This document shows, one piece after another, positions 1 through 64,000 of a stretch of DNA of 64,000 bases. The stretch lies in contig NZ_JAMOAO010000001.1 in NCBI RefSeq assembly GCF_030555055.1, forward strand, positions 1,364,001 through 1,428,000, read 5' to 3'. The DNA comes from Nocardiopsis sp. YSL2 (GTDB lineage Bacteria > Actinomycetota > Actinomycetes > Streptosporangiales > Streptosporangiaceae). The number at the start of each line of letters is the position of its first letter. Positions within the stretch are counted from its first letter, which is position 1. Position numbers and translations under genes: made by a program. A model generated the notes under the pieces. That model saw nothing but the letters and a program-made list of their open reading frames with translations, made no database searches and was not told where the DNA came from.

Positions 1-246
1 ACGGGGCGGAGGATCCGTACCGCACCAGGCTACTGGGCTGGAGATCGTGGTTGAAGGCCAGGCCGGGCAACAGAGGGGACACATCCGACCTGGAACGCGC
101 CCGCACCGATCGGGGAGTCGCACGACCAGACCGGGTGACGCGTGATGTAGAACTGGTTATATTCAGTGCCTGAACCAGCGGTCGGGCGAACCGGAATCCG
201 CGCGATCCCCGCTCGTCCGCCCGCACCCCGACCGAGAGGCCTCCCC

Positions 247-1167
247 GTGATCGGACTCCTGGTCGCGCTGCTGTCCGCCGTGGTCTACACCGTGGGACTG
301 GCGGTGGAACAGCGTGCCCTGCACGGGTCGGAGTCGATCTCCGTCCACCGCCCGCTCCACCTGGCCCGGGTCCTGCTCGGCAACCCCCGGTGGGTGTTCG
401 GCTGCCTCTTCGCCGCGATCGGCAGTGTCGGCCTGATCGTGTCCCTGGGCCTGGCCCCCGTGTCGGTGGCCCAGCCCGCCTACGCGGCGGGCGTGGCCAC
501 GACACTGCTGGTCATCACCCTGGTCACGGGTGAGCGGATCACCCGTGGCGAGTACGTGGCCCTGGGCGTCATGCCGGTGGCGCTGGCCCTGTTGAGCCTG
601 TCCACCGCCGACGGCGCCGAGGCGGGCACGAGCGCGGACACACCGCTGCTGGTGCTGGTCACGGTCGTGACCGTGGTGGCGTGCGTGGGTGCCATGGGCC
701 TGGCCGGCGGCCGTGGACGGTACGTGTCGGCGGCGGCGATGGGCGCGGCGGCCGGGCTCGCCCAGGGCAGCGCCGGGCTGCACGGCAAGGGCCTGGGCGG
801 ACTGCTGGCCGAGCACGGGGTGCTGGGCGCGATCGTCCCCGCGCTGATGTCGCCGTTCCCTTACCTGTACGCGGTGGGCTGGGCCGTGGGGATCGTGCTG
901 TTCCAGACCTCGCTGCAGCGCTCGCGGGCCTCCATCACGGCGCCGGTGTCGAACGTGGTGGGCAACGTCTTCATGGTGGTGGCCGGCACGATCCTGTTCA
1001 ACGAGAGCCTGCCGGACGACCCGGTGATGCTGGGCCTGCGGGTCGGCGGTTTCGCGCTCACCCTGATCGTCATCGTGCTGGTGCGCGGCAACGTGGCCTC
1101 GGCCGAGGCCGACACCAGCGCCAAGCGCGCCGCCGCCCTGGTCCCCGACCGCACCGAGTCCCCCTGA
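247..1167 (+). CDS. DMT-superfamily permease (EamA/NIPA-like)
   Basis: Integral membrane protein of about 306 residues, probably a small-metabolite or cation transporter of the drug/metabolite transporter superfamily. It consists almost entirely of 9-10 hydrophobic helices with short loops. The first begins right at the start (VIGLLVALLSAVVYTVGLAV) and the polar tail is short. An upstream in-frame ATG at 166 exists, but the extra 27 residues are Pro/Arg-rich and a GAGAGG ribosome site lies just before the GTG at 247, so GTG is preferred. The substrate cannot be read from sequence. It is convergent with the FMN reductase and shows no operon partner. Confidence 0.75.
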   Translation: MIGLLVALLSAVVYTVGLAVEQRALHGSESISVHRPLHLARVLLGNPRWVFGCLFAAIGSVGLIVSLGLAPVSVAQPAYAAGVATTLLVITLVTGERITRGEYVALGVMPVALALLSLSTADGAEAGTSADTPLLVLVTVVTVVACVGAMGLAGGRGRYVSAAAMGAAAGLAQGSAGLHGKGLGGLLAEHGVLGAIVPALMSPFPYLYAVGWAVGIVLFQTSLQRSRASITAPVSNVVGNVFMVVAGTILFNESLPDDPVMLGLRVGGFALTLIVIVLVRGNVASAEADTSAKRAAALVPDRTESP

Positions 1168-1219
1168 CCCGAAGGCGCCATGCCGAACCGCCCCGCCCGC
1201 CGCGCCCCGGTGGTGGAAG

Positions 1220-1237
1220 GTGAGCGGTCCCGCTCAC
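1220..1237. terminator. Small hairpin after the permease gene
   Basis: Arms GTGAGCG and CGCTCAC with a GTCC loop, about 50 bases after the permease stop. No T-run follows, so it is only a terminator candidate. Confidence 0.4.
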
Positions 1238-1332
1238 GGGGACCACAGGGGGTCTATCCGGGCCAAAGCGAGGAAGGACTGCGCCGCAGGCGTCCGTTGA
1301 GGGTGGTGGCGGGCGACGGCGCGGGCACGAGC

Positions 1333-1453
1333 GGCGGCCCAGAGAAAGCACGGCGAGGGCGCCGACGGGTCCTGGAGTGCCTGGAGGTGGTTCCGTGCGG
1401 AACGAGCGGGCACACCGGAAGGCGCGAAGGCCCCGTCTCAAAGGCGCCCGAAC
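1333..1453 (-). repeat. Dispersed ~120-bp repeat, copy 1 (3' of FMN reductase)
   Basis: This stretch aligns by eye over its whole length with 21496-21612. Shared blocks include GAGGGCGCCG, CTGGAGGTG, GGAACGAGCG and GGCGCCCGA. It begins five bases after the stop codon of the leftward FMN reductase gene; copy 2 sits the same way after prfB. An internal hairpin forms from GGTTCC and GGAAC. No reading frame is conserved between the copies. Confidence 0.6.
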
Positions 1454-1457
1454 CCCC

Positions 1458-1973
1458 TCATGCAGCCACGGACACGGCCTGACGCAGGCCGGGCGCGGCG
1501 ACGTCGGCCCACGCGCGCACGACGCTGTCGGGCCGGTGGGTCTCGTCGGTGGCCAGGACCAGTCCCGGCTCGGCCACCCACGCGCCGAGGTCGGCCAGCA
1601 GGACGCGCAGGTCCTCCTCGATGCCGCGGCTGTTGCGCAGATCCTCGACCACGGCCAGCGGCACGGCCACGGTGTGGCCCAGGCCGAGCTCGGGCAGGCG
1701 GTCCAGGAAGACCTTCAGCAGGCCGGTGTAGGTGCCGTGCACCTGGGGGGAGGCGACCAGCAGGACGTCGCTCTCGCGCACGCTCTCCAGCGCGGCGTCG
1801 ACCGCGTCGGAGTCGTCGGCGAGCAGGTCGGCGCCCAGCTCGGCGAGGTCGACGACCTCGGGAGTGGACGTGACGCCCGCGCGGGCGGCGACTTCGGAGG
1901 CGGCGCGCAGAGCGGTGGTGTACACGGCGGATCGGGTCTGGGGGGCGGCGACGAGCACGGTGAAGCGGGTCAT
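1458..1973 (-). CDS. NADPH-dependent FMN reductase family flavoprotein
   Basis: Flavodoxin-fold protein of 171 residues expected to reduce FMN with NAD(P)H in the cytoplasm. It starts MTRFTVLVAAPQTRSAVYTT, a beta strand plus phosphate-binding loop, and later has SDVLLVASPQVHGTYTGLLK. The latter is the flavin-contact region typical of the SsuE/ArsH-like NADPH-dependent FMN reductases. Start chosen at the ATG directly before the flavodoxin strand; upstream codons in frame are Arg/Pro-rich and noncoding-looking. No sulfonate or metal-resistance gene is adjacent, so its physiological partner is unknown. Confidence 0.75.
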   Translation of the reverse strand: MTRFTVLVAAPQTRSAVYTTALRAASEVAARAGVTSTPEVVDLAELGADLLADDSDAVDAALESVRESDVLLVASPQVHGTYTGLLKVFLDRLPELGLGHTVAVPLAVVEDLRNSRGIEEDLRVLLADLGAWVAEPGLVLATDETHRPDSVVRAWADVAAPGLRQAVSVAA

Positions 1974-2139
1974 GCGAGACTCCTGGGTTCGGTCAGAGCG
2001 AGCCGGGATCGACCGGAGGAAACGTCGGGGGCGGTGACGGGGATGCGGTGACACCGGAGAGGACGGTTCCTCGTTCCGACGCGGGGACGGACTCCGTCGT
2101 CCGTAGGCGTGCCGCGTCGGTCCTGGCAGGTGTGCTCTT

Positions 2140-2243
2140 CGGACCTGAATCGGTCCGGGCCCAGAAAGGGAAGAGAAGAGCGTCCGGTGTCTGCGAGGGC
2201 AGGGGTGTACTGGGTACACCCGTGGCGCGGGGCTCGGCCCCGC
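2140..2243. promoter_or_regulatory. Three consecutive perfect palindromes
   Basis: Within 104 bases there are three hairpin-capable palindromes: CGGACC/GGTCCG (2140-2157, 6-base loop), GGTGTAC/GTACACC (2204-2220, 3-base loop) and GCGGGGC/GCCCCGC (2227-2243, 3-base loop). They lie in the 600-base gap between the leftward FMN reductase and rightward nagA. The middle one resembles a TetR-type operator. No regulator gene is adjacent, so the binding protein, or an RNA role, is unknown. Confidence 0.45.
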
Positions 2244-2345
2244 AAGGCGCTAGCTACAACAGAGCGCGCTCGCCTGCTGTCGAAGATCGACGTGCAGGCG
2301 CTGGACAAGCAGCTCACCGGCGGACATGTCTCCATCATGAGGTGA
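2187..2345 (+). CDS. Possible small protein or gene remnant
   Basis: A 52-codon frame starting at GTG 2187 after a purine-rich GGAAGAG stretch. The second half (LLSKIDVQALDKQLTGGHV, then SIMR and TGA) has almost all G/C third positions, as expected for a real gene in this genome. The first half overlaps two palindromes and shows poor codon bias. It could be a genuine small protein, a leader peptide upstream of nagA, or the 3' stump of a decayed gene. No family was recognised. Confidence 0.3.
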   Translation: MSARAGVYWVHPWRGARPRKALATTERARLLSKIDVQALDKQLTGGHVSIMR

Positions 2346-2580
2346 GCCGACCGCTATCGTCAATGCGTGCGCGGGTGCCGCGTGCGCGCCGTCGGTGCCC
2401 CGACCGGGACGTCCAGCTCGCGGACAACCGTTCCACGGATCGGGATTCCCCAGCTCCGCAGGCTGTTCCGAGCCCGCAGCGGCAGGGGTAAGGCCCCCTC
2501 CCGACAGCCGCGCGGTTCGCGTGTTATTTGCGACACACCCCGCCGAGCATCCGACCGTCCAGCACAGGGAGAGCCCGAAC

Positions 2581-3711
2581 ATGCCCCACAGCGTCACGCT
2601 CACCAACGCCCGCGTCGTGACCCCCGACGGCGTCCACGACGGCTGGCTGCGCGTCGCGGACGGTCGCGTGAGCGAACTGGGATCGGGGGAGCCGCCCGCC
2701 GGGCCGACCCACGACGCCGGCGGCTGGGTGGTCCCGGGCCTGGTGGACACCCACGTCCACGGGGGCGCGGGACACGCCTTCCCCGAGGCCGACCCGGAGG
2801 GGGCGCGTGAGATCGTCGCGTTCAACCGCGCGCGAGGGGTGACGTCGATGATCGGCGGTCTGGTCGCCGCCGCCCCCGAGGACACGCTCCGCCAGGTGGC
2901 GGCCCTGGCCGAGCTGTGCGAGTCCGGTGAACTGGCGGGCGTCTACCTGGAGGGGCCGTTCATCGCCCGGTCCAAGTGCGGAGCGCACGACCCCGCGCTG
3001 CTGCGCGACCCCGACACCGCGGAGTTCGACCGGTGGCTGAAGGCGGGCCGGGGCCACGTGCGCATGGTGACCGTCGCACCGGAGCTGCCGGGCGCGACGG
3101 AGCTGATCCGCGCCGCGGTCTCCAACGGCGTGGTCGCCGCCGTGGGGCACACCGAGGCGAGCTACGAGCAGACCCGCGCCGCCTTCGACGCGGGCGCCAC
3201 GGTGGCCACGCACCTGTACAACGCGATGCGTCCGCTCAACCACCGCGACCCGGGGCCGATCGCGGCCTCCCTGGAGGACGAACGGGTGACCGTGGAGCTG
3301 ATCCTGGACCTCGTGCACGTCCATCCCGGCGCGGCGAAGCTGGTGTTCGCGGCGGCGGGGGCCGGGCGCGTGTCGCTGGTGACCGACGCGATGTCGGCGA
3401 CGGGCCTGGGGGACGGCGAGTACACGCTGGGCGATCTGCGGGTGCGGGTCAGCGGCGGCGAGGCCCGGCTGGTGGACACCGGCGCGATCGCCTCCAGCAC
3501 GATCGTGCTGCCGCAGGCCGTGCGCAACGCGGTGGAGTCGCTGGACGTGGACGTGCCGGAGGCCGTGCGCTCGGCGTCGTCGGTCCCGGCGGCGGCGCTG
3601 GGCCTGGACGGCGCGGGCCGGATCGCGGTGGGCGGCCCGGCCGACCTCGTGGTGCTGGACGCGGACCTGGCGGTCTCCGGAGTGATGTCCGGTGGCGACT
3701 GGGTGGTGTGA
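2581..3711 (+). CDS. nagA: N-acetylglucosamine-6-phosphate deacetylase
   Basis: Cytoplasmic amidohydrolase (376 aa) that removes acetate from GlcNAc-6-P to give glucosamine-6-P, the first committed step after PTS uptake of GlcNAc. Visible features are VDTHVHGG (metal-binding HxH), YLEGPF, VGHTEA, ATHLYNAM and LVTDAMSATG, all characteristic of NagA, then a C-terminal urease-type beta domain ending in PADLVVLD. ATG 2581 follows an AGGGAG ribosome site; the in-frame extension upstream to 2395 looks noncoding. The matching PTS genes and dasR lie 30 kb away (32.8-37.4 kb). I saw no dre-type DasR site directly upstream of this gene. Confidence 0.95.
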   Translation: MPHSVTLTNARVVTPDGVHDGWLRVADGRVSELGSGEPPAGPTHDAGGWVVPGLVDTHVHGGAGHAFPEADPEGAREIVAFNRARGVTSMIGGLVAAAPEDTLRQVAALAELCESGELAGVYLEGPFIARSKCGAHDPALLRDPDTAEFDRWLKAGRGHVRMVTVAPELPGATELIRAAVSNGVVAAVGHTEASYEQTRAAFDAGATVATHLYNAMRPLNHRDPGPIAASLEDERVTVELILDLVHVHPGAAKLVFAAAGAGRVSLVTDAMSATGLGDGEYTLGDLRVRVSGGEARLVDTGAIASSTIVLPQAVRNAVESLDVDVPEAVRSASSVPAAALGLDGAGRIAVGGPADLVVLDADLAVSGVMSGGDWVV

Positions 3712-3809
3712 CGGCGTGTCATCGTGTCGGTACGTACTAGTAACTTAACTCTGAGTGACAATGGAGTCAGGGCACCGAGGAAGCACGTGCTCGACACGAA
3801 AGGATCGCC

Positions 3810-4118
3810 ATGGCCCAGTCGAGACAGGCACACGAAGAGCAGCCGACCCGCGTGCCTTCCGAGGAACGCGGGCACCTCACCAAGCTCGCCGGCGAACTGG
3901 CCCGCTACGAGGTCAGCACGGACCTGGTCGACGGGGACGCCCCGTACCTGCGGGTGACCAACCCGGAGTCCGCGCACGCGGTCGAGGACGTCCTGTGTGA
4001 GCGCAGGGAACTCGATCACGCGTTCATCGCCTCGTTCGGGGTCTACCTCGGCAGCAGCGGCAGTCTCGGCGTCACGGCCCACAAGGTCGCCTGGCTCGTG
4101 GGAGCCACCGAGGCCTGA
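3810..4118 (+). CDS. Conserved-looking small hypothetical protein
   Basis: A 102-residue soluble protein beginning MAQSRQAHEEQPTRVPSEER after an AAAGGA ribosome site. It has no signal peptide or membrane segment. The order is a charged N-terminus, then LAGELARYEVSTDLV, YLRVTNPESA and a C-terminal hydrophobic stretch FIASFGVYLGSSGSLGVTAH. Codon bias supports real coding. It is a stand-alone gene between nagA and a strong terminator. I do not recognise the family. Confidence 0.7.
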   Translation: MAQSRQAHEEQPTRVPSEERGHLTKLAGELARYEVSTDLVDGDAPYLRVTNPESAHAVEDVLCERRELDHAFIASFGVYLGSSGSLGVTAHKVAWLVGATEA

Positions 4119-4131
4119 GGCCCGGTCGTGA

Positions 4132-4161
4132 ACGGGGCGGCGCCCGCGGGCGCCGCCCCGT
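4132..4161. terminator. 30-bp perfect palindrome terminator
   Basis: Arms ACGGGGCGGCGCCC and GGGCGCCGCCCCGT form an uninterrupted palindrome 14 bases after the stop of the small hypothetical gene. It has no T-tail, which is common for actinobacterial terminators. Confidence 0.7.
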
Positions 4162-4265
4162 CGCCGTGTCGGCGGCCCTCCGCCGGAAGCTGACGTTTCG
4201 GCGGGCGCCGAACCGTCAGCGGCCTAGGGTCGTGGTCTCGCCGTCCGCACGGAAGGAACACACCC

Positions 4266-5057
4266 ATGACGCGCTTCGAGGAGTTCCGCGACCTGCACCG
4301 CACCGGTGCGCCCCTGGTCCTGCCCAACGCCTGGGACCTGGCCTCGGCCGCCGCCCTGGCCGGGGCGGGCTTCCGCGCCCTCGGCACGACCAGCCTGGGC
4401 GTGGCGGCCGCCGCGGGCCGCCCCGACGCCCAGGGGGACACCCTGGCCCAGACCCTGCTGCTCGCGCACGGCATGGTCCGCCTGGACGCCCTGGTCAGTG
4501 TGGACATCGAGGGGGGCTTCGGCGACGAGCCCGAGCAGGTCGCCTCGCTCGGCCGCGAACTCGCCGACGCCGGAGTGGCGGGGGTCAACATCGAGGACGG
4601 CCTCCCCGACGGCGGGCTGCGCCCGCTGGGCAGGCAGTGCGCGATGATCGAGGCGGTCAAGGACGCCGCCCCGGACCTGTTCGTCAACGCCCGCACGGAC
4701 ACGCACTGGCTGCCGGGCCACACGGCGCTGACGGCGCAGCGCGCCGCGGCCTATCGGTCAGCGGGCGCCGACGGCGTCTTCGTACCCGGGCTCACCGACA
4801 CCGCGGCCATCGCGGACCTGGTCCGTTCCCTGGACGTGCCGCTGAACGTCCTGTACTCCCCCGCCGGCCCCTCCCTGCGCGCCCTCACCGACCTGGGTGT
4901 GCGCAGGGTCAGCTGCGGATCCCTGCTGTTCCGCGCCGCTCTGGGCGCCACCGTCGCCACGGCCCGGGCCGTGGCCCTCGACGGGGCCGTCCCCTCGGGA
5001 CTGCCCACCTACGCCGAGGCCCAGGCCCTGGCGGACGCCTACGCCGAACGCCTCTGA
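4266..5057 (+). CDS. Isocitrate lyase/PEP mutase family protein
   Basis: Cytoplasmic TIM-barrel protein of 263 aa in the ICL/PEP-mutase superfamily, which makes or breaks C-C or P-C bonds next to a carboxylate in a Mg-dependent way. Diagnostic pieces are LPNAWDLASAAALAGAGFRA (N-terminal strand and helix), SVDIEGGFG (metal-binding Asp/Glu loop), GVNIEDG, FVNARTDT and GADGVFVPG. The length suits the small oxaloacetate-decarboxylase/carboxyphosphonoenolpyruvate mutase-like group rather than true isocitrate lyase (over 420 aa). The start follows GGAAGGA. The real substrate cannot be assigned and no phosphonate genes are nearby. Confidence 0.85.
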   Translation: MTRFEEFRDLHRTGAPLVLPNAWDLASAAALAGAGFRALGTTSLGVAAAAGRPDAQGDTLAQTLLLAHGMVRLDALVSVDIEGGFGDEPEQVASLGRELADAGVAGVNIEDGLPDGGLRPLGRQCAMIEAVKDAAPDLFVNARTDTHWLPGHTALTAQRAAAYRSAGADGVFVPGLTDTAAIADLVRSLDVPLNVLYSPAGPSLRALTDLGVRRVSCGSLLFRAALGATVATARAVALDGAVPSGLPTYAEAQALADAYAERL

Positions 5058-5099
5058 GTCCGGCCGGGCACCCGGCAAGGAGACGCCCCGCCCACATCC

Positions 5100-5360
5100 T
5101 CACCTGTAGTGATACCGGGCCTGAAGAATCCTCACCTCGTTCTCGGTCACCCGATACACGATGCGGTGCTCGTCAGTGATCCGCCGCGACCAGTACCCGG
5201 ACAGGTCCCCCTTCAGGGGTTCCGGCTTACCCAGACCGTCGAAGGGGGTCCGCTGTATCTCACCGATCAAACGGACGGTCCGGCGAGCGACCTTCTTGTC
5301 GGCCTCCAGCCAGTACCGGAAGTCCTCCCATGCGGCGGGATCGAAACGAACGGCCCTCAC
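5100..5360 (-). CDS. yoeB: Txe/YoeB-family mRNA interferase toxin
   Basis: 86-residue RelE-superfamily endoribonuclease that cleaves mRNA in the ribosomal A site when freed from its antitoxin. The sequence [18 protein letters not shown], then [26 protein letters not shown] and the terminal RYHY are the YoeB pattern, including the terminal His-Tyr. Its ATG overlaps the antitoxin stop (ATGA), so translation is coupled and follows the antitoxin. Positions 5164-5186, inside the gene, are duplicated exactly at 5707-5729. Confidence 0.92.
5164..5186. repeat. 23-bp direct repeat, copy A (inside toxin gene)
   Basis: Identical over 23 bases to 5707-5729, same orientation, 543 bases apart. Here it encodes RRITDEHR of the YoeB toxin. 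Confidence 0.85.
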
Positions 5361-5632
5361 TCATCCTCCGCCAACTCAGCGAGTTCGTCCATGCTGGTGG
5401 TGACCGCTTCGCCACTCGTCTGATCGCGGGCGACAGCGTCCAGCAACCGGGAGGCGTTCGCGGGAGAGCGCATCAGGTAGACGGTCTCCATCCACCCGTT
5501 CCAGTCCTCTTCACTCATGAGCACCGCATTGCCGTGCTGCCGGGAGGTGATGTGGACGACGTCATGATCGTCGTGGACCTGCTTGATCAGAGGGTAGAGG
5601 TTCGCTCTGGCTTCGTTCGCGCTGATGGACAT
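5357..5632 (-). CDS. yefM: YefM/Phd-family antitoxin
   Basis: 91-residue antitoxin that neutralises the downstream YoeB toxin and normally represses its own operon. It opens [20 protein letters not shown], the classic Phd/YefM N-terminal DNA-binding fold. A middle [20 protein letters not shown] and an acidic C-terminus ([13 protein letters not shown]) for toxin binding follow. The start at 5632 has a strong GGGAGGAA ribosome site. Just upstream, GTACGGTAAAGCCGTAC is a palindrome (arms GTACGG/CCGTAC) and a likely autorepression site. Confidence 0.92.
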
Positions 5633-5706
5633 GACATTCCTCCCAAGCCGTACGGCTTTACCGTACCAGTCAATGGCGCGCATGGCCAAAGGTCGGACAG
5701 GTGTCA

Positions 5707-5729
5707 CGGTGCTCGTCAGTGATCCGCCG
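5707..5729. repeat. 23-bp direct repeat, copy B (3' end of GH127 gene)
   Basis: Exact copy of 5164-5186. It spans the last codons and TGA stop of the GH127 gene, so this gene's end is built from toxin-gene-like sequence. Confidence 0.85.
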
Positions 5730-7650
5730 GGAGCCAGACGCGCATGGCGGTCGGGCCCCGCTCGGCCCACTGGTGGTAGGGGGTCAGCACGAGCTCCACG
5801 GCCGATCCGCCGACCTCTCCGACCGGCTCCCCGTACGGCCAACCGGCCCGCGGCCCGGGCACGGTGCCCGTCGAACCCCGCACCACCACGCCGCCGTCCC
5901 GGCCCTCCGGCGGCACGGAGGGGTCGACCCGGACCTCGTCCAGGTCGGTTCCGGCGGGCTGGCCGACCGCCTCGGCGCAGTACACGAGCGGCCCCCGCTC
6001 CACGGCGACGCAGCCGCGCACCGCGTCGATCCGCGGGTCGGGCCAGGTGAAGCGGGGTGCCATCGGCAGGTGCAGCCGGACCTCCTCCCCCACCGGGAAC
6101 TCCCGCTCGACGACAACCGACCCCGGACTCACCGGCCGCCTGCGCCCGGCCTCCTCCAGCTCGGCGCCCCGGGCCCACGAGGGCACCCGCAGCCGCAGGA
6201 CCGCGGGACCCGCGGGCGCCTCCGTGACGCGGACCAGGACCGTACCCTCGTGCGGGTAGTCGGTCTCCACCGCCACCCCCATCACCCGGCCGTCGCCCAG
6301 CTCCGCCCGGATCCGCGTCGAGGCGTACTGCAGCACCGCCAGACCGTGCTCCTCGGCGACGGCCGCGTACGTGTGCCAGGTCGCCAGCGTGCGCGCGAGG
6401 TTCGTGGGACAGCACGAGACGTCGAACCAGGGCGCGCGCACGCCGCTCTCCGCGCGCGGGCTCAGGGCGTCCGCCTCCGGCTCCTCGCCCGCGACCCGCT
6501 GGTGCAGGGGGTTGGCGTAGAAGAACGCCCGCCCGTCGGCGCTCGGCGAGGCCGCCACCACGTTGAAGAGCGTCCGCTCGACCAGGTCGGCATAGCGCAT
6601 GTCACCGGTGGCCAGGTACAGCCGCCACGACACCATGACCGACGCGATCCCGGCGCAGCTCTCGCAGTAGGCGCGGTCCGCGGGCAGCTCCCAGTCCTCG
6701 CCGAACCCCTCGTCCTGGTGGCGCGAGCCCATCCCGCCGGTGATGTGCGTGCGTCGCGCGACCGTGTGCTCCCACTGGCGCTCGACGGCGGACAGCAGCT
6801 CCCGGTCCCCGAGCTCCACCGCCACGTCCACGGCCGCCGCCGACAGGTAGAGCGCCCGCACGGCGTGCCCCCGCCAGGCGCGGGCCCGGCGGATCGGCAC
6901 GTCGTCCTGGAAGTAGGCGCTGCCGAGCGGCACCCGGTCCTGGCGCAGCGTGCGGTGTCCCCGGCGCTCGAGGAAGATCCGCGCCTGCTCGACGTAGCGC
7001 TCCTCCCCCAGGGCCCGGCCGAGCTCCACCAGGCCCACCTCGATCTCCGGGTGGCCGCACAGCCCGGGGTTCCCGTCGGCGCCGAACGTGGCGCACACGT
7101 GGTCGGCGGCCCGCCTGGCGATGTCCACCAGCGCGTCCGGTCCCGTGGTCCGCAGGCGGGCGACCGCGGCCTGCAGCAGGTGCCCCGTGCAGTACAGCTC
7201 GTGCCCCGTCTCCAGGTCGCTGTACCGGGGCTCCTGGCCCGCGTGACCGTAGCAGGTGTTCAGGTAGCCGTCGGAGTCCTGTGCGCGGCCGACGCGTGCG
7301 GTGAGACGGCGCACGGCGTCGTCCACCTCGCCCCGCCCGGAGCGCCCGTACTCCCAGGCGAGCGCCTCCAGCAGCTTGTAGACCTCGGAGTCGGAGAAGC
7401 ACCAGCCCGGCCGGTCCCGCGCGGTCGTACCCCCCGCGACGCGGTCGAAGTTGGCCAGCCAGCCCGACCGCTCCATCCAGTACTCGCAGTGGTCGAGCGT
7501 GGCGGCGGCGTTGGTGTCCTGCAGGGCGGCCCAGAAGCCGGATCCGAGGTCGACCTCTCCGAGCCCGAGCGGGCGGACCCGGCTCCGGGACGGGACCACC
7601 GGGCGGCCCCCGGACGGGTCCGTCGGGACGACTGGCTCGTGGACGGTCAC
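5716..7650 (-). CDS. GH127 beta-L-arabinofuranosidase
   Basis: Cytoplasmic 644-aa glycoside hydrolase expected to release L-arabinose from beta-linked arabinofuranosides. It matches HypBA1-type GH127. The acid/base Glu and zinc Cys sit in RAYCESCAG (E330, C332), and the nucleophile and zinc Cys pair in VSCCPTN (C413, C414), with spacing like E338/C340/C417/C418 of HypBA1. Other hallmarks are GHELYCTGHLLQAAVA, GGMGSRHQDEGFGEDWELP and ERGPLVYCAE. No signal peptide, so it acts on imported oligosaccharide. GTG 7650 follows AGAGGAG; the longer frame to 8508 is noncoding over the permease gene. Last gene of the LacI-controlled operon, 62 bases after the permease. Confidence 0.92.
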   Translation of the reverse strand: MTVHEPVVPTDPSGGRPVVPSRSRVRPLGLGEVDLGSGFWAALQDTNAAATLDHCEYWMERSGWLANFDRVAGGTTARDRPGWCFSDSEVYKLLEALAWEYGRSGRGEVDDAVRRLTARVGRAQDSDGYLNTCYGHAGQEPRYSDLETGHELYCTGHLLQAAVARLRTTGPDALVDIARRAADHVCATFGADGNPGLCGHPEIEVGLVELGRALGEERYVEQARIFLERRGHRTLRQDRVPLGSAYFQDDVPIRRARAWRGHAVRALYLSAAAVDVAVELGDRELLSAVERQWEHTVARRTHITGGMGSRHQDEGFGEDWELPADRAYCESCAGIASVMVSWRLYLATGDMRYADLVERTLFNVVAASPSADGRAFFYANPLHQRVAGEEPEADALSPRAESGVRAPWFDVSCCPTNLARTLATWHTYAAVAEEHGLAVLQYASTRIRAELGDGRVMGVAVETDYPHEGTVLVRVTEAPAGPAVLRLRVPSWARGAELEEAGRRRPVSPGSVVVEREFPVGEEVRLHLPMAPRFTWPDPRIDAVRGCVAVERGPLVYCAEAVGQPAGTDLDEVRVDPSVPPEGRDGGVVVRGSTGTVPGPRAGWPYGEPVGEVGGSAVELVLTPYHQWAERGPTAMRVWLPADH

Positions 7651-7712
7651 GCGTACTCCTCTGGGAAGTGGTGGTGATGCGGGGGTCCTGCTCGCCGGAC
7701 TCGCCGGGCGCC

Positions 7713-8528
7713 TCACTTGACCGCTCCGGCGGTCACTCCGCCGGCCACGAAGCGCTGGGCCACGACGAGCAGGACGGCGGCGGGAACCGACGCGACGACG
7801 GCGGTCGCCATGATGGCGTTCCACTGTGTGGTGTTGTTGCCGATGTAGTTGTAGATGCCGAGGGTGATCGGGATCATGTCGCCGTTGCGGCTGAGCGTGG
7901 ACGCGAAGACGAAGTCGGACCACGCCCACAGGAAGGCGAAGAGCGACACCGTCAGGACCGAGTTCCGGCTGATCGGCAGGACGATCGACCGGAAGGTCCG
8001 CCAGGTGCCGGCCCCGTCCACCCGTGCGGCCTGGAGGATCTCCTCGGGGATGCCGGACATGAACGCGGTGAAGAGCATGACCCCGAACGGGACGGCGATC
8101 GTGGAGTCGGCGATGATCAGCCCCCACACGGTGTTGAGCCAGCCCAGCCGCACGTAGACGGCGTAGAAGCCCATCACCATCACCACGCTGGGGATCATCT
8201 GCGCGACCAGCAGCAGGAAGCCGATCGTGCCCCCGCCCGGCGTCCGCAGCCGGGCCAGCGCGTAGCCGGCGGGTGCTGACACCACCAGGGTGAGGGCCAC
8301 GCATCCCAGCCCGACGACCAGGCTGGTCGTCAGGTTCGGCAGCTGCTGGTCGAAGACGGCCGCGTACCCCTCGAACGTGGGATCGCGGGGGAACCAGTGC
8401 GGCGGATCGGCCCGCAGGTCGTTCGTCCTGGTCAGGGAGACGTTGACCATCCAGTAGACGGGAAAGAGCATGGCCCCGGTCAGCAGGACGCCCAGGGCGG
8501 TCTTCCACCAGGTGCGGCGGCGGGTCAT
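7713..8528 (-). CDS. ABC sugar transporter permease (MalG-type)
   Basis: Inner-membrane permease of 271 aa with six predicted helices and the EAA loop EEILQAARVDGAGTWRTFRSIVLP, which contacts the ATPase. It is the MalG-like partner of the upstream permease and imports the oligosaccharide captured by the binding protein. Its ATG overlaps the stop of the preceding permease by 4 bases (ATGA). No ATPase gene is present in the cluster. A shared MsiK-type ATPase elsewhere, as in other actinomycetes, is the likely motor (inference). Confidence 0.92.
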   Translation of the reverse strand: MTRRRTWWKTALGVLLTGAMLFPVYWMVNVSLTRTNDLRADPPHWFPRDPTFEGYAAVFDQQLPNLTTSLVVGLGCVALTLVVSAPAGYALARLRTPGGGTIGFLLLVAQMIPSVVMVMGFYAVYVRLGWLNTVWGLIIADSTIAVPFGVMLFTAFMSGIPEEILQAARVDGAGTWRTFRSIVLPISRNSVLTVSLFAFLWAWSDFVFASTLSRNGDMIPITLGIYNYIGNNTTQWNAIMATAVVASVPAAVLLVVAQRFVAGGVTAGAVK

Positions 8529-9505
8529 CGGCGGGCCTCCCGTCGCTGGAGGTAGAGGTGGACCACGCCGAAGACCAGTGCCAGGACGATGAGCAGGTTG
8601 CCGACCGCCGCCGCCTCGGAGAAGTCGGGCTGCCCCGTGCCGAAGGCCCTGCGGTAGGACCAGATCGCGAGTGTGGTCGAACTGCCGGCCGGTCCGCCGA
8701 CCGTCATGATCCAGATGACGTCGACCACCTTGAGGGTGTAGACGAGGCCGAGCAGCAGGGTGATGGCCGAGACCGGGCGCAGCAGGGGCATCGTGACGTG
8801 CCAGAACCGCTTCCACGGCCCCGCGCCGTCGAGCGCGGCCGCCTCGTAGAGCTCGTCGGGCACGTTCTGCAGCCCGGAGTACAGGATCACCAGGTTGAAG
8901 GGGATCCCCAGCCAGATGTTGGCGATGATCACCGACACGAGTGCCCACTCGGGCGACGTCAGCCAGTTGATCTGGCCGATCCCGAAGGCGGAGAGCACCG
9001 AGTTGACGATCCCGTGGTCGCTGTTGAGCATCCACGACCAGGTGGAGGCCGACACGATCATCGGCAGCAGCCACGGGATGAGGAACATCCCCCGCAGCAC
9101 GGGCGACAGCGGGAAGCTCGTGCGGAAGAACACCGCGAGCGCCAGCCCGATGGCGTACTGGGCCGCGATCGAGACCAGGGTGAACACCACCGTGGTCCAG
9201 ACCGCGGGACCGAACGCGTCGGACAGGACGACGTCGGCGAAGTTGGCCAGGCCGGTGAACTCGGCGTCGCCCCGCACGAACGCGCGCGGCGTGTAGTCGT
9301 GGATGCTGAGGTCGATGTTGCGGAAGAGCGGATACCCGTAGAAGAGCACCAGGTAGGTGATCAGCGGGGAGATGAAGGCGAGTGCGGACCACCGGTGCCA
9401 GGCGGGCGTGCGCCGCCGGCCGGGCCCTCCCCGCGCGCGGCGGGAAGGGCCCGGCTCGGCCGGTGCCTCTCGCGTGGCCGGCGGCCGGACATGCGTCCGT
9501 GTCAT
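8525..9505 (-). CDS. ABC sugar transporter permease (MalF-type)
   Basis: 326-aa permease with an Arg/Pro-rich cytoplasmic N-terminus (about 40 residues), a first helix ALAFISPLITYLVLFYGYPL and six helices in all. The EAA loop is DELYEAAALDGAGPWKRFWH. It forms the heterodimeric channel with the MalG-type gene that overlaps its 3' end. It lies 45 bases after the binding-protein gene in the same operon. Confidence 0.92.
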   Translation of the reverse strand: MTRTHVRPPATREAPAEPGPSRRARGGPGRRRTPAWHRWSALAFISPLITYLVLFYGYPLFRNIDLSIHDYTPRAFVRGDAEFTGLANFADVVLSDAFGPAVWTTVVFTLVSIAAQYAIGLALAVFFRTSFPLSPVLRGMFLIPWLLPMIVSASTWSWMLNSDHGIVNSVLSAFGIGQINWLTSPEWALVSVIIANIWLGIPFNLVILYSGLQNVPDELYEAAALDGAGPWKRFWHVTMPLLRPVSAITLLLGLVYTLKVVDVIWIMTVGGPAGSSTTLAIWSYRRAFGTGQPDFSEAAAVGNLLIVLALVFGVVHLYLQRREARR

Positions 9506-9550
9506 GGCGTGCCGTCCTCGGATGGGGGGTGACCGGATCGAACCGGCGGA

Positions 9551-10798
9551 TCAGCTGGTCGCGGCCTCGGCCTCGGCCTGGGCCTGCTCCAGCGCCTCCT
9601 GCGCGTCCGTGGCGCCGCTGAGGGAGTTCTGCACGGCACCCCACAGCGCCTCGGAGATGAGCGGGTAGTCGGTGCCGAGGTCGTCGCTGGTACGCCCCTT
9701 GGCGTTGCGCACCGCGTCCACCCACGGCTCCAGGTCCTCGTTCTCCTCCAGTAGCGCCTCCTGACCGGCCGCGGTCGGCGGGACGTAGTAGGCGAAAGTG
9801 GTGGCCGTGTCCACCAGGCCCTCCGGCGTGGTCATGCACTCCACGATCTGCGCGGTGACCTCGTACCTGGCGTCGTCGCTCTGCACCGGGGCGACGATGA
9901 ACTCCCCGCCGGTGGGCGTGGGCGCGACGCCGCCCTCGCGGCCCGGCAGGGGGAGGACCCCGACCGGGAAGTCGGCTCCGGCCGCGCTGTCGACCTGCCA
10001 GGTGCCGTTCTCCGCGAAGGCGAACTCACCGGTGAGGAACTCCTCCCACACGGTGTTCTGGGAGTTGGTGATGACGGAGTTGGGCGCGTGGCCCTCCTCC
10101 AGCCAGCCGGTCCACAGCTCCAGCGCCTCGACCGCCTCGGGGGAGTCGAGGGCGCCCAGGTCCGCACCGCTGCCCCAGAACCAGGGCAGGAACTGGAAGC
10201 TGCCCTCCTCGGTCCCGATACCGGAGAAGGTGATGCCCTCGTACCCGGCGCCGGTGACCTGCTCCAGCGCCCCGGTGAGTGAGTCCCAGTCGGTGATCGA
10301 CTCCGGGTCGACCCCCGCCTCGTCGAGGATCTCGCGGTTGTAGTAGATGCCCAGGGTGTTCGCGCCGATCGGGATGCCGTAGGCGTCGCCGTCGACCACG
10401 CCCGCGGCCAGGAGGTTCTCGTCGATGTCGGAGGTGTCGAGGCCGAACTCGTCCATCGTGGTGAGCATGCCGGTGTCGGCCAGCGTCGAGACCGCCGGGT
10501 TGTCCAGCAGGATGACGTCCGGCGAGGCGTTCTCCTGGGCGGCGAGCAGCGCCTGGTTGGTCAGGGCGGTCGTGTCGTAGGCGGTGCGCTCGATGGTGAC
10601 GCCGGCCTCGTCGGCGCAGGCGTCCACACGCGCCGCCCAGTCCGACGACTCGTCGTGCTGGGGGTAGGGGTCCCACCACGTGTAGGTGTCGCCGGCGGCC
10701 CCCGCGCCGTCGTCGGACGTCGAGCATCCCGCCGCGGCCGCGGCGCACACGGCGGCGGTACTGATGGCGCACAGGGTGCGCAGGGTCGGGCGTTGCAT
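9551..10798 (-). CDS. ABC sugar-binding lipoprotein
   Basis: Extracellular solute-binding protein (family 1), 415 aa, anchored to the membrane by lipid. The N-terminus MQRPTLRTLCAISTAAVC continues to a lipobox AAAAGC followed by an Asp/Gly linker. The mature part carries SPDVILLDNPAVSTLA, GIPIGANTLGIYYNREIL and a C-terminal Ala/Glu-rich helix. It delivers sugar to the two downstream permeases. ATG 10798 follows TTGGAGG; 34 more in-frame codons upstream look noncoding. The ligand is probably an arabinose-containing oligosaccharide, judged only from the enzymes beside it. Confidence 0.9.
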   Translation of the reverse strand: MQRPTLRTLCAISTAAVCAAAAAGCSTSDDGAGAAGDTYTWWDPYPQHDESSDWAARVDACADEAGVTIERTAYDTTALTNQALLAAQENASPDVILLDNPAVSTLADTGMLTTMDEFGLDTSDIDENLLAAGVVDGDAYGIPIGANTLGIYYNREILDEAGVDPESITDWDSLTGALEQVTGAGYEGITFSGIGTEEGSFQFLPWFWGSGADLGALDSPEAVEALELWTGWLEEGHAPNSVITNSQNTVWEEFLTGEFAFAENGTWQVDSAAGADFPVGVLPLPGREGGVAPTPTGGEFIVAPVQSDDARYEVTAQIVECMTTPEGLVDTATTFAYYVPPTAAGQEALLEENEDLEPWVDAVRNAKGRTSDDLGTDYPLISEALWGAVQNSLSGATDAQEALEQAQAEAEAATS

Positions 10799-10880
10799 GG
10801 TGCCTCCAAGGGGGGGTGGTGCTGGGGGGACGGTGGTAGAGAGGTGTGTCCGGGGCGGCGGCCGGGTCCGCGAGGGCGCT

Positions 10881-10908
10881 TGGGCGGGCATCCGCCACAC
10901 GCGCCCTA
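10881..10908. repeat. REP-like palindromic element, copy a (supplies lacI stop)
   Basis: Read leftward it runs TAGGGCGCGTGTGGCGGATG then CCCGCCCA. It matches 42304-42331 and 44888-44917. The TAG at its start is the stop codon of the lacI-type gene. Ends GGGCG and CGCCC pair. Confidence 0.6.
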
Positions 10909-11925
10909 GCGACGCGGTGCCCCGGTGCTGCCCCGGTCGGCGAACTCCGGGGTGAGGAGCCGTACGACGTAGGGCTCCTCACGTGCCTGCGTCGACCCGA
11001 TCCGGCGCACCAGCTGGCGGACGGCCAGGTCGCCGAGCCGGTCCGGCGCGCTTTCGACGAACGAGTAGGGCAGGGAGAAGGAGCGCGCGAACTCGTCGGA
11101 GTAGCGGCCGACGACGGAGAGGTCGCCGGGCACGTCGAGTCCGCGCGCGTTCAGGACGGACGGGAGCGCGGCCGAGGCCGCCTCGTTGTTGAGCAGCAGG
11201 CCGGTGGCCGAGGGGTGGGCGTCCAGCAGGCCGTGCAGCGTGGTGCCGATGGCCGGCTGGCTGGACTCGCCGAAGGCGGCGTGCAGGCGGATCCCGAGGT
11301 CGCGCGCCCGCTCGAGCGCGGCGTCGCGGAGCCGCCACACGTACGCGCCGCCCCGGGTGGCGACGTGCTCGGGCTGGGACACGAGCAGGAGTTCGCGGTG
11401 GCCCAGCCGGTGCATGTGGTCGACCATCAGTCGGCCCGTGGCCACGAAGTCCAGGTCGAAGACGTCCAGGCCGGTGCAGTCCCCGGGGAGTCCCACCAGT
11501 GCGCCGGGCTGCGGGGCGGCCCGCAGCACGGGCAGACGGACGTCGTCGTAGGCGACGTTGAGCAGGACGACGCCGTCCACCATGCGCGAGTCGGTGATCC
11601 GCCGCAGCGCCCGGACCCCGTCGGCCTCGGTGACCAGCAGGATGTCGTAGCCCAGTTCCCGGGCGTTGTCCGAGACGCCGAGCATGTACTGCAGCATGGC
11701 CGGAGCGAACTCGTCCTCCAGGAACCGGGCCAACAGGCCGATCACCATCGTCTGTGACGTGGCCAGGGCCCGGGCGCCGGCGTTGGCCGTGTAGCCCAGG
11801 CGGCCGGCGGCGTCGAAGACGCGCTGCCGGACCTGCGCGGAGATCGCGCGCTTGCCGGAGAACGCGTACGACGCGGTACTGCGGGAGACTCCGGCCTCCC
11901 TTGCCACGTCACCGATGGTGACCAA
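10906..11925 (-). CDS. LacI-family transcriptional regulator
   Basis: 339-aa repressor expected to control the glycan-utilisation operon around it. The N-terminal helix-turn-helix is TIGDVAREAGVSRSTASYAF with hinge GYTANAGARAL. The rest is a periplasmic-binding-protein-like sugar sensor (IGLLARF, VDGVVLLN, DFVATGRLMVDHMHRLGHRE). The start is a TTG codon at 11925 behind a strong GAGGAGG site. It sits between the secreted hydrolase (42-base gap) and the binding-protein gene, so it is probably cotranscribed. The perfect palindrome at 15720-15737 is its probable operator. The stop codon lies in a dispersed palindromic element. Confidence 0.92.
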   Translation of the reverse strand: MVTIGDVAREAGVSRSTASYAFSGKRAISAQVRQRVFDAAGRLGYTANAGARALATSQTMVIGLLARFLEDEFAPAMLQYMLGVSDNARELGYDILLVTEADGVRALRRITDSRMVDGVVLLNVAYDDVRLPVLRAAPQPGALVGLPGDCTGLDVFDLDFVATGRLMVDHMHRLGHRELLLVSQPEHVATRGGAYVWRLRDAALERARDLGIRLHAAFGESSQPAIGTTLHGLLDAHPSATGLLLNNEAASAALPSVLNARGLDVPGDLSVVGRYSDEFARSFSLPYSFVESAPDRLGDLAVRQLVRRIGSTQAREEPYVVRLLTPEFADRGSTGAPRR

Positions 11926-11967
11926 CGTTCCTCCTCGGGGTCGGGTGCGGGTGGATCGGGTGGGGCG

Positions 11968-14900
11968 TCAGCGGCGCAGTGGGCCGCTGGTGAACTCGGC
12001 GACGGTGATGTTGTCGATCACCGGCGCGTACGGGGAGCGCAGCACCAGGTCCGGCCAGTCCTCGGAGATGAGGGAGTCGCCCTCGAAGTTCGGCTGCTCC
12101 TCGGCCGAGAACGCGATGGTGTTGACGCCCCTCTCCAGTTCCACCGGCACGGTGAGGGTCCAGAAGTTGTTCTCGTGGAACGTCGGCGGGAACAGCACCG
12201 TGCGGGGGTCGGCGCCGTTGACCGAGATGTCGGCGTGCCGCGCGACCGGGTTGGGGTTGTAGTGCGTGGTCGGAGACGTCTCCGGGTTGGCGTAGCGGAC
12301 GCGCATGGCGAAGGTCCCGGCCCGCGCCGCCTCGACCTCGAAGGTCAGGGTGTTGCCGTTGCCGGGGTCGCCGCCGATACCGGTGACGGCCGATCCGGTG
12401 GCGGCCAGCGGCAGCTCCGCGACCTCGGCGTCCCCGGCGAGCGCGGCGTCCTCGGCCTGGTGGACCGTCGTCGCCAGGTGCTCGTCGGTCGGGGTCACCT
12501 CGATGCCGTCGATGATCGAGGACCGCACCGTGCCGGTGAGGGTGACCTTGTTGACCCCGCCGGAGAGGGAGACCGCCACCGACGTGGTGCCGGGCCCGGT
12601 GTCGGCGACGTGCCGGCCGTTGACGGCGAGCTCGGTCCTGCCCTTGCTCACGGTGTGCACGTCGATCGTGGACTCGGCGTCCTCGGCCGAGTACACCCAG
12701 AACGTCACGCTCTCGTCCCGGCCGACGTCGACACCGCCGGAACCGGAGGCCCCGACGCGCTCGATGTGCCGGTGCGAGTGGACGGCCGCGGCCCCGTCCA
12801 GTTCGGCGAGTTCGGCCTCGTAGCGGACGGTGTCCGCGGACGGAGCCGGCAGCTCCAGCGTGAGGCGGTCGATGATCGCGTCACCCCGGGTGGCGCCGGA
12901 GCCGTCGAGGCTCCGGGCCGCGAGGGTGATGACGTTCTCCCCCGCCCGCAGGTCGACGGTGGTGTCGGCGTGGTCCCACACCACCCACTTGTAGGCCAGC
13001 GGCAGGAACACCTCCTGTTCGGCGCCGCCGTTGACCCGGAGGAAGACGTTGGTCGGGCCCTGGTCGGCGACCCGCTCGTCGGTGTACAGCGAGTTGGCGA
13101 AGACCGACAGGTCGTAGGTGCCGGCCTCGGGCACGTCCACGGTGAAGTCGAGGACGCCGTCCGATCCGGTCCGCAGCCCTCCGACGTCGTACCCGCCGGA
13201 GGTGTAGAACTTCGAGACGTCCGAGGGCGAGCCCTCGGGGCCGTTCAGGCTGTAGCCGCTGCCGGTGTACTCGGCGTCCTCGGCCTCGAAGGAGCCCTGC
13301 CACAGCGTCGGCGGGACGCCCGTGGACGTGGTGCCCTCGCCCGCCGGGGTGAGGACGACCTCGTAGGCCGACGACTCCGTGAGTTCGGGCAGGGAGCCGC
13401 CGAAGTCGAGGACGACCGATCCGTCCTGGACCTCCAGCACCTCTTCGCTGACGAGTCGCGGGGGTCCGGAGTCGCCGAGCTGGCCGGACCAGGAGATCTC
13501 CCGGACCCAGGCGTGGACGCTGGAGCCGAACACGTCCTCGGGGACGTTGTCGAACTCCACCCACGCCGGCCCGTCGGCCCCTCCGAACAGCGCCTTGGCC
13601 CTGGCCTGCTCCTCGTCGACCGCGGCCAGGCCCTGGAGCGTGTAGTTCTCCCCGGGGAAGGGCGGCGCGACCTCGACCGTGTGCCCGCTCATCCGGCTGT
13701 AGGAGTTGTACAGCCACCACTGGCCGTTGGCCCGGTTGGCCTCGACGGAGGAGTCGGAGAGGTTGCCGTTGATGTTCCAGAAGGCGATCATCGCGTCGAT
13801 CTTCGACTCCTCGATCGCCGACATCCACTGGACCATCTGCCCGGGAACGGAGGTGTGGTAGTTGAAGGCGTACTCGTTGACGTTGATCGGCAGCTCGGTG
13901 CCCTCGTGCTCCGTGCCCGCGAAGACCTCCCGCTCCCACTGGCGGTACCGGTCCACGGAGGTGCGGATCTGCGCGGGGTGGCTGAGCTCGTGCCAGGAGA
14001 TGATGTCGGGGACCGTGCCGGCCTCGACGCCGTGCCGCAGGAAATCGCGGTTCTGGGCGTAGAGCACGCTCGTGTTGGGGCCGGAGATCCGGACGTCGGG
14101 GAGCGCCTCCCGGATCATCCCGTGGGCCGTGTCCCAGGCCGCGAAGTAGTCGGTGGGGTCGTCGAGCCAGCTGGTGCCGTCGTAGCTCCACTCTCCGCTG
14201 CCGAACATGTTGCCCTCGGGCTCGTTGAACGGCTCGATGACGATGTGCTCCCGGACCTCGGGGTCCAGTTGCCGGATCTGGTCGAGCTGGCGCGCCAGCA
14301 CGTCCATGTACCCGGAGAGCTTCTCCTCGGGGGTCTCGCCGGGCCACTGGTACGGGAAGCCGCGGTAGTAGTCCGTGGTACGGACGTAGACGTCGCCGCC
14401 GGAGGCGCCGGCCAGGGGGCCCACGACCTCCAGGGCGTCGGAGCCGGGGTGCTGCGCGCCGTCCTGGCCCTTGGTGGCCACGGTGCGCACGCCCATCCCC
14501 TCGATGATGTTGTCGGTCGGCAGCCCGGGCCCGTAGAGGCCGTACAGCGAACCGGAGGCGCCGCCGTGGAAGGCGCCGGTGTCGGTGGACAGGTCGATGG
14601 AGAGCTGCCCCTCCCGGATCACGGTGACCTCGGCGGTCACCGCCCGCTCCCCGACCGTGCCGGCGACGGTGAAGGTGCCCGTGTCCTCGTAGTCGGCGGG
14701 GTCGACCTCGTCCCACTCGGCCGCCAGCGGCCGCTCGTAGCCGTCGGAGAAGGTGGCGGGGACCGTCGCGGGCAGGTCCGGGGCCGTGCCGAGGGTGGTG
14801 AGGACCTCGAAGGAGTCCTGGACCAGTCCGGTCGGCTCGGGGACGTCGCCCAGGGCCAGCTCCGCGACCTGCTCCGGCGTGAGCGCGGAGTGGTAGACGC

Positions 14901-15633
14901 GGAAGTCGTCCACGGCGCCCTCGAAGAGCGGGTCGCTGTAGAACGAGCGGCCGATGTAGCCCGCGAGGTCGCCGGTGCCGTCGACCAGGTCACCGGCGGC
15001 CAGCGAGGTCGGCGCGGATCCGACGGCGGCGCCGTCGAGGTAGGTGGTGACCCGCTCCGCCCCGGTGTCGAGCGTGACCGTGACGGTCCGCCACTCGCCC
15101 TCGGGCAGCGCCGCGGAGCCGGTGACCCGGTCCTCCGCGTTCCCGCCGTTCCCGGTGACCGCGGTGCGCAGCCGGCCGTCGCCGTTGGCGGGGGTGCTGA
15201 AGAGGTAGCGCGCGTTGTCGGTGCCGAGGGCGTACATCCACTGCCAGGGGGCACTCGCCCCGCTCCACCTGACCCGGATCGACGCGGTGAGGTCGGTGGC
15301 GCCCCCGAGCACGTCGGCGGGCAGCGCGACGTGGGCGCCGGAGTCGGCCGCGCCGCCCGGGAGGCCGAGCGCGCCACCGCCGTCGGCGCCCTCGACCAGG
15401 GCGGCGGTCGAGCCGTGGGCGAGGGTGCCGTGCCGCCCGTTGCCGGACACGTCGGTGATCGTGCCGGTGGAGAGGTCGTCGGAGGTGAAGTCGTAGTGGA
15501 CGGCCGGGGCGGGGAGTTCGGCCGCGGCGGCCGGGTCGGCGTGCACCAGTGCGGTGGCCAGTGTGAGGCCGACGGCGGCCGCGACCGTGCGGCCGAGCGG
15601 TCGTGGTGGTCTGGGTGAGCGGGGTGGCGTCAT
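11968..15633 (-). CDS. Large secreted multidomain glycoside hydrolase (clan GH-A, GH39-like)
   Basis: 1221-aa exported enzyme. Layout by eye: signal peptide (about 1-40, GRTVAAAVGLTLATALVHA then AAAA), LamG/concanavalin-like domain (YDFTSDDLSTG to DDFRVYHSALTPEQVAEL, about 45-265), an Ig-like Big_4 domain (about 270-345), a catalytic barrel (about 350-780), and at least three CBM6-like beta domains beginning FEAEDAEY, YEAELAEL and HQAEDAAL. Probable acid/base is E471 in IEPFNEPEG and nucleophile E587 in INVNEYAF, the clan GH-A arrangement. The family is uncertain (GH39-like). First gene of the operon, behind LacI-type operators. It probably trims plant polysaccharide outside the cell for the ABC importer. 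Confidence 0.8.
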   Translation of the reverse strand: MTPPRSPRPPRPLGRTVAAAVGLTLATALVHADPAAAAELPAPAVHYDFTSDDLSTGTITDVSGNGRHGTLAHGSTAALVEGADGGGALGLPGGAADSGAHVALPADVLGGATDLTASIRVRWSGASAPWQWMYALGTDNARYLFSTPANGDGRLRTAVTGNGGNAEDRVTGSAALPEGEWRTVTVTLDTGAERVTTYLDGAAVGSAPTSLAAGDLVDGTGDLAGYIGRSFYSDPLFEGAVDDFRVYHSALTPEQVAELALGDVPEPTGLVQDSFEVLTTLGTAPDLPATVPATFSDGYERPLAAEWDEVDPADYEDTGTFTVAGTVGERAVTAEVTVIREGQLSIDLSTDTGAFHGGASGSLYGLYGPGLPTDNIIEGMGVRTVATKGQDGAQHPGSDALEVVGPLAGASGGDVYVRTTDYYRGFPYQWPGETPEEKLSGYMDVLARQLDQIRQLDPEVREHIVIEPFNEPEGNMFGSGEWSYDGTSWLDDPTDYFAAWDTAHGMIREALPDVRISGPNTSVLYAQNRDFLRHGVEAGTVPDIISWHELSHPAQIRTSVDRYRQWEREVFAGTEHEGTELPINVNEYAFNYHTSVPGQMVQWMSAIEESKIDAMIAFWNINGNLSDSSVEANRANGQWWLYNSYSRMSGHTVEVAPPFPGENYTLQGLAAVDEEQARAKALFGGADGPAWVEFDNVPEDVFGSSVHAWVREISWSGQLGDSGPPRLVSEEVLEVQDGSVVLDFGGSLPELTESSAYEVVLTPAGEGTTSTGVPPTLWQGSFEAEDAEYTGSGYSLNGPEGSPSDVSKFYTSGGYDVGGLRTGSDGVLDFTVDVPEAGTYDLSVFANSLYTDERVADQGPTNVFLRVNGGAEQEVFLPLAYKWVVWDHADTTVDLRAGENVITLAARSLDGSGATRGDAIIDRLTLELPAPSADTVRYEAELAELDGAAAVHSHRHIERVGASGSGGVDVGRDESVTFWVYSAEDAESTIDVHTVSKGRTELAVNGRHVADTGPGTTSVAVSLSGGVNKVTLTGTVRSSIIDGIEVTPTDEHLATTVHQAEDAALAGDAEVAELPLAATGSAVTGIGGDPGNGNTLTFEVEAARAGTFAMRVRYANPETSPTTHYNPNPVARHADISVNGADPRTVLFPPTFHENNFWTLTVPVELERGVNTIAFSAEEQPNFEGDSLISEDWPDLVLRSPYAPVIDNITVAEFTSGPLRR

Positions 15634-15719
15634 CCTCGGTGCTCCTGACTCATCTGGGGGGAGATGGCCCCGTGCCGTGGCGCGCGGGGTGAGCGGTGCT
15701 GTGCCGTGTCGGTGGCGAC

Positions 15720-15737
15720 TGTCGAACCGGTTCGACA
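15720..15737. promoter_or_regulatory. LacI-type operator
   Basis: Perfect 18-bp palindrome TGTCGAACCGGTTCGACA with the central CG typical of LacI-family sites, 87 bases upstream of the large hydrolase start. The operon contains its own lacI-type gene. Confidence 0.8.
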
Positions 15738-15807
15738 ACTGTCCGGGTCATGCCGCCGTCGTTTCGGGCCCGTGTCGGCTCTGTGAACCTCAGGGCGTGG
15801 CGCCTAG

Positions 15808-15844
15808 TGTTAGCGCTCACAAGGATGTGGTCAACCCCACATCC
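15808..15844. promoter_or_regulatory. Second operator-like site plus hairpin
   Basis: TGTTAGCGCTCACA (15808-15821) is a near-palindrome with the AGCGCT core seen in LacI-family operators. Directly after it GGATGTGG and CCACATCC (15823-15844) pair around a six-base loop. Both lie 175-210 bases upstream of the hydrolase start, so they could be a second repressor site for looping. Confidence 0.5.
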
Positions 15845-16157
15845 ACCACTCTTTACCGATGTGAGACCTGGCGAACTCGGGCACCGCCCGCCCCACGGGC
15901 ACGCGAACAGCCTCCGACCACCGCGCATCAACGCAGGCCAGAGGCTTCAGTGGAGGTGGGTGACGGTGTCGATGGTGCGAACCTGATCCACCAGGAGCCG
16001 CGTGGCCCGTCCGGCACGCGACGGACGCCCTCCATCCGCAAGGCGTCACCACTGGGAAGGGCGCCTATCGCCATGGGGGCTCAGGGATGATCCCCCGAAA
16101 ACAAGAACGGACCGCCGCCGGGAGGACAGAGTCCTCGCAGCAGCGATCCGTATCTCG
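15845..16157. other. Intergenic region between the glycan operon and ssrA
   Basis: No coding signal in either direction: codon bias is absent in all frames. The part near 16157 is the 3' flank of ssrA. Nothing else recognisable. Confidence 0.5.
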
Positions 16158-16526
16158 TGGAGGTGGCGGGAATCGAACCCGCGTCCTTCAGCACCGAGCC
16201 AGGGCTTCTCCGGGCGCAGTCCGTGGTGTCGTTCTACTCGGCCCCAGCGCTTGCACGAACACATCGCTGACAGGCCCAGCCACGAAAATGTCCCACTCAG
16301 GCCCCGTGGCCTGATCTGAGCGGTAAGTCATCTAGCTGATGCCGGATCCCGAGCCGATGACGAGCCCGGACCGACAGAGACGCTATCGCTTAGGCAGCGA
16401 GAGCGAACTCAGTGCGCTTAGAATTGGCACTTGTGTTTACGCGAATGCAGGATTAACGAGGTCACAAACGCAACCCTCGGCCCGCTTCCCCTGAAACGAC
16501 TACCGAAGTCGAAACCGATCACCCCC
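16158..16526 (-). ncRNA. ssrA: Transfer-messenger RNA
   Basis: tmRNA for trans-translation. The 5' end GGGGGTGA at 16526 pairs with CACCTCC near 16159-16165 to make the acceptor stem. The tRNA-like T arm reads GGACGCGGGTTCGATTCCCG. The 5' segment contains GGTTTCGACTTCGG, universal in tmRNA. The tag frame (16437 down to the TAA at 16390) encodes NTSANSKRTEFALAA, preceded by a GTA codon, with the canonical ALAA end for ClpXP. CCA is not encoded, so it must be added. Its protein partner SmpB is encoded 2.4 kb upstream on the same strand. Exact ends are estimated within a few bases. Confidence 0.95.
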
Positions 16527-16903
16527 TGTGAAATTGTCAAAACCACCGTCTCCGGCGGCCGACATGCGAGTGGCGAACCACCCGCGTTCGCTACTCTACC
16601 GGTACAACCGGGTGAGGACCAAGCTGATTCCCGCGCAGGCGTACGGATCCACCGGGCAGGGAGAAACCCCCGCGGGCGCGGACGCAGGATGTGGTCGACG
16701 CGGCCCACGGGGGCGGTCGGCAGGGTCGGGCCGACCTAGGGAACGGGCAGAAACTCCCCCGAGACGAGGATCTGCCTCTCGGACTGGCTCACTACCCCCT
16801 GTCGCGGCCAGTCATCCGGAAAGACGCGATCGGCCCCGCGGGGGGTTGCCCGCGGGGCCGATCTTTGCCAGGTCCGGATGCACCAGTGACCAGGGTGTTC
16901 CGC
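16527..16903. other. ssrA upstream region
   Basis: About 380 bases between the PBP-like gene and ssrA. It holds the strong hairpin at 16828-16863 and must hold the ssrA promoter. A TTGACA-like hexamer is visible close to the tmRNA 5' end, but no convincing -10 pairs with it. No coding frame is supported. Confidence 0.5.
16828..16863. terminator. 15-bp-stem terminator hairpin
   Basis: Arms GATCGGCCCCGCGGG and CCCGCGGGGCCGATC with a GGGTTG loop, 41 bases downstream of the PBP-like gene's stop. It separates that gene from ssrA. Confidence 0.8.
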
Positions 16904-18901
16904 TTACGGGCCCACCGGGTCCGTAACCGCCCCTCCGGCCGCGGGATCGGTCTGACCGGGCGGGGTCTCGGGGATCGTGGGGTCCCCGGCGGGAGCCGTC
17001 TGCTCCCCCGCGATCTCACCGGTGGCCAGCGAGGTCAGGAACGCCTGGGCGCTGTTCACCGCGTGGTGCGTCACCAGGGTGGTCGCGGAGTCGGCCTCGG
17101 CCACGATGGCGAAGGCCACGTCGCCCTGGTAGCCGACGAACCAGTGCAGGTCGGTCCCGTCGCCGAGCGCGACCCGGGCGGCCTGCCCGTACACCTCCGG
17201 CTGCTGGGCGAGCAGCTCCGGCATCCGGGTGGTGACCGCATCGCGCAGCCCCTGCCGCACGACCTCCAGGTCGGCCTCGTCCAACTCCGTCTCGGGCGAC
17301 GGGGAGGGGCCCTCCTCGCGGACCAGCGTCGGCGCGTTCCACTCGCCGCCGGCGATGGTCGCGGCGGCCAACGCCATCGACAGCGGGCTCACCTGCACGC
17401 CGTCCTCCCCGACCATCGCCGAGGCGACACCGGCGTCTCCCTCGGCGACCGACACCGACCCCGCGGAGGCCTGCACCGGCAGTCGCCAGTCCGCGCCGAT
17501 GCCGAGCGACAGGGCGGCCTGCTCGACGCTGTCGGCCCCCACGTCCGGGGCCAGTCCGACGAACCCGACCGTGCAGCTGTGGGCCAGGTTGCGGGCCAGG
17601 TCCGGTCCGCCGAACTCCGGGCTCAGCGCGCCCGAGCCGGGGTTGGTGAAGTTCTGGCCGTCGATGGTGGTCTCGTAGCCGCAGGGCACCTGGTCGTCGG
17701 CACCGACCGCGTCCGACTGCAGGGCCGCCAGCGCGCCCACGATGGTGAAGGCGCCGCCCGGCACGAAGGAGCCGTTGAGCGCCGCGTCGTCGCTCGCGCT
17801 GCCCGACGCGTTGGCGGCGGCCAGGACCTCTCCGCCGGCCGTGTCCACCGCCGCCAGGTAGGCGCGGCCCGGCAGGGGCGCCAGTGCCGCCTCGGCGGCG
17901 CGCTGCACGTCGGCGTCGAGTGTGGTGTCCACACCGCCGCTGCGCTCGCCCTCCCAGGACTCCAGGACGTCGGTGATCGCACCGGACTCGTCCAGGGTGA
18001 CCACCTGGGCGGTGGCCGATCCGGCCAGCTCGCGCTGGAAGATGCTCTGCAGCCCGCTCAGGCCGACGGTGTCGCCCGCCTGGTAGGGGCCGGCGACCCG
18101 GGAGGACACCCGGTGCTCGGCCGTGCCCGCGACCTCGCCGACCAGGGACGGCGCGACCGTGGGCGACAGGTTGATCCGCACTTCCTCGGTGTCCACGCCC
18201 TGGATCCCGCCGACCTCGCTCAGCAGGGACGCGTTCACACTGGAGTCGCGCATCAGCACCAGCGGCTGGAACTGCTCGGGCGGCGCGGAGCGTACGCGGT
18301 TCAGCAGCGGCCCGGGCTCCTCATCGAGGAGTTCGGCGAGCTCGGTGACGCCCGCCTCCTTGTCGTCCATCTCGGCGGGGACCACACCGAAGGCCGTGAC
18401 GCTGTCGGCGGAGACCAGTTCCCGGCCCTCCCGGTCGAGGATCTGGCCCCGCTCGGGCTGTTCGTAGCTGACCGCGAGTCGCTCGTCGTCGCTCAGCTCG
18501 GGGTGGATGACGGCGGAGGACCAGGTGATCCGCCAGCCGTCCGGACCCCATTCGAGCGGTATCTCGCCCGTGTAGTTCCAGGTGGGGTCACCGATGCCGA
18601 GGTCGGCCGTGACGTCGAAGGCCGCCGTCGCCGACTCGCCCTCGCGTTCGATCAGGCCCAGGCCGAAGCGCAGGGAGGCGAGGTCGAGCTGCTCGCGCAC
18701 GCTCACCAGGGCCTCCTCGACCTCCGTCGGATCTCCGGTGGTGTACCGGGCGGCCTCCGCGTGGTCGCCGTCCTGCCAGGCGAGGAGGAAGGAGCGTACC
18801 GCCACCTCGGGGCTGGGGTGGGGTGTACACGCGGCCAGGGTGCCCGCGACGAGCAGGCCGCTTCCGGCGGCCAGGACGCGGCGAAGGGGACGGGGGGACA
18901 C
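16904..18901 (-). CDS. PBP-like lipoprotein with degenerate transpeptidase site
   Basis: 665-aa predicted lipoprotein (signal RRVLAAGSGLLVAGTLAAC). Domains: an NTF2-like MecA_N domain (about 30-140), a dimerisation part, then a transpeptidase fold (about 330-640), as in mycobacterial PBPlipo. The fold is clear (VPCGYETTIDGQNF, GFVGLAP, VSPLSMALAAATIAGG, HWFVGYQGDVAFAIVAE), but the catalytic motifs are gone. PGSTFK is PGGAFT (Ser to G383, Lys to T386), SxN is SCT (442-444) and KTG is QAA (from Q573). Peptidoglycan cross-linking is therefore unlikely. GTG 18901 has an AAAGGA site; an ATG at 18928 overlaps the smpB stop but lacks one. Confidence 0.85.
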   Translation of the reverse strand: MSPRPLRRVLAAGSGLLVAGTLAACTPHPSPEVAVRSFLLAWQDGDHAEAARYTTGDPTEVEEALVSVREQLDLASLRFGLGLIEREGESATAAFDVTADLGIGDPTWNYTGEIPLEWGPDGWRITWSSAVIHPELSDDERLAVSYEQPERGQILDREGRELVSADSVTAFGVVPAEMDDKEAGVTELAELLDEEPGPLLNRVRSAPPEQFQPLVLMRDSSVNASLLSEVGGIQGVDTEEVRINLSPTVAPSLVGEVAGTAEHRVSSRVAGPYQAGDTVGLSGLQSIFQRELAGSATAQVVTLDESGAITDVLESWEGERSGGVDTTLDADVQRAAEAALAPLPGRAYLAAVDTAGGEVLAAANASGSASDDAALNGSFVPGGAFTIVGALAALQSDAVGADDQVPCGYETTIDGQNFTNPGSGALSPEFGGPDLARNLAHSCTVGFVGLAPDVGADSVEQAALSLGIGADWRLPVQASAGSVSVAEGDAGVASAMVGEDGVQVSPLSMALAAATIAGGEWNAPTLVREEGPSPSPETELDEADLEVVRQGLRDAVTTRMPELLAQQPEVYGQAARVALGDGTDLHWFVGYQGDVAFAIVAEADSATTLVTHHAVNSAQAFLTSLATGEIAGEQTAPAGDPTIPETPPGQTDPAAGGAVTDPVGP

Positions 18902-18924
18902 CTTGTGTGTTCCTTTCGAGGACC

Positions 18925-19389
18925 TCATCGTCGACGGCGCAGCGCGCGTTCCATATCGCGTTTGGCCTCGCGCTCGGCGATGGCGTGGCGTTTGTCGTAC
19001 TCGCGCTTACCGCGGGCCAGGGCGATCTCGACCTTGGCACGGCCGTCACTGAAGTACAGGGACAGCGGCACCAGCGTGAAACCGGGCTCTCTGGTCTTAC
19101 CGATCAGCCGCGCGATCTCCTGGCGGTGCAGGAGTAGCTTACGCCTTCGTCGCGCGGCGTGGTTGGTCCAGGTCCCCTGGGTGTACTCGGGGATGTGCAC
19201 CTGCTCCAGCCACACCTCACCGTCGTGGACGTGCGCGAAGCCGTCCACGATCGACGCACGCCCCTCGCGGAGCGACTTCACCTCGGTGCCGGTGAGGACG
19301 ATCCCCGCCTCGTAGGTCTCGTCGATGTGGTATTCGTGCCGGGCACGCCGATTCTGCGCGATGAGCTTACGCCCGGTTTCCCGTGCCAC
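18925..19389 (-). CDS. smpB: tmRNA-binding protein SmpB
   Basis: 154-aa OB-fold protein that binds tmRNA and places it in stalled ribosomes. Features: [74 protein letters not shown] and a basic C-terminal tail ending RALRRRR that enters the mRNA channel. It lies downstream of ftsX (about 75 bases). Its stop overlaps a possible ATG of the PBP-like gene. Confidence 0.98.
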
Positions 19390-19464
19390 TGGGTGTATCC
19401 CTTCATACGTCCGGGGGGCACGTGGCCCCCCGGTACCCGCGAACGCCCCCGTCGGGCGGACCCG

Positions 19465-20376
19465 TCAGACCTTCAGGTAGCGGCGCAGGGTCAGGAACGA
19501 GGTGATGGTGCACAGCAGCACACCGAGGATCATCGAGACACCGATGACGTAGAGCAGTGATCCCGTACCGAGCGCCACGTCGAACTGGAACCAGTCCTCG
19601 ATCCTGGTGAGCAGCGTGTACCTGGTCGCCACGATGAACCCGGAGGCGATCAGACCGCCGATGAAGCCGGCGATCGCGCCCTCCAGGAGGAAGGGGAGCT
19701 GGATGTAGAAGTTCGACGCGCCCACCAGCCGCATGATGCCGGTCTCCCGCCGTCGGCTGTAGGCCGACAGGCGGATGGTGTTGCCGATCAGCAGCGCGGC
19801 GGCGGCCAGCTGCACGAGGGCGACCACCAGGGCGGCCCACTTCAGGCCGTCCAGGAGCGAGAAGAACTGTTCGAGCACGCGTTGGTCGTCGGAGACCGTG
19901 TCGACACCCGGTGCGCCGTCGACCGCGGCGCGCACGGTGTCGTAGTGGTTCGGGTCGGTGAGCTGCACCCGGTAGTTGTCCGGGATGTCACCCTCCTGCG
20001 CGGCGCCGGCGAGGGCCTCGTTGGAGGAACCGATCCGCTCCTGGAAGTCCTGCCATGCCTCGGCGGCCGTGAGGTAGCGGAAGTCCTCCACCTCGTCCAG
20101 GCCCTCCAGCGTCTGCACGAGCTGCTCGCGGTCCGCGTCGCTGGCCTCGCCGTTCTCCGTGCAGGTCGCCGTCGGAGAGATATCGGTGCACATGTAGATG
20201 GTCAGCGTGATCCGCTGGTCCCAGTAGTTGCGCATCTCGGACACCTGCTGGTTCACCAGCAGGCCCGCGCCGAACAGGGCGAGGGAGATGGCCACCGTCG
20301 TGATGACGGCGATGGTCATCGTCAGGTTTCGGCGCAGGCCGATCCACGTCTCGGAGAGAACGAATTGTGCTCGCAT
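19465..20376 (-). CDS. ftsX: Cell-division ABC permease FtsX
   Basis: 303-aa membrane protein that with FtsE transmits a cytoplasmic signal to peptidoglycan hydrolases at the septum. Architecture: helix 1 after MRAQFVLSETWIGLRRNLTM, a large extracellular domain (about 50-175) containing two cysteines (CTDISPTATC), then three C-terminal helices ending in FLTLRRYLKV. It lies 84 bases after ftsE, the conserved actinobacterial ftsE-ftsX-smpB order. Confidence 0.97.
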   Translation of the reverse strand: MRAQFVLSETWIGLRRNLTMTIAVITTVAISLALFGAGLLVNQQVSEMRNYWDQRITLTIYMCTDISPTATCTENGEASDADREQLVQTLEGLDEVEDFRYLTAAEAWQDFQERIGSSNEALAGAAQEGDIPDNYRVQLTDPNHYDTVRAAVDGAPGVDTVSDDQRVLEQFFSLLDGLKWAALVVALVQLAAAALLIGNTIRLSAYSRRRETGIMRLVGASNFYIQLPFLLEGAIAGFIGGLIASGFIVATRYTLLTRIEDWFQFDVALGTGSLLYVIGVSMILGVLLCTITSFLTLRRYLKV

Positions 20377-20460
20377 GATCTGTTAAAGGTCCATCCTTCG
20401 GGGCTTCGCAGCGCCGGTCCTCGCAGTGGGGCGGCCGGCCGGCGCCGGACGCACCAGGGG

Positions 20461-21150
20461 TCAGTACGCCTGGCCGTAGACGCCGCGTGTCTGGTCACGC
20501 ACTACGAGGCCCTCTTCCAATTCGATCACGCGCTTGCGCATCGAGTCGACGATGGCGGCATCGTGGGTCGCCATGACGACGGTGGTGCCCGTGCGGTTGA
20601 TTCGGTCCAGCACCTTCATGATGCCGATGGAGGTCGCGGGGTCGATGTTTCCGGTGGGCTCGTCCGCCAGCAGGATCTGCGGGCGGTTGACGAACGCGCG
20701 GGCGATGGCCACACGCTGCTGCTCACCACCGGAGAGCTCACCGGGCATGCGTCCGGCCTTGCCCTCCAGGCCCACCAGCTCGACGACCTCGGGAACCACC
20801 TTGCGGATGAACCGCCGGGGCTTGCCGATGACCTCCAGGGCGAAGGCCACGTTCTCGAAGACGTTCTTGTTGGGGAGCAGGCGGAAGTCCTGGAAGACGC
20901 AGCCGATCCTGCGGCGCAGGTGCGGCACCTTCCAGTTGGACAGGCGGGCCAGGTCCTTACCCGCGACGTGGACACGCCCCTTGTCGGGCTTCTCCTCCTT
21001 CAGCACCAAGCGGAGGAAGGTCGACTTTCCGGAGCCGGAGGGGCCCACGAGGAAGACGAACTCGCCCTTGTCTACGTCAATGGAAACGCCGTCGAGCGCG
21101 GGGCGCTTCTGGGTCGGGTAGACCTTCGTGACGTTATCGAAGTGGATCAC
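20461..21150 (-). CDS. ftsE: Cell-division ATP-binding protein FtsE
   Basis: 229-aa ABC ATPase. Walker [11 protein letters not shown]-loop [20 protein letters not shown], signature LSGGEQQR, Walker [10 protein letters not shown] and switch ATHD are all present. It binds FtsX and couples ATP hydrolysis to septal wall remodelling. GTG 21150 ([20 protein letters not shown]) is the best start; the frame extends 52 codons upstream without family similarity. The ribosome site is weak. Confidence 0.97.
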
Positions 21151-21495
21151 AGGCGCATCACAAGGTTCTCGAAGGTATGGGCACCCGCCTCGGAGCCGAC
21201 TCCGCGCGGGATCGTACCGGCCGCATGGCCAACCGACAGTGTAGAGGGGGGTGCGGCCCGGATTGTCCAGGTCGCGACTCGCCCGAGGATCCGGAGGATC
21301 GTGCACCGTCGGACAACAGCCCCGAGCATATCGGAGGTGTCAATCGATGGTAACGTTCACATATAGTATTTCTGGTAAAAGTGTGGAGTCACACTCATCA
21401 CCATTGGGCCACAACCTGCGCCCGTGACACAGCCGCCACACGGGGTGCGATCACTCCGACACCTGGTGTGCCCCCGCCTCGGGCCGAAGCGAAGC

Positions 21496-21612
21496 GGAGG
21501 CCCAAAGGGTACCGTGAGGGCGCCGTACGGGGTTCTGGAGGTTCTGGAGGTGCGCTCGTGAGGAACGAGCGTGCACCGCGAGGACCGAAGGTTCCCGTGC
21601 TCAGGCGCCCGA
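21496..21612 (-). repeat. Dispersed ~120-bp repeat, copy 2 (3' of prfB)
   Basis: Partner of 1333-1453. It begins about 20 bases after the prfB stop. It contains GGTTCTGGAGGTTCTGGAGG and a hairpin from CGCTCGT and ACGAGCG. It ends at the AGGGCGCCG and CGGAGGCCC blocks. Occupies most of the 480-base prfB-ftsE gap. Confidence 0.6.
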
Positions 21613-21631
21613 CGACGGGGACACCCGGAGC

Positions 21632-22744
21632 CTACTGCGCAGCGTCGCCGCGCTCGCGGCTGCGCATCCACCGGATCTCGGCGTCGATGAAGGCGTCGAT
21701 CTCGCCGTCCAGGACACCCGAGGTGTTGCCGGTCTCGGCGCCGGTCCGCACGTCCTTGACGCTCTGGTACGGGTGCAGCACGTAGTTGCGCATCTGCGTA
21801 CCCCAGCTGCTCACCGAGTCGCCGCGGATCTCGTCCAGCGCGGCCTGCTCCTCCTCGCGCTTGCGGGCGAGCAGCTTGGACTGGAGCATCGTCATCGCGG
21901 TCGCCTTGTTCTGCAGCTGCGAGCGCTCGTTCTGGCACGAGACCACGATGCCGGTGGGCAGGTGGGTGATGCGCACCGCGGAGTCCGTGGTGTTGACGCC
22001 CTGGCCGCCGGGACCGCTGGAGCGGTACACGTCCACGCGCAGCTCGGTCTCGTCGATCTCGATGTGGTCGCTCTGCTCCACCGAGGGCACGACGTCCACA
22101 CCCGCGAAGGAGGTCTGGCGCCGGTTCTGGTTGTCGAACGGCGAGATGCGCACCAGGCGGTGGGTGCCGTGCTCCCCGCGCAGGGTGCCGTAGGCGAAGG
22201 GCGCCTTGACCGCGAAGGAGGTGGACTTGATGCCCGCCTCCTCGGCGTAGGAGGTCTCGTAGACGTCCGTGGGGTAGCCGTGGCGCTCGGCCCAGCGCAG
22301 GTACATGCGCTGCAGCATCTGCGCCCAGTCGGCGGCGTCGACCCCGCCCGCCTGGGAGTTGATGGTGACGATCGCCTCGCGCTCGTCGTGCGGGCCGTTG
22401 AGGAGCGTGCGCACCTCCAGCTCGCCGATGTCCTTGCGGAGCTGTTCGAGCTCGCGGTCGGCCTCGTCCCGGGTGTCGCTGTCACCTTCGGCCTCGGCCA
22501 GCTCGTAGAGCACGCCGAGGTCGTCGAGGCGCTGGTCGATCCCCTCGATCTTGGTGACCATGGACTCCAGTGTGGACAGCTGCCGCGTCACCTTCTGCGC
22601 GTTGGCCTGGTCCGACCACAGCTCCGGGTCGGCCGCCTGCTCCCGCAGTTCGGCGATCTCCGTCCGCATCGCTTCCATGTCCAACACCGCGGACACACTC
22701 GCCAGGGTCGCCGCGAGTTCCTTGATCTTCTCTGCTGGGTCCAT
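21632..22744 (-). CDS. prfB: Peptide chain release factor 2
   Basis: 370-aa RF2 that reads UGA/UAA and triggers peptide release. The GGQ loop is in [18 protein letters not shown]. The N-terminal coiled coil and the central domain with [20 protein letters not shown] are typical. The reading frame is continuous, with no programmed +1 frameshift as found in E. coli prfB. ATG 22744 is 10 bases after GGGGGA; a GTG at 22753 is too close to it. It heads the leftward prfB-ftsE-ftsX-smpB block, although a 480-base gap separates it from ftsE. Confidence 0.98.
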
Positions 22745-22822
22745 GTCTGCCACGTCCCCCAGTGTAGGGGCCTGCCCGCGCCCCCGGCCCAGCTCCGTAT
22801 CCCGCCCCGCCCCGCACGGCGC

Positions 22823-22854
22823 TGTGCCCCCGGCCGGGATGGGCCGGGGGCACA
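22823..22854. terminator. 13-bp-stem terminator hairpin
   Basis: Arms TGTGCCCCCGGCC and GGCCGGGGGCACA around GGGATG, 41 bases beyond the glutamate dehydrogenase stop on its strand. No T-run. Confidence 0.7.
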
Positions 22855-22894
22855 CTGAGTCCGGTGTCGGCGGCGGGCGCCCCGACGGGTGGGC

Positions 22895-25800
22895 CTAGTC
22901 GACCAGGGAGCGGACCGAGCGCAGGGCCACCGACAGGGTGGCCAGGTCGAAGCGCTCGTTCTCCTGGATCTCCGACAGGGTGATGCCGGCGCGGTCGACG
23001 ATCTCCTCGTTCTGCGCGATCCATCCGTTGATGAGCCCGACCGCGGACTCCTCCGGCGGACCCGACTCCAGCACGCGGGCGGTCAGCGCGGCGTGCGCCG
23101 CGTACAGGTCGTCGCGCAGCGAGGATCGGGCCATCGTGCCCCAGCGGTCGTCCCGCGGCAGGTCGATGATCCGTTCACGCCACCAGCTGATGTTGAGCCG
23201 GTCGGCGAGCTCGAAGTACAGCTCGGCGACCTTCTCCACGGAGCGGCCGGTGCGCTGGGCGATCTCCACCAGGTCCAGCGTGGAGTAGGCCGGGACCATG
23301 ACGGCCACCTGCTCGGCCAGGTCCGCCGGCACCCCCATCTCCCGGTAGCGGTCGCGGCGCTCGACGAAGGCCTCGCGGTCGCGCCCCTTGACCAGGTCGG
23401 CCAGGTGCGGGAGCACCTCGCCCACGCCGTCGGCGAAGTAGCCGATCTCGCTGCGCACGTCGAACGGGAAGGTGCGGTTGCGCAGCAGCCACCGGGCGGA
23501 GCGCTCGGCGAGCTTGCGGGTCTCCAGCAGCAGGACGAGCTGGCTGTCCACGGAGATGTGGTGGTCCAGCTCCTCGATCCGGCCCCAGAACCTCCGCAGC
23601 CGGAGGATCTCCTGGACGACCAGGTAGGCGCGGGCGATGTCCGCGGCGCTGGAACCCAGCTCCTCGTTGAGGCGGAAGGCGAAGGTGACCCCGGAGCGGT
23701 TCACCATCTGGTTGACGACCTGGTTGACGATGATCTCCCGGCGCAGCGGGTGCGTGGCCACGCCCTCGGCGAAGCGCTCCGAGCGCAGCGGCGTCGGGAA
23801 GTAGTCCGTCAGGGCGTCCGCCAGGTAGGGGTCGTCGGACAGGTCCGAGTCGCCGATCTGGTCCTTGAGGTCGATCTTGGTGTACGAGAGCAGCGTCGAG
23901 AACTCGGGGGTCGTCAGCCCCTTGCCCGCGGCGCGCCGCTCGGCGATGGCCTTGTCCGAGGGCAGGTCCTCCTGCTTGCGCTTGAGGACCTTCGTGCGCT
24001 CCAGGTGGCGCATGTACCGGCCGTGGACGTGCAGCATCTCGCAGGTCTGGCTGCGCGCGGCGGCCAGCACGGTGTTCTGCGCGTAGTTGTTGTCCAGGAC
24101 CAGATCGGCGACCTCGTCGGTCATGTCGATGAAGAGCTGGTCGCGCTCGGCCTTGCCCAGGCTGCCCGACCGCACCTCGCGGTCGAGCATGATCTTGATG
24201 TTCACCTCGTGGTCGGAGGTGTCCACCCCGGCGGAGTTGTCGATGAAGTCGGTGTTGACCCGGCCGCCCTCGCGGGCGAACTCGATCCGGGCGGGCTGGG
24301 TCAGGCCCAGGTTGCCGCCCTCGCCGACCACCTTGACCCGCAGGTCGGTGGCGTCGACGCGCACGCGGTCGTTGGCCTTGTCGCCGACGTCGGCGTGCGA
24401 CTCCCCGCTCGCCTTGACGTAGGTGCCGATGCCGCCGTTCCACAGCAGGTCGACCGGAGCGGCCAGGATGTGGCGGATGAGCGCGTCCGGCGTGAGGCCG
24501 TCCACCCCGTCCTCGATGCCGAGTACCTCCCGCACCTGCGGGCTGACCGGCACCGACTTGGCGTCGCGCGGGTAGACGCCCCCGCCCTCGGTGATGAGCG
24601 CCTGGTCGTAGTCCAGCCAGGTGCTGCGCGGCAGCTCGAACATGCGCTTGCGCTCGACCCACGAGGTGTGCGGGTCGGGGTCCGGGTCCAGGAAGACGTG
24701 GCGGTGGTCGAAGGCGGCCACCAGACGGATCTGCTGCGAGAGCAGCATGCCGTTGCCGAACACGTCACCGGACATGTCGCCGATGCCGACCGCGGTGAAC
24801 GGCTGCTCCTGCACGTTCACGCCCATCTCGCGGAAGTGGTACTTGACCGACTCCCAGGCTCCGCGCGCGGTGATGCCCATGGCCTTGTGGTCGTAGCCGA
24901 CCGAGCCGCCGGAGGCGAAGGCGTCGCCCAGCCAGAAGCCGCGGGCGTTGGAGATCTCGTTGGCGGTGTCGGAGAAGGTCGCGGTGCCCTTGTCGGCCGC
25001 GACCACCAGGTAGGAGTCGTCGCCGTCGTGCCGGACGGTGTGCTCGGGGTGCACGACCTGGCCGTCGACCAGGTTGTCGGTGACGTCGAGCAGGCCGCTG
25101 ATGAACTGCTTGTAGCAGGAGACGACCTCGGCCATCACCTGTTCACGGGTCCCGCCCTCGGGCAGCCGCTTGCAGACGAACCCGCCCTTGGCGCCGCTGG
25201 GCACGATGACCGAGTTCTTGACCATCTGGGCCTTGACCAGCCCGAGGATCTCGGTGCGGAAGTCCTCGAAGCGGTCGGACCAGCGCAGGCCGCCGCGGGC
25301 GACGGAGCCGAACCGCAGGTGCACGCCCTCGACGCGGGGCGAGTAGACGTACATCTCGAACCGGGGCCGCGGGTTGGGCAGGTCCGGGATCTGCTGCGGG
25401 TTGAGCTTGAGCACCAGGTAGGGGTGCCCCTGGTAGTGGTTGGTGCGCAGGGTGGCCCCGATGACCGTGAGGAACGAGCGCAGGATGCGGTCGTGGTCCA
25501 GGCTGGCCACGCTCTCCAGTTCGCCCTCGATCTTGTCGACGATGGCCGCGGCCCGCTCGTCGCGGCCCTCGTCGGGCCGCTCGGGGTCGAAGCGGGTCTC
25601 GAACAGCTCCATGAGCAGGCCGGCGATCCCGACGTTGGCGCCCAGGACGTCGGCGAGGAAGTCGGGGGTGTAGGTCGCACCGGTCTGGCGCAGGTACTTG
25701 GCGTAGGCGCGCAGCACCGAGATCTGGCGCCAGTCGAGGCCGGCCCGCACGACCAGGGCGTTGAACCGGTCGGACTCGCACCGGTCGCGCCAGGTGGCCT

Positions 25801-27766
25801 CGAAGGCGTCCTCGAACAGCTCCCGCAGGCGGTCGGCCGGCAGTTCGGTGGTCGCGGAGCGCCGCAGCCCCAGGTCGTAGATCCAGACCCGGCCCACGCT
25901 CTCGATCGACAGGTCGTAGGGCCACTCGTCGACGACGTCGACGCCCAGGTGCTCCAGGACGGGCAGCATGCGGCTCAGGGTGACGGGCTCGCCGACCCGG
26001 TAGAGCCGGAACCGCCACTCCCCCAGCCTCGGGTCGTCCGGCTGGTAGAGCCGGCCGACGAACTCGCCCTGGCGGTGGTCGGGGTCGGTGCGCTCCAGCA
26101 GCTTCTCCAGCTCGCCGATGTCGGCGGCCGCGACCTCGGGCGAGTTGTCGACCTTGTAGGCCTCGGTGAGGCCGCTGGAGTAGCGCTCCTTGTAGACGGT
26201 CGCGTGGCCGGGGCCGAACGCCTCGGTGAGGGCGGCGTCGAAGTCGGTGTCCCAGGAGCGGGCGGCCTCGCGGACCTTCTCCTCCAAGGCCACCTGGTCG
26301 ATGTCGGCCAGCGTCTGCTTGGACTTGGCGCGGGCCACCAGGTAGAGGCGGGCCAGCGGGGCGGCGCCGATCATGACGTTGTGGTCCATCGTGGCGCCCT
26401 CGAAGGCGTCGGCGAGGACCTTCTGGATGTCCAGGCGCACGCGGGTGCTGTACTCGTCGCGCGGCATGTACACGAAGCAGGACATGTAGCGGCCGCCGTA
26501 GGGGTCGCGCCGCATGAACAGCTTGGTGCCGCGCCGGTCGCGCAGGCGCAGGACGCCGCGGACGATGTTGTACAGCTCGTTGACGGGGATCTGCAGGAGT
26601 TCCTCGCGCGGGAAGGTCTCCAGCAGCTCGATGAGGTCCTTGCCGTCGTAGCTGTCGGCCTCGAACCCGGCCAGGGACAGGACCTCGGCCTGCTTGCGGC
26701 GCAGGATCGGGATCTGGGCGATGGACTCGGTGTTGGCCTGGGAGGTGAACAGGCCCAGGAAGCGCCGTTCGCCGACGATGTTGCCCTGGGCGTCGAACTT
26801 CTTGACGCCGATGTAGTCCAGGTACTTGGGCCGGTAGACGGTGGCGCGGGAGTTGGCCTTGGTCAGGACGAGCACGAAGGGCTCGCGGGCCTTGGCTCGG
26901 ATCTCCGGCGGCAGCGCGGCGAAGCCGGTGGAGGCGGGCGAGTCCATGCGCAGGATGCCCAGGCCCGAGCCGGGCTCGGGGCGCAGGGCGTCGTCACCGT
27001 TCTCGTCGGTGACCAGGCTGTACTCGCGGTAGCCCATGAAGGTGAAGTGGCGGCCGGCCGCCCAGCGCAGGAAGTCGACGCTCTCGCCGATCTCGCGGGG
27101 GTCGACCCCGCCCGCCACGAGGCGGTCGGGGTAGGCGGCCAGCTCGTCGGCGATGCGGATCGCCCGGTCGCCCATCTTGGCGGCGTCCTCGTCCACGTAG
27201 CGGACGTCGTTGAGGACGTTCTCCAGCCGGGTGGTGATCTCCTTGACGCGCTCGGGGTCGTCCTGGCGGTCGATCTCGATGTGCATCCAGGACTCGTCGG
27301 TGGGCAGGAGCCCGTCGCCGCCGATCTCGGGGTCGATCTCGCGCAGTACGCCCTCGAGGTCGCGGCCGACCGTCATCTGGGGGTGGATGATCAGGCGCGC
27401 CCCGGCGCCCAGGTCGTGCAGCGCCATGGTGACCGAGGAGACGAGGAAGGGGGCGTTGTCGGTGACGATCTCGACGATGCTGGTCTGCTGTTCCCAACCG
27501 TCGCGCGCACGCTCGGGGGTGTAGACGCGGACCTTGGCGCGGCCCGGAACGCGGTGGGCGCCGAAGTCGCGGTGCGCCCTGGCGGCGCCGCAGATCTGTT
27601 CGGCCGTGCGGCCGGAGATCTCCTCCGGGTCCGTGTGCCGGTAGTAGAACGGCAGGAAGTGTCGGACGGCGTCGGCGTCCTCGGGGGCTAGGCCCGCTCT
27701 GGGCGACCACTTCGTGGCCGCGTCACTGAGCAGCTTCTGGAGGATGACGTCGGATTGCCCGGACAT
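22895..27766 (-). CDS. gdh: NAD-specific glutamate dehydrogenase (180-kDa class)
   Basis: 1623-aa cytoplasmic enzyme of the large GDH family (Streptomyces/Mycobacterium type). It oxidises glutamate to 2-oxoglutarate and ammonia using NAD. The long N-terminal part carries ACT-like regulatory modules ([34 protein letters not shown]). The catalytic core contains [36 protein letters not shown] and [17 protein letters not shown], with the substrate-binding Lys in the second. Length agrees with the family. The tail is helical. It is monocistronic: about 330 bases upstream are noncoding and a terminator follows. Confidence 0.96.
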   Translation of the reverse strand: [1623 protein letters not shown]

Positions 27767-28099
27767 AGGGATCTCTCACTCCTTTGTGAGCAACGTCGCA
27801 CGAGCGCTGGAGAAACAGCCGGTCATGTGACCTGTGAGTTTCCGTACTGATGGGTGATTCTGTGTGCACCCCGTAGCGGGGCGCGCGGGAACGGTGACGG
27901 GACGGCACCTGTGCGCACAGGCGGAACAATGGAGAGGCGGCAGACGCCGTTGTCCCCACCTCATCCGCTGACCAGGCTACTGGTTTTCGCGCAGGAGGAC
28001 AGGTGCAACACCGTTACGCGGTAGTTACAACCTGTAAGAAGCGGATTGCGGTGGTCAAGGGCACGGGACACGTGGACCTCCGGGGCCTCGCGCTGTGAA
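27767..28099. other. Glutamate dehydrogenase upstream region
   Basis: Noncoding 333 bases. It contains a perfect 14-bp palindrome CCTGTGCGCACAGG (27908-27921) and a TTACA-ACC-TGTAA inverted repeat (28025-28037). Both could bind regulators of the dehydrogenase gene. No promoter could be fixed with confidence. Confidence 0.4.
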
Positions 28100-28846
28100 C
28101 TATCGGGCCGTCGCCTGATGCACGGCCGTCATGACCGCCTGGGGGTCTCCCAGGTCCGGTAGAACGGCCACCGCGCCGGCGTCACGGAGCTGGGCCTCGG
28201 TGGCCGAGCCCGTGCGGACCGCGAGCGGGACCGCGCCGCCGATCCTGGCGGCGCGGACGTCGGAGACGGCGCTGGTCACGAACACCGTCTCCTCCTCCGT
28301 GTAGGGCCGCCCGCCGTCGCCGGTGGCGTGCAGGCGGATGGACTGGATGAGGGACGACTTGGGGTAGTTCACCGAACCGTACCCGCCGATGGCCAGGTCC
28401 AGGTGGGCGTCCAGCCCGAAGGCCGCGAGCTTGGCCACGGCGTTGGCGCGGGTGCTTCCGCTCACCACCGTCTGGACGGTGTCGGGCATCCCGGCGACGG
28501 CCGCCAGCGACGCGGCGGCACCGGACATCACGCGCCCTTGGGCGAGGAGTTCGTCGGTGCGCCGCCCGAACGCCTCCTCCAGCAGGGACATGAACTCGGC
28601 GAGGACGTCGCCGTCGGGTTCCACGTCGACGTCGTTGCGCGCGCAGAACTCGAAGAACATCTCCGAGTCGGTGCGCCCCTCGGCGGAGGTCAGATAGACC
28701 AGCGGTTCGCCCGTGACCTTCTCGAAGGCCTCGGCGTAGGCGGCCCTCATCACCCGTCCGACGTCAAGAAGGGTGAGGTCGATGTTCCAGAGCACCAGGC
28801 GGCTGATGGCTGACTCCTCGACGTTCGGGGACGGGGCTACCCCCAT
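28100..28846 (-). CDS. HAD-superfamily protein with Asn at the nucleophile position
   Basis: 248-aa HAD-fold protein. Motif I reads LVLWNIDLTLLDVG, so the usual DxDxT is NxDxT: N21 replaces the phospho-accepting Asp, while D23 and T25 remain. Later pieces fit a HAD-IA phosphatase: VVSGSTRANAVAKLAAFGLD (motif II), YPKSSLIQ (motif III Lys) and ETVFVTSAVSDVRAARIGG (motif IV region). Function is unclear and catalysis may be lost. ATG 28846 is the available start. A GAGGAG lies just before an ATC codon at the fold boundary, so the true start could be later. Confidence 0.75.
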   Translation of the reverse strand: MGVAPSPNVEESAISRLVLWNIDLTLLDVGRVMRAAYAEAFEKVTGEPLVYLTSAEGRTDSEMFFEFCARNDVDVEPDGDVLAEFMSLLEEAFGRRTDELLAQGRVMSGAAASLAAVAGMPDTVQTVVSGSTRANAVAKLAAFGLDAHLDLAIGGYGSVNYPKSSLIQSIRLHATGDGGRPYTEEETVFVTSAVSDVRAARIGGAVPLAVRTGSATEAQLRDAGAVAVLPDLGDPQAVMTAVHQATAR

Positions 28847-29022
28847 CTTGCCGCATCGGCGATTCCCCCAGGAACCGGGCGACCGGGACCGGCCACCGCC
28901 CGCACGGCGCCCGTCCCGGCTCCGGGGCCCCGACCCCGACCGCGAGTGCTCCGACCGCGACCCGGAGGGCCCGCTCCGGTCGTTCGCGGCGCCCCTGGAC
29001 CGATCCGCGCGTGCCCGTTGCG

Positions 29023-29048
29023 TTGACGTCGGCGTCAAGGCCTACCGT
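29023..29048. promoter_or_regulatory. MerR-type promoter/operator
   Basis: TTGACGTCGGCGTCAA is an inverted repeat (TTGACG/CGTCAA). It is followed by TACCGT, a plausible -10, only 8 bases before the merR start, so the transcript is nearly leaderless. It fits the usual MerR habit of binding inside its own promoter. Confidence 0.55.
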
Positions 29049-29055
29049 GACGGGC

Positions 29056-29448
29056 ATGCGCATCGGTGAGCTTGCCAGGCGGGCGGGGGTCAGTACACGG
29101 ACCCTGCGCTACTACGAGTCACGCGGTCTGATCCCCAGCCGCCGTGAGGTCAACGGCTACCGCGTCTACGACGACGCCGACCTGCGGCTGGTGGAGCAGA
29201 TCCGCACGCTCCAGGACTTCGGGTTCGGGCTGGAGGAGACGCGCCCGTTCGTGGAGTGCCTCCGGGCCGGGCACCCGACCGGGGACTCCTGTCCCGCGTC
29301 GCTGGAGGTCTACCGCGGCAAGCTCGCCGAGCTCGACACGCTCATCGACGAGCTGCGGGCCGTGCGCCACCAGGTGAGCGCGCAGCTGGCGCGGGCCGAG
29401 CTGGACCTGCCCGACCCGCCCGACCCGCTGTGCCAGATGAAGGGATGA
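29056..29448 (+). CDS. MerR-family regulator paired with thioredoxin
   Basis: 130-aa regulator. The MerR winged helix is MRIGELARRAGVSTRTLRYY with ESRGLIPSRREVNGYRVYDD, then the dimerisation helix. Two cysteines (GDSCPAS near residue 82 and LCQMKG at the C-terminus) might sense redox or metal, but no classical CueR/MerR metal loop is visible. The following thioredoxin gene starts within 3 bases of its stop, so the pair is one unit. It probably activates that unit from the palindrome at 29023. Confidence 0.9.
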   Translation: MRIGELARRAGVSTRTLRYYESRGLIPSRREVNGYRVYDDADLRLVEQIRTLQDFGFGLEETRPFVECLRAGHPTGDSCPASLEVYRGKLAELDTLIDELRAVRHQVSAQLARAELDLPDPPDPLCQMKG

Positions 29449-29450
29449 CC

Positions 29451-29783
29451 ATGATCGGATCCGCGGAGCTGGGCCAGGCGACGGACGACTCCTTCAGCGA
29501 GGACGTCCTGCGCTCGGACCTGCCGGTGCTGGTGGAGTTCACCGCCGACAGCTGCGCGCCGTGCCGCCAGATGGAGCCGGTGCTCAGGTCCCTCGCGGAC
29601 GACCTGCGCGGGCGGATGAGGATCGTGCAGGTCGACGTGCCGGCGAACCCGGCCACGACACGCGACTACCAGGTGATGGGCACGCCCACCATGTTCCTCT
29701 TCCACGGGGGCGAGCCGGTGCGGCAGTTGGTCGGGGCCCAGCCCAAGCGCCGCCTCCTGCGCGAGGTCGAGCCGTTCGTCTGA
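29451..29783 (+). CDS. Thioredoxin-like protein
   Basis: 110-aa cytoplasmic thioredoxin-fold disulfide reductase. The redox site is ADSCAPCRQ (C35, C38) instead of the usual WCGPC, so the Trp is replaced by Ser and Gly by Ala. The cis-proline loop GTPTMFLF is intact. ATG 29451 follows AGGGA; an ATG two codons earlier overlaps the merR stop. The pairing with a MerR regulator suggests stress-induced rather than housekeeping thioredoxin. Confidence 0.92.
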   Translation: MIGSAELGQATDDSFSEDVLRSDLPVLVEFTADSCAPCRQMEPVLRSLADDLRGRMRIVQVDVPANPATTRDYQVMGTPTMFLFHGGEPVRQLVGAQPKRRLLREVEPFV

Positions 29784-29839
29784 GCGTTCCCGACCGGCCG
29801 GCCGGGGCGACGCGCGCCAGGTCGCGCCGCCGCGCCCGC

Positions 29840-30271
29840 CTAGGCGCCGCTGTCGGCGACGAGGTGGCGCAGTTCCTGGACCGCGAACCACAGCAGTTCG
29901 TGGTCCTCGGCGTCTCCGGCGGCGACGTCGTCGGCCGCCGCCTCGTCGTCCACGTGCGCCGACGCCAGCTTCTTGTAGGGGACGGGCTCGGTCACCGCGA
30001 CGCGGACCACGTTCGGTCCGGCTGCGCCTCGGCGCTCGACGACGCGGTCGGGCATGTCCGCCGCCAGGACGACGCGGCGCCGTGGGGCGTCGGGGTCGGC
30101 GGCCAGGAGTGCCAGGGATGCCTCGGCGGCGGCGTACATGGCGTCGTACTCGGCCTCCTCGGTGTCACCGCCGGGCCCGGGGTCGGCGGCGAAGGCCGTG
30201 GTGCCGTCCGCCCTCCCGGTGTCGAGGACTCCGGCGAGGGCGGGGATGGTGCTGGGCAGGAAGACGTACAT
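29840..30271 (-). CDS. DUF6912-like hypothetical protein
   Basis: 143-aa soluble protein common in actinobacteria, no assigned function. The conserved start MYVFLPSTIPALAGVLDTG, the middle AAAEASLALLAADPDAPRRRVVLAADMPD and the end AEDHELLWFAVQELRHLV agree with my memory of the DUF6912 family. No signal or membrane segment. It is 31 bases upstream of nothing on its strand and follows the HAD gene (30303-30950) in the same direction, possibly in one transcript. Confidence 0.75.
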   Translation of the reverse strand: MYVFLPSTIPALAGVLDTGRADGTTAFAADPGPGGDTEEAEYDAMYAAAEASLALLAADPDAPRRRVVLAADMPDRVVERRGAAGPNVVRVAVTEPVPYKKLASAHVDDEAAADDVAAGDAEDHELLWFAVQELRHLVADSGA

Positions 30272-30302
30272 GCGGGCGGCTCTCAGGTGCGTGGATCGAA
30301 CC

Positions 30303-30950
30303 CTACGAGTGTGCCACCGACGACGCCAGGAAGCGGTCCAGCGCCCGCTGCGTGGACTCGGTGTCGGTGTGCAGGATGCCCGTCATGCCGAGTGCCTCGG
30401 CGGTGCGGACGTTGTGCTCCAGGTCGTCGATGAAGACGCAGTCCTCGGGAGCCAGGCCGAGTCGTTCGCAGGTGTGCAGGTAGATGCGCTCCTCGGGCTT
30501 GCGCATCCCCACCTCGCCGGAGATCACCACGGTGTCGAAGGTCGTCTCGAAGTGCTCGTGCGGGTAACCGTTGCCCCAGGAGTTGGACAGCAGCGCGGTG
30601 GCGGCGCCGCCGCGCCTGGACCGGCGCAGGAGCTCGTACATGCCGTGCACGGGCTCGAAGTTGGCGAACATCCTGTGGATGAGCCCCTCGGCCACCACCG
30701 GCCCGCCGTGGGTGGACCGCAGCAGGCCCGCCAGGTCCCGCTCGAACTGCGAGACGGGGATCTCGCCCCTCTCCAGCGCGTGGACCGGGTTGGAGCCGTT
30801 GAGGCTGTTGTCGAAGTAGGGCCGCATCACCTCCTGGTAGTGGTCGATGTCGATCCGGTCGGCGTGCAGCCAGGCCCGGATGCCGTCGGTCAGGGGCGGC
30901 GTGAGGACGCCGCCCCAGTCGGAGATGACCCCTCGGCGGGTGCTGTCCAT
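30303..30950 (-). CDS. HAD-IA family hydrolase
   Basis: 215-aa predicted phosphatase-like hydrolase of the HAD superfamily. Motif I GVISDWGGVLTPPL keeps the nucleophilic Asp and has the GGVL variant usual in the IA subgroup. Motif II is ALLSNSWGNGYP, motif III Lys is in GMRKPEERIYLHTCERLG and motif IV is CVFIDDLEHNVRTAEALGM. The helical cap follows motif I. Start ATG 30950 behind GAGGGAT. The substrate is unknown. Confidence 0.9.
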   Translation of the reverse strand: MDSTRRGVISDWGGVLTPPLTDGIRAWLHADRIDIDHYQEVMRPYFDNSLNGSNPVHALERGEIPVSQFERDLAGLLRSTHGGPVVAEGLIHRMFANFEPVHGMYELLRRSRRGGAATALLSNSWGNGYPHEHFETTFDTVVISGEVGMRKPEERIYLHTCERLGLAPEDCVFIDDLEHNVRTAEALGMTGILHTDTESTQRALDRFLASSVAHS

Positions 30951-30968
30951 CCGATCCCTCCATCTGTT

Positions 30969-31002
30969 CGGGCGGGGAACCGTTCTTCCCGTTCCCCGCC
31001 CG
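30969..31002. terminator. 12-bp-stem terminator after the GH3 gene
   Basis: Arms CGGGCGGGGAAC and GTTCCCCGCCCG around a 10-base loop, 30 bases beyond the GH3 gene's stop and before the HAD start. Confidence 0.75.
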
Positions 31003-31032
31003 GTTCAATCGCCCCGAAGAGGGACAAAGCAC

Positions 31033-32670
<1,638 letters not shown>

Positions 32671-32784
32671 GGCGGGTGTCATCTCCGGTGGTCAGCGGGT
32701 CGCGGCCGGAGGATACCGCGTCGGCGGGGGTGACCCGGTGCACGGTCGCCCGCGCGCCGGGTCCCGCTCCCGGACGAAGGAGCC

Positions 32785-33273
32785 CTACTCCCAGACGAAG
32801 AGGGACTCCCCGGTGCAGACGACCCCGTCGGCGAGGTCGCGCACCGCCCCCTGGCCGGCGTCCAGGGCGACCACGGGCACGACCGACGGCTTGCCCTGGG
32901 CCGCGACCAGGCCCGGCGACCAGCGGATCACCGGGGTGCCGGCCTCGATCCTGGCGCCCTCCTCGGCCAGGAGGGTGAAGCCCTCCCCCGCGAGCTGCAC
33001 GGTGTCGATGCCCAGGTGCACCAGCACACCGCGACGCTGGTCGGGAGCCATCACCACGAACGCGTGGGGGTGGAGTTTGACCAGGTCCCCCGTGATGGGT
33101 GCGACCGCCGACTGCGTACCCTCCTGTCCGCCCTCCTGCCCCGGCTCGGGGTGGACGGCGACGCCGGGGCCGACCATCCCCTCCGAGAACACGGGATCGG
33201 GCACGGTCGAGAGGGAGAGCGCGGTCCCGGAGACGGGAGCGAGGACGTCGAGCGGGTCCGTGGCGTCTGACAT
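32785..33273 (-). CDS. crr: PTS EIIA component, glucose/GlcNAc family
   Basis: 162-aa cytoplasmic phosphocarrier receiving phosphate from HPr and passing it to EIIB. It begins LDVLAPVSGTALSLSTVPDP. The two active-site histidines are H70 (LHPHAFVVMAP) and the phosphorylated H86 (GVLVHLGIDTV). It also ends like EIIA-Glc (TGESLFVWE). It is separate from EIIB and EIIC, as in the Streptomyces GlcNAc system. 27 bases separate it from the upstream EIIB gene, implying cotranscription. Confidence 0.95.
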   Translation of the reverse strand: MSDATDPLDVLAPVSGTALSLSTVPDPVFSEGMVGPGVAVHPEPGQEGGQEGTQSAVAPITGDLVKLHPHAFVVMAPDQRRGVLVHLGIDTVQLAGEGFTLLAEEGARIEAGTPVIRWSPGLVAAQGKPSVVPVVALDAGQGAVRDLADGVVCTGESLFVWE

Positions 33274-33300
33274 GGGGAATCCCTTCCCTCTCAGGGAGAG

Positions 33301-33537
33301 TTAATCCAGCAGGTCCTTGATGTCGTCGGTGAGCGTGTCCGCTTCGGGGCCCACCACGACCTGCACGACGTTGCCCGACATCAGGACTCCGTGGGCGCCC
33401 GCCGCGCGCAGGTCGCCCTCCTTCACCAGGCCGGGGTCGGCCACCTCGGTACGCAACCGGGTGATGCAGGCCTCGATGTCCTCGATGTTGGCCGGGCCGC
33501 CCAGCCCGGCGACGATCGCCGCTGCTTTGTCCGCCAT
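33301..33537 (-). CDS. PTS EIIB component, GlcNAc/glucose family
   Basis: 78-aa EIIB. The phosphorylated cysteine is C24 in NIEDIEACITRLRTEV. The remainder (DLRAAGAHGVLMSGNVVQVVVGPEADTL) matches the EIIB-Glc fold. ATG 33537 is preceded by GGAGGACAG. It takes phosphate from EIIA encoded next and phosphorylates sugar carried by the EIIC encoded at 35.9 kb. Confidence 0.95.
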   Translation of the reverse strand: MADKAAAIVAGLGGPANIEDIEACITRLRTEVADPGLVKEGDLRAAGAHGVLMSGNVVQVVVGPEADTLTDDIKDLLD

Positions 33538-33671
33538 CTGTCCTCCGTGCTCTGCCTTGGGAACGGGGAGTCCCCGGGATGAGCCTATGGGTGACCCACC
33601 CCACACACCAGGGTCCGCGTGACCGCGCTGAGTACGCGGGGGGAGTACTCGATCGCCGGACGTCCCCCGCG

Positions 33672-34715
33672 TCAGGAGGTCTGGGTGACCTTGTTGAGCC
33701 CGCGGGGCACGTCCGGGTTGTAGCCCAGGCGCCGCGCGAGGCGCTCGGTGAGCAGCTGCGCGGGCACGATGAGGTTCATCGGCGAGACCCACTCGGGCAC
33801 GTCCGGCACCGGAACGGCCAGGTCGCTCGCGGCGGCCAGGGCCGGACCGCCGCCGAAGCCGAACACCGGGGCCCCGGCCGAGCGGGCGCGCTCGGCCAGC
33901 GCGACGGTCCCCTGCAGGGTCGGCCCGGAGGGCGCGGCCACCAGCAGGGCCGGGGTGCGCGGGTCGACGACGGCGATGGGGCCGTGCAGCAGGTCGGCGT
34001 AGGACAGGCCCATCGCGTGCAGGTAGCAGGCCTCCTTGAGCTTGAGGGCGGCCTCCAGCGCGGTGGAGAAGGCCATGCCGCGGCCGGAGATGACCGCGCC
34101 CTGCACGGCGACCATCCGCTCGACGATCTCCTCCAGCGCGTCGGTGGGCGCCGCGAGCGTCTCCTCGATGCCGTCGGGCACGCGCTCCAGGTCGCCGGCG
34201 TCCAGATCCGCGCCCAACCCCAGGGCCAGGACCGCCAGCGCGGCGAGCTGGGTGTTGTAGGTCTTGGTGGCGGGCACCGCCAGCTCGTCCCCGGCCCGGG
34301 TGACCAGCGCGACGTCGGCCTCGGCGGCCAGCGGGGATCCGGCACCGTTGGTCACGGCGACGGTACGGGCGCCGCAGTCGGCGGCCCAGCGCATGGTCTC
34401 GACGATCTCCTCCGTCTTGCCGGACTGGGAGATGGCCACGGCCAGGACGTCGGACAGGTCGATCTTCGCGCCGTAGGTGGTGGCGATGGAGGGCGAACCC
34501 AGCGTGGCCAGACGGCCGGTGTGCGCCTGCAGCAGGTAACCGCCGTAGACCGCCGCGTTGTCGGAGGAACCGCGCGCGATGAACAGTACGTGCCGGGTGC
34601 GTCGGCCCAGGGCCTCGATCTCGGGGCGCAGCGGCAGCAGTTCGGCGAACGTGCGGCGCAGCGCCTCGGGCTGCTCGGCGATCTCGGAGCGCATCACGCT
34701 CGTCGTGGTCGTCAT
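33672..34715 (-). CDS. SIS-domain glucosamine-6-phosphate deaminase/isomerase-like protein
   Basis: 347-aa cytoplasmic protein with two SIS domains, like the isomerase half of GlmS without the glutaminase domain (NagB-II/AgaS type). Domain 1 has FIARGSSDNAAVYGGYLLQ and AISQSGKTEEIVETMRWA; domain 2 has ISGRGMAFSTALEAALKLKE and YADLLHGPIAVV. It probably turns glucosamine-6-P into fructose-6-P plus ammonia, the step after NagA. No classical NagB is in the window. Start ATG 34715 after GGGGAAGG. It is divergent from dasR and shares the dre-like site. Confidence 0.88.
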   Translation of the reverse strand: MTTTTSVMRSEIAEQPEALRRTFAELLPLRPEIEALGRRTRHVLFIARGSSDNAAVYGGYLLQAHTGRLATLGSPSIATTYGAKIDLSDVLAVAISQSGKTEEIVETMRWAADCGARTVAVTNGAGSPLAAEADVALVTRAGDELAVPATKTYNTQLAALAVLALGLGADLDAGDLERVPDGIEETLAAPTDALEEIVERMVAVQGAVISGRGMAFSTALEAALKLKEACYLHAMGLSYADLLHGPIAVVDPRTPALLVAAPSGPTLQGTVALAERARSAGAPVFGFGGGPALAAASDLAVPVPDVPEWVSPMNLIVPAQLLTERLARRLGYNPDVPRGLNKVTQTS

Positions 34716-34849
34716 GGAGAACCTTCCCCTGGTGGGTGGCGGGCGGACCGGGCCGGGGCCGGAGGCCGCGTCGGCCGCTGCTCCGAGGCGGGCCGGACAC
34801 CGTCCGACCTGCCCCGGTTCTGGTACGAACCGCCTGCTGTCAGGCGTAT

Positions 34850-34890
34850 TGACACGCGGGCGGAGCTATGGTCTAGTCCGGACTATACCA
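34850..34890. promoter_or_regulatory. DasR (dre-like) operator and promoter region
   Basis: TGGTCTAGTCC and GGACTATACCA (34869-34890) form a 22-bp inverted repeat with one mismatch. It carries the TGGTCTA/TATACCA half-sites of the DasR responsive element. A TTGACA hexamer (34850-34855) lies just upstream in the dasR direction. It sits between the divergent SIS-EIIB-EIIA and dasR-EIIC units, so one DasR dimer could govern both. Confidence 0.75.
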
Positions 34891-35082
34891 GTCAGATCGG
34901 AGAGGTCACCGGCCCCAGGGGACGTTCCGGGCGCCGACGCCCCGGCCGCACCAGGGCGCCTTCCGCGGACGCGGTCCCCGCGAGCGACGCGTGGGCGACG
35001 CGCGGCGGGACGAGAATCCGAGGAAGATGCCCTAGGGTCGAACGCCCGATCCTCCCTCCGACCGAGAAGGCCAGACCGACCC

Positions 35083-35820
35083 ATGTCGATCGATCCCAGC
35101 AACCCGCTCCCGAAGTACAGCCAACTCCGTGACCTGCTCCTCGACTGGATCACCGAGAGCGGCCTGGGCGTGGACGACATGATCCCCTCCGAGCGGGAGC
35201 TCAGCACCACCTACGGCCTGTCCCGCATGACGGTCCGGCAAACGATCGACCTGATGGTCTCGGAGGGACGCCTGTACCGCGTGCCGGGCAAGGGCACCTT
35301 CATCGCGCGGCCGAAGATCGAGATGTCGCTGGTCCTGGCCTCCTTCAGCGAGGACATGCGCGCCCGGGGCTACGAGCCCGGCGCGCGGGAGCTGATCCGC
35401 CAGGTCATCCCCGCCAGCGGACACACGGCGCGCATGCTCGACATCGGCCCCGGCACCCTCGTGCACCACATCGAGCGGATGCGGACCGCCGACGACGAGC
35501 CGATGGCGGTCGAGCGGTCCAACATCCCCGCCGCCATGGTTCCGGGTCTGGAGGACTTCGACCTCGCCGAACGCTCCCTGTACGAGGTGCTGGAGAACGA
35601 GTTCGACATCCTCCTCGACTCCGGAGAACAGACGATCGAGGCCGGGATCTGCGACTCCGCGGACTCCCGGCTCCTCGGTCTGCCCGCTGGAAGCCCGGTG
35701 CTGATCATGCAGCGCCGCAGCTTCTTCAAGGGACAGTGCGTGGAACTCGCCCTGTCCACCTACCGTGCCGACCGCTACCAGCTCCACTCCCGTTTGGACC
35801 CGCGCCGGCACGGCGACTGA
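35083..35820 (+). CDS. dasR: GntR/HutC-family regulator DasR
   Basis: 245-aa repressor. The winged HTH includes PLPKYSQLRDLLLDWI, IPSERELSTTYGLSRMTVRQ and LYRVPGKGTFIARP. The UTRA effector domain follows (SFSEDMRARGYEPG to the C-terminus). DasR is released from DNA by glucosamine-6-P or GlcNAc-6-P and links amino sugars to development in streptomycetes. The genes around it (EIIA, EIIB, EIIC, SIS enzyme) and the dre-like site make this assignment strong. ATG 35083; the in-frame extension to 34558 overlaps the promoter and is discarded. Confidence 0.92.
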   Translation: MSIDPSNPLPKYSQLRDLLLDWITESGLGVDDMIPSERELSTTYGLSRMTVRQTIDLMVSEGRLYRVPGKGTFIARPKIEMSLVLASFSEDMRARGYEPGARELIRQVIPASGHTARMLDIGPGTLVHHIERMRTADDEPMAVERSNIPAAMVPGLEDFDLAERSLYEVLENEFDILLDSGEQTIEAGICDSADSRLLGLPAGSPVLIMQRRSFFKGQCVELALSTYRADRYQLHSRLDPRRHGD

Positions 35821-35863
35821 TCAACCCCCCGCCCACGAGGCGCGCCTCCCAGGGAGACCCCCC

Positions 35864-37384
35864 ATGAGTACGGACCGCAGCTCCACACCCTCGGCCCCCG
35901 AACCCGGTGGCGGTGCCACCGCCGAGTCCGCCGGAACCGCCAAGGCGGCCAAGCGCCCCTCCTCCACCCTGGCCGTCCTCCAGCGCCTGGGCCGCAGCCT
36001 CATGATGCCCATCGCGGTACTCCCGGCCGCCGCGATCCTGCTCCGACTGGGCCAGCCCGACCTCCTGGGGGCCGACGGCCTGGCCGGGATGCCCGGCATG
36101 GGCTGGATGGACCCCGTCGCCGGGGCCGTGGGAGCCGCGGGCGACGCGATCTTCCAGGCGCTGCCCCTGCTGTTCGCGGTGGGTGTGGCGATCGGCTTCG
36201 CCAAGCGGGCCGACGGGTCCACCGCCCTGGCCGCGGTCGTCGGGTACCTGGTGTTCGACCGGGTGGCCACGTGGACGATGGTCACCTTCAACGGGCCCAC
36301 GGGCGACCTGGGGTCGCGACTCGTGACCTACCCGCTGCCGGTCGACCCGGTCACGCGCGAACCGGTGGTGGACCAGGCCTCGGCCGAGGCGGTCGGCGCG
36401 GTCATCAACAACGCGGTGAAGAACCCCACCGACGTGCTCGGGGGTATCGCGATCGGTCTGGTCGCCGCTCTGCTGTGGCAGCGCTACCACCGCATCAAGC
36501 TGCCGACCTGGCTGGGCTTCTTCGGCGGCCGCCGGTTCGTCCCGATCGTCACGGCGATGGCCGGACTGCTGATCGGTGTCGCCCTGGGCCTGCTGTGGCC
36601 GGTCGTGGGCTCCTGGATCCAGGACCTCGGGGAGGGCATCATCGGCGCCGGCGCGGTGGGAGCGGGCCTCTACGGGGTGGTCAACCGGCTCCTGCTCCCG
36701 TTGGGCCTGCACCACGTGGTGAACTCGTTCATCTGGTTCGTCTCCGGTTCCTACACCGACGACGCCGGGAACGTGTCCAACGGCGAGATCACCCGCTACC
36801 TGGCGGGCGACCCCACGGCCGGGACGTTCCTGTCCGGCTTCTTCCCCGTGCTGATGTTCGGGCTGCCGGGCGCGGCACTGGCGATGTGGCTGGCGGCGCC
36901 CAAGGCGCGGCGCGCGCAGATCGGATCGATCATGATCCCGGCGGCGCTGACCGCGTTCGCCACGGGCATCACCGAGCCGGTGGAGTTCGCGTTCATCTTC
37001 GTGGCACCCGCGCTGTTCGCCGTGCACGTGGTGCTGACGGGCGTGTCCATGGCCGTCCTCAATGCGCTCGACGCCCAGTTGGGCTTCGGCTTCTCGGCGG
37101 GCCTGATCGACCTGTTGCTGAACGCCACGAAGGACAACACCTCTGGGCTGGGCCTGATCCTGTTGTTGGGCCTGGTGTACTTCGGGCTCTACTTCGGGAT
37201 CTTCTACCTGCTCATCACGCGGTTCAACCTGCCGACCCCGGGCCGGGAGTCGGACCCGGAGGAGAACGCGGCCGCGCAGACCGCGCCCGGCGCGTCCGAG
37301 GACGGGTCCGGGCCCCGGAGCGACGGCTCACCCGAGCGGTCCGAGCCGGAATCGTCGGGCGGCAGGGCCGACGGCTCCGGCTGA
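35864..37384 (+). CDS. PTS EIIC component for N-acetylglucosamine
   Basis: 506-aa membrane channel of the glucose-glucoside PTS family, importing GlcNAc with phosphorylation. Hydrophobic helices start after LAVLQRLGRSLMMPIAVLPA. Key elements are GFAKRADGSTALAAVVGYLV, LLLPLGLHHVVNSFIWF (substrate region), FLSGFFPVLMFGLPGAALAM and TAFATGITEPVEFAFIFVAP. The N-terminus (about 35 aa) and acidic Ser/Gly-rich C-terminus (about 45 aa) are low-complexity. It has no fused EIIB or EIIA; those are encoded across the divergent promoter. 43 bases after dasR, with AGGGAG before the ATG. Confidence 0.95.
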   Translation: MSTDRSSTPSAPEPGGGATAESAGTAKAAKRPSSTLAVLQRLGRSLMMPIAVLPAAAILLRLGQPDLLGADGLAGMPGMGWMDPVAGAVGAAGDAIFQALPLLFAVGVAIGFAKRADGSTALAAVVGYLVFDRVATWTMVTFNGPTGDLGSRLVTYPLPVDPVTREPVVDQASAEAVGAVINNAVKNPTDVLGGIAIGLVAALLWQRYHRIKLPTWLGFFGGRRFVPIVTAMAGLLIGVALGLLWPVVGSWIQDLGEGIIGAGAVGAGLYGVVNRLLLPLGLHHVVNSFIWFVSGSYTDDAGNVSNGEITRYLAGDPTAGTFLSGFFPVLMFGLPGAALAMWLAAPKARRAQIGSIMIPAALTAFATGITEPVEFAFIFVAPALFAVHVVLTGVSMAVLNALDAQLGFGFSAGLIDLLLNATKDNTSGLGLILLLGLVYFGLYFGIFYLLITRFNLPTPGRESDPEENAAAQTAPGASEDGSGPRSDGSPERSEPESSGGRADGSG

Positions 37385-37490
37385 GCCGCGGCGGCCGGAC
37401 CGTGGCGGATCCGACGCGCGGGACGGGGTCGCTCCGGCGGCCCCGGCTCCGAACCCAGCGCGAGGGATCCTTCCACGAGAGAGGCACACG

Positions 37491-38087
37491 ATGAACCCGG
37501 CTACCGAGAAACGTCCGCTCCCGCGCCGACGCCTGGTGCTCTGGTCCGCGGCCGGACTCGTCCTGGTCCTGGTGGCCGCGGGCCTGTGGGCCTTCCAGCC
37601 CTGGCGGCTGTTCACCACCCGGACCGTGGACGAGGCTCCGCCCACCGCGGTCGCCGCCTCGGAGGAGGACCCCGGGCCCGCCGGGACGGACGGGTCGGAC
37701 GGTACCGGGGAGGCGGACGCGGCCGAGGAGGAACCGAGCGACGAGCCGGTGGTCCTCGGCGAGGGCGGCTTCGTCACCCAGGAGCACGAGACCTCGGGTA
37801 CCGCCACGGTGCTGGAGCTGCCCGACGGCACGCGGCACGTGCGGTTGGCGGACCTGGCCACGAGCGACGGGCCCGACCTGCACGTGTGGATCACCGACCA
37901 GGAGGCCGGCGGCGACTGGTTCAAGTACCGTGACGGCCGCTACGTCGCGCTCGGCGAGCTCAAGGGCACCCACGGGGACGCCAACTACGAGATCCCCGAG
38001 GACGCCGACCTGGACGGGATGACGAGCGTGGTCATCTGGTGCGACCGCTTCTCGGTGGCCTTCGGCTCCGCGCCGGTGGACCTGTAG
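37491..38087 (+). CDS. Membrane-anchored DM13-domain protein
   Basis: 198-aa protein with one N-terminal helix (RRLVLWSAAGLVLVLVAAGL), an acidic Ala/Gly linker (about 50-85) and an extracellular DM13 domain from about 90 to the end (FVTQEHETSGTATVLEL, HVRLADLATSDGPDLHVWIT, YEIPEDADLDG, VVIWCDRFSVAFGSA). DM13 domains are proposed electron-transfer modules and this one keeps the near-terminal Cys in the VVIWC motif. Start after GAGAGAGG. A bidirectional terminator follows. No partner is obvious. Confidence 0.85.
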   Translation: MNPATEKRPLPRRRLVLWSAAGLVLVLVAAGLWAFQPWRLFTTRTVDEAPPTAVAASEEDPGPAGTDGSDGTGEADAAEEEPSDEPVVLGEGGFVTQEHETSGTATVLELPDGTRHVRLADLATSDGPDLHVWITDQEAGGDWFKYRDGRYVALGELKGTHGDANYEIPEDADLDGMTSVVIWCDRFSVAFGSAPVDL

Positions 38088-38113
38088 CCAGGGGAGCTCC
38101 GGACGGGGCAACG

Positions 38114-38155
38114 GACGGAGGGCGGCCCGCGCGTTCGCGCGGGCCGCCCTCCGTC
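38114..38155. terminator. Bidirectional terminator between DM13 and secA genes
   Basis: A 19-bp stem (left arm GACGGAGGGCGGCCCGCG plus one inner pair) with GTTC loop lies between two convergent genes, 26 and 16 bases from their stops. Confidence 0.9.
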
Positions 38156-38171
38156 TCAGTTCCGGTACCGG

Positions 38172-41060
<2,889 letters not shown>

Positions 41061-41294
41061 TTCCTATGCGCTCCTCGCAGATCGCGGTTGGCTCCACGCA
41101 CGTGGAGTTCAGATCTAGGCCCGCGGACCGCTTCCCGTGGCCGTGAAGGACGGCGGGGGTTCCTGGGCCCTCGGGCCTACATCCTAGAGGAACCGAACCG
41201 CGGGCCTGCCCCGCGCGCGGGTGGGGCCCTCGCGCCTGGTCACCGGCGGCACGCGCCACCAGGTGAACGATTGGGGAGGTACCGGATGTTCCCG

Positions 41295-41607
41295 CCCGTC
41301 GCCCACCATCGCGCTGAACAGCACTCCGTGCCAGACAGCGCTACCACCCCCACCCGAGACGCTCCGCGCCCAGACCCCCTCACCCGTCGCCCACCATCGC
41401 GCTGAACAGCACTCCGTGCCAGACAGCGCTACCACCCCCACCCGAGACGCTCCGCGCCCAGACCCCCTCACCCGTCGCCCACCATCGCGCTGAACGGCAC
41501 TCCGTGCCAGACAGCGCTACCACCCCCACCCGAGACGCTCCGCGCCCAGACCCCCTCACCCGTCGCCCACCATCGCGCTGAACGGCACTCCGCGCGAGAC
41601 AGCGCTC
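41295..41607. repeat. 88-bp tandem repeat (about 3.6 copies)
   Basis: Units start at 41295, 41383, 41471 and 41559 (period exactly 88); the last is partial. Each unit contains a 31-base hairpin (41311-41341 and every 88 bases): GCGCTG ... GCAC TCC GTGC ... CAGCGC with a 4x4 internal loop. Units 1 and 2 look identical, units 3 and 4 carry A-to-G in the internal loop and unit 4 differs in the inner stem. It lies in the divergent gap between secA and the small membrane protein gene. Not coding. Confidence 0.92.
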
Positions 41608-41817
41608 TCCCTGCTGCGGCCCCGGGGGAACGAACCCCGGGGTATTTGCCTGTCGATGCGCGCATCCGTCACGGCAGTGGGTAGTTCTCTCCTAGGGGCG
41701 TTTGCGCCACAGGGGCACCCGGCGCATCGCCGGAGGACCCCGGCGTCCCCGGAAGGTCACGACGGTGACCGGCCGTCGCGACACCGCAACGTGGACGTGC
41801 TCCCGGGAGGGATCACC

Positions 41818-42306
41818 ATGCGAACGAGCCTGAACCGCGAGGAATCCGCGAGCGAGCCAGTCCGGAAGGGCACACCCCGCACTCCGTTGGAGGCCATCGA
41901 GCACGTGGTGGAGCGAGTTCATCGCACCACCCACCACCCGATGGAACAGGGTGACCCCGGGCAGGCGTGGGAACGCCACCTACCGACCGACGAGGCCAAG
42001 TACGGCCGCATCCGCGGATTCCAGCGCCAGGGCGGCAGCCTGGCCCCGAGCAGCGGCCACCGCGGGCGCGCGCCCTCCTGGATCGCCGTGGTCCTGGCCA
42101 TCGCCGGATTCGCCGCGGGCGGCCTGGCCGTCGTCATGGACGGTGCGGTCGTCCTCCTGGTGATCGCCGCCGTGCTGCTGGCCGCGGCCGTCGCGGTCGC
42201 CATCGTCTTCGACATCCTGAGCGACGTCGTGCTCGACCCGCCGAGAGTGGAGTCGGAGGAACGGCACGACACCCCGCTGCACCGGATCAAGGAGCAGTCG
42301 CCTTAG
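41818..42306 (+). CDS. Two-helix membrane protein, unknown
   Basis: 162-aa protein. The N-terminal 85 residues are polar (MRTSLNREESASEPVRKGTP, then RTPLEAIEHVVERVHRTTHH). Two adjacent hydrophobic helices follow (WIAVVLAIAGFAAGGLAVVM and VVLLVIAAVLLAAAVAVAIV), then a short charged tail ending KEQSP. ATG 41818 has CGGGAGG in front; the in-frame stretch upstream to 41656 is rejected. No family recognised. The stop TAG comes from a dispersed palindromic element. Confidence 0.75.
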   Translation: MRTSLNREESASEPVRKGTPRTPLEAIEHVVERVHRTTHHPMEQGDPGQAWERHLPTDEAKYGRIRGFQRQGGSLAPSSGHRGRAPSWIAVVLAIAGFAAGGLAVVMDGAVVLLVIAAVLLAAAVAVAIVFDILSDVVLDPPRVESEERHDTPLHRIKEQSP

Positions 42307-42331
42307 GGCGGGTATCCGCGGAACACGCCCT
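42304..42331. repeat. REP-like palindromic element, copy b (supplies stop)
   Basis: Starts at the TAG stop of the two-helix protein gene: TAGGGCGGGTATCCGCGG, then AACACGCCCT. Ends AGGGCG and CGCCCT pair. Related to 10881-10908 and 44888-44917. Confidence 0.65.
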
Positions 42332-42348
42332 GGCGTCCCGCAGGACAC

Positions 42349-42383
42349 GGCCGCGCCCGCCGGCTTCACCGGCGGGCGCGGCC
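42349..42383. terminator. 15-bp-stem terminator
   Basis: Arms GGCCGCGCCCGCCGG and CCGGCGGGCGCGGCC around CTTCA, between the convergent two-helix protein gene and hpf. Confidence 0.85.
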
Positions 42384-42424
42384 CTCGCGTGCGGCTGCCG
42401 GGGGGACCCTCCCCCGCACCGGCC

Positions 42425-43099
42425 TCAGTCCACGAGTCGCAGGACTCCGTAGTTGAAGCCCTTGCGGCGGTAGACCACGCTCGGGGCGTCCTTCACTTCG
42501 TCGTGGAAGAGGTAGAAGTCGTGTCCGACGAGTTCCATCTCCATCAGCGCCTGGTCGATGCTCATCGGCTTGGCCCGGTGGAACTTCTCCCGCACGATGA
42601 CGGGCACGTCTCCCTGGGTGTCCAGCTCGACGAACTCGTCGGAGAAGCGTCCGTCGACCGCGGCGCCGTCGATCTCGTCCTCCTGGGATCGCTGCGCGGG
42701 AGGTGCCGGGGTCGCGGTGGAGGTATGCGTCGAGGGCAGTTCTCCGGGGAGGCTCGCGGTGGCGGCCGCGACGGAGACGGGTGTGCGGTTGCCGCGGTGG
42801 ACCTTGCGCCGGTCCGCGGACTTGCGAAGTCGGGCCTCGATCTTGTCGATCGCCAGGTCGAGGGCGCCGTGCCGGTCCGAGGACGCCGCCTCGCTCCGGA
42901 TGACCGGCCCGTTGGAGTGGATGGTCAGTTCAACCCGCTCGCGAACGTCGGCGAGCTTGGGGTTGCGCTCCGAGGACACCTCCACATCGATGGTCATGCC
43001 CTTCTTCTCCCACTTGGAGAGCCTCTCGAGCTTGTTCTCGACGTGCTGTCGGAACTTCTCATTCACACCAGTGCGTCGACCCTTGACGATGATGTCCAT
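42425..43099 (-). CDS. hpf: Long-form ribosome hibernation promoting factor
   Basis: 224-aa long HPF that dimerises 70S ribosomes in stationary phase. The N-terminal S30AE domain is MDIIVKGRRTGVNEKFRQHV to LDLAIDKIEARLRKSADRRK. A Thr/Ala/Pro linker (about 115-145) follows, then the dimerisation domain IVREKFHRAKPMSIDQALME, DFYLFHDE and VVYRRKGFNYGVLRL. It starts at ATG 43099 after AAGGGGG. Position next to secA and comF is conserved in actinobacteria. Confidence 0.97.
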   Translation of the reverse strand: MDIIVKGRRTGVNEKFRQHVENKLERLSKWEKKGMTIDVEVSSERNPKLADVRERVELTIHSNGPVIRSEAASSDRHGALDLAIDKIEARLRKSADRRKVHRGNRTPVSVAAATASLPGELPSTHTSTATPAPPAQRSQEDEIDGAAVDGRFSDEFVELDTQGDVPVIVREKFHRAKPMSIDQALMEMELVGHDFYLFHDEVKDAPSVVYRRKGFNYGVLRLVD

Positions 43100-43900
43100 A
43101 GGACCCCCTTCATCGCGTGACCGCCGTGAAGGCGACGGCCAGGCTGGTTCTGCATCCCTCCCGCCATGGGGGACGGAAGGAGTTTCGCGCGCTAGCCCCC
43201 TTCCGCAGGCGGTCCGGTCCGGCCCGGCCCGCGACTCGCTTGGATGTGCGTATACCCATCAGAGGCAGGGTCCTCACGCGCACCATCAGCACGATTCGTG
43301 GGGCCCTGTCCCATGGGAAGCAGGACTTTTGCCGCCAACAGGACAAGTTGCCACCCGGTCATGGAACGCCACTGACCGAAGGACTCGGCGACGGGAGGAT
43401 GGATGAGGCACGACGGAGGCGCGTACGGGGAAGGCGCTGCCGGGGAACCGGCGCTCCGGCGCCCACCGCGTGCTGCCCCGTGGGACCCGCCGGTGTCGGC
43501 GGGTCCCCCAGCGATGGCATGCCACCCGTCCGGCCGACCTGGTCTTCGTCCCCACATCCGCCTGCTGAGAGTGTCGCCGCTCTTGTACGCGACTACTGCT
43601 CTTCTCCCTGTCATGAGGGACATCGGGACCCTCCGCGGGGCAGGGCTTACCTCTAAGGCGCACCGTGATCGGTCGACGAAAAGTCGCCTTACGTGGGCCG
43701 TTTCGCCTGCGCCTGGCATCGGCTTGCCGAAGTCGCTCCCCGGTATCCCCAGGGGCACAGTAACTCCGGCGCAACCACGGACCCGGACGGGTGCCATACC
43801 TGGACCGTAACCTGTCCTGGCCCTTCTGTCAGGTAGCGATCACCCCCTCCACACCCCGACAACCCCCTCAAACCCCCATGAACACTGACTTTTCACCTGT
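43100..43900. other. Long noncoding region upstream of hpf
   Basis: 800 bases without a frame showing the genome's G/C third-position bias. It presumably holds the hpf promoter(s). A clean hairpin at 43482-43507 pairs GGGACCCGCCG with CGGCGGGTCCC around GTGT. CCCCGG-TATC-CCCAGGGG-like complementarity is seen near 43740-43760. A small RNA or long hpf leader is possible. I found no match to riboswitches I know. Confidence 0.5.
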
Positions 43901-44626
43901 TCACGAGGGTTCGTAAAACCTTGATGACCGCTCTTCGCCCTGCGCGGACAGATGCGGAGGCAGGCGTTCGGCGAGGACGACGGCACCCACCACACGTATC
44001 CCCTCGGCCCGCAGCGCGCGCGTCGCCTCCGCGACGGTGGCACCGGTGGTGAGGACGTCGTCCACCACCACCGCTCGGCTCCCGCTCCACCCGGCCGGCG
44101 TCCCCGCCGCGGTGAGGGCTCCGTGCCGGTTCGCCCGCCGGTCGGCCCGGCCCAGCCCCACCTGGCGACGGACGCGACGGCGGTAGCGCAGGAGTTCGGC
44201 CACCCGGCCGGCGGAGTCCCCGCCCGCCGACGCGACGCAGGCGTACGCCAACCGGGCGACCGGCCCCCTCGGCGGACCGCGCCCGGGGACGGGCACGAGC
44301 AGGGTGTCCGGACCGGCCCACCCGGCCGCGGTGTAGGCGGCGCCCACCCGGGCGCCGAGCGGCGCGGCCAGATCGTCCGTCCCGTGTTCCTTGAAGGCCA
44401 GCAGCACACGGCGGTCCAGTCCGGCGTAGGGCCCGGCCGTCCAGACCGGCGGGCACCCGGGCCGGGGCCGGCAACGCACGGGCCGCCGGTCCAGCCGGGC
44501 CAGGCACGCGCCGCACAGCGGCCCGGAGGGGCCCCGGCATCCGGCACAGGTGAGTGGGAGCAGGAGGTCGAGGACAGCGGTGAACAGGGCGCGCAGAGCC
44601 CGTACCAGGGGGTTCACGAAGGACAT
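43901..44626 (-). CDS. comF: ComF-family phosphoribosyltransferase-like protein
   Basis: 241-aa protein of the ComF/GntX family. An N-terminal zinc-finger-like CAGCRGPSGPLCGACL (about 27-43) is followed by a phosphoribosyltransferase fold with PVPGRGPPRGP and the PRPP-binding signature AVVVDDVLTTGATVAEAT. In transformable bacteria ComF aids DNA uptake; in actinobacteria its role is unclear. Start ATG 44626 with TTGAGGT. It lies between lpqB and hpf as in other actinobacteria. Confidence 0.9.
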   Translation of the reverse strand: MSFVNPLVRALRALFTAVLDLLLPLTCAGCRGPSGPLCGACLARLDRRPVRCRPRPGCPPVWTAGPYAGLDRRVLLAFKEHGTDDLAAPLGARVGAAYTAAGWAGPDTLLVPVPGRGPPRGPVARLAYACVASAGGDSAGRVAELLRYRRRVRRQVGLGRADRRANRHGALTAAGTPAGWSGSRAVVVDDVLTTGATVAEATRALRAEGIRVVGAVVLAERLPPHLSAQGEERSSRFYEPS

Positions 44627-44887
44627 ACCTCAAGGATCGGCGGCACCGGGGCGGGCCGCCAGCCCCGATCCGCGCCTGTGGACAACCCTGCCCGGGCACC
44701 CTCGTGAACGACGGCACCGCGCCGCGTGCGCCCACGGGAAGAAGCCGTCCCCGGGGTCCCAGAGCCCGCCCCAGGGACTCCAGGGCCCGTGCCAGGGGCC
44801 CGGGGAACACACCCGAGGGCCCCGCGCCGGGCCCGGTGGCGCACGCCCGCGCACCCGCGCACCCGCGCGTGAGCGCTCGACGCGCAG

Positions 44888-44917
44888 CAGGGCGGGTATC
44901 CGCCGCACACGCCCTAG
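44888..44917. repeat. REP-like palindromic element, copy c (supplies lpqB stop)
   Basis: Read leftward: CTAGGGCGTGTGCGGCGG, then ATACCCGCCCTG. The TAG is the lpqB stop codon. GGCGG/CCGCC inside and AGGGCG/CGCCCT outside can pair alternatively. Confidence 0.65.
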
Positions 44918-46827
44918 CCCGGGAAGGTGGGTGAGCCGCCCTCCACGACGTTCTGCCAGTTGAGGCGGTCCGTGGTGATCCAGATGTTGCCGTCGTCGGA
45001 ACCGGCGACCAGCGGCTGCCCCGGGGCGCCCGAGATGTTCACCATGCCCGGGACCGGCGTCCCCGCGCTCGCCGCGGGGGACCCGCCGTCCAGGGAGACC
45101 AGGAACGCCTGTTCGGTGCCGCCCTGGCGGTTGCCCAGCACGGCCAGCTGGTCGCCCGAGCGCCAGGAGATGTCGGAGATCTCGTCCAGCTCCCTGCCGA
45201 GCGTGATGAACGAACCGACCGACACCCGGCCGTCGCTGTCCGAGACCACGCGGCCCACCTGAAGCGACGTCTGGCCGTCGACCTCCGTCACGACGGCGGC
45301 CCGGGTTCCGTCGCGCGAGATCTGGAAGTTCAACAGCGACCGGTCACGCAGGTCCGACAGGTCCACGCGCACGACCTCGTCGCCGCCGCGCAGAAGCCAC
45401 AGGTCGGTCGTTCCCGGCTCGGGCGCGGGGTCGGTGTCGGTCGTGGGCTCCTCCTCGGCGGGCTCGTCCTCCTCGTCGGACTCCTCCTCCGCCTCCTCCT
45501 CGGGTCGTCTCGTCTGCTCGGTGACCCACAGATCGCCGTTGACGTCCCAGGAGACCGACGTGAACGTTCCGTCCGTGAGGACCTCCGTCACCTCGGCGCC
45601 CGGGCTGGCGAAGGAGGTGACGACCGTGTCGCCGCCCACGGTGATGCCCGCGATCGTGCTCTCGTCCACCGACACGGCGAACCTCTCCAACTGCACGTCG
45701 CCCGCGCCCAGCGGGCCGGGCACGCGCTCGGCGTCGCCGATGGTGTCGGAGCCCCAGTCGGCCGCCGACCACAGCTGGCCGTCGTGCGTGAAGTACGCGC
45801 GGATCCCGGCGGAGATCGCACTGGGGCTGACGGGCGCCCAGAAGTCGCTGGCCGGGCGGGGCCGGTCGCTTCTCTCGCCGTCGGCGTTGGGGAAGGACAC
45901 CTCGTCGCCGTTGACGACCAGGGTGAACTCCTCCACCTCCGGCAGCTGGCGCAGCGTCCAGGCGATCTGTGCGCCCATCTCGAACTCGTCGACCTCCCCG
46001 ACACCGCTGACCCTGATGGTCGCCGTCTCGGCGTCGATCACCACGCCGGTCACGGCACCCTCGGGGAAGGCCGAGTGGACCGCCGGTGCCAGCCAGTCCG
46101 TGGGGCCGGCGACGAGCTTGTCCAGCAGCCGCTTGGCCAGCGCGTCGTTGCTCACGGGGAGGTAGACCGGGTCCGGGACCAGAGCGGTGCTCCCCGGGTT
46201 GAGGTAGTAGAGGTTGAACGGCCGGTGGGTGCGCTCCACGTCGAGCTGGCTGAGGATCAGTTCGTCGGGCATGTCCTGGATGCGCCACTCGCCCTCGGGG
46301 TCGCCCTGCTCACGGGCGAGCTCGAAGGGCACCTCCAGCAGGTGGCCGGGATCGCTCTGGACGTACTTGCCGCTGTCGTCGATGGTGGCCACGAGCGAAC
46401 TGCGCATCCGCACCGTGGCGGTCAGACCGTCCGTGCTGACCTCCGTTTCGAGGCCGACCGCGTCGAGGTCACCGAAGACCCGCACGGAGCCGTCGGGCGA
46501 CCACTCGTCGCTCAGCTCCGGGAACATGTAGCTCCGGGCGGCCTTGTGGTCCTCCTCGAAACTGCCCATGTCCTTGAGGAAGCCGCCGACCAGGCCCTCC
46601 GGCCCGACCCCTTCCTGGGGGCCCGCCGGTAGCAGGCGCACGTACCCGCCGTAGGGGTCGCTGGGGGTGTCGCCGCCGTCACCGGGTACCACCGGGCCGG
46701 TCATCGGAACCGTCGCACACGCCGCCATCGTGGCGCAGGCCACGGACGCGGCCACCAGGGCGCGTACGGCGCGAGCGACACGCGGGGCGCGGGTGGTGCG
46801 GGTCGTGCGGGCCAGGGGTGCGCTCAC
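44914..46827 (-). CDS. lpqB: Lipoprotein LpqB
   Basis: 637-aa lipoprotein that works with the MtrAB two-component system, where it is thought to modulate MtrB. Signal and lipobox: RALVAASVACATMAAC, Cys near residue 36. Then an LpqB N-terminal domain, a GerMN domain (about 200-310, LYYLNPGSTALVPDPVYLPV) and a C-terminal propeller-like part (about 340-637) interrupted by a Glu/Asp-rich low-complexity insert (EEEAEEESDEEDEPAEEEP). GTG 46827 follows AGGAGGAG and overlaps the mtrB stop (GTGA), so translation is coupled. The TAG stop lies in a dispersed element. Confidence 0.95.
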   Translation of the reverse strand: MSAPLARTTRTTRAPRVARAVRALVAASVACATMAACATVPMTGPVVPGDGGDTPSDPYGGYVRLLPAGPQEGVGPEGLVGGFLKDMGSFEEDHKAARSYMFPELSDEWSPDGSVRVFGDLDAVGLETEVSTDGLTATVRMRSSLVATIDDSGKYVQSDPGHLLEVPFELAREQGDPEGEWRIQDMPDELILSQLDVERTHRPFNLYYLNPGSTALVPDPVYLPVSNDALAKRLLDKLVAGPTDWLAPAVHSAFPEGAVTGVVIDAETATIRVSGVGEVDEFEMGAQIAWTLRQLPEVEEFTLVVNGDEVSFPNADGERSDRPRPASDFWAPVSPSAISAGIRAYFTHDGQLWSAADWGSDTIGDAERVPGPLGAGDVQLERFAVSVDESTIAGITVGGDTVVTSFASPGAEVTEVLTDGTFTSVSWDVNGDLWVTEQTRRPEEEAEEESDEEDEPAEEEPTTDTDPAPEPGTTDLWLLRGGDEVVRVDLSDLRDRSLLNFQISRDGTRAAVVTEVDGQTSLQVGRVVSDSDGRVSVGSFITLGRELDEISDISWRSGDQLAVLGNRQGGTEQAFLVSLDGGSPAASAGTPVPGMVNISGAPGQPLVAGSDDGNIWITTDRLNWQNVVEGGSPTFPG

Positions 46828-48659
46828 GCGTCCTCCTCCTGTCGCTCGGCGGTTCCGTTCCCTTCCGTCGCCGACGGCCCCCCGTTGGCGTTGCGGTCGC
46901 CCCCGCCGGGCCTGTCCGGCTTGTCGATCTTGTCGGCCTTATCTGCCTTGTCGCCGAAGGCGAAGTTGCGCCCCAGAGCGATCTCCGGCGGGACCAGCGG
47001 CAGCGGGGACCCCCGCAGTTCGGCTCCCGCCTTGCGCGGCAGCGACAGCCGGAACTGCGACCCCTGGCCGGGCTGCCCCCACGCCTGGAGCCAGCCGCCG
47101 TGCAACTGCGCGTCCTCCTTGGCGATGGACAGGCCCAGTCCCGTGCCGCCGGTGGTGCGCACGCGCGCGGGATCGGCCCGCCAGAAGCGGTCGAAGCACA
47201 GGTGCTCCTCCCCCTCCTTGAGCCCGACACCGTAGTCGCGCACGGCCACCGCGACCGAGTCGCGGTCCCCCGCGGCGGCCACCACGACGTCGCGGCCCTC
47301 GCTGTGCTCGATGGCGTTGACGACCAGGTTGCGCAGGATGCGGTTGATCCGGCGCGCGTCGAACTCGGCCACGCACGGCTCCGCGGGAAGGCGCAGGACG
47401 ACCTTGATGCCCCGGCGCTCGGCGATCTGCTCGGCGTCGCCCACCGCCTTCATGACCGAGTCGCGCACGTCCACCGAGTCGATGCCCAGGGTCGCCGCGC
47501 CCGCGTCGTGGCGGCTGATCTCCAGCAGGTCGGCGAGCAGTTCCTCGAACCGGTCCACCTGGCTCTGCAGCAGCTCCACAGGGCGGCGCTGGGTCGGGTC
47601 GAGGTCGTCGCGGTCGTCGTAGAGGAGGTCGCTGGCCATCTTGATCGTGGTCAGCGGGGTCCGCAGCTCGTGGGAGACGTCGGAGACGAACTGGCGCTGG
47701 AGCTTGGACAGCTCCTCCAGTTCCTGGATCTTCTCCTGGAGGTTGCCCGCCATGTCGTTGAACGAGACCGCCAGACGGGCGAGGTCGTCCTCACCCTGCA
47801 CCGTCATGCGCTCGGTGAGGTCGCCCGCGGCGAGCCTCTCGGCGGAGCGCGCGGCCGAGCGGACCGGGCTCACCACCTGACGCGTGATGACGAAGGCGAT
47901 CAGGCCCAGGAGGATCACCAGCAGGACCCCGACGAGGGCGACGGTGCGCTGCACGAGGTCGAGGATCTCCTGCTCGTGCTGGAGCGGGAAGATGTAGTAG
48001 AGCTCGTAGGCGTGCGTGAGTTCGGCGCCCACCACCAGCGCGGGCTCGGCCGAGCCGTCAGCCTCGATCCGCGTGTAGGTGTGGAACTGCTGGTCCGGTT
48101 CCTCGGACCGGCGGATCTGCTCGATGAGGCGTTCCGGGATGCTCTCCGCGACGCTCTCGGCGTCGACGGTCGCCCAGCCCCGCTCTCCGCTGCCCCACGG
48201 CAGGATGACCACGCCGTACAGGCCCGTCTCACCGCTGCGGCTGGTCAGCTCGCTCGCGATGTTGTTCAGGAGCCGGTCGCGGTCCCCGCTCTCGTTCTCC
48301 TGCAGCTCGGTGAGGGCGTAGTTGAGCCCGGCGTGGTGGTCGTTGACCGCGGAGTCGATCTTGGCGTCGAGCAGTCCGCCCCGCACCTGGGAGATGAGCA
48401 CGTATCCCAGACCGGCGATGACCAGTATCGACAGCACCAGGGTCGTGGAGATGACCCGCAGGTGCAGCGACCGGCGCCAGTTGGTCTGCACGCCCCGGAC
48501 GAGGGCTCGGGCGGCACGTTGGGCGAAGAGGTACGCCCGGGTCAGCCCCGAACCGGAGTCGCTGCGATCCGTTCCGGAGCCGAGCGTGCCGGAGGACGGG
48601 TCGGTCCGCTCCCCTTCGGAGTCGGCCCCCCGGTCCCCCTCGGGTGCGGCTGCTGTCAT
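46824..48659 (-). CDS. mtrB: Sensor histidine kinase MtrB
   Basis: 611-aa kinase. TM1 (RVISTTLVLSILVIAGLGYV), an extracytoplasmic sensor domain of about 150 residues, TM2 (VGVLLVILLGLIAFVI), HAMP, then HisKA with the phospho-His in FVSDVSHELRTPLTTIKM. The ATPase boxes are NLVVNAIEHS, DYGVGL and GGTGLGLSIAKEDA. A Lys/Asp-rich tail (KADKADKIDKPDRPGG) follows. It phosphorylates MtrA to control cell wall and division genes. The ATG at 48659 is preferred over a GTG inside the mtrA end (48704), though neither has a strong ribosome site. Confidence 0.95.
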   Translation of the reverse strand: MTAAAPEGDRGADSEGERTDPSSGTLGSGTDRSDSGSGLTRAYLFAQRAARALVRGVQTNWRRSLHLRVISTTLVLSILVIAGLGYVLISQVRGGLLDAKIDSAVNDHHAGLNYALTELQENESGDRDRLLNNIASELTSRSGETGLYGVVILPWGSGERGWATVDAESVAESIPERLIEQIRRSEEPDQQFHTYTRIEADGSAEPALVVGAELTHAYELYYIFPLQHEQEILDLVQRTVALVGVLLVILLGLIAFVITRQVVSPVRSAARSAERLAAGDLTERMTVQGEDDLARLAVSFNDMAGNLQEKIQELEELSKLQRQFVSDVSHELRTPLTTIKMASDLLYDDRDDLDPTQRRPVELLQSQVDRFEELLADLLEISRHDAGAATLGIDSVDVRDSVMKAVGDAEQIAERRGIKVVLRLPAEPCVAEFDARRINRILRNLVVNAIEHSEGRDVVVAAAGDRDSVAVAVRDYGVGLKEGEEHLCFDRFWRADPARVRTTGGTGLGLSIAKEDAQLHGGWLQAWGQPGQGSQFRLSLPRKAGAELRGSPLPLVPPEIALGRNFAFGDKADKADKIDKPDRPGGGDRNANGGPSATEGNGTAERQEEDA

Positions 48660-48675
48660 TGGCCTGATCAGTGGG

Positions 48676-49353
48676 TCAGGCGGTACCGGCCTTGTAGCCG
48701 ACACCGCGGACTGTCACGACGACCTCGGGGTGTTCCGGGTCCTTCTCGATCTTGGCACGCAACCGCTGCACGTGGACATTGACCAGGCGGGTGTCGGCGG
48801 CGTGCCGGTAGCCCCAGACCTGCTCCAGCAGGACCTCGCGGGTGAACACCTGGCGCGGTTTGCGGGCCAGCGCGACGAGGAGGTCGAACTCCAGCGGCGT
48901 GAGGCTGATCTGCTCGCCGTCGCGGCGCACGGCGTGCCCGGCGACGTCGATGGTGATGTCGCCGATCTGCAGGACCTCGGGAGCGGGCTCCTCGGTGCGG
49001 CGCAGGCGCACGCGGACGCGCGCCACGAGCTCCTTGGGCTTGAACGGCTTGACGATGTAGTCGTCGGCACCGGACTCCAGGCCGAGGACGACATCGATGG
49101 TGTCGGTCTTGGCGGTCAGCATGACGACGGGAACACCGGACTCGGCGCGGATCTGTCGGCACACGTCGATACCGTCGGCGCCGGGCAGCATCAGGTCCAG
49201 GAGCACAAGGTCGGGCTTGGTCTCGCGGAAGGCCTCCAGGGCCTTGTCGCCGTCATGCACGAACGAGGGCTCGAATCCCTCGCCCCGCAGAACGATGCCC
49301 AGCATCTCGGCGAGGGCGAGGTCATCGTCGACAACCAGTACACGTCCCTTCAT
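48676..49353 (-). CDS. mtrA: Response regulator MtrA
   Basis: 225-aa OmpR/PhoB-family regulator. The receiver has acidic DDD near the start (MKGRVLVVDDDLALAEMLGI), the phospho-Asp in DLVLLDLMLPGADG, then VVMLTAK and DDYIVKPFKPKEL. The winged-helix effector includes LTPLEFDLLVALARKPRQVF and RLVNVHVQRLRAKIE. An alternative GTG start 5 codons upstream (49368) exists; MKGRV is the usual start. First gene of mtrA-mtrB-lpqB. Confidence 0.97.
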   Translation of the reverse strand: MKGRVLVVDDDLALAEMLGIVLRGEGFEPSFVHDGDKALEAFRETKPDLVLLDLMLPGADGIDVCRQIRAESGVPVVMLTAKTDTIDVVLGLESGADDYIVKPFKPKELVARVRVRLRRTEEPAPEVLQIGDITIDVAGHAVRRDGEQISLTPLEFDLLVALARKPRQVFTREVLLEQVWGYRHAADTRLVNVHVQRLRAKIEKDPEHPEVVVTVRGVGYKAGTA

Positions 49354-49783
49354 CGGCGTATCCGGCACGCGGCGCGACCGCTTCTCGGGCGGGCACCGCG
49401 GTGCCTACTCCTCTCTCCTGGAACTTCGAGCGTCTGGGTGATCCGGATCCTGCTCCCCGAGGCAGGGAAACCGGACGCGTTCCCCCAACCTTGCCACCTT
49501 TCGGTGCCGTTGGGAGAGTGGTCGAAGGTGTTCGGCCCCGTGGAGGCCGATGTCGGCCAACCGCGACGTCGGCGCTGGCCGCGTACGGTCCGGCACGTTC
49601 ATGGATTCAGTCTGTTGGTAACAGAAAGCATACAAAAGGAATGAAGTGCGTCGGTTGTACCAGTGTGGGCCCTGAACCCGCCAATAACCGAGGGAACCGG
49701 CCGGTAGGTTGGATTCCAGCACGACGAGAATCGCGCGAAGACGCTCGCGCAGCGTAACCGAACCTCACGGAGGGCGGGGCCAG
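49354..49783. promoter_or_regulatory. Divergent promoter region of mtrA and the MoxR operon
   Basis: 430 noncoding bases between two divergent operons. A small inverted repeat TCTGTT-GGT-AACAGA lies at 49611-49625, and GGTAAC also resembles the half-site reported for MtrA binding. It is followed by AT-richer AGCATACAAAAGG. MtrA autoregulation from here is a reasonable guess. Confidence 0.4.
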
Positions 49784-51295
49784 ATGACCCAGGAGGACGG
49801 CCGCCGGGACGAACCCCAGGCGGCTACCGAGCGCTCGGACGAGGGGCGGACGGACACACCTGGGGCCGCCGCTGAGTCCGAGACCGCCCCCGCGCCGGGA
49901 CCGTCCCCGCTCGGGGACGAGGGCGGCGTGTCCGGGACTCCCCGTTTCGAGGCGCCCGAGGGCGCGCAGTCCGGGTTCGCGGCTCCCGGCGGGGGTACCC
50001 CGCAGGACGCCGAGCACGGATTCGCACCACCCGGCGGATACACCCCGGACCACCAGCAGCAACCCGGGTTCGCGGCTCCCGGCGCGGGCACCCCGCAGGA
50101 CGCCCGGCACGGATTCGCACCGCCCGGCGGCGGGGAGAACCCGGCAACGGGCCATCCGGCGGCGCACGGCCAGTGGGGCGCGCCCGGGTACGCGGCCCCC
50201 GGCGGGTACGGACCCCCCGGCCAGGGCCACCCCCCGGGCCCCGGTTACGGCGGTATGCCGGGCCGGCCTCCCCAGGCGCCCAAGCCGGGCGTCGTCGCGC
50301 TGCGGCCGATGACCGTCGGAGACCTGCTCAACGGCGCCTTCAGCCTCATCCGGCACAACCCGAAGACCTTCGTCGGGGTCTCCGTCATCGTCATGGCGGT
50401 CGCCAGCATCGTCAGCTCGATCGGCTTCGGCGGCTACATGTCCGACTACGGCCGCTTCATCGACCAGCTCATGGCCGATCCGAACGCCGTCGCCGCCGAC
50501 GACCCCCTGCCCTTCTCGACGTGGTCGATCGTCGCCCTCTACGGGGGCTCCCTGATCAGCTACGCCGGCACCATCGTGCTGACCGGCCTCCTGACCTGCG
50601 CTATCGGTCTGGCCGTTCTGGGCCGCAAGCTCAGCCCGTCCGAGGCGTGGGCCGCCGCCAAACCCCGCCTGGGGGCGGTGGCGGGGCTGGCACTGCTCCA
50701 ACTGGCGATCTCCATCGGCCTGTCGGTCGTCGTGATCGGCCTCATCGCGGTCGGCGTCACCGTCGGCTTCGTACTCATGTCCTCGGGCGCGGAGTCGGCC
50801 GGAGCCGTCGTCATGATCCTGACGCTGCTGATCGGCCTGCTCGGCGGACTCGCCCTGGCCGCCTGGATCTCCGTCCGCATCTACTTCGCCATGCCGATCG
50901 TCGTCCTGGAGCGGCTGAGCCCGACCCGGGCACTCGGGCGGTCCTGGCGCCTGACGCAGGGCAGCTGGTGGCGCGTGCTCGGGATCCTCCTCCTGACCAT
51001 GCTGCTGGTCGGTGTGGTCAGCCAGCTCCTGACCACACCGTTCACGCTGCTGTCGATCGTGCCCTCCTTCGTCTTCCCCGGCGAGGCCTGGGTCCCCGTC
51101 GCCGCGGGCGCCCTCATCTACGTGGGCACCGTCCTGATCTCCTCGTTCACCACGCCCTTCACCGTCGGGGTGAGCACGCTGCTCTACATCGACCTGCGCA
51201 TGCGCCGTGAGGGCCTGGACCTGCGGCTGCACACCGCCTCCCAGGCGGGCCACGAGGTGGGCCAGGAGATCTACCTCCCGGAGAGGCAGGCGTGA
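49784..51295 (+). CDS. Multi-pass membrane protein (GPDPase membrane-domain-like)
   Basis: 503-aa protein with a soluble, Pro/Gly/Gln-rich N-terminal half (about 1-175) and a C-terminal membrane domain of six or so helices starting after VALRPMTVGDLLNGAFSLIR. This resembles the glycerophosphodiester phosphodiesterase membrane domain family, not the catalytic domain. The N-terminal part contains a 31-residue tandem repeat (GFAAPG.GTPQDA.HGFAPPGG). ATG 49784 follows GGAGG. First gene of a coupled operon with DUF4129, DUF4350, MoxR and DUF58 genes; probably envelope-related. Confidence 0.8.
   Translation: MTQEDGRRDEPQAATERSDEGRTDTPGAAAESETAPAPGPSPLGDEGGVSGTPRFEAPEGAQSGFAAPGGGTPQDAEHGFAPPGGYTPDHQQQPGFAAPGAGTPQDARHGFAPPGGGENPATGHPAAHGQWGAPGYAAPGGYGPPGQGHPPGPGYGGMPGRPPQAPKPGVVALRPMTVGDLLNGAFSLIRHNPKTFVGVSVIVMAVASIVSSIGFGGYMSDYGRFIDQLMADPNAVAADDPLPFSTWSIVALYGGSLISYAGTIVLTGLLTCAIGLAVLGRKLSPSEAWAAAKPRLGAVAGLALLQLAISIGLSVVVIGLIAVGVTVGFVLMSSGAESAGAVVMILTLLIGLLGGLALAAWISVRIYFAMPIVVLERLSPTRALGRSWRLTQGSWWRVLGILLLTMLLVGVVSQLLTTPFTLLSIVPSFVFPGEAWVPVAAGALIYVGTVLISSFTTPFTVGVSTLLYIDLRMRREGLDLRLHTASQAGHEVGQEIYLPERQA
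49973..50134 (+). repeat. 93-bp in-frame tandem duplication
   Basis: Units begin at 49973 and 50066 (93 bases, 31 codons). They encode GFAAPGGGTPQDAEHGFAPP and GFAAPGAGTPQDARHGFAPP. The second unit is cut off after about 68 bases. Length variation between strains would be expected. Confidence 0.7.
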
Positions 51296-51927
51296 CACCA
51301 CACCTCGCAGCCGACCTGGAGGTCACCCGCGACGAGGGACGGCGGCGCGCGCTCGAGGAGCTCACCGACCCGCTCTACGGATCCCAGGAGCCCTCGCTCA
51401 TCGACCGCCTCCGGACGTGGTTCATGGAACTGCTGCAGAGCCTGGCCGACATGGGCGGCGGCGTGCTGTCCGGGACGTGGTACCTGGTCGCCCTGCTGGC
51501 GGTCGCCGCGGCACTGGTGATCTGGATGATCGTCTACCTGCGCCCATCGCGCAGCCGTGCCCGGAGCCTCCCCGTGCACGAGGGCCGCCCGCTGTCGGCG
51601 GCCGACCACCGTGCCGCCGCCGACGCGCACGAGGCCCGGGGCGCGTACGCGGAGGCCGTCAGCGAGCGGCTCCGCGCGATCGCCGTGGACCTGGAGGACC
51701 GGGCCGTCATCACGCCCCGCGCGGGCCGCACCGCCACCGAGCTGGCCGCGGAGGCCGCCGCGGTGCTGCCCGGCGAGGCGGCGGCGCTGCGCGAGGGCAC
51801 CGCGATCTTCAACGACGTGGCCTACGGCGACCGCGACGCGACCGCGGACTCCGCGCGCGTCCTGCGTGAGCTGGACGCGCGGCTGCGTGCCGCCCGGCCC
51901 GCACAGGCGGAGGAGGCGCACCCGTGA
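51292..51927 (+). CDS. DUF4129 domain-containing membrane protein
   Basis: 211-aa protein with one helix (TWYLVALLAVAAALVIWMIV, about 62-82) and a C-terminal cytoplasmic DUF4129 domain (RGAYAEAVSERLRAIAVDLE, TPRAGRTATELAAEAA, FNDVAYGDR). In actinobacteria this domain sits in MoxR/DUF58 operons; some relatives are fused to transglutaminases. GTG 51292 overlaps the upstream stop (GTGA), so translation is coupled. Confidence 0.85.
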   Translation: MTPHLAADLEVTRDEGRRRALEELTDPLYGSQEPSLIDRLRTWFMELLQSLADMGGGVLSGTWYLVALLAVAAALVIWMIVYLRPSRSRARSLPVHEGRPLSAADHRAAADAHEARGAYAEAVSERLRAIAVDLEDRAVITPRAGRTATELAAEAAAVLPGEAAALREGTAIFNDVAYGDRDATADSARVLRELDARLRAARPAQAEEAHP

Positions 51928-53126
51928 CCGCGACCGTCCCGCCGCCCCCCGCGCCCGCGGCGCCCCCCGCGGGAGGGGGCCGCCCGCCGTCGGATGCGGC
52001 GATCGCGCGCCTGTGGCGCTCCGTCCGCGTGCCGCTCGTCCTGATCACGGCGCTGGTCGTGGCCGCGGTCCTGCTGTCGCTGGGCACGGAGCAGTTCCCC
52101 GAGGGCTACCTGGAGCCGGACAGCGTCTCTCCGGACGGGGCGCGCGCGCTGGTCCGGATCATGGAACAGGACCGCGACGTCGACGTGGTGCGCTCCTCGG
52201 CCGACGCCGAGGAGGCGCTGGCCGGCGCCGGCGAGGACACCGTGCTGGTCGTGTCCCTCGACCACCGGCTCCTGCCCGAGGAACTGGACTCCCTGGCGGC
52301 GGCGGACGCCGACACGGTCCTGGTCCAGCCCACGCTGCGGTCGCTGGAAGCGTTCGCGCCGGGTGTCGACGTCACCGGGCGCGCCGAGGCGGACGAGACC
52401 CTGGCACCCCTGTGCACCATGACCGAGGCCGTGGCCGCGGGCGACGCCCGGGTCGGCGGCGAGCTCTACGGCGCACCAGAGGACTCGGGTGCGGTGGGCT
52501 GCTACCCGGCGGGTGCGGGCGAGGCCCTCATCCGGATCGACGACGGCACGTCCACGACCACCGTTCTGGGCACGGGCGAACCGCTCACCAACACCGAGCT
52601 CGACGTGGAGGGCAACGCCGCTCTGGCGCTGAACCTCATGGCCGCGGAGAACGTGGTGTGGCTGCGCCCGGACCCGCCGCAGCAGGAGGGTTCGGCGACG
52701 CTGACCGAACTGATCCCGCTCGGGCTGCGCTGGTCCCTGGTCCCGCTCGTGGCCGCGCTGGGCCTGCTGGCCCTGTGGCGGGGGCGGCGGATGGGACCGC
52801 TGGTCCCCGAGTCGCTGCCGGTCGCTGTGCAGGCCTCGGAGACCACACGGGGCCGTGCCGCGCTGTACCGCTCGCGCAAGGCGCGCGACCGCGCCGCACT
52901 CGCTCTGCGCACGGGGTTCCTGGACCGCGCGGTGCCCAAGCTCGGCCTGGCCTCCGACGCCGGTGACGAGGCCGTCGTCTCGGCGCTGGCCGCCCGCACG
53001 GGCGACGAGCCCGGAGCGCTGTCCGCGCTGCTCCACCCCGCCGAGCCCGACCCGTACACGGCCGACGACGGCGCACTCGTGCGCCTGGCCGACGAGCTGG
53101 ACGCCCGCGCCCGGCGGCTGCGGTGA
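51924..53126 (+). CDS. DUF4350 domain-containing membrane protein
   Basis: 400-aa protein: TM1 (VRVPLVLITALVVAAVLLSL), an exported DUF4350 domain (about 50-240; YLEPDSVSPDGARALVRIME, VSLDHRLLPEELDSL), TM2 (WSLVPLVAALGLLALW), then a cytoplasmic helical tail. DUF4350 resembles the GATase-like domain of other MoxR-cluster proteins. GTG 51924 overlaps the DUF4129 stop by four bases. Confidence 0.88.
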   Translation: MTATVPPPPAPAAPPAGGGRPPSDAAIARLWRSVRVPLVLITALVVAAVLLSLGTEQFPEGYLEPDSVSPDGARALVRIMEQDRDVDVVRSSADAEEALAGAGEDTVLVVSLDHRLLPEELDSLAAADADTVLVQPTLRSLEAFAPGVDVTGRAEADETLAPLCTMTEAVAAGDARVGGELYGAPEDSGAVGCYPAGAGEALIRIDDGTSTTTVLGTGEPLTNTELDVEGNAALALNLMAAENVVWLRPDPPQQEGSATLTELIPLGLRWSLVPLVAALGLLALWRGRRMGPLVPESLPVAVQASETTRGRAALYRSRKARDRAALALRTGFLDRAVPKLGLASDAGDEAVVSALAARTGDEPGALSALLHPAEPDPYTADDGALVRLADELDARARRLR

Positions 53127-53170
53127 CCCGGCCCGCACGCAATCCGTTCCACGAGAGAGGTAGACCGCAC

Positions 53171-54154
53171 GTGAGCGCCTTCACACCCGAGGCACTGCCA
53201 TCCGCCGAGGCGGCGCGATCGGCGTTGACCGACCTGCGCCGCGAGGTGGCCAAGGCGGTCGTGGGTCAGGACGAGACGGTGACCGGCCTGGTCGTGGCAC
53301 TGCTGTGCCGCGGCCACGTGCTGCTGGAGGGTGTGCCCGGTGTCGCCAAGACACTGCTGGTGCGCACGGTCGCCGCAGCCCTGTCCCTGGACAACAAGCG
53401 GGTGCAGTTCACCCCGGACCTGATGCCGGGCGACGTGACGGGCTCGCTCGTCTACGACCAGAACACGGCGAAGTTCGAGTTCCTCAAGGGCCCGGTCTTC
53501 ACCAACCTGCTGTTGGCCGACGAGATCAACCGGACCCCGCCGAAGACGCAGGCCTCGCTGCTGGAGGCCATGGAGGAGCACCAGGTGACGGTCGAGGGGC
53601 GCCCGGTGGCGCTGCCGGAGCCGTTCATGGTCGCCGCCACGCAGAACCCGGTCGAGTACGAGGGCACGTACCCGCTGCCGGAGGCACAGCTGGACCGGTT
53701 CCTGCTCAAGGTGACCATCCCCCTGCCCGAGCGCGCCGCCGAGGTGGACATGCTGGGCCGCCACGCGGAGGGGTTCGACCCGGGCGACCTGGCCGGTGCC
53801 GGTGTGCGCGCCGTGGCCGGGGCCGCGGAGCTGCACGCGGCACGTCTGGCGGTCGAGCGCGTGCGGGTGGCCCCCGAAGTGCTGGGGTACATCGTGGACC
53901 TGTGCCGGGCGACGCGGATGTCGCCGTCCCTGCAGCTCGGCGCCTCGCCCCGCGGTGCCACGGCACTGCTGCGCACCAGCCGGGCGTGGGCGTGGCTGAC
54001 GGGCCGCGACTACGTGACACCGGACGACGTCAAGGCGCTGGCGAAGGGGACGCTGCGGCACCGGATCTCGCTGCGGCCCGAGGCCGAGCTGGAGGGCGCG
54101 ACCAGCGACGGAATCCTGGACGGTGTGCTCGCCTCCGTCCCGGTGCCCCGCTGA
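53171..54154 (+). CDS. MoxR-family AAA+ ATPase
   Basis: 327-aa chaperone-like ATPase. Walker A GVPGVAKTLLV, Walker B LLLADEINRTPPKTQASLLE, sensor 1 ATQNPVEYEGTYPLPEAQLD and a C-terminal lid (SPSLQLGASPRGATALLRTS). MoxR proteins assemble or activate partners through VWA-like DUF58 proteins. GTG 53171 is taken because GAGAGAGG lies in front; a GTG at 53123 overlapping the previous stop is the alternative (16 residues more). Confidence 0.95.
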   Translation: MSAFTPEALPSAEAARSALTDLRREVAKAVVGQDETVTGLVVALLCRGHVLLEGVPGVAKTLLVRTVAAALSLDNKRVQFTPDLMPGDVTGSLVYDQNTAKFEFLKGPVFTNLLLADEINRTPPKTQASLLEAMEEHQVTVEGRPVALPEPFMVAATQNPVEYEGTYPLPEAQLDRFLLKVTIPLPERAAEVDMLGRHAEGFDPGDLAGAGVRAVAGAAELHAARLAVERVRVAPEVLGYIVDLCRATRMSPSLQLGASPRGATALLRTSRAWAWLTGRDYVTPDDVKALAKGTLRHRISLRPEAELEGATSDGILDGVLASVPVPR

Positions 54155-55455
54155 TGGTGGTCACCGGCCGCGCCGTGATCGTGGCCCTCGTGGCGGCGGC
54201 GGCCGTGGCGATCTCGGGCGACCTGGGAGCGGTCGTGACGGCGGTCGCGTCGGGCCTGCTGGTGGCTCTGATCGCGGTGGACGTGCTGCTGGCCGCGAGC
54301 CCCAGGGCTCTGCGGCTGGCGCGGGAGGGCGACACCTCGCTGCGGCTGGGCGACTCCGCGACGGTGTCCGTGACAGTGGCCAACCCGTCGAGGCGACACC
54401 TGCGGGGGTCGGTGCGCGACGCCTGGCCGCCGAGCGCGCACGCCGAGCCCCGCTCGCGCCCGCTGCGCGTGGACCCGGGCGAGCGGCGCCGCGTGACCAC
54501 GACGCTGACGCCCACACGCCGAGGCGACGCCCGGGCCGCGGGGCTGACGGTGCGCAGTGTGGGCCCGCTGGGGCTGGCGGGGCGTCAGCGGACGCTGTCG
54601 GCGCCGTGGACGGTTCGGACGCTGCCGCCGTTCCACAGCCGTCGGCACCTGCCGGGAAAGCTGTCGCGGCTGCGGGAGCTGGAGGGCCAGCACACCGCGA
54701 TGGTGCGCGGGCAGGGCAGCGAGTTCGACTCGCTGCGCGACTACGTGCCCGGTGACGACGTCCGGTCCATCGACTGGCGCGCGACCGCCCGGGGCGACGG
54801 CGTGGTGGTGCGCACCTGGCGGCCCGAGCGCGACCGGCGCATCCTCATCGTGCTGGACACGGGTCGCACGTCGGCGGGGCGCGTGGGCGACACCCCGCGT
54901 CTGGACCACGCCATGGACGCCGCGCTGCTGCTCGCCGCGCTGGCGGGCAAGGCGGGCGACCGGGTGGACTTCCTGGCCTACGACCGGCGCACGCGGGCGC
55001 AGGTGCGCTCCTCGGGCAAGGGCAGCCAGGTGGGACGGATCGTGGAGGCGATGGCGCCGCTGGAGGCGGAGCTGGTCGAATCGGATCCGTCGGGGCTGGT
55101 GGGGACGATCCTGGGCACCCAGGGCCGGGCCCGGAAGCTGGTGGTGCTGCTGACCGACCTCAACGCCGCCTCACTGGAGGAGGGGCTGCTGCCCCGGCTG
55201 CCCGCGCTGACCTCCCGTCACCTGCTCATGGTCGCGGCGGTCCGCGACCCGGCCGTGGACGCCATGGCCGAGGAGCGGGGCAGCGCCGACGCGGTGTACC
55301 GGGCCGGGTCCGCCGAGCGCACGCTCGACGAGCGCCGCCGGGTGACCGCGGAGCTGCGGCGGCTGGGCGTGGAGGTGGTCGACGCCGACCCCGAGCACAT
55401 CGCCCCGGCCCTGGCCGACGCCTACATCAACCTCAAGGCCCAGGGACGGCTGTAG
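54154..55455 (+). CDS. DUF58 domain-containing protein (MoxR partner)
   Basis: 433-aa protein with two N-terminal helices (VIVALVAAAAVAISGDLGAV, then LLVALIAVDVLLAA), a beta-rich middle and a DUF58 domain with GSEFDSLRDYVPGDDVRSID followed by WRATAR. A von Willebrand A-like ILIVLDTGRTSAG follows. Its start overlaps the moxR stop by one base (TGATG). The MoxR/DUF58 pair is the usual core of this operon type. Confidence 0.92.
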   Translation: MVVTGRAVIVALVAAAAVAISGDLGAVVTAVASGLLVALIAVDVLLAASPRALRLAREGDTSLRLGDSATVSVTVANPSRRHLRGSVRDAWPPSAHAEPRSRPLRVDPGERRRVTTTLTPTRRGDARAAGLTVRSVGPLGLAGRQRTLSAPWTVRTLPPFHSRRHLPGKLSRLRELEGQHTAMVRGQGSEFDSLRDYVPGDDVRSIDWRATARGDGVVVRTWRPERDRRILIVLDTGRTSAGRVGDTPRLDHAMDAALLLAALAGKAGDRVDFLAYDRRTRAQVRSSGKGSQVGRIVEAMAPLEAELVESDPSGLVGTILGTQGRARKLVVLLTDLNAASLEEGLLPRLPALTSRHLLMVAAVRDPAVDAMAEERGSADAVYRAGSAERTLDERRRVTAELRRLGVEVVDADPEHIAPALADAYINLKAQGRL

Positions 55456-55462
55456 GTGCTGT

Positions 55463-55490
55463 CCCGCCGGTGCGGGCCCGCACCGGCGGG
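55463..55490. terminator. 13-bp-stem bidirectional terminator
   Basis: Arms CCCGCCGGTGCGG and CCGCACCGGCGGG, 8 bases after the DUF58 stop and 10 before the convergent toxin gene stop. Confidence 0.85.
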
Positions 55491-55499
55491 TCCGTCGGC

Positions 55500-55817
55500 T
55501 CAGAGAAGGCCGAGGACGAGACGGCAGGCATGATCCACCTCGTCCAGTTCGCCGGGCTCCAGCCTCCCGGCGAAGTCCCCCAGGCGGATCTGCCGGTCCA
55601 CAGAGCGCATCTGGTCGACGAGCACCCGGGTGGTGGTGCCGTCCGCCAACTTGATCTCGGGCCGGAACAGCGCTGGTCCGGCACTGGTCGAGGTGGGCGC
55701 CACGACGACGGTGGACAGGTTGAAGGGCCCCTGGAGTTCCACGCAGTACCGAGGGCCGCGCTGCTCATGGCCCAAGGCTCGCTTGTCGGCACGGAGACGA
55801 TAGAGGTCACCACGCAT
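55500..55817 (-). CDS. mazF: MazF/PemK-family mRNA interferase toxin
   Basis: 105-aa endoribonuclease-type toxin. Family features are MRGDLYRL, a GPRYCVELQGPFNLSTVVVA core (where PemK proteins have RPVLVV), PTSTSAGPALFRPEI and VLVDQMRSVDRQIRLGDFAG. It overlaps the antitoxin's 3' end by 11 bases, so it is translated after the antitoxin. Confidence 0.9.
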   Translation of the reverse strand: MRGDLYRLRADKRALGHEQRGPRYCVELQGPFNLSTVVVAPTSTSAGPALFRPEIKLADGTTTRVLVDQMRSVDRQIRLGDFAGRLEPGELDEVDHACRLVLGLL

Positions 55818-56034
55818 CCGAGTCGCCCATCTCCTCGGCGATCCGCGCGAGTTCGGCCCGGTCCGCCTCGTCGTGTCTCAGCCGCTCGGCATCCGCCTGG
55901 GCTTGGGCGTACTGGCGCTCCATGTAGGCCTCGTGAATGATCTCCCTGAGAACCGTCGACCGGTCGCGTCCGGCCGCCAGCTCCCGCAGCTCCTGCTCGG
56001 TCCGCTCATCGGGTCGAAAACTGATCATCACCAT
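55807..56034 (-). CDS. Ribbon-helix-helix antitoxin of the MazF pair
   Basis: 75-aa protein. MVMISFRPDERTEQELRELA has the N-terminal RHH beta strand, then RDRSTVLREIIHEAYMER. The acidic C-terminus (ELARIAEEMGDSDAW) would wrap the toxin. ATG 56034 is supported by the strand; no good ribosome site is present and the operator-like palindrome at 56042-56064 is immediately upstream, so the message may be leaderless. A start 10 codons upstream would overlap the operator. Confidence 0.85.
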   Translation of the reverse strand: MVMISFRPDERTEQELRELAAGRDRSTVLREIIHEAYMERQYAQAQADAERLRHDEADRAELARIAEEMGDSDAW

Positions 56035-56041
56035 GCGGCCA

Positions 56042-56064
56042 GTGTAATACAGACTGTCATACAC
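56042..56064. promoter_or_regulatory. Autoregulatory operator of the MazF module
   Basis: Interrupted palindrome GTGT-AAT-ACAG-A-CTGT-CAT-ACAC, directly before the antitoxin start and over its likely promoter. RHH antitoxins usually repress their own operon from such a site. Confidence 0.6.
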
Positions 56065-56112
56065 GCCACGGGGGTGAGGCGAGGGCCGTGCCCAGCGCTC
56101 CCCGGCGGGGGC

Positions 56113-57105
56113 TCAGCCGACCGGGACGGCGGCCGGGGCGTCCTTGATGTCGCCCGTCTCGCCCTCCATGTGGGCCTTGCGTCCCACTGTGAACACGTAG
56201 GCGAGGAACAGCGCCTCGGCGACCACGCCGATGCCGATGCGCAGCCACGTGGTGTGCACCCACCCGGTGACGAAGCCCTCGATGAGGCCCGAGACGAACA
56301 GCACCACCACGAGCCCGAGGGCCACCGCGATGGCCGCCCGGGCCTCCTCCCCCAGGGCGCGCATGCGCGTGCGGTCGCCCGGCGCGATGATCGTCCAGCC
56401 CAGTTTCAGGCCGACACCGCCCGCCACGAACACCGCCGTCAGCTCCAGCAGGCCGTGCGGCAGGATCAGCCCGAAGAACTGCTCACCCCGGCCGTGGCCG
56501 ATCATCATCCCCGCCGCGAACCCGAGGTTGACCCCGTTCATCGCCAGCACGTACAGCGTCGGCAGCCCGAAGGCCACGCCGAAGATGATCGCCTGTGCCG
56601 ACACCCACGCGTTGTTGGTCCACACCTGGGCCGCGAACGATCCGGCCGGGTTCTCCACGTAGTAGTTGGCGAAGTCGTGCTCGACGAAGCGGGCCATCTC
56701 CTCCGGCGTGCCCACCGCGTGCATCACGTCGGGATCGGCCACCATCCACACGGCCACGGCCGTCGACAGCAGCAGCGTGCCCGCGGAGACACCGATCCAC
56801 CACCACCGCAGCCTGTAGAGCACCGCGGGGAACACCCGTGTGAAGAATCCCGCCGCGTCGCGCCAGGCGGGCGCGTGCGCGCCCGTCACCGCCGACCGGG
56901 CCCGGGCCACCTGCGTCGACAGCCGGCCCACCAGGGCCGGGTCCTGCCCGGAGGAGCGCACGACCGACAGGTGCGTGGACACCCGCTGGTAGAGGTCGAC
57001 GAGTTCGTCGATCTCCGCGCCCCGCAGCGACCGGCGCCTGCGCACCAGGTCGTCCAGCCGTTCCCACTCCCGGGCGTGCGCCGCGGCGAAGACGTCGATA
57101 TCCAC
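56113..57105 (-). CDS. Stage II sporulation protein M-like membrane protein
   Basis: 330-aa SpoIIM-family protein. A cytoplasmic N-terminal helical domain (about 1-100; VDIDVFAAAHAREWERLDDL, RGAEIDELVDLYQRVSTHLS), then 5-6 helices (GVSAGTLLLSTAVAVWMVAD, SAQAIIFGVAFGLPTLYVLA, LILPHGLLELTAVFVAGGVG). In actinobacteria it is found beside RDD and MoxR-cluster genes without a known job. GTG 57105 after AGGG. The RDD gene diverges from it. Confidence 0.9.
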   Translation of the reverse strand: MDIDVFAAAHAREWERLDDLVRRRRSLRGAEIDELVDLYQRVSTHLSVVRSSGQDPALVGRLSTQVARARSAVTGAHAPAWRDAAGFFTRVFPAVLYRLRWWWIGVSAGTLLLSTAVAVWMVADPDVMHAVGTPEEMARFVEHDFANYYVENPAGSFAAQVWTNNAWVSAQAIIFGVAFGLPTLYVLAMNGVNLGFAAGMMIGHGRGEQFFGLILPHGLLELTAVFVAGGVGLKLGWTIIAPGDRTRMRALGEEARAAIAVALGLVVVLFVSGLIEGFVTGWVHTTWLRIGIGVVAEALFLAYVFTVGRKAHMEGETGDIKDAPAAVPVG

Positions 57106-57221
57106 GCATTGGACCCTACTGGATCGTCCCCCGCCCGTGACCGCCGGTGCGAACGTGCCTGATGAGTGCCGGGTAATGTCGAGTGGACGGTTGCAGTCGG
57201 CCCTCAAGGGAGCGTGTGCTG

Positions 57222-58019
57222 GTGTCCTACCCCGGAGGCGGTGAGACCGGTGGCGACGTCTACGGCGTCACCCCGCTGGTCACGGGTGATGCGGTGGTCC
57301 TCGACCTGAGGCCCGCCGGCTTCGCCACGAGGGCCGCGGCCATCGCCATCGACGCCCTCGTCCAGTTGATCGCCCTGGCCGTGCTGATCGTCCTGGTGGC
57401 CTGGATGAGTTTCGGCGTGGACGTGGCCGCCACCAGCGCGGTCTCCCTCGCCGGCGTGGTCCTGATCCTCGTCGGCTACCCGACGGCGTTCGAGACCATC
57501 TCCCGCGGCCGCTCCCTCGGCAAGATGGCCATGGGTCTGCGCGTGGTCGGCACCGACGGCTCCCCCGAGCGCTTCCGCCAGGCGCTGGGACGCGCCCTGG
57601 CGGGGTTCGTGGAGATCTGGATGTTCACCGGGGTGATCGCGCTGATCACCTCGATGATCAACCGGGACGGCCGCCGCGTCGGCGACTTCGTGGCCGGGAC
57701 GATGGTCGTGGAGGAGCGCACCGGGCGCCGCCGGGCCGAGCACGTCCCGATGCCGCCGCAGCTGGCCGGGTGGGCGGCCGGCGCCGAGCTGTCCGGGCTG
57801 GCCGACGAGACCGCCGCGGCCGCCCGCCAGTACGTGCTGCGCTACCAGGAGCTGGCCGAGCACACCCGGCACGAGATGGGTGCCCGCCTGGCCGACCAGG
57901 TGGCGTCCCAGATCAGCCCGCCACCGCCGCCCGGCACGACCCCGCCCTACTTCCTGGCCGCCGTCCTGGCCGAGCGCCGGCGGCGCCACCTGGACACCTC
58001 GCAACGGCCCCGGTACTGA
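57222..58019 (+). CDS. RDD-family membrane protein
   Basis: 265-aa protein with RDD helices: AGFATRAAAIAIDALVQLIA begins the first, carrying the Arg-Asp pair, then LAGVVLILVGYPTAFETISR, GRSLGKMAMGLRVVG and GRALAGFVEIWMFTGVIALI, then DGRRVGDFVAGTMVVEER. The tail (about 185-265) is helical and cytoplasmic. GTG 57222 is 9 bases after AGGGAG. Divergent from SpoIIM with a roughly 115-base gap. Confidence 0.9.
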   Translation: MSYPGGGETGGDVYGVTPLVTGDAVVLDLRPAGFATRAAAIAIDALVQLIALAVLIVLVAWMSFGVDVAATSAVSLAGVVLILVGYPTAFETISRGRSLGKMAMGLRVVGTDGSPERFRQALGRALAGFVEIWMFTGVIALITSMINRDGRRVGDFVAGTMVVEERTGRRRAEHVPMPPQLAGWAAGAELSGLADETAAAARQYVLRYQELAEHTRHEMGARLADQVASQISPPPPPGTTPPYFLAAVLAERRRRHLDTSQRPRY

Positions 58020-58021
58020 CA

Positions 58022-58062
58022 CCGGTACCCGCACCCGGGGCCGGCACGGGTGCGGATACCGG
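58022..58062. terminator. Convergent terminator between RDD and SAH hydrolase genes
   Basis: Arms CCGGTACCCGCACCC and GGGTGCGGATACCGG (one mismatch) around an 11-base loop, three bases after the RDD stop. Confidence 0.75.
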
Positions 58063-58077
58063 GCTCCCGCCCGGCCC

Positions 58078-59340
58078 TCAGGGCCGCCAGGAGCTGAGGT
58101 AGGCCTCCTGGCCCGCGGTGAGGGCGTCGATGCTCACGCCCAGCTCGGCCAGTTCGAGCCGGGCCACCTCGGTGTCGGTCTCGGTCGGAACGTCCACCAC
58201 GCCCGGGGCCAGCTCGGCGTGCGAGCGGGCCAGCCACTCCGTGGTCAGGGCCTGCACCGCGAAGGACAGGTCCATCACCGCGGCCGGGTGCCCCTCGGCG
58301 GCGCCCAGGTTGACCAGGCGCCCCTCCGACAGCAGCAGGACGCGGCGGCCGTCGGCGAACACGTACTCGTCGGCCTGCTCGCGCACGCCCCGGTTGACCG
58401 TGACGGCGAGCGCGTCGAGCGCGGCCAGGTCGATCTCCAGGTCGAAGTGGCCGGAGTTGGCCAGGATCGCGCCGTCCTTCATCCGCTCCAGGTGCTCGGC
58501 GCCGACCACGTCCCGGTTGCCGGTGACGGTGACGAACACGTCCCCGACCGGAGCCGCCTCCGCCATCGTCATGACGGTGTAGCCCTGCATCACCGCGTCC
58601 AGGGCCTTGACCGGGTCGACCTCGGTGACCACCACGCGCGCACCCATGCCGCGGGCCCGCTCGGCCAGCCCCCGACCGCAGTACCCGAAGCCCGCGACCA
58701 CGACGGTGCGCCCCGCCAGCATCGCGTTGGTGGCCCGCAGGATGCCGTCGATGGTCGACTGCCCGGTGCCGTACCGGTTGTCGAACATGCGCTTGGTCGC
58801 GGTGTCGTTCACGGCGACCATCGGCAGCCGCAGTTCGCCCTCGGCGCTCATCCGGCGCAGCCGGATGACACCCGTGGTGGTCTGCTCGCAGCCGCCGAGG
58901 ATGCCCTCCAGCAGGTCGGGGCGGTCGGAGTGGACCGTGTTGACCAGGTCGCACCCGTCGTCCAGCAACAGGTGCGGACGCGTCTCCAGCACGGTGACGA
59001 GGTTGCGGTCGTAGGCGACCGGGTCCATGCCCGCCCACGCGTGGACCGACACCCCGTACTCGGCCACCAGCGCGGCCGCGGTGTCGTCCTGGGTCGACAC
59101 CGGGTTGGACGCGGCCAGGGCGAGCTCGGCGCCGCCCGCGCGCAGGGCGCGCAGCAGGTTCGCGGTCTCGGCGGTCACGTGCAGGCAGGCGGCGATGCGC
59201 AGGCCCTCCAGCGGCCGCTCGGCCGCGAAGCGCTCGCGCACGCTGCGCAGAACCGGCATGGAGCGCTCGGCCCAGTCAACCCGGCGGACCCCGGCCTCCG
59301 CGAGGCCGAGGTCCGCCACCTCGTGTGAGGGCTCGGTCAT
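58078..59340 (-). CDS. Short-form adenosylhomocysteinase paralog (archaeal/Thermotoga-like)
   Basis: 420-aa SAHH-fold protein, 13 bases after the canonical ahcY stop on the same strand. Catalytic residues look intact: LLDDGCDLVNT (Asp), GCEQTTTGVIRL (Glu), VNDTATKRMFDNRYG (K183, D187) and the Rossmann GFGYCGRGLA. It lacks the roughly 40-residue insertion and the C-terminal Lys/Tyr signature of the long form, ending LTAGQEAYLSSWRP as in archaeal and Thermotoga enzymes. Substrate might be S-adenosyl- or S-inosyl-homocysteine; this cannot be decided here. ATG 59340; a GTG two codons upstream is possible. Confidence 0.9.
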   Translation of the reverse strand: MTEPSHEVADLGLAEAGVRRVDWAERSMPVLRSVRERFAAERPLEGLRIAACLHVTAETANLLRALRAGGAELALAASNPVSTQDDTAAALVAEYGVSVHAWAGMDPVAYDRNLVTVLETRPHLLLDDGCDLVNTVHSDRPDLLEGILGGCEQTTTGVIRLRRMSAEGELRLPMVAVNDTATKRMFDNRYGTGQSTIDGILRATNAMLAGRTVVVAGFGYCGRGLAERARGMGARVVVTEVDPVKALDAVMQGYTVMTMAEAAPVGDVFVTVTGNRDVVGAEHLERMKDGAILANSGHFDLEIDLAALDALAVTVNRGVREQADEYVFADGRRVLLLSEGRLVNLGAAEGHPAAVMDLSFAVQALTTEWLARSHAELAPGVVDVPTETDTEVARLELAELGVSIDALTAGQEAYLSSWRP

Positions 59341-59353
59341 GTCCACCCGACTG

Positions 59354-60790
<1,437 letters not shown>

Positions 60791-60852
60791 GCGTTCCTCA
60801 CTCGTCATCGTGGTTGCGCCACGATTCTAGAGCCGCACAGAGCGCCACGGCA

Positions 60853-60880
60853 CAAAGCTGACAATCAGGTGTCAGCTTTG
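60853..60880. promoter_or_regulatory. Perfect inverted repeat between ahcY and merR
   Basis: CAAAGCTGACA and TGTCAGCTTTG separated by 6 bases, centred 76 bases upstream of ahcY and 51 upstream of the MerR gene. A dyad of this size between a regulator and a divergent operon is the expected operator geometry. Confidence 0.75.
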
Positions 60881-60917
60881 CCCACCTTGGTCTCGGGTTT
60901 CGATTAGTGTCGCCTTC

Positions 60918-61334
60918 ATGGCCGCCCGCGACGACGCCCCGCGCACACCCGACCGCTCCGCCTGGACGGCCGGGCCCGTACCGATCTCGACGGCCGCCGA
61001 GCGGGTCGGCACGAGTGCCCGCATGCTGCGCTACCGCGAGGGACTCGGACTGCTGCCCCGCACACAGGAGCAGCCGACGGGCCGCGGCCACCGGCACCGC
61101 AGGTTCACCGAGGAGGACCTCCGCACGATCGCCACCGGCCTGGAGCTGGAACGCGAGTTCGACATCCCCCCGGCCGCGCTGGCGTTCGCCCTGCGCGTGC
61201 TCGCCGAACCCGAGGTGCTGGCGCGCGTACGCGACCACGGCGAGCGGCTCGGACGCCTGGCGGCCGCGCCCGCCCGCGCCCTGGACTTCGACAAGCAGAA
61301 GGCGATGCGGCTCCTGCAGGACCGGCGCCGCTGA
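60918..61334 (+). CDS. MerR-family regulator divergent from ahcY
   Basis: 138-aa protein. A Pro/Asp-rich N-terminal extension (about 20 residues), then a MerR-type winged helix: VPISTAAERVGTSARMLRYR, EGLGLLPRTQ and HRHRRFTEEDLRTIATGLEL. The helical dimerisation part ends QKAMRLLQDRRR. No cysteine is present, so metal or thiol sensing is unlikely. The wing region is unusually basic (GRGHRHRR). It probably binds the dyad at 60853-60880 and may regulate the two SAH hydrolase genes (inference). Confidence 0.85.
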   Translation: MAARDDAPRTPDRSAWTAGPVPISTAAERVGTSARMLRYREGLGLLPRTQEQPTGRGHRHRRFTEEDLRTIATGLELEREFDIPPAALAFALRVLAEPEVLARVRDHGERLGRLAAAPARALDFDKQKAMRLLQDRRR

Positions 61335-61519
61335 GCCGGCGCCGCGGAGGCCGTCGCCACCGATCGGCACCACGGGCCCCACCCGCCCTACCAGCAGGGG
61401 TTCGGCGACCCCGACGCCGGACTCGACTCAGGGTTGACAGCCGTGCGCGACCGGTCATGGCCACAGATGGGCCCCCGCGACAGGTTTTGGCGTGGAGCAC
61501 ACGGGCTACGGATTCTCAC

Positions 61520-62662
61520 GTGGATACCCTTAGCGGCAGCGCTGCCCCGGACCGTCTCCCGGAGCGCGTGCGCGATGACCTCATGGACGTTGACCGGCTC
61601 CGGGCGATCTGGGCACAGCACCGCCAGGGCCAGTCCCGTGACGCCCGCGGAGCCGCGCGGCGAGCGTCCGTGCGCAGCCGCGTCCGGCAGATGGGCGGCG
61701 GTCCCGCCCTGGAGGCGCTGCTGGAATCCGCCTCCGGCGACCGGATGTCCGGGCGCCCGGTGACCGCCGAGGTCGTCGAGGAGCTCAACCACGACGCCGC
61801 CTCCCTGCCCGAGGACTGCGCCTCGCGCTCGCCCCGGCGCACGCTCGGCGCCGACCGGGCCCGCCGCCTGGCCGAGGCCGCCGCGCTCCCGGCGCACCCG
61901 GTGGTGCGGGCCGCCCACACCTACGCCGAGTGCGTGGCCGTGCTGTCCGAGCTGGACGAGTCGCACACGCCCCGCGACCGGTCCCCGTGGGTGCTGCCGT
62001 GGGTCCTGGCGTCCCTGGTCCTGCGCCGCGCGGACTTCCCACCGCTGCTGCCGGACCCGGCCTCGGAGCCGGCCCGGCCGGACGACGCCTTCGCCACCCT
62101 GGTGAGCCGGTTCGCCCGCCTGGTGACCGGTGCCCTGCGCGACGAGCTGAGCTGGACCCCCGACGCCGTGCCCCAGCCGCGGTCGGCGATTCCACCGCTG
62201 GCCGCGGTGCTGCGCAGACGGCTCCAGGACTACCTCCACACACGCGCGGAGTCGGTCGCGCTGATCCTGCGCTCGATGGATCCCGAGGCCCGCGCCTCGG
62301 TGCACTCGGGGGGCGCGGACGCTCCGACCGCGGACGCCGTCGGGGCCGCGGCGGCGGCCCCCACCGTGCTCACCCCGGGAGCCGCGCACTGGTGGACGGT
62401 CCTGGAGCTGGTGGTCGGCGACGCCTCCCTGACCCTGGCCGTGGTCGTCCAGGAGATCGGCCATCCGCGCACCGGCGTGCTCGCGGTGACCGCCAACGCC
62501 CGCCTGGCCACCGCCGACGGCGTGCGCGACGCCCTGGACATGACCGGGGAGGACAGCGTCACCGTGATCCCCACCGACTGCGCGGACGACCGGTGGCCCC
62601 AAGTGCGCGACCTCGTCGACGAGGCCCTCTCGCGCTCCATGCAGGCGCTCACGCGCGTCTGA
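61520..62662 (+). CDS. Hypothetical protein with a degenerate Fic-like region
   Basis: About 380-aa protein. The middle (about 100-180) reads HPVVRAAHTYAECVAVLSEL, DESHTPRDRSPW and VLASLVLRRADFPPLL, which follows the helix pattern around the Fic motif. The motif HPFxDGNGR itself is not kept (HTPRDRSP). The C-terminal half (about 280-380) is alpha/beta and unrecognised. GTG 61520 is used because codons between ATG 61457 and it lack the G/C third-position bias; no ribosome site is clear at either. Neighbour on the other strand is a Ser/Thr kinase. Family assignment is tentative. Confidence 0.65.
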   Translation: MDTLSGSAAPDRLPERVRDDLMDVDRLRAIWAQHRQGQSRDARGAARRASVRSRVRQMGGGPALEALLESASGDRMSGRPVTAEVVEELNHDAASLPEDCASRSPRRTLGADRARRLAEAAALPAHPVVRAAHTYAECVAVLSELDESHTPRDRSPWVLPWVLASLVLRRADFPPLLPDPASEPARPDDAFATLVSRFARLVTGALRDELSWTPDAVPQPRSAIPPLAAVLRRRLQDYLHTRAESVALILRSMDPEARASVHSGGADAPTADAVGAAAAAPTVLTPGAAHWWTVLELVVGDASLTLAVVVQEIGHPRTGVLAVTANARLATADGVRDALDMTGEDSVTVIPTDCADDRWPQVRDLVDEALSRSMQALTRV

Positions 62663-62764
62663 GCCGCCCGGGCGGCGCGCCGGCGCCGAGGCGCACACGG
62701 CCCCAGGGTCCGGCCACGGGTGCGGACCTCCGCGGCCTGCGGCGGGGGGCGCGGGACGTGGAAC

Positions 62765-64000
62765 CTAGGCGAGCCAGATGATGAGGAGCAGGAGCAGCAG
62801 GATCACGATGGTGATCAGGACCGCCGGAATGACCCAGCTCTGCTGGAGGACGGAGTTCTGCTCGACCGGGCGCGGCATGGGCTGCTGCATGCCGGGGCGG
62901 GAGAAGGCCTGGTTGGGGTTCATCCCCGTCGCGAGCGGGTTGCCCGCGTGCTGCGCCGCGGGCGGCACGGGCCGCTGCTGGGGGTAGCCCCCCGGGGCTC
63001 CGGGCACGCCGGGCATGCCCGGGGTACCGGGGCGGGGGTTGGAGACCCCCGGGTGGCCGCCGAACCCGTGGCGGGGGTCGGAGCTCATGGGGTGGCCCAT
63101 CTGGCCCGGCCGCGGGTTGGACATCCCCGGGTGCTGGCCCATGCGGGGGTCCGAGGTCATCGGCGGGTGCCCGCCGGTGGCGTGCTGCTGGAGGTGGGGC
63201 GGCTGCGGGGGCCCCTGGGGCCGCATGGGCGGCGTCTGACCGCCGGTGATCAGCCCCGTCTGGGCGATCCGCTCCCCCTGCTTGAGCGCGTCGTCGGCGT
63301 CGGAGTCGCCCGCCGGACCGTCGTGGCCCAGCAGGCGCATGAGCAGGGTCTGCGCGTTGGGACGGTTGTCGGGGTTCTTGTCCAGACAGGACTCGACGAT
63401 CGGGCGCAGGTCCTCGTCCATGCCGTCCAGCTCCGGCGGCGCGCTGACGACCCGGTGCACCACCGCTGGCACGGTGTCGGCGCCGAACGGCGCCTTGCCG
63501 GTGGAGGCGAACGCGATGACACAGCCCCAGGCGAAGATGTCGCACTTGTCGGTGATCCCGCGGCCCTCGATCTGCTCGGGAGCCATGTAGGAGGGCGTAC
63601 CGACGATCGAGTTGGTCATGGTGGCCGTACCGTCGTCGACCCGGGCGATACCGAAGTCGATCACGCGCGGCCCGTCCGGGCCCAGGAGGACGTTGCCGGG
63701 CTTGAAGTCCCGGTGGACGATCCCGGCCTTGTGGATGGCCACGAGCGCGGTCGCGGTGGAGACCGCCAGGCGCTGCAGGCGCGAGCCCTTCTGGGTGGCG
63801 CCCTTGGCGATGGTCTCCTGCAGGTCCTTGCCCGGCACGAACTCGCTGACCACGTAGGGCGGGTCGCTGTCGAGCTGGGCGTCGATGATCGCGGCGGTAC
63901 AGAAGGACGCGACCTTCTGCGCGGCACGGACCTCCTTCTCGAACCGCTTGCGCAGGTCGGTGTCCTGGGACCACTGGTCGTTGAGGACCTTGACCGCGAA
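62765..64000 (-). CDS. Ser/Thr protein kinase with C-terminal membrane anchor (5' end outside window)
   Basis: At least 411 residues are present and the N-terminus runs off the right edge. Kinase motifs: FAVKVLND (ATP-binding Lys), HRDFKPGNVLLGPDGPRVID (catalytic loop), FGIARV of the DFG segment and GTPSYMAPEQIEGRG (activation loop). After the kinase domain (ending about NPDNRPNAQTLLMRLLG) comes a long Gly/Pro/Met/Gln-rich linker with repeats of the MSNPRPGQMGHPMSSDPRHG kind. The last 25 residues are one helix (VIPAVLITIVILLLLLLIIW). The tail has no PASTA domains. Confidence 0.95.
   Translation of the reverse strand, partial: FAVKVLNDQWSQDTDLRKRFEKEVRAAQKVASFCTAAIIDAQLDSDPPYVVSEFVPGKDLQETIAKGATQKGSRLQRLAVSTATALVAIHKAGIVHRDFKPGNVLLGPDGPRVIDFGIARVDDGTATMTNSIVGTPSYMAPEQIEGRGITDKCDIFAWGCVIAFASTGKAPFGADTVPAVVHRVVSAPPELDGMDEDLRPIVESCLDKNPDNRPNAQTLLMRLLGHDGPAGDSDADDALKQGERIAQTGLITGGQTPPMRPQGPPQPPHLQQHATGGHPPMTSDPRMGQHPGMSNPRPGQMGHPMSSDPRHGFGGHPGVSNPRPGTPGMPGVPGAPGGYPQQRPVPPAAQHAGNPLATGMNPNQAFSRPGMQQPMPRPVEQNSVLQQSWVIPAVLITIVILLLLLLIIWLA

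Follow-up and report, generated by a model that had tools for sequence, protein, structure and literature searches.

Structural roles of class B penicillin-binding proteins (PBPs) have so far been argued from engineered mutants in a few model species. In Bacillus subtilis, division can rely on a PBP2B whose active site is dead as long as PBP3 provides the catalysis (PMC5656894), and PBP3 of C. difficile promotes asymmetric division without catalysis of its own (PMC12713402). PBP-lipo was linked to septation, and the M. abscessus protein requires its catalytic Ser364 (PMC9170245). The open literature gave no report of a class B PBP that is dead in nature and fixed in a whole clade; this is weak evidence, as subscription journals were mostly outside that search.

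The window, i.e. the whole stretch of 64,000 nucleotides of Nocardiopsis sp. YSL2 that was analysed, carries one gene whose product is by homology and fold a MecA/PBP3-type class B PBP, and which by sequence fails every tested transpeptidase feature.

Gene, start codon and neighbourhood

The gene and its neighbours, with the basis of each assignment in brackets, were located as follows.

16904..18901, minus strand: pseudo-transpeptidase lipoprotein CDS, GTG start, 665 aa (ORF translation, Pfam, start-element comparison)
16904-18928, minus strand: the same CDS from an alternative ATG start, 674 aa
18911..18916, minus strand: Shine-Dalgarno element AAAGGA, 9 nt before the GTG
18925..19389, minus strand: smpB, directly upstream of the pseudo-transpeptidase gene (translation)
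19465..20376, minus strand: ftsX (ORF translation; synteny)
20461..21306, minus strand: ftsE (ORF extent, the true start being probably further downstream; synteny)
21632..22855, minus strand: prfB (ORF extent; named from translation)
16157..16526, minus strand: ssrA (tmRNA), directly downstream of the pseudo-transpeptidase gene

Two starts were considered for this gene. The GTG was preferred over the in-frame ATG at 18928, which overlaps the smpB stop, because AAAGGA was present upstream of the GTG and an AAGGA element together with the same GTG was found again in 12/12 relatives checked. Residue numbers are counted from the ATG unless stated, and the numbers from the GTG are smaller by 9.

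Every member of the gene order prfB-ftsE-ftsX-smpB-gene-ssrA was on the minus strand. The ftsEX-smpB neighbourhood named in a sequence-only reading of this DNA was right and could be given more specifically. The tmRNA (16157-16526, minus strand) carries the tag ANSKRTEFALAA, and the dead PBP gene was placed between smpB and ssrA. In addition, a raiA RNA (RF03072) was observed at 43525-43791 of the window (minus strand) with 143.9 bits, well over the gathering score.

Domains, degraded motifs and predicted fold

Three Pfam domains, a lipobox and three former catalytic motifs were revealed in the protein.

18827..18838, minus strand: lipobox LAAC, residues 31-34, with Cys34 (Cys25 from the GTG), read from the sequence
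18485..18811, minus strand: MecA_N (NTF2-like) domain, residues 40-148 (Pfam), the most strongly constrained domain in the degenerate clade
17966..18460, minus strand: PBP_dimer domain, full length, residues 157-321 (Pfam), truncated in the active short paralogs
17123..17854, minus strand: degenerate transpeptidase domain, residues 359-602 (Pfam), fold predicted intact
17744..17761, minus strand: former SxxK motif, reading P-G-G-A-F-T, with Ser changed to Gly (G392) and Lys to Thr (T395)
17570..17578, minus strand: former SxN motif, reading S-C-T (451-453), Cys452 being invariant in every row
17177..17185, minus strand: former KTG motif, reading Q-A-A (582-584) (sequence and ortholog alignment)

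MecA_N, PBP_dimer and Transpeptidase followed each other in the order of MecA/PBP3-type class B PBPs, with scores of 34.6, 58.8 and 59.2 bits, each of which exceeds its curated cut-off. The LAAC lipobox, as read from the sequence, gives the protein a predicted membrane anchor, and Cys34 was conserved at at least 90% in an alignment of 70 sequences. In one deep subclade (L093, L096, L099 and L260) the lipobox Cys was missing and the N terminus resembles a plain membrane helix, so the type of anchor would have changed there with membrane attachment kept.

AlphaFold2 gave a mean pLDDT of 88.2, and most of the transpeptidase domain reached about 95-98. The best solved matches in Foldseek were B. 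subtilis PBP3 (7bn9, E 1.3e-33) and then S. aureus PBP2a, which were matched along the whole length, and the match to 1vqq had a TM score of 0.64-0.67 across about 640 columns.

The SxxK, SxN and KTG features of transpeptidases all failed, both for the window protein and for its clade. The sequence-only reading had reported GxxT for SxxK, SCT for SxN and QAA for KTG, all of which were confirmed; its G383/T386 are correct from the GTG and correspond to G392/T395 from the ATG. Neither the SxxK Lys (0/121) nor KTG (0/121) was present in the smpB-linked Streptosporangiales ortholog rows, while the SxxK Ser survived in 11/121 and the SxN Asn in 16/121. Among these rows one genus is represented by many species and one locus appears a few times over, so they do not stand for independent events. 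All motifs were intact in 41/41 full-dimer PBP rows outside the clade and in 23/23 short paralogs (64/64), a contrast far greater than chance would give, and eight further PF00905 matches in the window's genome carry all three. The remaining PF00905 match (G000:C1:4060638-4061225, L083) was a lipoprotein-like 324-aa ORF resembling class D beta-lactamase. We infer the loss of activity itself from the missing catalytic residues; judged by these residues, acylation of the protein through the known mechanism is impossible.

Orthologs with intact motifs, which the earlier reading took as the sign of decay or of a sequencing error, were sought in the genus and the family, and none with the catalytic Lys or KTG was found, which argues against both a sequencing error and recent decay. 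Sequencing error and local or recent decay were ruled out, with the same losses in all orthologs and a dN/dS of 0.22. In one GTDB genome scan the degenerate form occurred in Nocardiopsis, Streptomonospora, Thermobifida, Marinactinospora, Actinomadura, Actinoallomurus, Nonomuraea, Microbispora, Planotetraspora, Sphaerisporangium, Spongiactinospora and others. The closest named relative was Nocardiopsis sp. NRRL B-16309, with 90% identity. For Nocardiopsis sp. CNR-923 (L242:4501-6494) the N-terminal part was out of frame, which could be a frameshift or an assembly error.

The old pocket might have been given a new chemistry, in which Ser/Thr at the old Lys position, or the invariant Cys452, would serve as new nucleophile. 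Residue 395 was Thr or Ser in 102/121 rows and Cys452 did not vary, which is what this proposal has in its favour, but residue 395 alternates between Thr and Gly inside one genus, the active enzymes keep Cys452 and Cys416 just as strictly, a structural role being more probable for both, and no conserved general base or oxyanion element was present, making the proposal highly improbable. A re-used active site as a chemistry shared by the clade was rejected, as the pocket columns vary freely. In the dead as well as the active proteins, Cys416 and Cys452 varied little or not at all, and a structural Cys416-Cys452 disulfide beside the old SxN loop is suggested.

Retention, single loss and the shift of constraint

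The ortholog was present in 150/151 genomes of the family sample and 200/201 of the order sample, the two samples overlapping and the latter being dominated by the window's family. The sole order genome without the gene (G114) was not accepted as a true loss, its contig ending 195 bp past smpB. Comparison with three close relatives, at a dS of about 0.23, gave a dN/dS of 0.22-0.23 for the whole gene in each pair; by domain, the values were 0.09-0.16 (NTF2), 0.10-0.23 (dimerisation) and 0.22-0.28 (transpeptidase). The values of ftsX (0.21-0.27) and of the transpeptidase part of the active paralog (0.24) were in a similar range. The protein therefore has the sequence hallmarks of a pseudoenzyme, i.e. 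catalytic residues gone in the lineage and a gene under purifying selection. That a pseudoenzyme is kept here, as first proposed from the letters of the DNA, is supported by dN/dS, by the near-universal presence across the sampled genera and by the fold prediction.

Slow decay would be another way to read the lost motifs: the catalytic domain would be dispensable, and the gene either leaving or kept through its position between smpB and ssrA. The former catalytic columns vary freely and the copy of Nocardiopsis sp. CNR-923 seems frameshifted near the N terminus, both in agreement with decay, but retention across almost all genera with open frames, a dN/dS of about 0.22 in each of the three close comparisons and structural residues invariant at 34-89% identity make it very unlikely.

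A maximum-likelihood tree of 132 rows was built with the motif columns removed (quick search, SH-aLRT support, no bootstrap). All 78 degenerate rows in the tree were on one side of a branch with SH-aLRT 100, and the sister of this clade was the intact copy of family f3 from the same order (support 90). This intact copy occupies the same ftsE-ftsX-smpB locus, and likewise those of families f9, f37 and f20; smpB was directly upstream on the same strand in 119/119 degenerate rows. Since the degenerate rows form one clade and its sister is intact at the same locus, the simplest account is a single loss of catalysis ahead of the family's radiation. By this account the smpB-linked PBP was ancestrally active and lost catalysis in the ancestor of the window's family and family f2. 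The same account places the loss near the base of Streptosporangiales, as represented by the window's family together with the nearest relative sampled.

After the loss, constraint was found in other places of the protein. The columns that do not vary in active enzymes fell into two groups. The structural columns G391, F394, C416, C452, G476, G507, P515, A519, G528, P533 and W596 were fixed or nearly fixed, and structural residues were invariant across 34-89% identity in the 70-sequence alignment. The catalytic columns 392, 395, 453, 508, 582-584 and 587 turned variable, several of them above the domain average, with an entropy of 2.9 bits at residue 392 and 3.3 bits at residue 587.

In long intact proteins the transpeptidase domain was more conserved than the NTF2 domain in 665/666 pairs, and in the degenerate clade it was ahead in only 437/2278 pairs; pair counts of this kind share species and are hence not independent, but their direction is uniform. 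In ten species with both genes, the NTF2 domain of the dead protein was better conserved than its transpeptidase domain in 45/45 species pairs, and in the active short paralog the transpeptidase domain was the better conserved in 44/45 (NTF2 ahead in 1/45). The latter comparison came from pairwise alignments, and a joint alignment gives the same result. With the gradient inverted and the old active site drifting, the working part of the dead protein is likely the N-terminal half.

An N-terminal working part could also be a ligand sensor, which would bind peptidoglycan, lipid II or a beta-lactam non-covalently in the NTF2-like pocket or a PBP2a-like allosteric groove, and signal to synthases or FtsX. 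In its favour, the NTF2-like domain was the most constrained one, the best fold matches included structures of PBP2a, in some of which the allosteric site contains a peptidoglycan analogue, and for Campylobacter Pgp2 an accessory pocket in the NTF2 domain is reported to bind peptidoglycan (PMC8038945). The former substrate groove was not conserved, however, and a sensor is regarded as rather unlikely.

Active short paralogs, possible role and comparison with known systems

A short MecA_N PBP with all motifs intact was identified elsewhere in most of these genomes, including that of the window:

C1:6020662-6022302 (locus L047): short MecA_N class B PBP of the window genome, motifs intact, not smpB-linked

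The short paralogs match only positions 114-178 of the 180 positions of PBP_dimer, and in the dead protein the match extends over 3-178. A full-length short active paralog was present in 58/71 sampled genomes and not seen in the other 13/71, several of which are fragmented or incomplete; strict co-occurrence with the dead PBP was thus not upheld. The sister family f3 has a long intact copy and no such short copy. In family f19 the short active form was present and no long copy was detected at the threshold used, so the short active form needs no dead partner. The pattern is compatible with catalysis having passed to the short form, without proving that both proteins work jointly. In several family genomes a further short MecA_N-type PBP was also observed at a distance of 15-30 kb from the gene of the dead PBP and in most cases on the other strand (e.g. 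G068:C1:469982, G122:C13:196015 and G064:C3:24616 (L289, L290)), with several matches per genome.

These paralogs gave a hint of a pedestal partner, with the dead copy lending its full dimerisation domain to a heterocomplex with the short active form. The short paralogs lack the first two thirds of PBP_dimer, which is nearly complete in the dead protein, both proteins co-occur in most of the 71 genomes (the full-length short form in 58), and the sister family has the long intact copy only. Family f19, however, has the short form and yielded no long copy at the threshold used, and 13/71 genomes were without the full-length short form, which leaves such a heterocomplex distinctly unlikely.

The protein is thus probably best explained as a lineage-fixed, membrane-anchored MecA/PBP3-type pseudoenzyme, which acts through its N-terminal modules and serves wall synthesis as an adaptor or regulator without catalysis. 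It would stand on the membrane in the service of peptidoglycan synthesis, and the NTF2-like domain and the pedestal would bind a wall-synthesis or divisome partner, or nascent peptidoglycan. Cross-linking would be carried out by active PBPs, and the inert transpeptidase domain may be left as a structural arm. FtsX is a candidate partner because of the long-conserved ftsEX linkage, although this linkage may be a mere old operon, since operons persist for other reasons. That the protein may scaffold or regulate wall synthesis was already proposed by the sequence-only reading; it is still a proposal, and it was strengthened by the inverted constraint and by the catalysis-independent PBPs of B. 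subtilis and C. difficile (PMC5656894, PMC12713402). A non-catalytic role would not be simply inherited, since the catalytic Ser is required in the related PBP-lipo of M. abscessus (PMC9170245).

On a wider scale, a natural, order-level class of non-catalytic 'PBPs' is quite possible, though put forward tentatively, in which the NTF2-like domain and pedestal form an FtsEX-coupled regulator and cross-linking is done by short PBPs. If true, this class would be the natural counterpart of laboratory-made dead PBPs that still support division. A clade which keeps the protein and discards the chemistry offers an independent evolutionary test of PBP functions other than cross-linking, and directs attention to the N-terminal modules. 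Across the whole order, antibiotic producers and Thermobifida fusca included, this gene is probably misnamed when it is called a 'penicillin-binding protein'. The thermophilic proteins of T. fusca are well suited to structural work; no T. fusca proteome paper was found in the literature search.

Compared with the short MecA_N PBP of the same genome (L047), the dead protein shares MecA_N and the transpeptidase domain, whereas L047 has all motifs and lacks the first two thirds of PBP_dimer and the smpB linkage. With class B PBPs of the MecA/PBP2a/PBP3 types it shares the domain order and a fold match along the whole length; unlike them, it has no SxxK Lys and no KTG, in most rows of its clade no Ser or Asn, and an NTF2 domain more conserved than the catalytic domain. 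Like mycobacterial PBP-lipo (Rv2864c / MAB_3167c), it is an actinobacterial class B PBP and a predicted lipoprotein, but the M. abscessus protein depends on catalytic Ser364. The precedent for a class B PBP with a catalysis-independent role in division comes from B. subtilis PBP2B and C. difficile SpoVD/PBP3, which are natural enzymes inactivated in the laboratory, whereas here the dead form is natural and clade-wide.
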